In this document: positions 1-41,824 of the stretch, piece by piece
Layout: each line of letters starts with the position of its first letter
Position numbering within the stretch: position 1 is the stretch's first letter
Assembly: GCF_024345475.1 (NCBI RefSeq)
Contig: NZ_JAGQBE010000016.1
Location: 1 to 41,824 of the forward strand
Length of the DNA: 41,824 nt
Direction of reading: 5' to 3'
From: Cyanobium sp. T1B-Tous
GTDB taxonomy: Bacteria > Cyanobacteriota > Cyanobacteriia > PCC-6307 > Cyanobiaceae
Translations under genes and position numbers: made by a program
Notes under the pieces: generated by a model
What the model was told of the DNA's origin: nothing
Database searches by the model: none
What the model saw: the letters and a program-made list of their open reading frames with translations, nothing else

Positions 1-1079
<1,079 letters not shown>

Positions 1080-1336
1080 AACAGGGAGACAATACCTGAT
1101 CGTGATGTCTGAGTACTTTATTCTCAGGCCATGATCCTGTCATCTCGAAGGTCGATCGGTACCTCAACTTGAGGGTAAGAGAAGAGCTGAGTAATCAGTT
1201 TGGAGACTTACGAATCAATTTCAGTTCCTAAACTTTGTCTAGGTCACCCCACAGAGGGTAAAGCCGAGAGCACGAGCAGCAATGCGAGTGCTGAACTGGC
1301 AAGCCGAAAGGCGAGCTGGATGCGGCAACAACTCCT
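1080..1336 (+). other. 16S-23S internal transcribed spacer, first part
   Basis: This is the spacer between 16S and tRNA-Ile. It can form a long stem around 1098-1137: the arms CTGAG and CTCAG flank an AT-rich loop, with further GATC/GATC pairing outside. This corresponds to the basal D1-type helix seen in cyanobacterial spacers. No protein gene is supported here. Confidence 0.7.
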
Positions 1337-1410
<74 letters not shown>

Positions 1411-1419
1411 TTCGTGTTT

Positions 1420-1492
1420 GGGGGTTTAGCTCAGTTGGTAGAGCGCCTGCTTTGCAAGCAGGATGTCAGCGGTTCGAGTCCGCTAACCTCCA
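1420..1492 (+). tRNA. trnA-TGC: tRNA-Ala (TGC anticodon)
   Basis: The 73-base cloverleaf has an acceptor stem GGGGGTT pairing with AACCTCC (one G-T pair), a D-arm TAGCTCAGTTGG, an anticodon loop TTTGCAA (anticodon TGC) and a T-arm GGTTCGAGTCC. It lies nine bases after tRNA-Ile in the rRNA spacer and is co-transcribed with the rRNAs. Confidence 0.97.
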
Positions 1493-1953
1493 TCCAATGA
1501 TGTGTGCCCCAAGCAGCGAATGAAAAGGAGTTGCTGGTGAGGTGATTTAGATGGTTGACGCTGAGTCAAAAGACTCCAGCCTCGTGTCATTCTTGATTGT
1601 AGATCAAGTTGTCACGATGCTGGACTCAATGCGTTCTGGAGACAGGAGGCATTGGAGGATCAGCAGAACCTTGACAACTGCATAGGTGAGTTTGGAAATA
1701 AAGCATCTCATGGATGCTTGATTCTAAGCCGAGTAACTTCCAGCAATGGAGAGAGCTTGGTGTGGAATCAAGAAAATTCTATTGAGTTTTTAGAGCCGAG
1801 AGCTTCCAGTTTTCTTCTGAGCCCGCCGAGGGTTTGGGAGTTTGATCCTGGTATTCAAACCGCAGGGAAGAATCTGAGAAATCAGGTTTCTAAGCTGTAG
1901 GTGAATCTAGAGAGAATAGGCTTCAACAGCCTGAAGGACTGGGAGTTTAATTT
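1493..1953 (+). other. 16S-23S internal transcribed spacer, second part
   Basis: This 461-base stretch has no protein gene. It contains the box A-like antitermination motif annotated separately, and probably the processing stems that bracket 23S rRNA. An 82-codon open frame exists here, but it lies entirely within processed rRNA spacer and has no coding support. Confidence 0.75.
1666..1685 (+). promoter_or_regulatory. Box A-like rRNA antitermination motif
   Basis: GAACCTTGACAACTGCATAG closely matches the box A element reported from cyanobacterial 16S-23S spacers (GAACCTTGAAAACTGCATA). Box A binds Nus factors in the nascent transcript and keeps polymerase from terminating in the untranslated rRNA operon. 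Assignment is by motif memory and position only. I did not find a convincing box B stem next to it. Confidence 0.65.
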
Positions 1954-4828
<2,875 letters not shown>

Positions 4829-4939
4829 CAACTCGAGCTCTAAACAAAAAGCTTATTTCCAGAAGTTCAGCAGAGATCTGAGAAGGTCCTTGTTGTTCTA
4901 GCCTATGCAGTTCTCAGGGTTCAACCTGGGAATGAACTA

Positions 4940-5057
4940 TCCTGGTGTCCATGGCGCAGTGGAACCACTCCGATCCATCTCGAACTCGGTTGTGAAACGC
5001 TGCAGCGGCGACGATATTTGGGGGGTAGCCCCCTGAGAAAATAGCTCGATGCCAGGT
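4940..5057 (+). rRNA. rrf: 5S ribosomal RNA
   Basis: About 118 bases beginning TCCTGGTGTCCATGGCGCAG, with the conserved core CCGATCCATCTCGAACTCGG and a closing helix formed by CCTGG at the start and CCAGG at the end. It follows 23S after a spacer of about 110 bases in which I see no gene, and it is the last gene of the rRNA operon. Confidence 0.95.
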
Positions 5058-5117
5058 AAAACATTCATTCCAATCTTTTCAGATCACTGCTTAGATGTTG
5101 TGAGCTGAAGCAAGAGA

Positions 5118-5142
5118 AGCCACCCGAGAGGGTGGCTTTTTT
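5118..5142 (+). terminator. Intrinsic terminator of the rRNA operon
   Basis: An eight-base-pair GC-rich stem (AGCCACCC / GGGTGGCT) with a GAGA tetraloop is followed directly by a run of T. It lies about 60 bases after 5S and 45 bases before the next gene, so it should end rRNA transcription. Confidence 0.93.
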
Positions 5143-5187
5143 GTTGGCTTTGGCTACGGTCTGTCGACATCCAATGGGCGCTTCACG

Positions 5188-6096
5188 TTGGCTGACTTGT
5201 TGCCTGCCAGCCGGCGGTTGAAGCCCTTTTGGCGGGCCTACAAATTGTGGTTGCGGCTCGATTGCGTCGATCTGAGTGCCGCATTCGCCTACCACGGGCT
5301 GCAGTCGCTCTTCCCCATGGTGCTGATCGCCATGTCCCTGGCGTCCAAGCTGTTGGGTCGTGATGAGGGCCTGTACGAGCGACTGATTGATCTGGTTTCG
5401 GAGGTGTTGCCGGTGTCGGTGATGCCCGTCTTTTCGGCCACCCTGTCGGCTTTTTTGCGGCAGGGTTTCGGGGCCGGAGTCTTGGGTGTTGTCGTGCTGG
5501 TGTTGACGGCGAGCAACGCCTATCTGACCTTGCAGCGCGGGGCTGACCGCTTGTGGTGGAATCGCCCGTTTGGCTTTGAGGGGTTGTCGTGGAAGGCCCT
5601 GGTGTGGCGCTATCTCCAGCTCCGCCTCAAGGCCTTTGGTCTGGTGTCGCTGTTTGCTCTGTTGATCGTTGTTGATCAGGCGTTCACCAACATGCGTCTG
5701 TTGGGGTCGTCGGGTTTGCGCCAATGGGCGCTGGCGCTGTGGCCCTGGGCGGAACAGTTCCAACAGCCCGTGTCCTGGGGACTCGACCTGGTGATTGCCC
5801 TGGCTCTGGCGATTGGGGCCTCCCTGTTGCTGTTGTGGGTGTTGCCCTCGCGGCGGATTCCCTGGAGGCCCCTGATCCCGGGTGCCCTACTGATCGGTGG
5901 CTCCCTCACCTTCTTGAACCTCGTGCTTGGCAGGGTTCTGGTGACCCTCGGGGTTCGTTTTCAGGCCTATGGACTGGTGGGAGGGATTTTGGTGCTCAGT
6001 CTTTGGGTTTGGCTGGTGGGGGTGATCCTCTACTACGGCCAGTGCTTGTGCGTCGTCCTGGATCGACGTCCCCGCGTCAGGATGGAGGCACCCTGA
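5188..6096 (+). CDS. YihY/BrkB (UPF0761) family membrane protein
   Basis: The 302-residue integral membrane protein has the usual length and layout of the YihY/virulence factor BrkB family. An amphipathic N-terminus with FWRAYKLWLR is followed by the family-type stretch AAFAYHGLQSLFPMVL, then about five or six hydrophobic segments spread to the C-terminus. Family function is poorly defined; roles in envelope integrity or transport have been proposed, and the name ribonuclease BN came from an old mis-assignment. The TTG start at 5188 is taken because no ATG or GTG lies upstream in frame after the terminator; no clear ribosome-binding site is visible. A small zinc-ribbon membrane protein follows 18 bases later on the same strand and may be co-transcribed. 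Confidence 0.85.
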   Translation: MADLLPASRRLKPFWRAYKLWLRLDCVDLSAAFAYHGLQSLFPMVLIAMSLASKLLGRDEGLYERLIDLVSEVLPVSVMPVFSATLSAFLRQGFGAGVLGVVVLVLTASNAYLTLQRGADRLWWNRPFGFEGLSWKALVWRYLQLRLKAFGLVSLFALLIVVDQAFTNMRLLGSSGLRQWALALWPWAEQFQQPVSWGLDLVIALALAIGASLLLLWVLPSRRIPWRPLIPGALLIGGSLTFLNLVLGRVLVTLGVRFQAYGLVGGILVLSLWVWLVGVILYYGQCLCVVLDRRPRVRMEAP

Positions 6097-6114
6097 GGGC
6101 CGTCCCGGCCAGCT

Positions 6115-6471
6115 GTGATGCAGCGCTCGAACACCTGGATCTGGCTGCTGCTGGCTGCTGTGTTGCTGCTGGCTCCAGGCCCGGCGGGCCGTTTTCTGCT
6201 CGATCTTGTCGGTGGCCTCACCTTGGTTCTGCTGCTCCTTCCGTTGTTGTTGGGCGCTGCTGGTTTTGTGGCCTGGCAGGTGATTCAGCGGCGGCTGCGC
6301 ACGTGCGAAGCCTGTGGCTTCACGAGCATGGCCACCGACCAGTGCCCCGCCTGCGGCAGCCCCCTGGCTGGAGCGAGTCCTGCTGAGCCCGGCGATGACC
6401 AACTCGATGTCAGCAACGTCACCATCGATGTTCAGGTTGTGGACGCCGACCCCACCAGCCCGGATCGCTAA
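6115..6471 (+). CDS. Small membrane protein with C-terminal zinc ribbon
   Basis: The 118-residue protein is not recognised by name. Residues about 8-27 and 31-55 form two strongly hydrophobic segments. They are followed by a cytoplasmic-type basic stretch and then two CxxC pairs (CEAC and CPAC, about 17 residues apart), which form a probable zinc ribbon. The tail is acidic. GTG at 6115 is directly followed by ATG at 6118; either could start translation. It sits 18 bases after the YihY-type gene on the same strand, suggesting an operon. The zinc-binding reading is from the cysteine pattern; no function is claimed. Confidence 0.75.
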   Translation: MMQRSNTWIWLLLAAVLLLAPGPAGRFLLDLVGGLTLVLLLLPLLLGAAGFVAWQVIQRRLRTCEACGFTSMATDQCPACGSPLAGASPAEPGDDQLDVSNVTIDVQVVDADPTSPDR

Positions 6472-6506
6472 GGGCCCAGAGCCCCAGACGATCGGAGGGC
6501 TTGGCC

Positions 6507-6926
6507 TCACCCACGGGCCAATTCTTGGAGCCTGCGTTCCCGCAGGTAGAGGAAGAGGGGCGCTCCAAAGGCGAAGGCCACCGTCACGCAGCTCAGCAGC
6601 ACCCAGGGCAACCCCCGCATCTGCAGCCGCCGACTCTCCTGCACCATCCAGATCACGACCGCCGTGGCACCGATGGCCAGGTCGCGGGAGAGGGAGCTTG
6701 CGGCGGGATTGGCGTTGGCGAGCTGGACGAACAGGCCCAGATCAAAGCTCCCTCCCGTGGTGCCAATGAAGTCGAGGTTGGCCAGCCAGGGCAGCACGGC
6801 GCCGGCGACGGCCAGGGCCAGGTAGAGCCATTGGACTTTGCCACCTCGATTCAGCGTGGCTGGCGATGAAACGCTGGGGGATGGCGAGGTGTCTGGCGGA
6901 TGCTGGGGCTGGGGCTCTTGGCTCAT
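6507..6926 (-). CDS. DUF2834-like small membrane protein
   Basis: The 139-residue protein has a proline/serine-rich N-terminus of about 28 residues and then three or four hydrophobic segments. The pattern (LALAVAGAVLPW, a glycine-rich loop, FVQLANANPAASSLSRDLAIGA, then W-x-VQESRR and a final FLYLRERRL) resembles the DUF2834 family of small membrane proteins of unknown role. It is convergent with the zinc-ribbon gene, 35 bases between their stops. The first ATG is used. The family call rests on pattern memory, so it should be read as tentative. Confidence 0.7.
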   Translation of the reverse strand: MSQEPQPQHPPDTSPSPSVSSPATLNRGGKVQWLYLALAVAGAVLPWLANLDFIGTTGGSFDLGLFVQLANANPAASSLSRDLAIGATAVVIWMVQESRRLQMRGLPWVLLSCVTVAFAFGAPLFLYLRERRLQELARG

Positions 6927-6972
6927 GGTTGGAGTAGTGGGTGATTGCGAGAGGGATCGCGGGCTCAGGAAT

Positions 6973-7020
6973 TCACGCTCTTATCGGCTCACGCTCTTAT
7001 GGACCCACGCTCTTATGGAC
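6973..7020. repeat. Three tandem 16-bp repeats
   Basis: Three adjacent 16-base units, TCACGCTCTTATCGGC, TCACGCTCTTATGGAC and CCACGCTCTTATGGAC, differ at only one to three positions. More degenerate copies may continue to about 7050 (TGACGGTTTCAGGAAC and so on). They lie in the 126-base gap between the DUF2834-like gene start and the xseB stop. There are no spacers, so this is a minisatellite-like repeat and not a CRISPR. Confidence 0.85.
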
Positions 7021-7052
7021 TGACGGTTTCAGGAACTCAGGCTCTCAGGGAT

Positions 7053-7322
7053 TTACGGGCTGGGCCTCAACTTTGAATCCTCCGAGCCCCCATCGGCCAC
7101 CAGGGCTCCCCCCTGGTGCGCGTCGTCCCACAACAGCACCTCCTGTTCGATTGCGCTGAGCACCGTGTCGCAGCGTTCGAGATAGGTGCGGGCCTGGCGA
7201 TAGAGGTCCGTGAGCTCCTCCACGTCGAGGTCGCTCGCTTGCAGGGCGGCCAGGGTCAGCTGCAACGCGGTATGGGCCTCGTTGTAGGTCAGGTCGGCGG
7301 CGGGTTGGACCTTTTTGGGCAT
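7053..7322 (-). CDS. xseB: Exodeoxyribonuclease VII small subunit
   Basis: The 89-residue protein matches the XseB pattern: a short basic N-terminus, then two helices with TYNEAHTALQLTLAALQ and DLDVEELTDLYRQARTYLERC, and an acidic variable tail. XseB binds in several copies to XseA to form exonuclease VII, which degrades single-stranded DNA into short oligonucleotides in repair. Its start lies four bases from the xseA stop, with xseA upstream on the same strand, so the two subunits are translated from one message. Confidence 0.9.
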   Translation of the reverse strand: MPKKVQPAADLTYNEAHTALQLTLAALQASDLDVEELTDLYRQARTYLERCDTVLSAIEQEVLLWDDAHQGGALVADGGSEDSKLRPSP

Positions 7323-7325
7323 GGA

Positions 7326-8507
7326 TCAGGCTTCGGTGGAGGCCGCAACGGCGAGGGGGTGAATCTCGCGCACCTGGAGGTCGGCGTGCCCATCGGCTAG
7401 CTGCGCCACCACCGTTTGGCCCACCCCAAGCTGGCTGAGTGAGCGCACGAGCGTCCCGTCGGAACGGCGCAGCAGGCTGTAGCCGCGGGCCAGTTGGTGG
7501 TCGGGCGACAGGGCTTGCAGCAGCTGGCGGGCATGGCTGAGGGCTTGGCGTCGGGCCCCGATCAGCTGGCGGGGGTGGAGGGTCCGCAGCTGCTCCTGGT
7601 GACGGTTGAGCCGCTCCCGTTGGCCCTGCAACTGCAACCGCACCACCTGCCGCAGATGGCCAGCCTGCTGGCGCAACTCCCGGCGGGCCAGGCTGCGATC
7701 GGGTAGCAGGGCCACCACGGCGGCAGTGGGGGTGGCGGCTCGGTAGTCGGCCACCAAGTCCGCGACGGTGGTGTCGTCCTCGTGGCCGATGCCGCTCACC
7801 ACGGGCAGGGGGCAGCGGGCCAGGCAGCGGGCCAGGGTTTCGTTGTCGAACACGGCCAGATCCTCACGGCTGCCCCCGCCCCGGGCGATCACCACCGCGT
7901 CGAGGCCCAGGGCTTCAGCCTGCCGCTCGACCTCGATCAGCGTCTGGCAGATCTGCTCCTGAACTGGCCCTTGGACGGGGATCGGCACGACCAGGATGGA
8001 GGTGGCGGGCCAGCGTTCCGCGGCGGTGCGCAGCATGTCCGCGAGGGCCGAGCTGGGACGGCTCGTGAGCAGGGCGATGCGGCGCGGGAAGGGGGGCAAG
8101 GCCCGTTTGCGGCTGGGGTCGAGCAGGCCTTCGCCCGCCAGCCGCTGGCTCACCTTTTCGAACTGGCGCAGCACGCTGGTGAGGCTGGGCCGGATGTCGA
8201 GTGCCTGGACACAGAGGGTGGCCCGGCTGCTCCAGAAATTGAGCTTGCCCACCACCACGACGCCGTCGCCGTCTTCGGGACGGAACGTCAGCTTGTCCAG
8301 CTGGGAGGCCCACACCACCGCGGAGATGGAGGCCTGGTCGTCGACCAGGGTCATCCAGAGGTGGCCCTTCTTGAGCTGGGGACGGCTGACGGTGGCATCC
8401 AGCAGGAAGCGGGGGGCAAAGCCCCGCTCCAGCAGGCTGGCCACGGCGCCATTGAGCTCGGCCACGCTGTAGCGCGGAAACGCAGGGCCCTCCGCCGCTC
8501 CGTTCAT
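7326..8507 (-). CDS. xseA: Exodeoxyribonuclease VII large subunit
   Basis: The 393-residue catalytic subunit has an N-terminal OB-fold (about residues 10-110, beginning YSVAELNGAVASLLE) followed by the nuclease domain. The family signature is clear: RGGGSREDLAVFDNETLARC, then PVVSGIGHEDDTT, DLVADYRAATPT, and a long coiled-coil region rich in Arg, Gln and Leu. The reading frame stays open far upstream, but the ATG at 8505-8507 is the credible start because it sits just before the OB-fold and overlaps the stop of the upstream gene (ATGA). xseB follows after four bases. Confidence 0.93.
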   Translation of the reverse strand: MNGAAEGPAFPRYSVAELNGAVASLLERGFAPRFLLDATVSRPQLKKGHLWMTLVDDQASISAVVWASQLDKLTFRPEDGDGVVVVGKLNFWSSRATLCVQALDIRPSLTSVLRQFEKVSQRLAGEGLLDPSRKRALPPFPRRIALLTSRPSSALADMLRTAAERWPATSILVVPIPVQGPVQEQICQTLIEVERQAEALGLDAVVIARGGGSREDLAVFDNETLARCLARCPLPVVSGIGHEDDTTVADLVADYRAATPTAAVVALLPDRSLARRELRQQAGHLRQVVRLQLQGQRERLNRHQEQLRTLHPRQLIGARRQALSHARQLLQALSPDHQLARGYSLLRRSDGTLVRSLSQLGVGQTVVAQLADGHADLQVREIHPLAVAASTEA

Positions 8508-8800
8508 GACGAGAGCTGGCGGTAGCAGCGCCACCAGTAGAGGCTCACCAGTCCCGCCAGCAGGGCGACGGCCTGCCCGACCGGGTGGTCGATCCGGATC
8601 AGGCCGGCAACGCAGATCACCAGAGCACTGCTCAGCAGCCTGGAGCCATCCCGGCGGTTGTTGACGTAGAAGCGGGCCAAGCGGGCAACACCGGAGATCA
8701 GCAGTCTGGCCCAGCTCCGAACGGGCCTGCCGATCCCTGGCCTGGCCTTGACAGGGATCGGCGCCTCCCCTAGGCAGGAGGGGTCTGCGATCCCAGCCAT
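8504..8800 (-). CDS. Unknown small membrane protein upstream of xseA
   Basis: From the ATG at 8798-8800 this is a 98-residue protein. A polar, basic N-terminal half contains RFYVNNRRDGSR, followed by two hydrophobic segments (LLSSALVICVAGLI and VGQAVALLAGLVSLYWW). I do not recognise the family. Its TGA overlaps the xseA start (ATGA), so it is probably coupled to exonuclease VII translation. The frame stays open further upstream, into the start of the divergent phosphatase gene. The ATG is preferred because the extension would be antisense to that gene. Confidence 0.6.
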   Translation of the reverse strand: MAGIADPSCLGEAPIPVKARPGIGRPVRSWARLLISGVARLARFYVNNRRDGSRLLSSALVICVAGLIRIDHPVGQAVALLAGLVSLYWWRCYRQLSS

Positions 8801-8855
8801 CCCCGGTCTCCCCCAGCCGTCCGGTCCGTCCCTTCGCAGTCGCCTGCAGGCCCAG

Positions 8856-9623
8856 TTGTCGGCGCCCTTGCCCCAGCAACCGGAGCTGGTGCTGGTCACC
8901 GACCTGGATGGCACCTTGCTGGGCGGGTCCCTGGGGGAGCGGCGCCGCTTCTACGCCTGGCTCGAGCAGCAGCGCAGCCGGGTGCTGCATGTGTTTTGCA
9001 CCGGCCGTGACCTCACTTCCGTGGCTCGCCTCCTGGTGGAGGACGAGCACATGGGACTGCGGGCCCCCCACCTCGTCATCGGCGATGTGGGCTGCACCGT
9101 GGCCTGTGGCGCCAGCTTGAAGCCCCTGCCCCTGGCGGTGGATCCGATCGAGGCCCGCTGGCAGGGGAAGCCGGATCGGGTGCTCACGGTGATGGCCGGG
9201 GCGGCCGGCGTGTCGGCCCAGCCGATCAGCAGCCAGCGGCGACTCGCCTACTACTACGACCCCGATTCCTTTGACCACGGCCTGATCGCCGAGCTGGAGG
9301 CCCATGGCGTCGATTGTCTGCTGTCCGACAACCGCTACCTCGATGTGCTCCCGGCCGGAGTGAACAAGGGCAGCACCCTGTTGGCCCTGCTGGACACCCT
9401 GGAGATCGACCCGACCCTCGTGGTCACCGCCGGTGACAGCCTCAACGACCTGGCCATGTTCGAGACGGGCCTGGCGGGGGTGATGGTGGGCAATGCCGAG
9501 CCAGCCCTGCGGGCCAAAGCTCAACACCTGCCCCGCACCTATGGGGCCCGGGCGTCAGGCTGCGCGGGCATCTGTGAAGGCCTGCACCACTTCGGCTTTG
9601 GCCATCTCCTGGCTCAGATCTGA
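8856..9623 (+). CDS. HAD-IIB sugar-phosphate phosphatase (sucrose-phosphatase-like)
   Basis: HAD motif I is DLDGTLLGG near the N-terminus with both aspartates. Motif II is the threonine in FCTGRD, a cap domain follows (about residues 75-165), then the lysine of VNKGSTLLALL and motif IV GDSLNDLAMF. This is the HAD-IIB layout shared by sucrose-6-phosphate, mannosyl-3-phosphoglycerate and glucosyl-3-phosphoglycerate phosphatases, which make compatible solutes. I cannot choose the substrate from sequence, and no partner synthase lies nearby. The frame is open from TTG 8748, but that start would run antisense into the divergent gene, so TTG 8856, giving 255 residues, is preferred. Its 3' end overlaps the convergent hrpB by ten bases. 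Confidence 0.8.
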   Translation: MSAPLPQQPELVLVTDLDGTLLGGSLGERRRFYAWLEQQRSRVLHVFCTGRDLTSVARLLVEDEHMGLRAPHLVIGDVGCTVACGASLKPLPLAVDPIEARWQGKPDRVLTVMAGAAGVSAQPISSQRRLAYYYDPDSFDHGLIAELEAHGVDCLLSDNRYLDVLPAGVNKGSTLLALLDTLEIDPTLVVTAGDSLNDLAMFETGLAGVMVGNAEPALRAKAQHLPRTYGARASGCAGICEGLHHFGFGHLLAQI

Positions 9624-12085
9624 GCGCCCCGCTGCTGCAGCCTGGTTTTGGTGAGGGCGGTGGCCTGGGCCTGGCGGGGATCCTCGGGCCAGGGATGGCG
9701 GGGGTAGCGCCCCCGCAGCTCCTTGCGCACCTCCGGATAGCCCCGCTCCCAGAAGCCGGCCAGGTCCTGGGTGATGGCCGCCGGCCTTCCCGCTGGCGTG
9801 AGCAAATGCACCGTGACGGCCAACCGGCCGTCGAGCACCGTCGGGGTGGTGCGGGCTCCGAACAGTTCCTGCAATTTCACCGCCAGCACCGGCGGCCCCC
9901 CGCTGTAGTCGAGGCCCACCTGGCGGCCGGAGGGTACGGGCAGGGCCACGGGTAACAGCCGTTCCAGCTCCCGCCGCAGGGCCCAGGGGCAATCGCCCCA
10001 GAGGGCTTCGCCCAGGGGCAGGCGCTGCAGGTCGTCGCGGCTGCGCAGACCGTCCAGGTGGGGGCCAAGCCAGCTGTCGAGCTCCTGCATCAGCCGGGTG
10101 GGGGCGCGGTCGGGCCAGGGCTCCCCCAGGTGCTGGTGGGCGAGGGTCAGGCGCTGCTGCAGCTGCCGGCTCGGGCGGTCCCAGGGCAGCGCCTCCAGTC
10201 CCAAGTCCCGCAAGCCGTCCAGAAGGGCGCCGCGGATCAGGTCGGGGTCGGCATCGTTCCAGGGGCGCCGCTCCAGCACCAGGGCCCCCAGGCGCAGGCT
10301 GCGCTCGCAACGCACCCGCAGTGCCTCGCCATCCCAGCGGGCTTCCACCTGGCTGTGCCCCTGGCCGCCCGGCTGCTCGGCCAGCTCCCGCAGGTGTTCC
10401 GGATCGAGGGGGACCGCCAGCTGAATGCGGGCCTCCGGCCCTTGCCCATCCAGTTGGGCCACGGCCAGGGCGGGGCAGGCCACCAGGGGGTCGTCGGGAT
10501 GGAGCACGGCGCCGCGCCCGCTGCTCAACAGAAACCGGCCCGGCCGGCCTGGGCGCGCCAGGGCCAGGCGTTCCGGGTAGGCGGCGGCCACCAGCTCGGC
10601 AGCGACCGTCGCCGGGGCTGGCTCGGCCTGGGGGGGCTGCGGGTTGAGCTGGCGGACCTGGCGGCGCAGCTGGGCCTGGAGCTGGCGCAGCTGGCGTCGC
10701 CGGCTGTCGGCAGGCCGCTCCTGGTTCAGCCAGTCGACCCGGCGCAGCAGATCACTGCCGGCGTCCTGGCGGTTCAGGGGATCCCGCTCGCTGAGCAGCA
10801 CCGCCAGGGCGCAGGCCAGATCCAAGGCCCCCATGGCCTGACCCAGCAGCAGCAGCTGGGCCAGGCGCGGATGCACCCCAAGGGTGGCCAACCGTTGGCC
10901 ATGGGCCGTCAGACGGCCCTGGGGGGCAAGGGCGCCGAGCTGCTCGAGCCGTTGGCGTGCGTCCTGGAGGGGGGACGCTGGGGGTGGGTCGAGCCAGGCC
11001 AGGCTGCTGCCGAGGGGGTCGCCCCACTGGGCCAGTTGCAGGGCCAGGGGCAGGGGATCCACCTCCAGCAGTTCCGGGGGGTCGAAGGACGGACGCCGTT
11101 GCTGCTCTGCGGGCGACCACAGGCGCAGGCAGCGGCCTGGGGCTAGGCGCCCGGCGCGGCCGGCCCGTTGCTCGGCGCTGGCCAGGCTGGCGGGAAGGGT
11201 CACCAGGCCGTCGAGGCCGCTGCCGGGATCGAAGCGGTTGCGGCGGCTGAGGCCGCTGTCGAGCACCAGGGTGACGCCGGCCAGGGTGAGCGAGCTCTCG
11301 GCGATGGAGGTGGCCAGCACCACCTTGCCGGTGCCCTGGCCGGCGGGCTCGATGGCGCGGCTCTGGGCCTCGAGGGAGAGGTTGCCGTGCAGGGGCACAC
11401 AGGCGATGCCCTCCCCGCCCCAGTCGGTGGCGGTGATCGCCCGACTGCAGGCCTGGATCTCCCGCAGCCCAGGCAGGAACACCAGCACGGTCTCCCGATC
11501 CCCACGCTGGTCGAGCCAGTGCTGCTCGAGGGCCCGCACCACCTGCTGCTCCAACCGCTCGTGAGGACGCGGGGGCTGGTGGGTGATGGTGACGGGGTGG
11601 CTGCGCCCTTCGCTGGTGAGCACGGTGGCTTCGGGAAGCTGCTGGGCCAGCGGAGCCAGGTTGAGGGTGGCGGACATCACCACCAGCCGCAGGTCGGGAT
11701 TCAGCAGCTCCCGCGCCTGGCGCACCAGGGCCAGGGCCAGGTCCGTGTCGGCGCCCCGTTCGTGGAACTCGTCGAAGATCAGGCAGTCGAGCCCTTCCAG
11801 GGCGGGATCGGCCTGCAGGCGTCGCAGGAACAGGCCGTCGGTGAGCACCTCAATTCGGGTGGCTGCCGAGGTGCACGACTCCAGCCTCACGCTGTACCCC
11901 ACCCGATGGCCCAGCGCTTCGCCCAGCTCGCTGGCCAGGCGCTGGGCGGCCGCCTTGGCGGCCAGCCGGCGGGGCTCCAGCATCCAGATCCTGGGGGCTG
12001 CGGGGCGGCCGGCGCCCAGGCCGTTCATCAGGGCGAGGGGGACGCGGGTGGTTTTGCCGGCACCCGGTGGTGCCTGCAGCAGCAC
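9614..12085 (-). CDS. hrpB: ATP-dependent helicase HrpB
   Basis: The DEAH/RHA-type helicase has about 823 residues from GTG 12085. Walker A APPGAGKTT lies at residues 5-13. The DEAH-box equivalent is DEFHERGADTD, motif III is MSATLN, and the helicase C domain contains TSIAESSLTL and AEQRAGRAGR. The C-terminal third carries the HrpB-specific domain with YSGGPPVLAVKLQELFG and WERGYPEVRKELRGRYPRH. Its cellular role is poorly known in any bacterium. The start is unclear: in-frame sequence upstream of the GTG (LPIDGLLGPLCEACGPG, reaching to the stop of the preceding gene) looks like the natural helicase N-terminus but offers only CTG-type codons. It is likely the last gene of a leftward operon. 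Confidence 0.9.
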   Translation of the reverse strand: MLLQAPPGAGKTTRVPLALMNGLGAGRPAAPRIWMLEPRRLAAKAAAQRLASELGEALGHRVGYSVRLESCTSAATRIEVLTDGLFLRRLQADPALEGLDCLIFDEFHERGADTDLALALVRQARELLNPDLRLVVMSATLNLAPLAQQLPEATVLTSEGRSHPVTITHQPPRPHERLEQQVVRALEQHWLDQRGDRETVLVFLPGLREIQACSRAITATDWGGEGIACVPLHGNLSLEAQSRAIEPAGQGTGKVVLATSIAESSLTLAGVTLVLDSGLSRRNRFDPGSGLDGLVTLPASLASAEQRAGRAGRLAPGRCLRLWSPAEQQRRPSFDPPELLEVDPLPLALQLAQWGDPLGSSLAWLDPPPASPLQDARQRLEQLGALAPQGRLTAHGQRLATLGVHPRLAQLLLLGQAMGALDLACALAVLLSERDPLNRQDAGSDLLRRVDWLNQERPADSRRRQLRQLQAQLRRQVRQLNPQPPQAEPAPATVAAELVAAAYPERLALARPGRPGRFLLSSGRGAVLHPDDPLVACPALAVAQLDGQGPEARIQLAVPLDPEHLRELAEQPGGQGHSQVEARWDGEALRVRCERSLRLGALVLERRPWNDADPDLIRGALLDGLRDLGLEALPWDRPSRQLQQRLTLAHQHLGEPWPDRAPTRLMQELDSWLGPHLDGLRSRDDLQRLPLGEALWGDCPWALRRELERLLPVALPVPSGRQVGLDYSGGPPVLAVKLQELFGARTTPTVLDGRLAVTVHLLTPAGRPAAITQDLAGFWERGYPEVRKELRGRYPRHPWPEDPRQAQATALTKTRLQQRGAQI

Positions 12086-12160
12086 CGTGGCTCCAGGGCC
12101 GCAGGCCTCGCACAGCGGCCCGAGCAGGCCATCGATCGGCAGGGGCGTCGGCGTGGGGCC

Positions 12161-12544
12161 TCAGCGCACGTGGCGAACGCCATCCACCGGGTGGTACCCC
12201 TCACCGGTGAGTTCCTCATAGACGATCGCCGGCAGTCCGGTCTCGAACATCGTCTGCAGGGCTTCTTTCAGGTAGGGGTTCCAGCCACCGGTGCTGACCT
12301 TGCCATGGCGGACGGTCCAGTCCCAGGTGCCCTGCAGGTCGCGGGGGATGCGGCCCTCACGATCCCGGCGGGCCACCAGATCCTGGGATTCAACCAGGCC
12401 CACCAGGATGGGGTCCTTGCCGTAGGCCGGGGTGATGCTCAGCTCGAGCCGGATCGGATCCTCCTTGATCAGCTTGAGGCGAAAACGGGGCGGCAGTTTG
12501 AGATTGCTCAGCACTGCAGCCACGATTCGGGTCCGTTGATCCAC
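12161..12544 (-). CDS. Conserved-looking protein of unknown function
   Basis: The 127-residue soluble protein starts with GTG at 12544. It has a mixed alpha/beta pattern with no signal peptide, membrane segment or cysteine. Readable features are a basic start (RFRLKLIKEDPIRLEL), a central RDREGRIPRDLQGTWDW and an aromatic C-terminal half with GGWNPYLKEALQTMFETGLP. I do not recognise the family. It lies 43 bases after the DUF2973 gene and directly before hrpB on the same strand. Its TGA is in the same reading frame as hrpB. Confidence 0.75.
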   Translation of the reverse strand: MDQRTRIVAAVLSNLKLPPRFRLKLIKEDPIRLELSITPAYGKDPILVGLVESQDLVARRDREGRIPRDLQGTWDWTVRHGKVSTGGWNPYLKEALQTMFETGLPAIVYEELTGEGYHPVDGVRHVR

Positions 12545-12587
12545 CGTCTGTCTCCGCTGAAAAGCACGTGCTCAACGGTGAGCCTAT

Positions 12588-12893
12588 TCAGCTGGGGTCA
12601 CCGGGGACAGCCGGCTGTTCGTTGTCCCCGCTAAACCGCACGGTGAGCAGGTCTTCCTGGGTGAGCTGACCATCCGCATCCAGCAGCTCGGGGTGGATCG
12701 TGAGTCGGCCGGTGCGATCGCTGTTGGGCTGCACCTGGGGCTGACTGGCGAGGCCTGATCCGGCGGCACCTTGGTCGCCGGGTCGAGGAATGGCTTTGAA
12801 GCCCTGACCCATCACCTTGAACGCCTGCCAGAGCAGGGCCAGGAAGCAGGCTCCGTAGAGCAGGGGGAAGAGCTGGGAGAGCAAGGCGTTCAT
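12588..12893 (-). CDS. DUF2973-type cyanobacterial membrane-anchored protein
   Basis: The 101-residue protein has one N-terminal hydrophobic segment (about residues 3-28: LLSQLFPLLYGACFLALLWQ followed by AFKVMGQGF). Then comes a polar linker and a C-terminal part with TGRLTIHPELLDADGQLTQEDLLTVRF. This layout, an anchored segment plus the motif of the form hPELLD..G.lt.EdLl.vrF, fits the cyanobacterial DUF2973 family of unknown function. The ATG start is clear. It appears to belong to a leftward operon with the preceding 43-residue peptide and the genes toward hrpB. Confidence 0.75.
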   Translation of the reverse strand: MNALLSQLFPLLYGACFLALLWQAFKVMGQGFKAIPRPGDQGAAGSGLASQPQVQPNSDRTGRLTIHPELLDADGQLTQEDLLTVRFSGDNEQPAVPGDPS

Positions 12894-12939
12894 GGCCGGG
12901 GGGCTGGCCGCAGATCAGGAGAGTCGAGCCGCAATCCCA

Positions 12940-13071
12940 TCATTGCCTGATCCGGGGGGAGACGGAAGCGCCGGTCGCATTGGCACCGCTATTGGCCAGC
13001 ATCCAGGCCCACAGGGTGGTGCAGGCTGCGCCGAAGGTCAGAAACGCGAGCAGCAGCCGACCGGTGTCCAT
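12940..13071 (-). CDS. Small single-pass membrane peptide (43 residues)
   Basis: The ATG at 13069-13071 opens a 43-codon frame: MDTGR, then a hydrophobic stretch LLLAFLTFGAACTTLWAWML, then a small polar tail ending RIRQ. The length and one-helix layout are typical of cyanobacterial small membrane proteins, but I do not recognise this one. It precedes the DUF2973 gene by 46 bases on the same strand and is divergent from the HtrA-type protease. The frame is open further upstream, where it is antisense to that protease. Support is moderate, by hydrophobicity and position only. Confidence 0.5.
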   Translation of the reverse strand: MDTGRLLLAFLTFGAACTTLWAWMLANSGANATGASVSPRIRQ

Positions 13072-13231
13072 GAATTGTTGAGATTCTTTACGCAGCTTAG
13101 GTCTTGTTTTGGCGGGGCGTGGCTCGCGGGTTGGGCGGTGCTGGGGCGGTTCCAGGGGGCGGTCCCAGGGGTGGTCAACCGGCCTGGGCAGGGGCGCCCG
13201 GGCTGCGTACGGTTTTTGACAGTTGTGCTCC

Positions 13232-14395
13232 ATGACGATGGTTGGATCGCGCACCCGCTCCTGGGTTTGCTCCGGTGTGCTGGCCGCAGGTCTGCTGCTG
13301 CCATCGGGCGCCTGGCTCGGCACGGCCGGTGTCGGCTTTGGAGCGGGCGCTGCCCGGGCCCAGGGAGCGGTCGGGGCGGGCCTGGCCCGGCAGTCCTTTG
13401 TGGCCGCTGCCGTGCGTCGTGCCGGCCCGGCGGTGGTGACCATCGACACCGAGCGCACCGTGGTGGTGCCGGGTGGGGGCAGCGGCGGCTTGCCGCGGGG
13501 GTTGCTCAACGATCCCCTCTTCCGTCAGTTCTTCGGCATGCCCCAGCTGCAGCAGCAGCCTTCCCAGCGCAAGGAGCGCGGCCAGGGCAGTGGTTTCATC
13601 GTTCAGGCCGATGGCTTGATCCTCACCAATGCCCACGTGGTGGAGAAGAGCGACCGGGTGACGGTGGGTCTCCAGGACGGACGGCGGGTGGAGGGCACGG
13701 TGGTGGGACTGGATCCCCTCACCGACCTGGCGGTGGTGAAACTGGCGAGCGCAGGCCCTTGGCCCGTGGCGCCCCTCGGCAACTCCGACTTGCTCCAGGT
13801 GGGGGAATGGGCGATTGCGGTGGGCAACCCCTTCGGCCTCGACAACACCGTGACGATGGGGATCATCAGTAGTCTCAACCGCAACGCCAGCAAGCTCGGG
13901 ATCACCGACAAGCGGCTGGACCTGATTCAGACGGATGCGGCCATCAACCCTGGCAACTCCGGCGGTCCCCTGCTCAATGCCGAGGGCGAGGTGATCGGCA
14001 TCAACACCCTGGTGCGCACGGGACCGGGGGCAGGCCTGGGATTTGCGATCCCCATCAACAGGGCCCGGGAGATCGCCCGCCAGCTGATTGCTACGGGCAA
14101 GGTGAGCCATCCGATGATCGGCGTGGGCCTTGATGGGGTGAAGCCTGGCGATGGCTCAGGCCTGAGCCAGGGGGTTCGGCTGATGTCGGTGCAGCCCGGC
14201 AGCCCGGCGGCGCGGGCTGGCCTCCAGCAGGGGGACGTGATTGTGGCGGTGGCGGGTCAGCCCATCGCCAGCCCCGCCCAGCTGGTGGCGGCGGTTGAGC
14301 GGGCAGGGGTGGGCGGAAGCCTGCCGCTCACGGTGAATCGGGCTGGCCGGCTGCTGTCGGTGACCGTGGTGCCGGCCCCGTTGGCCCCCCGCTAA
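13232..14395 (+). CDS. HtrA/DegP-family serine protease
   Basis: The 387-residue periplasmic or thylakoid-lumen protease starts at ATG 13232. An N-terminal signal segment of about 44 residues ends ARAQ. The trypsin-like domain shows the full catalytic triad: His135 in TNAHVV, Asp165 in LTDLAVV and Ser243 in [10 protein letters not shown]. One C-terminal PDZ domain (about residues 285-380) contains [19 protein letters not shown]. This matches the cyanobacterial HhoA/HhoB/HtrA group, which degrade damaged envelope proteins. I do not choose among the three names. A TTG nine bases upstream is an alternative start. The stop overlaps the stop of the convergent small gene by four bases. Confidence 0.93.
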
Positions 14396-14619
14396 GCCTC
14401 CTGGCCCCACTGCTGGGTCAGGCTGGGGGCAATCTGGGGTGGTGCTCCGAGTTGCTGGCGCATCACCCATTGGGTGGCCGCCTTCTGGCTGTGCCACGCC
14501 TGCAGCAGTTGCTTGGCGATCCCCTGAAGGGTCTGCAGGTCGGCGGTGGCCTCGATGGCCCGGCTCATCCGTTCCAGCTCAAATTGTTGGCCGAGGCTGA
14601 GGGCGAGTGGTTCCGACAT
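14392..14619 (-). CDS. Small helical protein, NblA-like pattern
   Basis: The 75-residue protein starts at ATG 14617-14619. It begins [20 protein letters not shown], then a helix [20 protein letters not shown] and a short polar tail. The opening LSLxQQFxL followed by a helix-loop-helix of similar length recalls NblA (Ycf18), the small adaptor that directs phycobilisome degradation; NblA proteins commonly begin with ELSLEQQF. Similarity fades in the second helix, so it may be a distinct small cyanobacterial family. It is convergent with the HtrA-type protease, overlapping by four bases. No function is claimed beyond this resemblance. Confidence 0.7.
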
Positions 14620-14754
14620 GGCGCACCGCTTGGCTCTGTGGATCCCCTAACGCTACAAAGTGTTTCATTTGCGTGCGTAGCGGTTGCAACAGGGCGGGCT
14701 CTCTGTGTGGGATCGCTGTTCTGGGGGTCGCCCTCCCGCGGCCTTGGCGTCGCT

Positions 14755-14967
14755 TCAGGGCTGCTCGCGCAGTTGCTCGACGCAGCGGGTCACACAGGCT
14801 CCGTCGTCCAGGGAGCAGGTGGTGATGCACTCGAAGTACACCTCAAGGGCGTCACCGGCCTGGGCCTGTTCGGCCTGGAGGCCCTGGCCCATGGGCTCAA
14901 AACCCGCGGCTTCGAAGCCCATGGCCCCATGGCCGAAGTTCCCTGTGCCCATGTGTGCAAATCCCAT
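14755..14967 (-). CDS. Small cysteine-containing protein with Gly/Phe/Met-rich start
   Basis: The 70-residue protein has its ATG at 14965-14967 preceded by AGGAG four bases upstream, a good ribosome-binding site that fixes the start. Residues 1-28 are low complexity, rich in Gly, Phe and Met. The C-terminal half has ALEVYFECITTCSLDDG and ACVTRCVEQL, giving a CxxxC pair and a second CxxxC pair seven residues later, which suggests a disulfide hairpin or metal site. The family is unknown to me. No neighbour indicates its role; it lies between the NblA-like gene and the ABC-F gene on the same strand. Confidence 0.6.
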   Translation of the reverse strand: MGFAHMGTGNFGHGAMGFEAAGFEPMGQGLQAEQAQAGDALEVYFECITTCSLDDGACVTRCVEQLREQP

Positions 14968-15088
14968 GATCTCCTGCTCCGGCGACGTCTTGTCAGCCTA
15001 TGCACACCAAACCGGACACACCAGGGAAATGAGTCTTCCTGCCTAAGCAACGGTGAAGTTGTGTGTAGGCCCGGGGTGGAACGTTGGC

Positions 15089-16810
15089 TCAGCCGGCCTT
15101 GGCCTGGGCCTTGCGGGAGCTCTGCTTGGATTTGTTGGCCGCCCGTTTGGCCGCCTTGTGGGCTGCGTCCCGGGCTGCCCGCGCCAGCTCGGCCTCCTCC
15201 TCCTTCTTGCTGAGGTAGTAGGCGTAATCGCCCCGGTAGAGCACCAGCTGGCCATCGCAGATTTCCACGATCCGATTGGCCACCCGGGAGATGAAATAGC
15301 GGTCGTGGCTCACGAGCAGGGCCGCCCCCTCGTAGTCGATCAGGGCGTCTTCCAGCATCTGTTTGGCTGGGATGTCGAGGTGGTTGGTGGGTTCATCCAG
15401 CACCAGCAGGTTGCAGGGGGAGAGCAGCATCAAGGCCAGGGCCAGCCGGGCTTTCTCGCCACCCGAGAGTTTGCCGGCCTCCTTGAACACGCTCTCGTTC
15501 GAGAAGCAGAAGCTGCCCAGCAGCGAGCGCACCTGGGTCTGGGTCCAGTCGGGCACCGCCTCAAAGATCGTGTCGATCACGGTTTTGGAGAGGTCGAGGG
15601 CTTCGGCCTGGTTCTGCTCGAAGTAGCCCGCCACCACGTTGTGCTCCCCGAGCTGGGCCAGGCCCTCCGCGGGCAGCTCCGTTCCCATGATCAGGCGCAG
15701 CAGGGTGGATTTGCCCGCCCCATTGGGCCCGACGAAGGCAATGCGGTCGCCCCGCTCCACCTCCAGTTCGGCCCCCAGAAACAGGATCTGGTCGCCGTAG
15801 CTGTGGCTGAGATCCCGGATTTCCGCCACCAGGCGCCCGGAGCGGGGGGCGTCCGGGAAGCGGAAGCGTGGACCGCTGACGCCCTCGATCGGGGCCTCCA
15901 CCCGTTCGATTTTGTCGAGCAGCTTTTCGCGGCTTTTGGCCTGGGTGGAGCGGGTGGCGCTGGCCCGGAACCGGTCGATGTAGGCCTGCTGGGCACCGAG
16001 CTCCTTCTGCTGGCGTTCGAAGGCGGCCTGGGTGGCTTCCCGCTCCAAGGCCTTCTGTTCGAGGTGCTGGCTGTAGTTGCCCAGATAGGTGCGAGACACC
16101 CCCCGTTCGGTCTCCACGATCTGGTTGCAGACCCGATCGAGAAAGGTGCGGTCGTGGCTGATCACCACCAGGGCTGCGGTCTGCTCGACCAGGTAGCCCT
16201 CCAGCCACTGGATCGTCTCCACGTCCAGGTGGTTGGTGGGTTCGTCGAGCAGCAGGAGATCCGGCTCCTGCAGCAGGATCTTGCCCAGGGCGATGCGCAT
16301 CTGCCAGCCGCCGGAATAATCCCCCACCAGCTGCTCGGCCCCCTCGGGTGTGAAGCCGATCGTGGGCAGCAGCTTGTCGATGCGGGCGTCGAGCTCGTAG
16401 CCGTGCAGGGCTTCGAAACGGCTGTGCAGCCGGCCCAGCTCGTGGATCAGGTCATCGAGATGGTCGGGGTCGTTGGCGGCCTTCTCCTCAGCCATGGCGT
16501 GCTCCACCTGGTGCTGGCGGATCAGCACTTCGGCCGCTTCCCCGAACGCCTGGAACAGCTCCTCCCGCACGGTGCGGGCCGGATCCACGTCGAATTCCTG
16601 CTGCAAATAGGCGATCCGCGGTTCACCCTGTTTCACCACCAGGCCACTGCTGGGTTCTTCCAGCCCGGCGATGATCTTCATCTGGGTCGATTTGCCCGCC
16701 CCATTGACGCCCACCAGGCCAATCCGGTCGCCGGCTTTGACCTCCCAGGTGACGTCGCGCAGGACCTCACCGGTGGGATAGATCTTGCCGATGCGTTCGA
16801 GGCGGAGCAC
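15089..16810 (-). CDS. ABC-F family ATPase
   Basis: The 573-residue protein has two ABC domains and no membrane segment. Domain 1 shows Walker A GVNGAGKST, signature YSGGWQMRIALGK and Walker B LLLLDEPTNHLD. A charged linker (about residues 235-310) follows. Domain 2 has GPNGAGKST, LSGGEKARLALALMLL and LLVLDEPTNHLD. The C-terminus is a Lys/Arg/Ala-rich tail. This is the ABC-F layout (Uup/EttA/YheS group), proteins that act on the ribosome or in translation quality control and do not transport. I cannot assign the subgroup with certainty. It is transcribed leftward with no close downstream gene. Confidence 0.92.
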   Translation of the reverse strand: MLRLERIGKIYPTGEVLRDVTWEVKAGDRIGLVGVNGAGKSTQMKIIAGLEEPSSGLVVKQGEPRIAYLQQEFDVDPARTVREELFQAFGEAAEVLIRQHQVEHAMAEEKAANDPDHLDDLIHELGRLHSRFEALHGYELDARIDKLLPTIGFTPEGAEQLVGDYSGGWQMRIALGKILLQEPDLLLLDEPTNHLDVETIQWLEGYLVEQTAALVVISHDRTFLDRVCNQIVETERGVSRTYLGNYSQHLEQKALEREATQAAFERQQKELGAQQAYIDRFRASATRSTQAKSREKLLDKIERVEAPIEGVSGPRFRFPDAPRSGRLVAEIRDLSHSYGDQILFLGAELEVERGDRIAFVGPNGAGKSTLLRLIMGTELPAEGLAQLGEHNVVAGYFEQNQAEALDLSKTVIDTIFEAVPDWTQTQVRSLLGSFCFSNESVFKEAGKLSGGEKARLALALMLLSPCNLLVLDEPTNHLDIPAKQMLEDALIDYEGAALLVSHDRYFISRVANRIVEICDGQLVLYRGDYAYYLSKKEEEAELARAARDAAHKAAKRAANKSKQSSRKAQAKAG

Positions 16811-16938
16811 GGAGTCAGGGCTGGGGAGGGGGTGGTGCGGAGCCGCTCCAGCAGCTCGGAACCATCATCCCTGCTCAGGGGGCGGCCCGTAGGGCCCTGG
16901 CGCGTGCAGACTCGTCTTCACGTGCCCGGCTGCCGGAG

Positions 16939-17385
16939 ATGATCAAACGCCTTGAGCAGGTGGCAGCCCTGGTGGTTGCAGCTGGCCTGGCGATCGTCAG
17001 TTATTGGCTGTTCTTCAGTTGGGCCGGCGGGGGCCAAGATCAGCGCCCGCAAAGGCTGCGCAGCTCAGAGCCCGCCGCGGGCTTTCAGCAACCACTGCTT
17101 GCTCTCGCTGTCGTCGAGGCTCACGATGTGGCTGCGCACTTCCTGGGGCGTGACCGGCAGGTTGAACTCCTGCCCGAGCTCCACGATCCGGCGCACCGCA
17201 CCCTGGGGATCCTGGAGGGCTTGGCGGAACAGGGCCTGGGTCAGGGCGTGGTCGCTGCTGATCCGTCCGTAAAGCTCGGCGGCATGGCTGGCGTGGAGCG
17301 GACGTCCGGCGCCGACGTTGCTGGCGGTCATTTCAGACAGCTGATTAAGCCGAGCCTAAGTCTTTCCACTGCGCCTGAATCCTGA
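16939..17385 (+). CDS. Possible small membrane protein (uncertain gene)
   Basis: ATG 16939, preceded by GGAG, opens a frame whose first 35 residues look like a real small membrane protein: MIKRLEQ, then the hydrophobic run VAALVVAAGLAIVSYWLFFS, then GGG. Beyond about residue 42 the frame runs antisense to the gene at 17065-17331, and its composition looks like a shadow with no stop until 17385. Either a short gene has lost its stop, or the hydrophobic start is chance. It is listed because the N-terminus is more protein-like than the other shadows. Confidence 0.25.
   Translation: MIKRLEQVAALVVAAGLAIVSYWLFFSWAGGGQDQRPQRLRSSEPAAGFQQPLLALAVVEAHDVAAHFLGRDRQVELLPELHDPAHRTLGILEGLAEQGLGQGVVAADPSVKLGGMAGVERTSGADVAGGHFRQLIKPSLSLSTAPES
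17065..17331 (-). CDS. Small protein, weakly Nif11-like
   Basis: The 88-residue soluble protein starts at ATG 17331. Its middle reads LTQALFRQALQDPQGAVRRI, then VELGQEFNLPVTPQEV. This spacing of a dPxx(A)V..I..G......T..EV pattern recalls the Nif11/nitrile-hydratase-leader helical domain common in picocyanobacteria. The C-terminus is SKQWLLKARGGL, ending in a Gly-Gly close to the end, but no peptide-core region follows, so it is not an obvious lanthipeptide precursor. The family call is tentative. It lies downstream of the gene at 17431-17745, 99 bases away with a hairpin between them. Confidence 0.6.
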   Translation of the reverse strand: MTASNVGAGRPLHASHAAELYGRISSDHALTQALFRQALQDPQGAVRRIVELGQEFNLPVTPQEVRSHIVSLDDSESKQWLLKARGGL

Positions 17386-17416
17386 CGGCAAAACCTGGTT
17401 GCACTGGCTTGCCGTC
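17384..17416 (-). other. Inverted repeat downstream of the 17431-17745 gene
   Basis: Perfect eight-base arms, GACGGCAA and TTGCCGTC, flank a 17-base loop. It lies 15 bases beyond the stop of the leftward gene that ends at 17431 and 53 bases before the start of the next leftward gene. No T-run follows in the leftward direction, so it is not a standard intrinsic terminator. It could be an RNA-stabilising or attenuating hairpin. Confidence 0.5.
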
Positions 17417-17430
17417 GGGGTGGAGCTCGA

Positions 17431-17745
17431 TCAGGCGGCGCGACGGTTGTCGCTGGTTTCGGGGGTGCCGCAGGCTGAGGCATCTTCCATGCTGCGGGCA
17501 TCCAGGCAAAGCACCTTGCGCAGTTCGGCGTAGTTGGCGGCGAGGGCCTGGCGGCCCTCCTGCTGGGCGCCGTATTCAGCCCGCTGCAGCACGTGGTGCA
17601 GGTGGGTGAGCAGGTAGGTGCTGATCACGGCGGACACCAGGACGTCGCTGCGTTCGGCGGTGCGGCGCTTGCGGCTGGCTGGCTTGGAGGGGGTGGAGGA
17701 ACGGGGCACGGGGTGCACCTCCGATGGGATGGATGCCCTCAGCAT
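17431..17745 (-). CDS. Unknown small protein divergent from an RHH gene
   Basis: The 104-residue protein starts at ATG 17743-17745. The first 25 residues are polar with many Pro, Ser and Lys, then RKRRTAERSDVLVSAVISTY, LLTHLHHVLQRAEYGAQQ and GRQALAANYAELRKVLCLDA form helices, ending in a disordered polar tail. There is no signal peptide or clear membrane segment. I do not recognise the family. The frame extends 41 codons upstream into the divergent gene, but that part is shadow. The intergenic inverted repeats suggest shared regulation with the RHH gene. Confidence 0.65.
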   Translation of the reverse strand: MLRASIPSEVHPVPRSSTPSKPASRKRRTAERSDVLVSAVISTYLLTHLHHVLQRAEYGAQQEGRQALAANYAELRKVLCLDARSMEDASACGTPETSDNRRAA

Positions 17746-17751
17746 AGTCGT

Positions 17752-17800
17752 GGATACTACCCTTGCGCATCTCAGTACACTCTGAGGTATCCGGTAGTCC
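17752..17800. promoter_or_regulatory. Nested inverted repeats, candidate operator between divergent genes
   Basis: Within the 73-base divergent gap, CTCAG (17771-17775) and CTGAG (17782-17786) form a short palindrome. Outside it, GGATAC (17752-17757) mirrors GTATCC (17787-17792), and ACTACC (17756-17761) mirrors GGTAGT (17793-17798). Such layered dyads suit a dimeric or tetrameric repressor, and one of the two flanking genes encodes a ribbon-helix-helix protein. Autoregulation is inference. Confidence 0.5.
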
Positions 17801-17818
17801 TCTCCCCCCGATCGATCC

Positions 17819-18109
17819 GTGGCGACCCGGCAGACCTCTTCCAGCGGCAAGGCCAAGTCCCCTCGCATCCAGGTGGTGCTGCCTGAGGAGCTCTGTCAGC
17901 GTCTGGCGGATCTGGCGGAGGCCGAGTCGCGCACCGTCAGCAACATGGCCAAGGTGCTGATCCAGCAGGGCGTTGAACGCCTGGAACGGGCCCAGCTGGG
18001 CGGCGCAGGGGTGGCCCTGTTCCGCCAGGGACTGGAGCAGCGCCAGGCTCAGAAGCCCCAGCGCCTGCGCGGAGCGCCGCGCCGGCTCCGTCTGCACCGG
18101 CCGGCCTGA
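17819..18109 (+). CDS. Ribbon-helix-helix (CopG/Arc-like) DNA-binding protein
   Basis: The 96-residue protein starts with GTG at 17819. After a polar lead, residues about 15-52 read PRIQVVLPEELCQRLADLAE then SRTVSNMAKVLIQQGVERL. This is the beta-strand/helix/helix layout of CopG/Arc-type regulators: the RIQVVLPE strand that enters the major groove, then two helices with the SNMAKVLI pattern. The C-terminal 35 residues are basic and rich in Gln, Arg and Pro. It is divergent from a small unknown gene across a gap with inverted repeats, so it may regulate that gene and itself. It could also be the DNA-binding part of a non-classical antitoxin, with no proof here. Confidence 0.75.
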   Translation: MATRQTSSSGKAKSPRIQVVLPEELCQRLADLAEAESRTVSNMAKVLIQQGVERLERAQLGGAGVALFRQGLEQRQAQKPQRLRGAPRRLRLHRPA

Positions 18110-18125
18110 CGGCTGGATGTCAGCG

Positions 18126-19262
18126 TTAGGTTCTGGCGTGTTGGGGTTTGGCTAGCAGGCCCAGCACCGCCGCCCTGCGGGCCCCGGTGACGGAGGGCAG
18201 GCTGCCGCGATGGCCCCGGACATGCCACCAGGCCAGCAGGGCAAAGGCCAGGGCCTCGCGTTCCGCGTCGCCGATGCCCAGCTCCGCCAGGGGGCGCAGG
18301 ATCAGGCCGCGGCAGCGGAGTCGCAGCTGCTCCATCAACAGGGCATTGCGGCAGCCGCCCCCCGCCACCAGCAACTCCACCGGTTGGGGCCCGTGACCGA
18401 GCTCATGGGCCACGACGGCTGCGCTGAATCCCGTCAAGGTGGCCAGGGCATCGGCGGGATCCCGTGGGCCCAGCTCCCCCAGCCGCCGTTCGAGGTCGGC
18501 CTGGCCGAACAGTTCGCGGCCCGTGGATTTCGGGGGTGGGGTTTGGAAGTAGGGCTCGCGGAGCCAGTGTTGGATCAGGGCTTCATCGCAGCGGCCCTGC
18601 CGGGCCCAGGCTCCCCCGGCGTCGTAGGCCAGGCGGCCGGCGCTGAAGTGGCGGGTGGCCAGGTCCAGCAGGGTATTGGCCGGCCCGCAGTCCCAGCCCC
18701 GAACCGGTTGGTGCCGCTGGGGACCGGTGGCCGGGGGAATCAGGGTGAGATTGGCGATGCCGCCGAGATTCAGCACGGCCCGCCAGCCGCCGCAGCGGCC
18801 CAGTAGGGCCTGGTCTGCCGGGGGCACCAGCGGCGCTCCCTGGCCTCCCAGGGCTAGGTCGGCACTGCGGAAATCGAACACCACCGGCCTGCCCAGCAGT
18901 TCGGCCAGCAGGGGGCCTTGCAGCAGCTGCCAGCTGGCGCCCCGGCGGCCGGGCTGGGGTGGGCGATGCCAGAGGGTCTGGCCATGGCAGCCCACCAGCT
19001 GGGCCCGGCCAACTGGATCGCAGGCCCGTGCCGCCAGGGCCTGGTGTTCGGTTACCGCTTCGGCCAGCTCCAGCAGCTCGGCCGCTGGCACCGGCTCGCC
19101 CTGGCCGACGTGGATCAGTCGGCGTTGCAGCTCGGCGGGATAGGGGCTGAAGTGGTGGGCTTCGAGTGTCCAGCGCGGGCGCTGGGGCTGGCCCGAGAAG
19201 TGGGCCAGCACGGCATCAACGCCATCGGCGCTGGTGCCGCTCATCAACCCCAACACCCGCAT
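18126..19262 (-). CDS. anmK: Anhydro-N-acetylmuramic acid kinase
   Basis: The 378-residue protein opens with MRVLGLMSGTSADGVDAVLA, the hallmark of AnmK. It continues with GCHGQTLWHRPP, LNLGGIANLTLI, WDCGPANTLLD and an ATP-site-like VAGGGCRNALLMEQL. AnmK cleaves the anhydro ring and phosphorylates anhydroMurNAc to MurNAc-6-phosphate during cell-wall recycling. Length is normal. It is transcribed leftward, ten bases after the stop of the peroxiredoxin gene, so it is likely co-transcribed with it. No MurQ etherase is visible in the window. Confidence 0.95.
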   Translation of the reverse strand: MRVLGLMSGTSADGVDAVLAHFSGQPQRPRWTLEAHHFSPYPAELQRRLIHVGQGEPVPAAELLELAEAVTEHQALAARACDPVGRAQLVGCHGQTLWHRPPQPGRRGASWQLLQGPLLAELLGRPVVFDFRSADLALGGQGAPLVPPADQALLGRCGGWRAVLNLGGIANLTLIPPATGPQRHQPVRGWDCGPANTLLDLATRHFSAGRLAYDAGGAWARQGRCDEALIQHWLREPYFQTPPPKSTGRELFGQADLERRLGELGPRDPADALATLTGFSAAVVAHELGHGPQPVELLVAGGGCRNALLMEQLRLRCRGLILRPLAELGIGDAEREALAFALLAWWHVRGHRGSLPSVTGARRAAVLGLLAKPQHART

Positions 19263-19272
19263 CAGAGCCGGC

Positions 19273-19908
19273 TCACTTATTGGGCTGGGGGGTCATGCGC
19301 AGGTAGGGCTTGATCTCCGTGACGCCCTTGGGGAACTTGGCCCGGGCATCCTCGGTGGAGATCGAGGGCACCACCACGCAGTCCTCGCCGTCGGTCCAGT
19401 TCACCGGGGTGGCCACGGAGTGGTGGTCGGTGAGCTGCAGGGAGTCGATCACCCGCAGGATTTCGTGGAAATTCCGGCCGGTGCTGGCGGGATAGGTGAT
19501 CTGCAGGCGGAGCTTTTTGTTGGGGTCGATGATGAACACCGAGCGCACCGTCAGGTTGTTGAGGGAATTGGGGTGGATCATCCCGTAGAGATCCGCCACC
19601 TTCTTGTCGGCATCCGCCAGGATCGGATAGTCAACAGAGGTGTTCTGGGTCTCGTTGATGTCGCAGATCCAGCCGTTGTGGCTTTCGGCGGAATCGACGC
19701 TCAAGGCGATGGTCTTCACATTGCGCTTCTCCCATTCGGGGCGCAGCCGGGACACCTCACCCAGCTCGGTGGTGCAGACCGGGGTGTAGTCAGCGGGGTG
19801 GGAGAACAACACCACCCAGCTGTCGCCGGCGAAGTCGTAGAGGTTGATCGGACCCAGCTGGGAGTCCTGGGTGAAGTCGGGAACGGTGTCGCCGAGTTGC
19901 AGGGTCAT
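19273..19908 (-). CDS. 1-Cys peroxiredoxin (Prx6 family)
   Basis: The 211-residue cytoplasmic peroxidase starts at ATG 19906-19908. The peroxidatic Cys45 sits in HPADYTPVCTTELGEV. The protein has the long Prx6-type C-terminal domain with VRSVFIIDPNKKLRLQITYP, GRNFHEILRVIDSLQLT and VNWTDGEDCVVVP. It reduces hydrogen peroxide and alkyl peroxides. The frame is open further upstream, but the ATG fits the family N-terminus (MTLQLGDTVPDF). It lies between hflX upstream and anmK downstream on the same strand. Confidence 0.94.
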   Translation of the reverse strand: MTLQLGDTVPDFTQDSQLGPINLYDFAGDSWVVLFSHPADYTPVCTTELGEVSRLRPEWEKRNVKTIALSVDSAESHNGWICDINETQNTSVDYPILADADKKVADLYGMIHPNSLNNLTVRSVFIIDPNKKLRLQITYPASTGRNFHEILRVIDSLQLTDHHSVATPVNWTDGEDCVVVPSISTEDARAKFPKGVTEIKPYLRMTPQPNK

Positions 19909-19954
19909 GGCTGCTGCGGGGCAGGGTGGAACGAAGCGCTGATCGTGCCACAAG

Positions 19955-21616
19955 TCAGTGCCCGGATGCGGTGTTCGTGATCCCACGCCCATCGGCAGGC
20001 CAGCTGCGCAGCTCCTGGCGCAGGTGCTGCAGACCCAGGCCGGCGGTGGCGGAGATGAACAGGGCCGCCGGTTCCAGAACCCGGGCCCGCTCCACCTCGC
20101 CGGCGGGGCAGCGGTCGATCTGGTTGGCGACCAACCGTCGCGGAGCCGTGGCGCCCAGCGAGTCGAGAATGGCGTTCACGGTGCGCCACTGTTCCGGCCA
20201 GGCCGGATCGGCCAGGTCGACCACGATCAGCAGTCCGTCGGCCTCCAGGGTTTCCTCCAGGGTGGAGCGGAAGGCTTCCAGCAGGGGTGGGGGCAGGTTG
20301 CGGATGAAGCCGACGGTGTCGGTGAGCAACACCGGTTCGGGTAGCTCGAGCCGCCGGGTGGTGGGATCGAGGGTGGCGAAGAGTTTGTTTTCTGCCAGCA
20401 CCGCATCCCGTTCACTGGCCCGGGTGAGGGCGTTGAGCAGGGAGCTCTTGCCGGCGTTGGTGTAGCCCACCAGCGCCAGCCGCCGCAGGCCCTGGCGGCC
20501 GAGGCGCAGCCGGGCCCGGTGCTCGCCCAGTTGGGTGACCTCCCGCTGCAGGCGCTCGATCCGGCGGGCGATGGCGCGGCGGTCTTTCTCGAGCTGGGTT
20601 TCCCCCGGGCCCCGGGTGCCGATGCCCCCCCCCTGCCGCGACAGGCTCCGCCCCCGGCCGGTGAGCCTGGGCAGCCGATAGCGCAGCTGGGCCAGTTCCA
20701 CCTGCAGGCGCCCGGCTGCGCTGGCGGCCCGCTGGGCAAAGATGTCGAGAATCAGTTCGCTGCGGTCGCTCACCGGCAGATCCAGCAGGCGCTCCAGGTT
20801 GCGGGCCTGCACCGGGGTGAGTTCCCGGTCGGTCACCACCAGGGTGGCCCCCAGACGCCGGGCTTCGAGGGCCGCTTCGAGCACCTTGCCCTCACCCCAG
20901 AGGGTCTGGGGTGCCACCTGGCTGCGCCGCTGTTCCACCACCCCCACAGGCACCCCGCCGGCGCTGCCCACCAGACCCTCCAGTTCGGCGATCAGGCGCT
21001 GGGCGGCACCGCGATCACCGGGGGTGAGGGCCAGCAGCAGCACCCGTTCCTGGCCGCTCGGGTCGGTGGCGTTGGTGGTCGGTTCCGCCCCAGAGGCCGG
21101 GGCCATGGACAGGGGGTCCCGGCTGCAGAGTTCGGCCAGATCCGCGTCGGCTTCGACCTGCCAGGGCTCCGGGGCATCGGGTTGGGCCACCAGCAGCTCG
21201 GCGGGCCAGTGCCCTCCGGCCTTGGCCTGGTCGCCGAAGCGCAGCCACAGCCGGGGGGCCAGATCGAGCCCCACGATTCCCTCCTGGCGGTCGGGCTGGA
21301 GGTGTTTGGAGCGGCCGCAGCAGGTGAGCAGGCGCAGGTCGGTGCCCTGGCGCCGTTCCGAGCCGGGCAACCGCTCCAGCAGGCGGCCCGATTGCTCCAG
21401 GGGTCCCACCCACAGCAGCCGGCAGAGGCCGCGGCTGTCCACCACCAGGGTGAGGGGAAGTTCGAGCTCGCGGCTTTCGCTGGCCAGACGCTGCAGGCAG
21501 AGCAGTTCGGCCACCTGGTCGTCGGGATGGCGACGATGGCAGAGGCGCTCCAGCCGCCGCTTCTGGGCCGGGCGCAAGCCGGCCGTGCGCCCCGCCAGGA
21601 CGCCCTGCTTCACCAC
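19955..21616 (-). CDS. hflX: GTPase HflX, long cyanobacterial form
   Basis: The 553-residue GTPase starts with GTG 21616 (a second GTG follows at once). Residues 1-190 are an N-terminal extension with RPAQKRRLERLCHRRHP, absent from the E. coli form. Then come the HflX domain (GDRGAAQRLIAELEGLV, the LWGEGKVLE motif and RQGGGIGTRGPGETQLE) and the G domain: G1 GYTNAGKSS at about 384-392, G3 DTVGF, G4 NQID in place of NKxD, and a C-terminal SATAGLG. HflX binds the 50S subunit and splits stalled ribosomes under stress. It lies 46 bases before the peroxiredoxin gene, in a leftward block. Confidence 0.94.
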   Translation of the reverse strand: MVKQGVLAGRTAGLRPAQKRRLERLCHRRHPDDQVAELLCLQRLASESRELELPLTLVVDSRGLCRLLWVGPLEQSGRLLERLPGSERRQGTDLRLLTCCGRSKHLQPDRQEGIVGLDLAPRLWLRFGDQAKAGGHWPAELLVAQPDAPEPWQVEADADLAELCSRDPLSMAPASGAEPTTNATDPSGQERVLLLALTPGDRGAAQRLIAELEGLVGSAGGVPVGVVEQRRSQVAPQTLWGEGKVLEAALEARRLGATLVVTDRELTPVQARNLERLLDLPVSDRSELILDIFAQRAASAAGRLQVELAQLRYRLPRLTGRGRSLSRQGGGIGTRGPGETQLEKDRRAIARRIERLQREVTQLGEHRARLRLGRQGLRRLALVGYTNAGKSSLLNALTRASERDAVLAENKLFATLDPTTRRLELPEPVLLTDTVGFIRNLPPPLLEAFRSTLEETLEADGLLIVVDLADPAWPEQWRTVNAILDSLGATAPRRLVANQIDRCPAGEVERARVLEPAALFISATAGLGLQHLRQELRSWPADGRGITNTASGH

Positions 21617-21641
21617 GGCTGACCCGTGGCTATGGCCTGGC

Positions 21642-22286
21642 TCATGGGCGCTTCACCTGAATCCAGCGGATGCCGGCGGCCCGGGCCCCGGCTCCGTCCT
21701 CCGGGCTGTCTCCCACGTGCCAGACCTCCGCGGCGTCCAGGCTCAGCCTGGCCAGGGCCTGCTGAAACGGCAAGGGATCGGGTTTGGCCGCACCGGCGGC
21801 CGAGGACACCACCACCGCATCCAGCCACGGGGCCAGACCCAGGGCCTCCAGCAGGCGGGTCAGGCGACTGTCGAAGTTGCTCACCACCGCCAGTTTCAGG
21901 CCGCGGCGGTGCCAGGCCTCCAGCTGGGCCGGCACATCGGCATACACCTGCCACAGGTCGGCCTGGGCAAAGCGCTCGAACAACGCAGGGCCCAGCTCCG
22001 GAGGCAGCGCCGTGACGGGGGCGGGGACTGCACCCACGGCGGCAAGCACCTCGGCGATTCGGGCACTCCACCACGCCACCTCGGCCGCCTCCAGGGCCTG
22101 CCCGGTGAGGCCAGGAAAGGCCAGGGGCGGTGCCTGGCGATAGATGCGGGGGAAGGCCTGGTCGATGGCGGCCGCCTCAACCACCAGGCCATGGCGGGCC
22201 GCCACCGCCGCATAGGTGTGGCCCACGCCGGCCCGCAGGCCGATCAGGGTGCCCATGGCATCGAGCAGCAGCCCCCGGGGGGTCAT
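21642..22286 (-). CDS. HAD-like hydrolase, REG-2/HDHD3 type, with altered motif I
   Basis: The 214-residue protein starts at ATG 22284-22286, overlapping the NDH-2 stop (ATGA). The HAD fold is visible: motif I LLLDAMGTLIGL, motif II VVSNFDSRL, motif III lysine in AAKPDP, motif IV VWHVGDSPEDGAGARAAG. In motif I the second aspartate of DxD, the general acid/base of HAD phosphatases, is replaced by Met. DAxGTL variants are known in the REG-2/HDHD3-like group shared by cyanobacteria and plants, so phosphatase activity is doubtful. The substrate is unknown. Confidence 0.85.
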   Translation of the reverse strand: MTPRGLLLDAMGTLIGLRAGVGHTYAAVAARHGLVVEAAAIDQAFPRIYRQAPPLAFPGLTGQALEAAEVAWWSARIAEVLAAVGAVPAPVTALPPELGPALFERFAQADLWQVYADVPAQLEAWHRRGLKLAVVSNFDSRLTRLLEALGLAPWLDAVVVSSAAGAAKPDPLPFQQALARLSLDAAEVWHVGDSPEDGAGARAAGIRWIQVKRP

Positions 22287-23476
22287 CGGGGCCAATCCGC
22301 CAGCCAGCCGGCGGCCACCCGCAACTGGTGGGATGGGCCAGGCAGGCGGGCCAGGTAGGCCAGCCTGCGGATCTGGAAGGCGGCCGGTCCCGCCAGGGTG
22401 AAGCCCCCGCCGGTGAGACTGGCCTCGCCCGTACCGAGGCTCATCATTTCGCCGAGGTCGGTGTACTGGAAGGCGTCGAGGGGTTCCCCGGCGAGGGAAT
22501 GGAGCAGGTTGTTGGCCAGGCAGTCGGCCTGTTGGAAGGCCACCTGGGCGGTGGCGGGGAGGGGCGCGGCGGCCGGGTCGCCCTCCGTCAGCTCCACGTG
22601 GGCAATGTCCCCCACGGCGAAGATCAGGGGCTGGTCGCGCAGCTGCAGGCTGGGCTCGCACACCAGCCGACCTAGCCTGTCGCTGGCGGCGGCGGTGGTG
22701 AAAGCCGGGGCTCTGAACTGGAGGCCGGCGGTCCAGATCACGGCCTCAACGCCGAGCTGTTCAGCCCCTCCCGGACCCTGCAGGTCGATGCTGCTGGCTC
22801 CAACCGCCGTGACCCTGGTGTGGGTGCGCAGGCGCACGTCGCGGCGCTGCAGGGCCCGATCGGCCTGCTCCCGGTTGAAGGCCTTGGCCTGGGGCAGCAG
22901 GCCTGGCCCCTGTTCGATCAGTTCGAGGATCGCCCGGCCATCCAGCTGATCGGCCAGCTTGCAGACCAGTTCCACGCCGCTGGCTCCCGCCCCCACCACC
23001 GCTAGCCGTTGCAGGGGTCTGGGCTGCTCCTTCAGCTTGCGGATCAGGCGCTGCAACCGTTCCACATCGGCCAGGGTGCGGAACCCCAGGCCGTGCTCCG
23101 CCACGCCAGGGATGCCGAAGCTGTTGGCCTGGGCACCGGTGGCCACCACCAGGCGGGAGAAGGGCAGGCGCCGCCCGCCGGCGGTTTGCACCACACCGGC
23201 CGTGGTGTCGATCTGGTCCACCCGGTCCTGCAGCCAGGCCACACCCTTGCCCGCCAGCAGGGCGTCGAAGCGGGGAGCGATTTCCCAGCTGCGCAGTTCG
23301 CCGCTGAGGTACTCGTAGAGAAGGGGCAGAAACAGAAAGTGATCGTTGGGTTCGATCAGCAAAACCGGCGGGTGCTGCCGGCGGGATGCCAGCGCCATGG
23401 CCGTGTACAGGCCTCCGAAGCCACCCCCCACAATCACGACCGGGGCTAATGCCGGCGTCGCCGCAGACTCCGCCAT
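22283..23476 (-). CDS. Type II NADH dehydrogenase-like FAD oxidoreductase
   Basis: About 397 residues from ATG 23476 (GTG 23500 is an alternative). FAD-binding GxGxxG is VVIVGGGFGGLYTAMAL at the N-terminus, followed by the family-typical NDHFLFLPLLYEYLSGEL, RLVVATGAQANSFGIPG, the NAD(P)H-binding LAVVGAGASGVELVCKLAD and FAVGDIAHVE near the C-terminus. NDH-2 enzymes oxidise NAD(P)H and pass electrons to quinone without pumping protons. In cyanobacteria (NdbA/B/C) they tune the redox state. I do not assign a paralogue letter. It is followed by the HAD-like gene (ATGA overlap) and is divergent from cysH across 74 bases. Confidence 0.9.
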   Translation of the reverse strand: MAESAATPALAPVVIVGGGFGGLYTAMALASRRQHPPVLLIEPNDHFLFLPLLYEYLSGELRSWEIAPRFDALLAGKGVAWLQDRVDQIDTTAGVVQTAGGRRLPFSRLVVATGAQANSFGIPGVAEHGLGFRTLADVERLQRLIRKLKEQPRPLQRLAVVGAGASGVELVCKLADQLDGRAILELIEQGPGLLPQAKAFNREQADRALQRRDVRLRTHTRVTAVGASSIDLQGPGGAEQLGVEAVIWTAGLQFRAPAFTTAAASDRLGRLVCEPSLQLRDQPLIFAVGDIAHVELTEGDPAAAPLPATAQVAFQQADCLANNLLHSLAGEPLDAFQYTDLGEMMSLGTGEASLTGGGFTLAGPAAFQIRRLAYLARLPGPSHQLRVAAGWLADWPR

Positions 23477-23550
23477 GGTTTTGTGGCCTGCTGCCGACAC
23501 CGTTGACCGAACCCTAACCAGCGACTCAGGCCAAGGGCGATGATGGCCTG

Positions 23551-24318
23551 ATGCAGACGGCTTCCGCTCCCACCCTTCCCCCGGACGGCGCCGGGCGGGC
23601 GATTGACCTGGCGGCGGTTCGGGAGCAGCTGGCTCCCCTGTCGGCCCAAGAGCGCCTGCGCTGGGCCCAAGAGACCTTTGGCGAGGGGTTTGCGCTCACC
23701 ACCAGTTTCGGGATCCAGGCGGCCGTTTTGCTCCACATGGTGAGTGAGCTGGGCCAGCAGAGCGGCCGGCCAGTACCGGTGATCTGGGTGGATACGGGCT
23801 ATCTCCCCGCGGAGACCTACCAATACGCCGACCTGCTGGTGCAGCGGCTCCAGCTCAAACTCGTGGTGGCGCAGGCCGCCATGAGCCCGGCCCGGATGGA
23901 AGCGCTCCATGGGCGGCTTTGGGAAACTGAGCAGGTGGGAGATCTCGAGCTCTACCACCGGATTCGCAAGGTGGAACCCCTGGATCGGGCCCTCACAGAG
24001 GGCGGAGTCACCTGTTGGGCCAGTGGGGTCCGCGGCAACCAGACCGACCACCGCCGGGCCATGGAGCCCCTGGATCCGGTGCGCCAGCGCTGGTCGCTGC
24101 GGCCCCTGCTCTCCTGGACCAAGCGCGACGTCTACTACTACATGGAGGAGCAGCAGCTCCCCCAGCACCCCCTGTTTGAGCAGGGCTATTCCACCGTGGG
24201 CGACTGGCACTCCAGCGCTCCCGATGCCGGAGAGGTGAGCGGACGGGCCACCCGGTTCGGGGGGCTCAAGCAGGAATGTGGCATCCATCTGCCCGGCTTG
24301 ATGGGCGAGGGCATCTGA
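23551..24318 (+). CDS. cysH: Phosphoadenylyl-sulfate (PAPS) reductase
   Basis: The 255-residue assimilatory enzyme reduces PAPS to sulfite using thioredoxin. Visible motifs are the TTSFGIQAAVLLHM P-loop-like start of the adenylyl-binding site, VIWVDTGYLPAETYQ, SGVRGNQTDHR, RPLLSWTKRDVYYYM, HPLFEQGYSTVGDWHS and the catalytic ECGIH with Cys243 near the C-terminus. Only one other cysteine (Cys155) is present, so it lacks the CC/CxxC set that holds a 4Fe-4S cluster. This points to the PAPS type over the APS type. It is divergent from NDH-2. The downstream coaX starts within or just after its 3' end. Confidence 0.95.
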   Translation: MQTASAPTLPPDGAGRAIDLAAVREQLAPLSAQERLRWAQETFGEGFALTTSFGIQAAVLLHMVSELGQQSGRPVPVIWVDTGYLPAETYQYADLLVQRLQLKLVVAQAAMSPARMEALHGRLWETEQVGDLELYHRIRKVEPLDRALTEGGVTCWASGVRGNQTDHRRAMEPLDPVRQRWSLRPLLSWTKRDVYYYMEEQQLPQHPLFEQGYSTVGDWHSSAPDAGEVSGRATRFGGLKQECGIHLPGLMGEGI

Positions 24319-25010
24319 GCGCGGGTCGGTGGCTGTTGATCGGCAACAGCCGATGGCACTGGGCCACGGGTCAGCCTGGCGCGCTGCACACCTGGAGTGA
24401 TGTGCCGGGGCAAGGGGGGAGTGGGGACGTGACCGGCTGGGCGGCGGTGGGTCCTGTGCCCGCCCCTGTTCCCTGGCCCGCTGAAGGCCGGCTGGACACG
24501 GCCGAGGTTCCCCTGGCGCGGATGCCCTCCTGGTTGGGGGTGGATCGGGCCCTGGTGGGCTGGCGGGCCTGGCAGCGGAGCGAGACGGCCGTGCTGGTGG
24601 CCGATGGCGGCACGGCCCTGAGCCTCACCCGGGTCGATGCCGATGGGGGGTTCGCCGGGGGGCGGCTGATGGCCGGTGCCCGCCTGCAGCTGCGGGCCCT
24701 GCAGGCGGGCACTGCCGGCTTGCCCGCCCTGGATCTGCCCCCGGTTCTCGCGGCCCAGCCATGGCCCCAGGCCACCGCTGAGGCCATGGCCTCGGGTGTG
24801 CTGCGGGGCCTGGCGGCGGCTGTTGCCCAGGCCGGCCGCGAGGCGCTGGCGGAGGATCCCCGCTGCAGGCTCTGGATCACCGGGGGCGATGGGCCGTTGC
24901 TGGCGCCCCTGGTGCGGGAGCTGGTGGCGGATAGCTCCCTGGTTGTGGAGTGCGACCCTGCCTTGGCGTTGGAGGCGCTGGCCGCCCTCAGACCAGGCCC
25001 AGATCGCTGA
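24276..25010 (+). CDS. coaX: Type III pantothenate kinase
   Basis: The enzyme phosphorylates pantothenate, the first step of coenzyme A synthesis. Motifs are WLLIGNSRWHWATG (phosphate-binding), GVDRALVGWRAW, a VADGGTALSLTRVDADGGF block corresponding to the GTA(L/I)T motif, GGRLMAGARLQLRAL and LWITGGDGPLL. These fit the divergent cyanobacterial CoaX form. The start is uncertain: ATG 24276 overlaps cysH by 43 bases and adds about 20 residues before the first strand, while TTG 24336 cuts into that strand. The 3' end overlaps the convergent bcp gene by 23 bases. A phosphopantetheinyl transferase gene, which uses CoA, lies two genes on. Confidence 0.82.
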   Translation: MWHPSARLDGRGHLSAGRWLLIGNSRWHWATGQPGALHTWSDVPGQGGSGDVTGWAAVGPVPAPVPWPAEGRLDTAEVPLARMPSWLGVDRALVGWRAWQRSETAVLVADGGTALSLTRVDADGGFAGGRLMAGARLQLRALQAGTAGLPALDLPPVLAAQPWPQATAEAMASGVLRGLAAAVAQAGREALAEDPRCRLWITGGDGPLLAPLVRELVADSSLVVECDPALALEALAALRPGPDR

Positions 25011-25455
25011 GGATGTCGTCGGCCATGGTTTCGGCCTTGACCTTGGTGTAGATCTTCTCGAGCAGGCCTTCGGGGTTGACCACAAAGGTGTGGCGCATCA
25101 TGCCCATGTACTCCTTCCCCATGAACTTCTTGAGGCCGTAGCTCTCGTAGGCCGTGGCCACCGGGCAGGGCTCGGCATCGGTGAGCAGGGTGAAGGGCAG
25201 GTCGTATTTGGCGATGAATTTGGCGTGGCTGGTGGCGCCGTCCTTGCTGATGCCCAGCACGGTGATGCCGTGCTGCTCCAGCACACTCCACTGGTCGCGG
25301 AAGTTGCAGGCTTCCTTGGTGCAGCCGGGGGTGTCGTCCTTCGGATAGAAATAGATCACCACCCGCTGGCCCTTCAAGGCCGACAGGCTCACGGGCGTGC
25401 CGGCCTGATCGGGCAGGCTGAAATCGGGGGCCGCATCACCGATCTGCAAGACCAT
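24988..25455 (-). CDS. bcp: Peroxiredoxin Bcp/PrxQ
   Basis: The 155-residue thioredoxin-dependent thiol peroxidase has the PrxQ signature YPKDDTPGCTKEACNFRD, with peroxidatic Cys45 and resolving Cys50, followed by GISKDGATSHAKF, LPFTLLTDAE and HTFVVNPEGLLEKIY. Length and start (MVLQIGDAAPDFSLPD) are normal. It is divergent from the phosphopantetheinyl transferase across 36 bases and overlaps the end of coaX by 23 bases on the opposite strand. Prx6 and PrxQ types are both present in this window. Confidence 0.96.
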   Translation of the reverse strand: MVLQIGDAAPDFSLPDQAGTPVSLSALKGQRVVIYFYPKDDTPGCTKEACNFRDQWSVLEQHGITVLGISKDGATSHAKFIAKYDLPFTLLTDAEPCPVATAYESYGLKKFMGKEYMGMMRHTFVVNPEGLLEKIYTKVKAETMADDILSDLGLV

Positions 25456-25491
25456 GCAACTCTCCAGCCGAAGCGCCGGAATGACAATCGC

Positions 25492-26142
25492 GTGAGCCTA
25501 GGCACGGGCTGGGAGCGGTGGCCGCTGCTCTGGTTGGTGCCCTCGCCAGGGGACGATGTTGCCAGCCTCTCCGCTCCGGAGCGGTGTTGGAGTGAGGCCC
25601 TGCCACCGCTGCGCCGCCGCCGCTATCGCCACAGCCGGGCGGCCCTGCGCCAGGTGCTGGCCGGGGTGCTCCGCTGCCCTCCGGCCGCCGTTCCGCTGCA
25701 CAGCCCTCCAGGGGAGCCCCCCCGCCTCGAGGGCCAATCGGGCTGGATCAGCCTCAGCCACGGCGGCGAGGCTCTGCTGATCGGCTACTCCCCGGAGCCG
25801 ATCGGGGTGGATCTGGAGCCGGTGGGCCGACCCCTGGATGGGGCCGGCTTGATGCGCCGTTTCTTCCCCGGCCCCGAGCAGGCCCAGCTGGAACGGATGG
25901 GGGGTGAAAACCTGCGTGACGCGGTGCTCACCAGCTGGGTGTTGAAGGAGGCGGCGATCAAGTGGCGCCAGCGCACCCTGGCGGCCGAACTCAGCCTGTG
26001 GTGTTACGACCATCTCAGCGGGCACTTGCACCACCAGGGCGATGGGGCCCAGCCGGAGTGCCGCTGGGGGGTGCTGGAGAGTTGGCGCTGGGCCGTGGTC
26101 GGCCCGGGCGCGCGGCGGGCGGTGCTGGAGAGGTGGCCCTGA
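25492..26142 (+). CDS. 4'-phosphopantetheinyl transferase (Sfp type)
   Basis: The 216-residue protein starts with GTG 25492. It has the two signature blocks of Sfp-type enzymes: IGVDLEPVGR, whose Asp and Glu bind magnesium, and WVLKEAAIKWRQR, whose Glu and Lys act in catalysis. SLSHGGEALLIGYS before block one is also typical. The enzyme moves the phosphopantetheine arm from CoA to carrier proteins. Cyanobacteria often use an Sfp-type enzyme for the acyl carrier protein itself. The reading frame is open far upstream, but that part is antisense to bcp. No carrier-protein or NRPS/PKS gene lies in the window. Confidence 0.88.
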   Translation: MSLGTGWERWPLLWLVPSPGDDVASLSAPERCWSEALPPLRRRRYRHSRAALRQVLAGVLRCPPAAVPLHSPPGEPPRLEGQSGWISLSHGGEALLIGYSPEPIGVDLEPVGRPLDGAGLMRRFFPGPEQAQLERMGGENLRDAVLTSWVLKEAAIKWRQRTLAAELSLWCYDHLSGHLHHQGDGAQPECRWGVLESWRWAVVGPGARRAVLERWP

Positions 26143-26328
26143 CCCTGCCAATCCGGGGCCAAGCCCTATCCATTGAACGGCGCATGATCGTGCCAAAAAC
26201 GCAAGTCAGGCGGCCAAGACCGCATGGAACCTTGCAGTTCTGTATCAATGTGCGCCCTCTGCTAGCCATGGATGTGCCAGTGCGCGAGCGATGACTACCT
26301 TTTGGGATGAACTGATCCAACACGTCTC
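26143..26328. other. Intergenic region upstream of the DUF1400-like gene
   Basis: These 186 bases are less GC-rich than the flanking genes and probably hold the promoter of the secreted protein gene that follows. A TGTATCAAT sequence near 26240 could be a -10 region, but I see no good -35 partner. No repeat or small gene is supported. Confidence 0.4.
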
Positions 26329-27000
26329 GTGATCAAGCGTCTGCTGGCCGGCCTTTTCGTGGGTACGGCCCTCTCCGCGGTGGCCCTGCCAGCGTCCGCC
26401 GCCGTTGATAACAACCTTCCCGTGCGTTGGAACACCGGCGGTGCCGTGTGGTCCACCAACCAGGACGCCTTCAATACCTTCCTCGAGTCCGGTGAGGTCA
26501 CCGACCGCGGCCTCGAAGGTGGTCTGAACCGCTCCGGCTGGACCGCCGAGGAAGTGCGCGAAGGCATGAACAAGTCGTACAACGTCGACTTCATCGGGGT
26601 GTCCCGTTTCCTGTATTCGGATGCCGGTGTCAAGTTCCTCAAGAACCAGACCACCAGCTACTTCCCGTACTGGAGCATGAACACCTACGCCGTGCAGGCT
26701 CTGCGCTCGGCGATCGTGGCCGATGCCCGGGATGGCCAGATCTCCTCGGCCGGCATCATGAATGCCCTGCCCACCGACATGCGTCTGGCCGACTTCTGCA
26801 ACACCTACACCGGTGCCCAGAACGTCTGCGCCGAGGGCCGTTGCCAGGGTGAGGCCCAGTGCACCTCCCTGCTCTCCTGGTACGTGTTCCTGCCCGCCTG
26901 CATCCAGGCCAACCAGATGGCTGACCCCGTGGCTGAGGTGCGCGCCACCCCCGCCCCCGTTCAGCAGGCCCAGCCCGAAGCCATCCGCGGCCTCTGGTGA
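26329..27000 (+). CDS. Secreted DUF1400-like helical protein without a hydrolase domain
   Basis: The 223-residue protein starts with GTG 26329. A signal peptide (IKRLLAGLFVGTALSAVAL, then PASA) is cleaved near residue 24. The mature part carries a helical pattern with FNTFLESGEVTDRGLEGGLN, VDFIGVSRFLYSDAGVKFLK, QALRSAIVADARDGQISSAG and IMNALPTDMRLADFC. That order resembles the DUF1400 helical region that precedes an alpha/beta hydrolase in many cyanobacteria. Here only about 60 residues follow, with four cysteines and a Pro/Ala/Gln-rich end, so no hydrolase is present. It has its own terminator and probably its own promoter. The role is unknown; periplasmic location is inferred from the signal peptide. 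Confidence 0.78.
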   Translation: MIKRLLAGLFVGTALSAVALPASAAVDNNLPVRWNTGGAVWSTNQDAFNTFLESGEVTDRGLEGGLNRSGWTAEEVREGMNKSYNVDFIGVSRFLYSDAGVKFLKNQTTSYFPYWSMNTYAVQALRSAIVADARDGQISSAGIMNALPTDMRLADFCNTYTGAQNVCAEGRCQGEAQCTSLLSWYVFLPACIQANQMADPVAEVRATPAPVQQAQPEAIRGLW

Positions 27001-27028
27001 TGGGGTGCTGGCCGTAGGCCAGCGCTAC

Positions 27029-29311
27029 TCAGGAGCCCCGGCGTTGCCGGGGCTTTTTTGTGGGCTTGAGGGTGTGGGCGACCAGCAGGGTGTGCTCCAG
27101 GGCCTGGGGCAGCAGTTGCCCGCGCTGACGGGTGAAGCCGTCCCGCAGGGCTGCCACCGTTTCGGAGTCCAGGGGGCTGCCGCGCAGGTTGGCCAGCTCG
27201 TTCAGATAGGTGCTGTTGGGCCCCAGCCAGCGCTCGATCAGCTGATCGGAGAGCTCGAGCTGGAGGGATTCCTGCCACTGCTGGGGCTGCACCTGCCAGC
27301 CCTGGGCGATCAGGCTGCGCTCGGCGATTGGAGCGCTGTTGTGCTCCGGGCCCAGCCGCTGCCGTTCCAGGTCGCGGAGCTCCTGGAGCAGGGCCCGTAG
27401 GGGCGAGTCGGCCGTGCCGATCAGGGCCAGCAGGCCGGCGGCCGGCCCCAGCTGGGGGGTGCTGAACAGCAGGCGCCATTGCCCCGTGGCCTCCAGCAGG
27501 GAGCCGGCTTCCCGGATCCAGGCGTCGATTTGCTCGGGGGACTGGCCCTGCCAGGGCTGCCGCGCCACCACCCAGTCGAACTGGGCCCGGTCATCGGCGG
27601 CCAGGGGGCCAGCCAGGGCGGTGGGGGTGTCCGGGGGCACCACCAGCAGCTTGGGCTGGCGCAGGGCATCGAGCACCTGCAGCTGGGCCTGCAGCCGCTC
27701 CCGATCGGAGCTGTGGGCCACCGTCACCACCACGCCCCCTTCGGGGGTGGCCTCCAGGGGGTCGAGTGCCCAGAGCAGCGACCGCGCTTCCAGCACCAGC
27801 ACCCGGTCGTGGCGCCGCCAGCCCACCCCATCCCAGAACCGACGCCTCAGGCTGTCGAGCCGTTCTCCCTCGGCGGCCGCCTGCCGCTGCAGCCACCGTT
27901 CCAGCTGGGGATCGTCCGGGCTGCTGCTCAGGATGTCCCCCTGATCGGCGGCCAGCTCGGCCGCGGCGGCGAGCTGGGCCGCCCGCCGTTGTTGCAGCCG
28001 TTCGCGCCGGTGGCCTTCCCAGCCCAGGCTTCCGGGTTGCCAGAAGATTTCGCCCTGGAGCGCCCTGGGGAGGTACTGCTGGGCCACCCAGTGCTCGGCG
28101 TAGGCATGGGGGTAGCGATAGCCCACCCCATCGCCGAAGAGCTGGCCATCGCGGTGGGCATCGCGCAGATGGGAGGGCACCTGTTGACGGTTGGTGCTGC
28201 GCACGCTCTTGAGGGCATCAAAGAAGCCCAGCACGCTGTTGCTCTTCTCGGCCCCTGCCAGGTAGAGCGCCGCCTGGGCCAGGGGGTAGAGGCCCTCCGG
28301 CAGGCCCACCCGTTCAAAGGCGGCGGCACAGGCTTCCACCACCACCACCGCCTGGGGATCGGCCAGGCCGATGTCTTCGCCGGCGGCGATCAGCATGCGC
28401 CGGAAGATGAAGCGGGGGTTTTCGCCGGCCTCCACCATCTGGGCCAGCCAGAACAGCGCCGCATCCGGATCGGAGCCCCGCAACGACTTGATGAAGGCGC
28501 TGATCGTGTCGAAGTGGGCATCGCCCTGTTTGTCGTAGAGCACCACCCGCTGCTGGATCGACTCTTCAGCGATGGTGAGGTCGATGACGATGCGGCCATC
28601 GGCCTCGGCCGGGGTGGTTTCCACCGCCAGCTCCAGGGCATTGAGCAGGCTGCGGGCATCCCCGCCGGCCACATCCACCAGGTGGTTGGCGGCGTCGGCC
28701 GTGATCGCCACCTCCCGATCGCCGTAGCCCACCTCCGGGTCCCGCAGGGCCCGCTCCAGCAGTCGGTGCAGGTGCTCGGCCTCCAGGGGCTGCAGGCGAA
28801 ACAGTCGGGAACGGCTCACCAGGGCCTTGTTCACCTCGAAGGTGGGGTTCTCGGTGGTGGCGCCGATCAGGCTCACCGTGCCGTTCTCCACCCAGGGCAG
28901 CAGGGCGTCCTGCTGGGCACTGTTGAAGCGATGCACCTCGTCGATGAACAGGGTGGTGCGCAGGCCATGGCGGGCCAGGCGCTCCTTGGCCCCATCCACT
29001 TCAGAGCGCAGATCCTTGACGCCGGCGAGCACGGCATTGAGGCTGCTGAAGTGGGCCCGGGTGCTGCCGGCGATGATCCGGGCCAGGGTGGTTTTGCCCA
29101 CGCCCGGCGGGCCGTGCAGGATCAGGTTGCCAACCCGGTCGGCGGCGATCGCGCGGCGCAGCAGGCGGCCTGGCCCGAGGATTGCCTCCTGGCCCACGAA
29201 GTCGTCGAGTGTGCGGGGCCGCAGCCGATCGGCCAGGGGCGCCACCTTGGCCAGGGTGGTGTCGCGGTGGTGGCTGAACAGGTCGCTCAAGGGGCTCGGG
29301 GCTCGTCCCAC
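27029..29311 (-). CDS. rarA: RarA (MgsA) AAA+ recombination factor with extra C-terminal domain
   Basis: The 760-residue protein starts with GTG 29311. Residues about 20-440 are the RarA/MgsA clamp-loader-like ATPase: RPRTLDDFVGQEAILGPG, Walker A HGPPGVGKTT, Walker B LFIDEVHRFN, sensor LIGATTENPTFEVN and the domain with SAFIKSLRGSDPDAALFWLA. It acts at stalled replication forks and gaps. Residues about 440-760 are an added domain with VLVLEARSLLWALDP, GGVVVTVAHSS and FDWVVARQPW, a Rossmann-like order that recalls class I methyltransferases. RarA fused to an unknown domain is known in cyanobacteria. The methyltransferase reading is inference. Confidence 0.92.
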   Translation of the reverse strand: MGRAPSPLSDLFSHHRDTTLAKVAPLADRLRPRTLDDFVGQEAILGPGRLLRRAIAADRVGNLILHGPPGVGKTTLARIIAGSTRAHFSSLNAVLAGVKDLRSEVDGAKERLARHGLRTTLFIDEVHRFNSAQQDALLPWVENGTVSLIGATTENPTFEVNKALVSRSRLFRLQPLEAEHLHRLLERALRDPEVGYGDREVAITADAANHLVDVAGGDARSLLNALELAVETTPAEADGRIVIDLTIAEESIQQRVVLYDKQGDAHFDTISAFIKSLRGSDPDAALFWLAQMVEAGENPRFIFRRMLIAAGEDIGLADPQAVVVVEACAAAFERVGLPEGLYPLAQAALYLAGAEKSNSVLGFFDALKSVRSTNRQQVPSHLRDAHRDGQLFGDGVGYRYPHAYAEHWVAQQYLPRALQGEIFWQPGSLGWEGHRRERLQQRRAAQLAAAAELAADQGDILSSSPDDPQLERWLQRQAAAEGERLDSLRRRFWDGVGWRRHDRVLVLEARSLLWALDPLEATPEGGVVVTVAHSSDRERLQAQLQVLDALRQPKLLVVPPDTPTALAGPLAADDRAQFDWVVARQPWQGQSPEQIDAWIREAGSLLEATGQWRLLFSTPQLGPAAGLLALIGTADSPLRALLQELRDLERQRLGPEHNSAPIAERSLIAQGWQVQPQQWQESLQLELSDQLIERWLGPNSTYLNELANLRGSPLDSETVAALRDGFTRQRGQLLPQALEHTLLVAHTLKPTKKPRQRRGS
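27034..27059 (+). terminator. Intrinsic terminator inside the 3' end of the RarA gene
   Basis: AGCCCCGGC and GCCGGGGCT form a nine-base-pair stem with a three-base loop and a run of T on the + strand, 33 bases after the DUF1400-like gene stop. The same bases, read leftward, encode the last residues (KKPRQRRGS) of the convergent RarA fusion protein. The terminator is a good match for the rightward gene; leftward it is preceded by A and lacks a T-run. Confidence 0.9.
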
Positions 29312-29350
29312 CGGCTCCCATCATCCGTCCAACGGCGATACGCTCCGGCG

Positions 29351-30499
29351 ATGGTGCTGGATCGTTGCTGGATGTCGGCGCTGCAGGGGTCCAGGAGGTT
29401 GGCGCTGGCGACGGCCCTGATGGCGGCCCTGGTGCCCGCCGCTCTGGTGCTGGGCTGCGGCCCGGTGCGGGAGCCGGCCCGGCGCTTGCCCTTGGTGCAG
29501 ACCCAGCCCATCGAGCCGGCAGGGTTTCAGGCTGGCTTTGACACGGTGAGCACCCTGGAGGCGGAGGAGGAGGTGGATCTGGCGGCCCAGGCCGGCGGTC
29601 GGATCCAGCGTCTGCTGGTGCGTCAGGGCGATCGGGTGCGCCAGGGCCAGTTGCTGCTCGTGCTCGACCAGACCCAGCTGCGGGCGGAGGTGGCCAGCCT
29701 GCGCGCCCAGATGCAGACCAACCGGCTCAACTACCAGCGCTACCAGGATCTGGCCCGTCAGGGTGCGGCCAGCGCCCTGCAGCGCGATGAATTCCGCCAG
29801 GCCTACATCGCGGCGCGCGAAGCCCTGGTGGCCCGGGAGGCGGACCTGGCCTTCAAGGATCTGCGCGCCCCCATTGCCGGCACGGTGGCTGATCTGCGCG
29901 TCAAGCAGGGCGATGTGATCGAGGCGGGGGTGCCGCTCACCCGTTTGATCCGCAACGACCGCTTGCTGGCCCGCATCGACGTTCCGGCGGTGTACGCCGG
30001 TCGGGTGCGACCCGGCCAGCGGGTGCTCCTGCTCGACGCCTCCCGCGCCCAGCCGTTGGCGGAGGGGCAGGTGAGCACGGTGGATCCGGGGGTGGCAGCC
30101 GCCACCCAGACCCTGCTCGTGAAGGCCGCGTTTGCCAATCCCCGCGGCAGCCTGCGCAACGGTCAGCGCAGCCGCACCCGCCTGGTGCTGGACCGGCGGG
30201 AGGAGCTGGCGGTGCCGTTCACCGCGGTGACCCAGCTGGCGGGCCAGTCGTTTGTCTACGTGGTGGGCAGCCTGGCCGATCTGGAACGGCGGCCGGGACA
30301 GGCCGCCCTGGCCGAGCTGCGCAAGCTGCCGGCGGGCACCCGCTTTGCCCTGCAGACGCCGGTGCAGTTGGGGGATCTGCAGGGCAACCGCTACCCGGTG
30401 CGGCGGGGCCTGGCGGCGGGGGACCTTGTGATCACCGCTGGCCTGCTCAATCTGCGCCACGGGGCACCGTTGCAGCTGGCCCAGCAGGCCCGCCCCTGA
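29351..30499 (+). CDS. RND efflux periplasmic adaptor lipoprotein, first copy
   Basis: The 382-residue HlyD/AcrA-type membrane fusion protein starts at ATG 29351 (ATG 29372 is also possible). A lipobox AALVLGC puts the lipid-anchored cysteine at residue 36. Then follow the beta-barrel/lipoyl half QAGGRIQRLLVRQGDRVRQG, a helical hairpin (about 120-160), the second lipoyl half DLRAPIAGTVADLRVKQGD and the C-terminal barrel domain. It links an inner-membrane RND pump to an outer-membrane channel. It is followed by a second adaptor and the pump. It is more diverged than the second copy and begins 39 bases from the divergent rarA start. Confidence 0.9.
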   Translation: MVLDRCWMSALQGSRRLALATALMAALVPAALVLGCGPVREPARRLPLVQTQPIEPAGFQAGFDTVSTLEAEEEVDLAAQAGGRIQRLLVRQGDRVRQGQLLLVLDQTQLRAEVASLRAQMQTNRLNYQRYQDLARQGAASALQRDEFRQAYIAAREALVAREADLAFKDLRAPIAGTVADLRVKQGDVIEAGVPLTRLIRNDRLLARIDVPAVYAGRVRPGQRVLLLDASRAQPLAEGQVSTVDPGVAAATQTLLVKAAFANPRGSLRNGQRSRTRLVLDRREELAVPFTAVTQLAGQSFVYVVGSLADLERRPGQAALAELRKLPAGTRFALQTPVQLGDLQGNRYPVRRGLAAGDLVITAGLLNLRHGAPLQLAQQARP

Positions 30500-30551
30500 G
30501 GTGGGCAAGGGGCAGCGATGCCTCTAATTTGCCTGCACATGCCCAGGGATT

Positions 30552-31688
30552 GTGGTTCGCGCGGTTCCGGCGTTGTCGTTGGTGGGTGTGTTGCTGGTGG
30601 GCTGCGCCGCCAAGCCGGTGGCGCGCCAGCCCCTGGTGGTGGAGACCGCAACCATCGGTGAGGCCAGTTTCAGCCCATCAATCGACGTGATGAGCCAGCT
30701 GGAGTCGACCACCGACGTGGCCCTGCGTCCCGAGGTGGATGGCCGGGTCGTCAAGATCCTGGCCACCCAGGGGCAGCGGGTGAAGGCGGGCCAGCCGATC
30801 CTGGTGCTCGACAACGTGCAGCTGACGGCGAGCCTGGATGCGAGCAAGGCGGAAGCCCGCAAGGACAGCGTCAATGCGGAGCGCTACATCTTTCTGAATG
30901 AGCAGGGCGCGGTCTCCACCAAAGACCGTGATTACTACGTCACCCAGGCGATTCAGGCCCGCGACCAGGTGCGCGCCAAGGCGGCGGACCTGGGCTACAA
31001 ATACGTCACCGCTCCCATCAGTGGTGAGATCGGTGACCTCGACACCGTCAAGCTCGGCGATTACGTCCGCCAGGGGCAGGCGATCACCGGCATCGTCGAC
31101 AACAGCGATCTCTGGACCCTGATGGATGTGCCGGCCACCCAGGCCTCCCGGGTGCAGTTGGGCCAGTCAGTGGAGCTCAAGTCCCAGGGGAATCCGCCGG
31201 TGATCAGCACCGGCAAGGTGGTGTTCATCTCGCCGTACTTCGGGATGAGCGGCAATCAGGCGTCGCCGAACACGGTGCTGGTGAAGGCCTCGTTCCCCAA
31301 CCTCACCGGCAAGCTCAAAACCGGCCAGTACGTGCGCAACCGGATCATCACCGGCAGCACCCGCCAGCTCTCGGTGCCGGTGCAGGCCGTGATGATGCAG
31401 GCCCAGCAGCCCTTCGTGTACCGCATTTTCCGCCTCGAGCAGGTGCTGGCCAAGATTCGGGCCTCCACCCAGATTCCCGATGCCCAGAAGCAGAAGTTGG
31501 AGGCCCTGCCGGCGGAAACGCCGATCGTGGTGCAGATGCCGGTGACACTTGGCACCTTGCAGGACAACCGCTATCCCGTGCTCTCAGGCCTGGTGGCCGG
31601 AGACCAGGTGGTGGTGAGCAACACGGCCCTGTTGCGCACCGGCATGCCGGTGAAGCTGGCCAGCGCTGCCCAGCCGGGTGTGAACTGA
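30552..31688 (+). CDS. RND efflux periplasmic adaptor lipoprotein, second copy
   Basis: The 378-residue membrane fusion protein starts with GTG 30552. The lipobox LVGVLLVGC places the anchored cysteine at residue 18. Lipoyl halves are RPEVDGRVVKILATQGQRVK and YVTAPISGEIGDLDTVKLGD, with a hairpin between them, followed by the beta-barrel and membrane-proximal domains. Its C-terminal VTLGTLQDNRYPVLSGLVAGD parallels VQLGDLQGNRYPVRRGLAAGD in the first adaptor, so the two are paralogues. It lies nine bases before the RND pump gene and is the more likely direct partner. Confidence 0.92.
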   Translation: MVRAVPALSLVGVLLVGCAAKPVARQPLVVETATIGEASFSPSIDVMSQLESTTDVALRPEVDGRVVKILATQGQRVKAGQPILVLDNVQLTASLDASKAEARKDSVNAERYIFLNEQGAVSTKDRDYYVTQAIQARDQVRAKAADLGYKYVTAPISGEIGDLDTVKLGDYVRQGQAITGIVDNSDLWTLMDVPATQASRVQLGQSVELKSQGNPPVISTGKVVFISPYFGMSGNQASPNTVLVKASFPNLTGKLKTGQYVRNRIITGSTRQLSVPVQAVMMQAQQPFVYRIFRLEQVLAKIRASTQIPDAQKQKLEALPAETPIVVQMPVTLGTLQDNRYPVLSGLVAGDQVVVSNTALLRTGMPVKLASAAQPGVN

Positions 31689-31697
31689 GGACCACCC

Positions 31698-34600
31698 ATG
31701 TCGCTCTCCGATAATTTCATCAAACGGCCGGTTCTGACCACCGTTTGCAGCATCTTGATCGTGCTGATAGGCATCATCGCGATCCCAAGCCTGTCGATTG
31801 AGAACCTCCCCAACATCGCGCCACCTCTGATTCAGGTGACGGCCAACTACGGCGGCGCCAATTCCGTGGTGACCGAGCAGGCGGTGACCAATCCGCTCGA
31901 GCAGCAGATCAACGGTGTGCCGGGTGCGGCCTATATCTCTTCCACGAGCTCAAACACGGGACAGAGCATTATTCAAGTTTATTTCAACGAAGACACGGAT
32001 ATCAACATCGACCAGGTGAACGTGCAGAACCGCGTGTCCCTGGCCATGCCCCAGTTGCCACAGCAGGTTTCGGCCACCGGTGTGTCGGTGATGCAGAGCA
32101 CGCCCTCGATCCTGATGGCCTATCAGGTGACTTCAACCGAGGGACAGTTTGATGCGCCTTACATCAATGGCCTCATCTATGAGCAGCTCTTTTACGAGTT
32201 GGAACGGGTTCCCGGCGTTGCTCAGGTGAACATGTTGGGGGGTAGCAACCCGGCCTTCTGGTTGTTCGTCGACCCCAACAAGCTCACGGCCAACCAGCTC
32301 ACGGCCGATCAGATCGTTAATGCTGTCAAGAGTCAGAACAGCGTTGCCATTGGCGGATTGATTGGTGGCCCGCCCGCCGGAGGAGACCAGCTGTTCGCCT
32401 ACCCGATTCTGGTGGCTGACAACGGCAACCTGATGTCGATTGAGCAGCTCAACGATCTGATCGTGGGCAAGTCCCCCCAGGGCAACCTGCTGCGGCTTCG
32501 GGATGTGGGTCAGGCCACCTATGGCTTCAACACCTTTGCCCAGCAGGCCGTCAGCGTTGAGGGCTACCCGGCGATCACCGTGGCGGTGTTCCAGACCCCG
32601 GAGAGCAACGCGCTGGATGTGTCGGAAGCGGTGGTGGCGGTGATGGACCAGTTCTCCCAGACCGTGCCTGCGGGGATCTCGGTGAAGCAGATCTACAACA
32701 TCGGCCAGTTCATTGAGTCGGCCGTGGACGGCGTGACCGATGCCCTGGGCCTGGCGATCGTGCTGGTGCTGGTGATCCTGTTCCTGTTTCTGCAGAACTG
32801 GCGCGCCACGGTGGTTCCCAGCCTGGCGATTCCGATCTCCCTGATTGGCACCTTCGCCTTTATCAAGGCGTTTGGCTTCTCGATCAACCAGCTCACCCTG
32901 CTGGGGTTGGTGCTCGCCACCGGCCTGGTGGTGGATGACGCCATCGTGGTGATCGAAGCCGTCTCCAAGAACCTCGAAAGCGGCATGAGCCCCCGCAAGG
33001 CGGCGATGGAGTGCATGGGCACCCTGATCGGGGCGTTGATTGCCACCTCCTTGGTGTTGATGGCGGTGTTCGTGCCGGTGGCGTTCTATCCGGGCGGCAT
33101 CGGCATTATTTATAAGCAATTTGCGCTCACGATCGCCTTCTCGATCGCCATCTCCACCTTCAACGCCCTCACCTTCTCGCCGATGATGTCGGCCCTGATC
33201 CTGAAGGCGGAGCAGCCCCAGAAGCCGAAGGGTTGGGGTTGGACGATCGGGGGCGTGGTGGTGGGTCTGGCGTTCGGTCGCTTCAGCGCGGCTTCCTTTG
33301 GCGTCGGTGCCTATGTGTTTGGTGTGGTGCTGTTCGGCCTTGCCGGCAGCAGACTCGCCCTCATTTTTGAGCGTTTCAACCGCTTTTTTGCCTGGCTCCA
33401 AGATCGTTACGCCCGTCTGCTGGAGGTGTTAATCCGCAAGCGCAAGCTGGTGTTCGCCGGTCTGGCCGGTGGCATCGTGCTCACCGCCCTGGCGTTCTCT
33501 GCCCTGCCTTCAGCGTTCATTCCGGAGGAAGACCAGGGCTACGGCGTGGGGATCTTCCAGTTGCAGAACGGTGCCTCCCTCACCCTCACACAGCAGACCG
33601 GCCTGGAGATCGCCAAGGTGCTCAAGGAAGAGCCCGACATCACGGCGGCTTCGGTGGTGAGTGGCTACGGCTTCAACGGCTCCAGCCCCGATCAGGGTGT
33701 GTTTTTCTTTGGACTGAAGCCCCTGGAGGAGCGCAGCGGAGCCGATCAGAAAGCCCCCGCCATCGTGGCGCGGCTCAACGCCAAGCTCTCCAAGATCAGC
33801 AGTGGCCTGGTGGTGGCCGCCCAGCCCCCGGCGATTCCGGGCTTCTCGGCCCAGGGGGGCTTCTACTTCCAGTTCAACGACCTCAGCAACGGCGCCTACA
33901 CCTTCAACCAGCTCGATCGTCTGGCCCAGGAGCTGGTGGCCGCCGGCACCAGCTCGGATCAGTTTTCCAGCCTTTACACCCAGTTCATTCCCAGCGCGCC
34001 GGCTTTTGGGCTGACGATTGATCGCTCGATCATGGGTACCCTCAACATCGACTTCCAGCAGGCGATGCAGACGATCGCCGTGCTCGCTGGTGGCAACTAT
34101 TCCGGACTCACCTATGAGAACGGCCAGGTGCGCAACATCTATGTGCAGTCTGAGGCGTCTGGGCGCAGCAATCTGGAGGATGTACTCAGCTATTACGTGC
34201 GCAACCGCGACAACAAGCTGGTGCAGGTGAGCGAGTTTGCCTCGTCGGAGCTCACCAGTGCGCCGCCGGTGATCAGTCACTACAACCTGTACCGCACCAT
34301 TCTGGTGCAGGGCGCTGAAGCCATCGGCAAGAGCTCGGGACAGGCCCTCACGGCCATTCAGCAGATCTTCCAGAAGCTGGATTTCAACAACGTCGGGTAT
34401 GCCTTTACGGGCCTGGCGTCGTTGCAGCTGTCGGCTGGTAGCGCCAGCGTTCTGGTGTTCGGCCTGGGCATCCTGATCGTCTACCTGGTGCTCTCTGCCC
34501 AGTACGAGAGCTATGTCACCCCCGTCATCATCCTGATGACCGTGCCGCTGGCCATGCTGGGGGCCCTGGTGTTTCTGGCCTTGCGCTCGATCGACCTCAA

Positions 34601-34967
34601 CATCTATGCCCAGGTGGGGCTGGTGACCTTGATCGGCCTGGCGGCCAAGAACGGCATCCTGATTGTGGAGGTGGCCGAACAGCATTTGGAGGAGGGCATG
34701 GGCGTCGTCGAGGCGGCCATGGCCGCTGCCGAATCCCGCATGCGCCCGATCCTGATGACCGCGATCGCCTCGCTGGCTGGCTTCCTGCCCCTGGTGGTGG
34801 CCACCACCGCCGGTGCCAACAGCCAGCAGTCGCTGGGCACGGTGATCTTCGGCGGTCTGCTCGTGGCCACGGTGCTGTCGCTGGGCGTGGTGCCCCCCTT
34901 CTATGTGCTGATCAAGCAGCTGGAGGCGCGTTGGTTCCCTGAACCGCAGCAGGAGTCGGTCGGTTGA
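31698..34967 (+). CDS. RND-family inner-membrane efflux pump (AcrB/HAE1 type)
   Basis: The 1,089-residue transporter has the 12-helix RND layout with two large periplasmic loops. The N-terminus SDNFIKRPVLTTVCSILIVL, the GLVLATGLVVDDAIVVIEAV helix with the paired Asp of the proton relay, and GLAAKNGILIVEVAEQHLEE with the matching Lys show a working HAE1-type antiporter. It is slightly longer than AcrB (1,049) because of extra sequence near residue 510, where PKGWGWTIGGVVVGLAFG adds a hydrophobic stretch. GAGGA lies seven bases before the ATG. No TolC-like channel gene is in the window. The substrate is unknown. Confidence 0.95.
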   Translation: MSLSDNFIKRPVLTTVCSILIVLIGIIAIPSLSIENLPNIAPPLIQVTANYGGANSVVTEQAVTNPLEQQINGVPGAAYISSTSSNTGQSIIQVYFNEDTDINIDQVNVQNRVSLAMPQLPQQVSATGVSVMQSTPSILMAYQVTSTEGQFDAPYINGLIYEQLFYELERVPGVAQVNMLGGSNPAFWLFVDPNKLTANQLTADQIVNAVKSQNSVAIGGLIGGPPAGGDQLFAYPILVADNGNLMSIEQLNDLIVGKSPQGNLLRLRDVGQATYGFNTFAQQAVSVEGYPAITVAVFQTPESNALDVSEAVVAVMDQFSQTVPAGISVKQIYNIGQFIESAVDGVTDALGLAIVLVLVILFLFLQNWRATVVPSLAIPISLIGTFAFIKAFGFSINQLTLLGLVLATGLVVDDAIVVIEAVSKNLESGMSPRKAAMECMGTLIGALIATSLVLMAVFVPVAFYPGGIGIIYKQFALTIAFSIAISTFNALTFSPMMSALILKAEQPQKPKGWGWTIGGVVVGLAFGRFSAASFGVGAYVFGVVLFGLAGSRLALIFERFNRFFAWLQDRYARLLEVLIRKRKLVFAGLAGGIVLTALAFSALPSAFIPEEDQGYGVGIFQLQNGASLTLTQQTGLEIAKVLKEEPDITAASVVSGYGFNGSSPDQGVFFFGLKPLEERSGADQKAPAIVARLNAKLSKISSGLVVAAQPPAIPGFSAQGGFYFQFNDLSNGAYTFNQLDRLAQELVAAGTSSDQFSSLYTQFIPSAPAFGLTIDRSIMGTLNIDFQQAMQTIAVLAGGNYSGLTYENGQVRNIYVQSEASGRSNLEDVLSYYVRNRDNKLVQVSEFASSELTSAPPVISHYNLYRTILVQGAEAIGKSSGQALTAIQQIFQKLDFNNVGYAFTGLASLQLSAGSASVLVFGLGILIVYLVLSAQYESYVTPVIILMTVPLAMLGALVFLALRSIDLNIYAQVGLVTLIGLAAKNGILIVEVAEQHLEEGMGVVEAAMAAAESRMRPILMTAIASLAGFLPLVVATTAGANSQQSLGTVIFGGLLVATVLSLGVVPPFYVLIKQLEARWFPEPQQESVG

Positions 34968-35453
34968 TCAGTGTTGCCGGCGGATGTGGCCGTTGTGCCA
35001 GCTCCAGCGCCAGGGCTCCACGGCCCGGGCCGTCTGCAGATCGGGCCGGTCGGCCAGGCACACCGGGATGAACTCGGTGGCGTAGCTGAAGGCGTTGTCG
35101 CGGATGGATTGATTCAGCACCAGGCTGCCCTCCTCGCCTGAAATCGAGCGGTGGTACGTGCCCACCGGAATTTCAAGCGCCCCCATGGCCCGTTCCAGCG
35201 CAATCACGTGGTGGGGCTGATCCCAGGCCGGGTTGAGCAGGATGAAGGTGCGCTGGCCTTGCAGCACCAGGTTGTGATCCACCTGGTGTTGATGCACGTA
35301 GTACTGCTCCGCCCCGTCGTGATCGGGCGGTGAGATGGCAGGCCCGTGGTGCACCACCACATCGGTGCCGTTGCTGTGGGGCACGCTGGCATCGAAGAAG
35401 CACACCTGCGGCGTTTCGCGAAACAGGTGGATCGGTACGAATTGGAGGTGCAT
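34968..35453 (-). CDS. Cupin-like protein
   Basis: The 161-residue protein starts at ATG 35451-35453, preceded by AGGAG. It is histidine-rich in a cupin-like arrangement: VVVHHGPAISPPDHDGAEQY, then YVHQHQVDHNLVLQGQRTFI, and later LEIPVGTYHRSISGEEGSLV. These resemble the two cupin motifs with metal-binding His residues and a sugar-epimerase-like barrel. There is no signal peptide. I cannot name the substrate. It ends one base after the convergent RND gene stop. It follows a secreted protein gene by 53 bases on the same strand. Confidence 0.72.
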   Translation of the reverse strand: MHLQFVPIHLFRETPQVCFFDASVPHSNGTDVVVHHGPAISPPDHDGAEQYYVHQHQVDHNLVLQGQRTFILLNPAWDQPHHVIALERAMGALEIPVGTYHRSISGEEGSLVLNQSIRDNAFSYATEFIPVCLADRPDLQTARAVEPWRWSWHNGHIRRQH

Positions 35454-35506
35454 CGAGCCACTCCTGGCTATGCCCTCTGTCGCCAGGGTGCTGGCCGCTG
35501 CCCCAT

Positions 35507-36283
35507 TCAGGGCATGGGCGCTTCCAGGCGCTGACCGGGCCGGATCGCCGTGGGCGGTGAGGGGTGGCGCCGGGTTGGTTCCCAGATCCGCACCTGCAGC
35601 GGTCCCTGTGTCTTCGGCTCGAAGCGGGTGAGCCAGCCCGAGCTCCAGGTGATCTCCACCTCGCCGTTGTCCAGCCGCCAGGTGCCCCCAGCCAGCGCAT
35701 CGATGGCGTTGAAGGCCAGGCCGTTCGACATCAGGCTCACGGTGGTCACGGGCTGATCGGCCTGGGCCGGCTGGATCCGGTAGACCCCCACCGCGGCGGC
35801 CACGGCTCCGCTCAGCTGCACGGCCTTGCCGACGTTGCTCGGCGGGTCGAGGCGGCTCGCCCCCGGCGCCCACGACCACTGCTCCGGCCCGGCCGGGCCG
35901 GTGAGGATTGCATCGCTCCAGCCATCGCTGTAGTCGATGCGCACGCCGTTGCCCCAGGGGGCCCAGCGCCCCTGCTCGTAGAGCTGGTTGGCGCCCAGGT
36001 GGCTGCTGCCGCCCACGGGCACCCCATTGGTGCCCGTGGTGCTGATGGCCTGGCCATCGGCGCTGAGGCGCACGTTGAAGAGGTTGTTGGCGTTGTCTAC
36101 CAGGGCCCAGACGCCTGTGTAGCGCTGGCGCTGCTGCTGCTCTTCGGCGGCGAAGGTGCGATGGGCTGGCGGTTCTGCGGCCCGTAAGGCCCCAGGAGCT
36201 GGGGCTGCGAGCAGGAGCAGGAGGGGCAGATGCCGCAACCGGTACGGCATGGCTCGCATGGTCAGTGTTGGCTGGGGGGTCAT
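35507..36283 (-). CDS. Secreted protein of unknown function with internal duplication
   Basis: About 258 residues; its ATG overlaps the stop of the upstream lectin-like gene (ATGA), so translation is probably coupled. A signal peptide (RHLPLLLLLAAPAPGALRA) is followed by two related halves. The first has YTGVWALVDNANNLFNVRLS, then GRWAPWGNGVRIDYSDGW. The second has GVYRI, then GTWRLDNGEVEITWSSGW. The shared pattern G-x-W-x(5)-G-x-V-x-I-x-(Y/W)-S-x-GW suggests two small beta-sheet modules. There are no cysteines and no known family. ATGs at residues 9 and 12 could also serve as start. Confidence 0.75.
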   Translation of the reverse strand: MTPQPTLTMRAMPYRLRHLPLLLLLAAPAPGALRAAEPPAHRTFAAEEQQQRQRYTGVWALVDNANNLFNVRLSADGQAISTTGTNGVPVGGSSHLGANQLYEQGRWAPWGNGVRIDYSDGWSDAILTGPAGPEQWSWAPGASRLDPPSNVGKAVQLSGAVAAAVGVYRIQPAQADQPVTTVSLMSNGLAFNAIDALAGGTWRLDNGEVEITWSSGWLTRFEPKTQGPLQVRIWEPTRRHPSPPTAIRPGQRLEAPMP

Positions 36284-36846
36284 GGCGCCGGCTTTCGATC
36301 GAACTCGACGATGTAAGCCACGGGACGCTGGGCGCGCACCACGCTCAATTGGGTCGGATCGTTGGCGAAGTCGTTCCAGGTGGCTGGGTCGTTGGAGCCG
36401 GCCACGCGGAAGAGGTGGCCGTAATCCTCGATCTGCTCGAGGTTGTTCGGCTTGCCCGCCGCCCAGTTGGCGTAGGCCAAGGGCTCACCACTGATCCACT
36501 GCCAGCCGCCCTTGGGTTCCTGCGCCTGGTGGCGAATCTGCACCAGGCCGATCCAGGGGCCGACGGCGTCGGCCTGGCCCTGGCGGAGGCTGGTGGTCCA
36601 GACGCGGGGTTGCTTGGCGATCAACGACCAGACGAACCGGTTTTCTTCGGCCGAGGTGAGCGTGGCCAGGTAGCCCCCGCGGGCGCTGGCCGCCGCCTTG
36701 GCCTCGAGCCAGGTGATGCCCTCGGGCACCACCACCACCTCATAAAGATGGCCGTTGCCACTCCAGCGCACCGGCTCCGCCTGGGTCGGGGCGGCCAGCA
36801 GGGCCGTTGCCCCCAGGAGCATGAGTTTGACCACTGTCTGACGCAT
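36280..36846 (-). CDS. Secreted C-type-lectin-like domain protein
   Basis: The 188-residue protein has a signal peptide of about 23 residues (LMLLGATALLAAPTQA) followed by one C-type-lectin-like domain. Family features seen: GHLYEVVVVPEGITWLEAKA (first strand and helix), GGYLATLTSAEENRFVWSLI, WIGLVQI, GWQWISGEPLAYANWAAGKP (with the WxW and NWxxGxPN parts) and TWNDF near the end. The cysteines that normally brace the domain are absent; the protein has none. Such domains often bind surfaces or ligands without calcium. It is the first gene of a leftward pair with the duplicated secreted protein, and divergent from an MFS transporter. Confidence 0.86.
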   Translation of the reverse strand: MRQTVVKLMLLGATALLAAPTQAEPVRWSGNGHLYEVVVVPEGITWLEAKAAASARGGYLATLTSAEENRFVWSLIAKQPRVWTTSLRQGQADAVGPWIGLVQIRHQAQEPKGGWQWISGEPLAYANWAAGKPNNLEQIEDYGHLFRVAGSNDPATWNDFANDPTQLSVVRAQRPVAYIVEFDRKPAP

Positions 36847-36921
36847 GATTGCCTCATCCGTTGATCTGCCGACGTCTTAGCAAGCCTGAATCGCCCTGTC
36901 AGCTGGGCGACACTGGGTGCC

Positions 36922-38175
36922 ATGGCTCCCCTGATCCCGCGCAGCACCCTGGCCGGAGCGATCGGCAACACGGTGGAGTGGTTCGACTTCGCCGTCTACG
37001 GCTACTTCGCCAAGGAGATCGGCGAGGCCTTCTTCCCGGCGGACGTGCCGTCGCTGCAGCTGCTGAGCGCCTTCGCGGTGTTTGCGGTGGGCTATCTGAT
37101 GCGGCCGGTGGGCGGGTTGCTGCTGGGGCCGATCGGCGATCTGGTGGGCCGGCGGGCGCTGCTGCTGGTGAGCGTGGCGGTGATGGCGGCCTGCAGCCTG
37201 GGCATTGCCCTGTTACCGCCCACCAGCGCGTGGGGGAGCAGCTCCGCCGTGCTGCTGGTGCTGTTGCGCCTGCTGCAGGGCCTCTCGGTGGGCGGTGAGT
37301 TCACCGGCTCAGTGGTGGCCCTGGTGGAGGCGGCTCCACCGCAGCGGCGCGGCCTTACCGCCAGCTTCGCCAGCGCCGGGGCCGTGCTGGGTTTTGTGGG
37401 GGGATCCTTGGCGGCGGCACTGATCCATCTCTGGTTGACTCCACCAGCTGTGATGCAGTGGGGCTGGCGAATTCCCTTCGTGGTGGGCGCCGCCCTGGGG
37501 ATCTGGGCCCTGAGCCTGCGCACCCACCTTGAGGAGACGCGGCTGGAGGCGCCGTCTGCCGGTCTGGCGGCCCACCTGGCGGAGCTGCGCGCCCAGCTTC
37601 CGGCGATGCTGCGGCTGATGGCGGCGGTGGCCCTATCGGCGGTGAGCTTCTATGCCGCCACAGTGTTTGCCGTGCAGGAGGTGTCGGCGCGGCTGCCGGC
37701 GCTGGCCGCCAGTTTCAATGCGATCACCACGCTCAACCAGGCGATCGGCGTGGGGTTGATCCTGCTGGGCGGTCATCTGGCCGATCGCGGTGCAGCGGTG
37801 GCGCTGGCGCGGCGCCTGAACCTGGTGCTGGCCGTGGGCGTGCTGCCAGGGATGCTGCTGATCGCTGCGGGCACCCCGCTGGCCTTTGCTGTGGGCCAGT
37901 TGATCGTGCTCGTGCCGCTGATGCTCTATCTGGGCGTCTATCCCTCGCTGTTGCCGGGCCTGTTTCCGGCCGCGCAGCGCTGCAGCGCCTTCTCCTTCTC
38001 CTACAGCCTGGTGGTGGCGCTTGTCGGCGGCACGCTGCCACTGGTCGCCACCTGGCTGGAGGCGAGCCTGGGGCTGACGCAAGGGCCGGCGCTGTATTGC
38101 CTGATCTGGGCGGTGCCCTCTCTGCTGGCCTACAGCCAGCTGGAGCGGCATCTGTTGCCGGACTGGCGGGCCTGA
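36922..38175 (+). CDS. MFS transporter, metabolite:H+ symporter (MHS) type
   Basis: The 417-residue protein has twelve hydrophobic segments. The N-terminus reads GAIGNTVEWFDFAVYGYFAK, typical of the MHS group (ProP, KgtP, CitA), followed by FAVGYLMRPVGGLLLGPIGD and the loop GDLVGRRALLL. LRLLQGLSVGGEFTGSVV is another MHS signature. Such proteins take up osmolytes or organic acids with protons. The substrate cannot be told from sequence. It is divergent from the lectin-like gene and convergent with a small secreted protein gene, four bases between stops. Confidence 0.9.
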   Translation: MAPLIPRSTLAGAIGNTVEWFDFAVYGYFAKEIGEAFFPADVPSLQLLSAFAVFAVGYLMRPVGGLLLGPIGDLVGRRALLLVSVAVMAACSLGIALLPPTSAWGSSSAVLLVLLRLLQGLSVGGEFTGSVVALVEAAPPQRRGLTASFASAGAVLGFVGGSLAAALIHLWLTPPAVMQWGWRIPFVVGAALGIWALSLRTHLEETRLEAPSAGLAAHLAELRAQLPAMLRLMAAVALSAVSFYAATVFAVQEVSARLPALAASFNAITTLNQAIGVGLILLGGHLADRGAAVALARRLNLVLAVGVLPGMLLIAAGTPLAFAVGQLIVLVPLMLYLGVYPSLLPGLFPAAQRCSAFSFSYSLVVALVGGTLPLVATWLEASLGLTQGPALYCLIWAVPSLLAYSQLERHLLPDWRA

Positions 38176-38179
38176 GCCC

Positions 38180-38605
38180 TCACGGCGCCACTCGCACCTC
38201 CGACCCGGAGAGGGCCGTGGTCTGGCCTCCCGGCGCCGCCGTGATTGTGTAGACGAAGCGGCTGCCGTCCGGGCTGACGAAGCTGGTCGCCTTCTGGCCG
38301 TCCGGGTAGGTGGCCATGGCGATGCAGTCGGCGCTGACGCTGTAGGTGGCCTTTTCGACACCACCGGAGCCATCGGAGCCGCGATAGCTCAGCACGATGC
38401 CGCCCTGGCCGTCGTACACCTCGCGGCCGCTCTCGGCGTAGGGCTTGCCGTTGAGCACGCCGCTTTCGCTGTAGAGGTAGGTGCCCTTGAGGGTGGCGTT
38501 GCTGCAGGGCAGCGGGGTGGCTGATGCGGCGCTGCCGGCGGCCATGGCCAGCACGATCAGGGGGAGCCGGGCGATCCGGCCGGGAAGGGGCAGTCGGGCG
38601 GGCAT
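38180..38605 (-). CDS. Small secreted protein of unknown function
   Basis: The 141-residue protein has a signal peptide (residues about 12-29, ending SAASA). The mature part has TPLPCSNATLKGTYLYSESG, REVYDGQGGIVLSYRGSDGS and GGVEKATYSVSADCIAMATY. Its two cysteines are spaced to form one disulfide in a mostly beta-strand protein. The pattern (C-x-NATLKGTY...G...G.G....Y....G......G.Y.v..dC) resembles small extracellular bacterial proteins of unknown role. I do not name a family. It lies next to the DUF4239 gene on the same strand, 27 bases between them. Confidence 0.75.
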   Translation of the reverse strand: MPARLPLPGRIARLPLIVLAMAAGSAASATPLPCSNATLKGTYLYSESGVLNGKPYAESGREVYDGQGGIVLSYRGSDGSGGVEKATYSVSADCIAMATYPDGQKATSFVSPDGSRFVYTITAAPGGQTTALSGSEVRVAP

Positions 38606-38632
38606 GGGTCGGTGGAGAATGGGTCGGCAGGA

Positions 38633-39418
38633 TCAGCCCAGGCTGGTGAAATCAGGCCTGAGTGGATTGAACCCTTTGTAGGGGTGAGTGTGCAACTTGA
38701 TCATGGAAAAGACCAGAGCTGTGCACAGGCACCAGATCACGATGGCCGTGATCGCCGTTGGGCGATGGGCACGATGCACGGCCCCAATCGTGATACTGGA
38801 GACCAGAGTCAGCAGATAAATGATGGCCCACTTTCTCGCGTAGCCCAGGTTCGACTGGCTGCCGATCGAGAGGCGTTGCTCCCGAGCTGCTTCCAGCTGC
38901 TTGATTTCGGTGAGGATCTCTGCCGCCATCGCTTGGGTGGTGCACTGAGATCCGGCATCCCGAACGGTGCAGGCGCCAGCGTCGATCGTCCAGGCTTCCT
39001 TGTAGAGGTTGGAGAGGGTTTGATCAACCTCGGGCTGACGCTTCATGTTGTACTCCTTGCCCCATTCACCCTGCTCCACCAGCTGGATGTACAACGACAG
39101 GTCGCCGTTCAGCTCGCGCGCCAGGGCGGGGGACGTGGCCGCGATGATGCCCAACCGGTTGAGGGCCGTCGCTTCGTTCTGCAGGGCCGCGGCGGCTGTT
39201 GTTGTGTTCTGCCACGCGGACGAGGCCATGAAGGCCAGCAGCAAGGCCAGGACGCTGGTGGGGATGACGATGTACGGCGGGACCAGTGGCTTGTTGATCA
39301 GATGATCGAACAGCCTGGTCTTGAAGACGATCAGATAGGCGGCGACTCCCAGGGTCGTGCTCACGATCACGGCCAGGAGGATGGGGGCAAGGCCGAAGGT
39401 CGGGAAGAAATAGAGCAT
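38633..39418 (-). CDS. DUF4239 (bestrophin-like) membrane protein
   Basis: The 261-residue protein has two N-terminal hydrophobic segments (about residues 5-30 and 46-66) and two C-terminal ones (about 197-245). A helical periplasmic or cytoplasmic middle part contains NEATALNRLGIIAATSPALA and AAEILTEIKQLEAAREQRLS. This arrangement with AWQNTTTAAAALQNEATAL is the DUF4239 pattern, a family sometimes described as bestrophin-like. A channel role is unproven. The ATG start is clear. It lies between PCD/DCoH upstream and the small secreted protein downstream. Confidence 0.82.
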   Translation of the reverse strand: MLYFFPTFGLAPILLAVIVSTTLGVAAYLIVFKTRLFDHLINKPLVPPYIVIPTSVLALLLAFMASSAWQNTTTAAAALQNEATALNRLGIIAATSPALARELNGDLSLYIQLVEQGEWGKEYNMKRQPEVDQTLSNLYKEAWTIDAGACTVRDAGSQCTTQAMAAEILTEIKQLEAAREQRLSIGSQSNLGYARKWAIIYLLTLVSSITIGAVHRAHRPTAITAIVIWCLCTALVFSMIKLHTHPYKGFNPLRPDFTSLG

Positions 39419-39442
39419 GGTTGGGGTCTGTTGGACCAGGAT

Positions 39443-39781
39443 TCAGCCCGCAGCGGTGCCGATCCTGTTGAGCTTGGCCGCCAGCACCGCATCGGCTTGG
39501 GTGAGCCCATCCACCTTGTGGGTGTAGATCACCGCCTCGGCGTGGCCCCAGCCCAGGCTGAACTCGGCGTGATGACCCTGGTCTTCGCAGATGGCGCCCG
39601 CGGCAATCACCCATTCCAGCGCATTCTGGAAATCGGGGAAGCTCAGGGCGCGCTGCAGGTGGTGCTGATCCGCCACCGACCAGCCCGGCAGCTTCGGCAG
39701 GAGCTCCTGCAGTTCAGCCTCCGTTGGCGTCGCTGCTCCGCGCCTGAGCTCATGATGCAGGGCCCCGGTCCTGCCGGCCAT
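39443..39781 (-). CDS. Pterin-4a-carbinolamine dehydratase (PCD/DCoH)
   Basis: The 112-residue protein has the short alpha/beta fold of PCD: ELQELLPKLPGWSVADQHHL, LSFPDFQNALEWVIAAGAIC and QGHHAEFSLGWGHAEAVIYT, then HKVDGLTQAD. The two neighbouring histidines and the later TH(K)VDGLT block match the active-site region, although the usual HHPxW has become HHAEF. The enzyme recycles pterin cofactors; in cyanobacteria without an evident aromatic hydroxylase the role is unclear. It is divergent from the antiporter gene, 48 bases apart. Confidence 0.9.
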   Translation of the reverse strand: MAGRTGALHHELRRGAATPTEAELQELLPKLPGWSVADQHHLQRALSFPDFQNALEWVIAAGAICEDQGHHAEFSLGWGHAEAVIYTHKVDGLTQADAVLAAKLNRIGTAAG

Positions 39782-39829
39782 GGCGTGCCACGGCTAGAGA
39801 ATCACCACTGAAGACTGTGGCTTCGGCGG

Positions 39830-41149
39830 GTGATCGGATTGTTGATGGTGACGCTCCAGCCCCATGCCCACCTCGAAGGCACGCTGCTGCCGCGGGGCTT
39901 CTTTCTGGTGCTGGGGCTGATCTACCTGGCGGCGCTGGCGATGGACCGGTTGGCGGCCCATTGGCGCGTGCCCGGTGCGGCGGCGGTGCTGCTGCTGGGC
40001 CTGGCCCTCCCCACCGAACTGCTCACCCGGGCCCACCCCCTCGGCCCGGTGCAGGTGGAAACCCTGCATCGCGTGAGCCTGGCGCTGCTGATCTTCTATG
40101 CCGGTCTCAAGACCGATCTGCGTCGCATCCGCGGCATGACCGCCGTGGGTCTGCGGCTGGGCAGTGCCGGTGCGCTGATCACCCTGGCGATCACCGGGCT
40201 GGCGCTGCTGCTGCTGGCGCCCCTGATGCCAGGGGGGCTGCCGCCGGCCGCCGCGGCCCTGGCGGTGTGCTGCCTGGGCGCCACCGACAGCGGTGCCCTG
40301 GAGGATCTGCTCAAGGCGCTGCGCCATGCGGTGAGCGGACGTCTCAGCCATCTGCTGCAGTTCGAAGTGGCGGTGAGCACCCTGGTCACGCTGCTGCTCT
40401 TCGGGCTGGTGGCGGGGGTGTTGCAGGTGCCCGGCCATGGCGCCCACGACGCCCTGCAGGGGGCGCTGGCCCAGCGCCTGCCGGAGCAGCTGGGGGCGGT
40501 GGGCCTGCACCTGCTCGCCGGGGCGGTGGCGGGGCTGATCATCGGCGCCCTGGCGCCGCGGCTGATCGATGCCCTGGTGCGCTCCGATCCGCAGCTGCTG
40601 CTGGTGGCGGTGGCGCTGGCCTTCGTGGCCTATGGCCTCGGCCAGTGGCTCGGTGGTGGTGGCCTGGTGGCGGTGTTCGTGGCCGGAGTGCTGCTCTCCA
40701 ACGGCCGCTACCGCGTCAACCGCTTCGAGCAGCAGGCCCTGGGGCGGGTGATGCACCCCTTCAACACCGCGGCGGAGGTGACGGTGCTGCTCCTGCTCGG
40801 ACTCCTGGTTCAGCCGGCCGTTCTGCTCACGGTGTTGCCGCTGGGGCTCCTGGTGGCAATCGTGCTGCCCCTGGCGCGCCTGCTGGCCGTGTGGGCGCTG
40901 TTGCCCGCGGCCCGGTTCTCCTGGCCCGAGCGCCTGGTTGTTGCCGGCTGCGGTGTGCGGGCGGCGGTGCCCCTGGCGCTGATGGTGGCGTTGAGCGAGG
41001 AACTGCCGCACCTGCGCGGCATCCCAGTGGAGCTGGCCGAGCCCCTGGCGGCTCAGCTGCTGGCGCTGATGTTCGTGGTGGTGCTCAGCGATCTGCTGCT
41101 GCAGACCGTGGTGATGCGGCGTCAGCTCGAGGCGATCGCGCAGCGATGA
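39830..41149 (+). CDS. Cation/proton antiporter (CPA family, NhaP/KefB-like)
   Basis: About 439 residues from GTG 39830 (ATG 39845 is an alternative). Twelve or so hydrophobic segments span the protein. Residues near 75-95 read VSLALLIFYAGLKTDLRRIR. The ion-site helix contains CCLGATDSGALEDLLK with an Asp in the position used by CPA1 antiporters. Later GLGQWLGGGGLVAVFVAGVL and CGVRAAVPLALMVAL are also typical. It likely exchanges Na+ or K+ for H+. There is no C-terminal regulatory (TrkA/RCK) domain. Confidence 0.86.
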   Translation: MIGLLMVTLQPHAHLEGTLLPRGFFLVLGLIYLAALAMDRLAAHWRVPGAAAVLLLGLALPTELLTRAHPLGPVQVETLHRVSLALLIFYAGLKTDLRRIRGMTAVGLRLGSAGALITLAITGLALLLLAPLMPGGLPPAAAALAVCCLGATDSGALEDLLKALRHAVSGRLSHLLQFEVAVSTLVTLLLFGLVAGVLQVPGHGAHDALQGALAQRLPEQLGAVGLHLLAGAVAGLIIGALAPRLIDALVRSDPQLLLVAVALAFVAYGLGQWLGGGGLVAVFVAGVLLSNGRYRVNRFEQQALGRVMHPFNTAAEVTVLLLLGLLVQPAVLLTVLPLGLLVAIVLPLARLLAVWALLPAARFSWPERLVVAGCGVRAAVPLALMVALSEELPHLRGIPVELAEPLAAQLLALMFVVVLSDLLLQTVVMRRQLEAIAQR

Positions 41150-41167
41150 GTGGGGGCTGCCCTGGGT

Positions 41168-41557
41168 TCACGCCAGCGTCCTCACCCCCTCGAACTGCGC
41201 GAAGGCCGGATCCGTGCTCGCCAGCACCAGATCGTCTGAGCTGGCCTGGGCGGCCAGCAGGCGATCGAAGGGATCCCGGTGGGGTACCTGCCAGAGGCCG
41301 GCCTGGCGGGCCACGGCACCGCTGATCGGCAGTTCAACCGCCGCCAGACGATGCAGGGCCATGGCGTAGTTCTCGACGACGGCCCTGGCGTGTGGCAGCT
41401 TGCCGAGCCTCCACTTGGTGGCGATCTCCCAGGCGGAGGCCGCGCTGACCATCAGGGTGTTGTCGCTGTTCTCCAGGGCGTTGCGCAAGCTGGGCGAGAG
41501 CTTTTGAGGTTCCAGCAGAGCCCAGAGCAGCACATGGGTGTCGAGCAGCAGCTGCAT
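41168..41557 (-). CDS. VapC-type PIN-domain toxin
   Basis: The 129-residue PIN-domain protein has acidic residues in the expected places: Asp6 in LLLDTHVLLWAL, Glu44 in SAWEIATKWRLGKL and Asp95/Asp98 in HRDPFDRLLAAQA. A later LASTDPAF completes the site. PIN toxins are magnesium-dependent ribonucleases held inactive by their antitoxin. The LDTHVLLW...RDPFDRLL type is the common Phd-partnered group. Its ATG overlaps the antitoxin stop by one base (TGATG), so the two are translated together. Confidence 0.93.
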   Translation of the reverse strand: MQLLLDTHVLLWALLEPQKLSPSLRNALENSDNTLMVSAASAWEIATKWRLGKLPHARAVVENYAMALHRLAAVELPISGAVARQAGLWQVPHRDPFDRLLAAQASSDDLVLASTDPAFAQFEGVRTLA

Positions 41558-41769
41558 CAGCCCCAGCGCTCGAGCTCGTCGTCGGGCAGGGGCTCGAAGA
41601 ACGCCTCATCCACACGGCCCTGCAGGAAGCCGAGCTGGCGGCGCGGGCTGGGGTCAAGCGGCACCAACTGGGCGATCGGCTTGCCATGGCGGGACAGCAC
41701 GATGCGCTCGCCGGCTGCAACCCTGGCCAACAGGGCCGAGAGGTGCGTCTTGGCCTCCTGAACATTCAC
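41557..41769 (-). CDS. Phd/YefM-type antitoxin (possibly extending past the stated start)
   Basis: About 70 residues from GTG 41769. The N-terminus NVQEAKTHLSALLARVAAGE then RIVLSRHGKPIAQLVPLD is the Phd/YefM DNA-binding fold. The C-terminus FLQGRVDEAFFEPLPDDELE is the flexible toxin-binding part. Most homologues have several residues before the first NV(Q/R)EAK. The frame stays open to the window edge without an ATG, so the true start may be a rarer codon or lie outside. It pairs with the downstream PIN toxin and probably represses their shared promoter. Confidence 0.88.
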   Translation of the reverse strand: MNVQEAKTHLSALLARVAAGERIVLSRHGKPIAQLVPLDPSPRRQLGFLQGRVDEAFFEPLPDDELERWG

Positions 41770-41824
41770 GCTGCGCGGCTTGGGCCCCGGCGATGCGGGC
41801 GACGGAGCGCCCTGCGGGGAGGAC

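Follow-up and report, generated by a model that had tools for sequence, protein, structure and literature searches.

With a probability of about 0.68, the three leftward genes at positions 34968-36846 of the window (the whole 41,824-nt stretch of Cyanobium sp. T1B-Tous DNA analysed here; source genome of 122 contigs, 2.71 Mb) are an arrangement specific to one Cyanobium-type lineage, placed at a variable spot that reaches from an RND pump gene to a small conserved gene, and not a conserved system. They encode a C-type-lectin-like protein, a protein with two beta modules (protein B) and a cupin-like protein. The initial annotation had treated them as one set, to be looked for in the same order in other cyanobacteria. 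That expectation largely failed: our main hypothesis of a conserved trio was rejected, since in the loci surveyed lectin, B and cupin genes stand together only in the window and in its sister Cyanobium sp. FACHB-13342 (G014, locus L069), the closest relative with the same locus.

We surveyed the loci of B and of the cupin by tblastn (E ≤ 1e-3). Of the 27 B loci surveyed outside the window, a single one, that of the sister, also holds lectin and cupin; four B loci (L033, L075, L079 and L094) span just 2.4 to 4.9 kb and cover the neighbourhood only partly. Neither lectin nor B was found in any of 41 cupin locus records, which represent 31 distinct places and mostly carry flanks of no more than 1.5 kb. 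Gene adjacency was rechecked with tblastn because our custom gene caller fails on A+T-rich loci (it was unreliable at L107, L108 and partly at L101, and is probably wrong at 29321-30508 of the window). Two observations count against the preferred reading. The sister keeps the order of the trio, with all three genes conserved, and every genus member with this type of lectin (G000, G014 and G004, the last with a broken copy) has a whole or broken cupin gene of the window's type. A search of viral contigs for B and for the cupin confirmed no relative.

The trio is flanked by a convergent and a divergent transporter gene. On the convergent side an RND efflux pump inner-membrane protein is encoded at 31698-34967 on the forward strand (Pfam ACR_tran, E 3.4e-284); its stop codon abuts that of the cupin gene, and by synteny it is the flank common to the sister locus and to the loci of two other genus members, L165 (G004) and L166 (G015). 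The divergent gene, at 36922-38175 on the forward strand, encodes an MFS transporter (Pfam MFS_1/Sugar_tr), of which a close copy (91%) was seen among 16 genus genomes only in the sister, the others reaching at most 51%. Beyond it, at 38180-38605 on the reverse strand, a small uncharacterised gene forms the outer boundary of the variable spot, as seen in L165 and L166. Its protein is 91, 89 and 93% identical to its counterparts in L069, L165 and L166, respectively (tblastn), has by eye a hydrophobic N-terminus and gave no Pfam match above cut-off. Further along the window, at 41168-41769, two overlapping small genes resemble by eye a VapC (PIN) toxin and its antitoxin.

It is the comparison with L165 and L166 that characterizes the spot as variable. 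In both loci the RND gene is followed by a cupin remnant (L165:8844-9136 and L166:2622-2729), a gene for a permease-like protein of 308 aa and the small gene of 38180-38605; lectin, B and the MFS gene were not found at this spot in either locus. The G004 remnant lacks the 5' end of the cupin gene and about 100 inner bases, and 47 bases at the same spot still match the MFS gene (85%, E 1.7e-7). The simplest history would place a cupin of this type here, perhaps together with the MFS gene, before the species diverged, with a replacement then taking out the middle. Lectin and B may or may not have belonged to the sequence removed in G004 and G015.

The arrangement of the trio is as the initial annotation had described it, three leftward genes of which the first two overlap by ATGA. 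The overlap, at 36280-36283 on the reverse strand, joins the stop codon of the lectin gene to the start codon of B, suggests possible translational coupling and is present in the sister locus as well. The stop codon of B is separated from the cupin start by 53 bases. Scans of 34800-37050 gave no sigma-70-type promoter (0.2 expected by chance) and no intrinsic terminator (1.0 expected by chance), results that do not decide whether the genes are co-transcribed. In comparison with the sister, the window genes gave dN 0.012 and dS 0.077 for lectin, 0.050 and 0.202 for B, and 0.020 and 0.199 for the cupin. These values show that all three are real protein-coding genes under constraint; purifying selection acts on each of them.

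The earlier reading of the products themselves, as a cysteine-free secreted C-type-lectin-like protein, a secreted protein with two related beta modules and a cupin, was right, with secretion, probable for the first two, judged for all three proteins from hydrophobicity and by eye only. The first gene (36280-36846, reverse strand) encodes a single-domain protein of 188 aa, which matches Pfam PF00059, Lectin_C, over residues 44-159 (E 6.5e-8; 33.7 bits against a cut-off of 22.6). It carries the core motif WISGEPL..NWAAGKPNN...EDY...WND, shares with the C-type-lectin-like domain (CTLD) proteins of that family the WIGL, NWA, PNN and WND core, and its best PDB match is an animal mannose receptor domain (E 2.6e-10). 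Given its hydrophobic N-terminus, the protein is probably exported. It differs from the family at large in being a small single exported domain, as far as the N-terminus indicates, with KPN where EPN or QPD is expected and without a single cysteine, so that the disulfide cysteines conserved in animal CTLDs are absent. By eye, the aligned regions in other bacterial CTLDs that were compared contain no cysteine either, and membership in the fold therefore stands.

Close relatives of the lectin were found only in G014 (97%) and G004 (66%). Matches at E ≤ 1e-10 occur in 8 of 300 family genomes, the source genome included (this and the other family searches used 300-genome samples of a larger group, always with the source genome among them); beyond the two close relatives they are pieces of 34-44% identity, parts of open frames of at least 848 aa. 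CTLDs of several relatives sit inside much larger open frames. The Pfam model finds a CTLD in 11 of 60 genomes, again counting the source. An in-frame TAG interrupts the G004 relative (L006 / L095:7091-7594), and on the contig about 2 Mb separate it from the cupin remnant of that genome.

In animal CTLDs a Ca ligand is provided by the first residue of the EPN/QPD motif. At this position KPN is found in the window, in the sister and in G004, and the more distant relatives shown have EPN or QPD; Ca-dependent sugar binding by the lectin is therefore in doubt, while the assignment of the fold is unaffected. One could suppose that sugar binding of this kind was lost and that the protein now serves as a structural CTLD or a protein-binding domain. 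We hold this as a tentative reading, compatible with that of a lineage-specific arrangement; the substitution speaks for it; against it, the N within KPN is conserved, as are the E within EDY and the residues of WND.

Protein B (35507-36283, reverse strand) has 258 aa, likewise with no cysteine, and consists of two predicted beta-barrel modules at residues about 55-143 and 158-255. Its hydrophobic N-terminus suggests that it is probably exported; the true start may be later than called, at MPYRL.... The modules are related to each other (hhalign probability 94.9, E 4.5e-8, 45 columns), and an AF2 model built from 24 sequences (mean pLDDT 85.7) predicts two sets of strands forming two barrels. 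Neither Pfam (no family at E 1) nor NCBIfam (no match at E 5) recognizes the protein. We found B in 31 of the 300 family genomes at E ≤ 0.01, the source genome included and some of the matches weak; 29 strong matches (E < 1e-40) in 27 genomes include the window's own, and the other 28 were checked. In a phylum-wide sample it occurs in 7 of 386 genomes, the source counted, all of this same family. In these searches B behaved as a stand-alone family of proteins, seen in a single family of picocyanobacteria. In other genera it occupies differing housekeeping loci, next to trpA and YciI-like neighbours or next to cysS and dxr (by eye).

In the alignment of B (24 rows, the window and 23 relatives; L126, close to L125, is left out), eight of the 23 relatives have by eye a lipobox-like cysteine where the signal peptide ends (L113, L114, L115, L120, L125, L127, L129 and L130). 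These relatives are probably lipoproteins, unlike the cysteine-free copy of the window. The L120 contig, which encodes B at 48% identity, is labelled as a Bifidobacterium breve MAG, a label that is probably wrong.

Comparison of the B model with solved structures returned small all-beta barrels, from which B differs in having two barrels in tandem. The best aligned chains came from module 2 and were the exclusion domain of DPP1 (dipeptidyl peptidase I; Z 8.5, rmsd 3.2, 90 residues) and TP0435 (Z 7.7, rmsd 2.9, 87 residues); module 1 aligned to 5hal (Z 6.8, rmsd 3.3, 91 residues) and to NlpE (Z 5.9, rmsd 3.2, 84 residues); C-terminal domains of GH43 mostly scored Z 6 to 7 and lipocalin-like domains Z 5 to 6. 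The predicted strands would fit a small antiparallel barrel, to which both modules align, with Z up to 8.5, a level common for unrelated models and common arrangements; we therefore claim for B no membership in any barrel family. No credible sequence relation was found to the DPP1, TP0435, GH43, lipocalin-like or NlpE barrels, nor any credible solved relative by sequence. The GH43_C lipocalin-like profile matched one of 24 B members, weakly (E 0.068). BamB, first in the Foldseek list, was rejected as a structural relative with a query TM-score of 0.15, and Foldseek gave no match at E ≤ 0.001. The VIA structure list, considered as a family assignment, was likewise set aside, as it shows common barrel arrangements and no family.

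At the envelope, lectin and B may cooperate. They would be co-translated and exported; the lectin would bind an envelope or extracellular glycan, and B would be a barrel protein of the envelope that binds a small ligand or serves as a scaffold, some of its relatives looking like lipoproteins. Surface-glycan or attachment roles, which the initial annotation had proposed for the whole cluster, are possible for these two proteins. One can go further and take the lectin and B genes alone as the unit, a translationally coupled exported pair for attachment or surface recognition next to which the cupin is a bystander. The ATGA overlap in both the window and the sister argues for such a pair, as do the hydrophobic N-termini and the lack of cysteine in both products. 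Against it, a lectin gene is present at just one of the 27 further B loci, the sister's, and 4-base overlaps occur in 3 of the 23 called same-strand neighbour pairs of the window, the lectin-B pair included, so that this overlap is not rare. We consider the pair conceivable though short of an even chance; it too is compatible with a lineage-specific arrangement.

The third gene (34968-35453, reverse strand) encodes a cupin-like protein of 161 aa, identified from the gene call, family alignments and a weak match to WbuC. Its N-terminus is not strongly hydrophobic and no signal peptide was seen. The sequence contains HxHxxxH and GxxxxPxGTxH, which we take to be the cupin motif pattern, and the name rests on these motifs together with the weak match to the WbuC cupin (E 0.046; 13.6 bits, far under the curated cut-off of 42). 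No Pfam family reaches E 1. Across 11 aligned sequences from two paralogous groups, H54, H56, D59 and H101 do not vary; in an alignment of six rows one (L096) has Y at position 56. A structure model from only two near-identical sequences failed, at pLDDT 31, and no credible solved relative was found by sequence. The source genome has a second cupin paralogue on another contig (L149:1414-1992), for which ARD was a weak match (E 0.26), below the curated cut-off; a match of the second-paralogue kind is present in seven of eight genomes compared. At E ≤ 0.01 the cupin as a whole has a match in 257 of the 300 family genomes, although many of these reach only about 1e-38, the level of the paralogue.

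The recurring partner of this cupin family is OsmC (PF02566), as neighbour or as fusion partner. An OsmC gene lies within the 1.5-kb flanks at 17 of the 28 cupin loci L041-L068, the only loci at which this adjacency was counted and a non-random set, the best-scoring after the window and G014. OsmC and cupin genes are adjacent in Synechococcus sp. RCC307 (G062) and fused into one open frame at L143:1111-2019, L068:1108-2043 and L108:5444-6355; Pfam confirms OsmC in the neighbour at L102 and in the L143 fusion. The source genome differs in that its only OsmC match among those listed (51% identity) is on contig C64, unlinked to the cupin gene. In a quick cupin tree, where 15 of the 37 inner branches are open and L067 and L104 are two records of one gene, all 19 OsmC-linked cupins fall into one clade of 22 rows (SH-aLRT 95), and the cupins of the window and the sister are outside it. 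At a guess, the relatives in which the cupin is linked to OsmC would be marine organisms, or Prochlorococcus. In a literature search OsmC, cupin and Prochlorococcus were not found treated together, and no title or opening of an abstract on OsmC-cupin fusion, or on cyanobacterial OsmC and cupin, was about such a pair.

The cupin of the window would most likely be an independent cytoplasmic metal-binding protein, perhaps with a part in peroxide metabolism because its relatives are tied to OsmC. The position of the window cupin outside the OsmC-linked clade means that the peroxide link may not carry over to it.

The trio could also be one lineage-special operon for modifying or recognizing surface glycans, with lectin and B acting outside and the cupin carrying out a sugar-modifying or regulatory step in the cytoplasm. 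Consistent with it are the lectin-B overlap, the 53-base gap to the cupin and the order kept in the sister, as well as the weak match to WbuC, a name used in surface-polysaccharide loci. The cupin is moreover broken in G004 and G015, two genus members whose spot has neither lectin nor B, as might be expected if the trio cooperates; a single replacement by the permease-like gene explains this equally well. Against such an operon, the loci examined show the trio at one place nowhere beyond one sister, the cupin has no visible signal peptide and occurs commonly in places lacking lectin and B, and its recurring partner is OsmC. We regard a three-gene surface-glycan system as unlikely, and as less likely than an envelope unit of lectin and B. 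It is also improbable that the window joins members of two undescribed picocyanobacterial families into one operon with an extracellular lectin, B being a tandem two-barrel binder of hydrophobic or sugar ligands at the envelope, lipoprotein-like in some relatives, and the metal cupin, paired or fused with OsmC in many relatives and here without an OsmC neighbour (lost or never had), supplying the catalytic or the sensing half of a system for organic peroxides.

Under the preferred reading of a lineage-specific arrangement, the trio matters little as a cluster, as it is not a conserved system. The lectin belongs to a known kind, the family of B is uncharacterised and the cupin family is common in picocyanobacteria. 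The analysis leaves two testable by-products. The family of B, two-barrel proteins that are probably exported and have no Pfam match, was seen here in just one picocyanobacterial family. The cupin family, widespread in these picocyanobacteria, often adjoins OsmC or is fused with it, which suggests a peroxide-handling pair.
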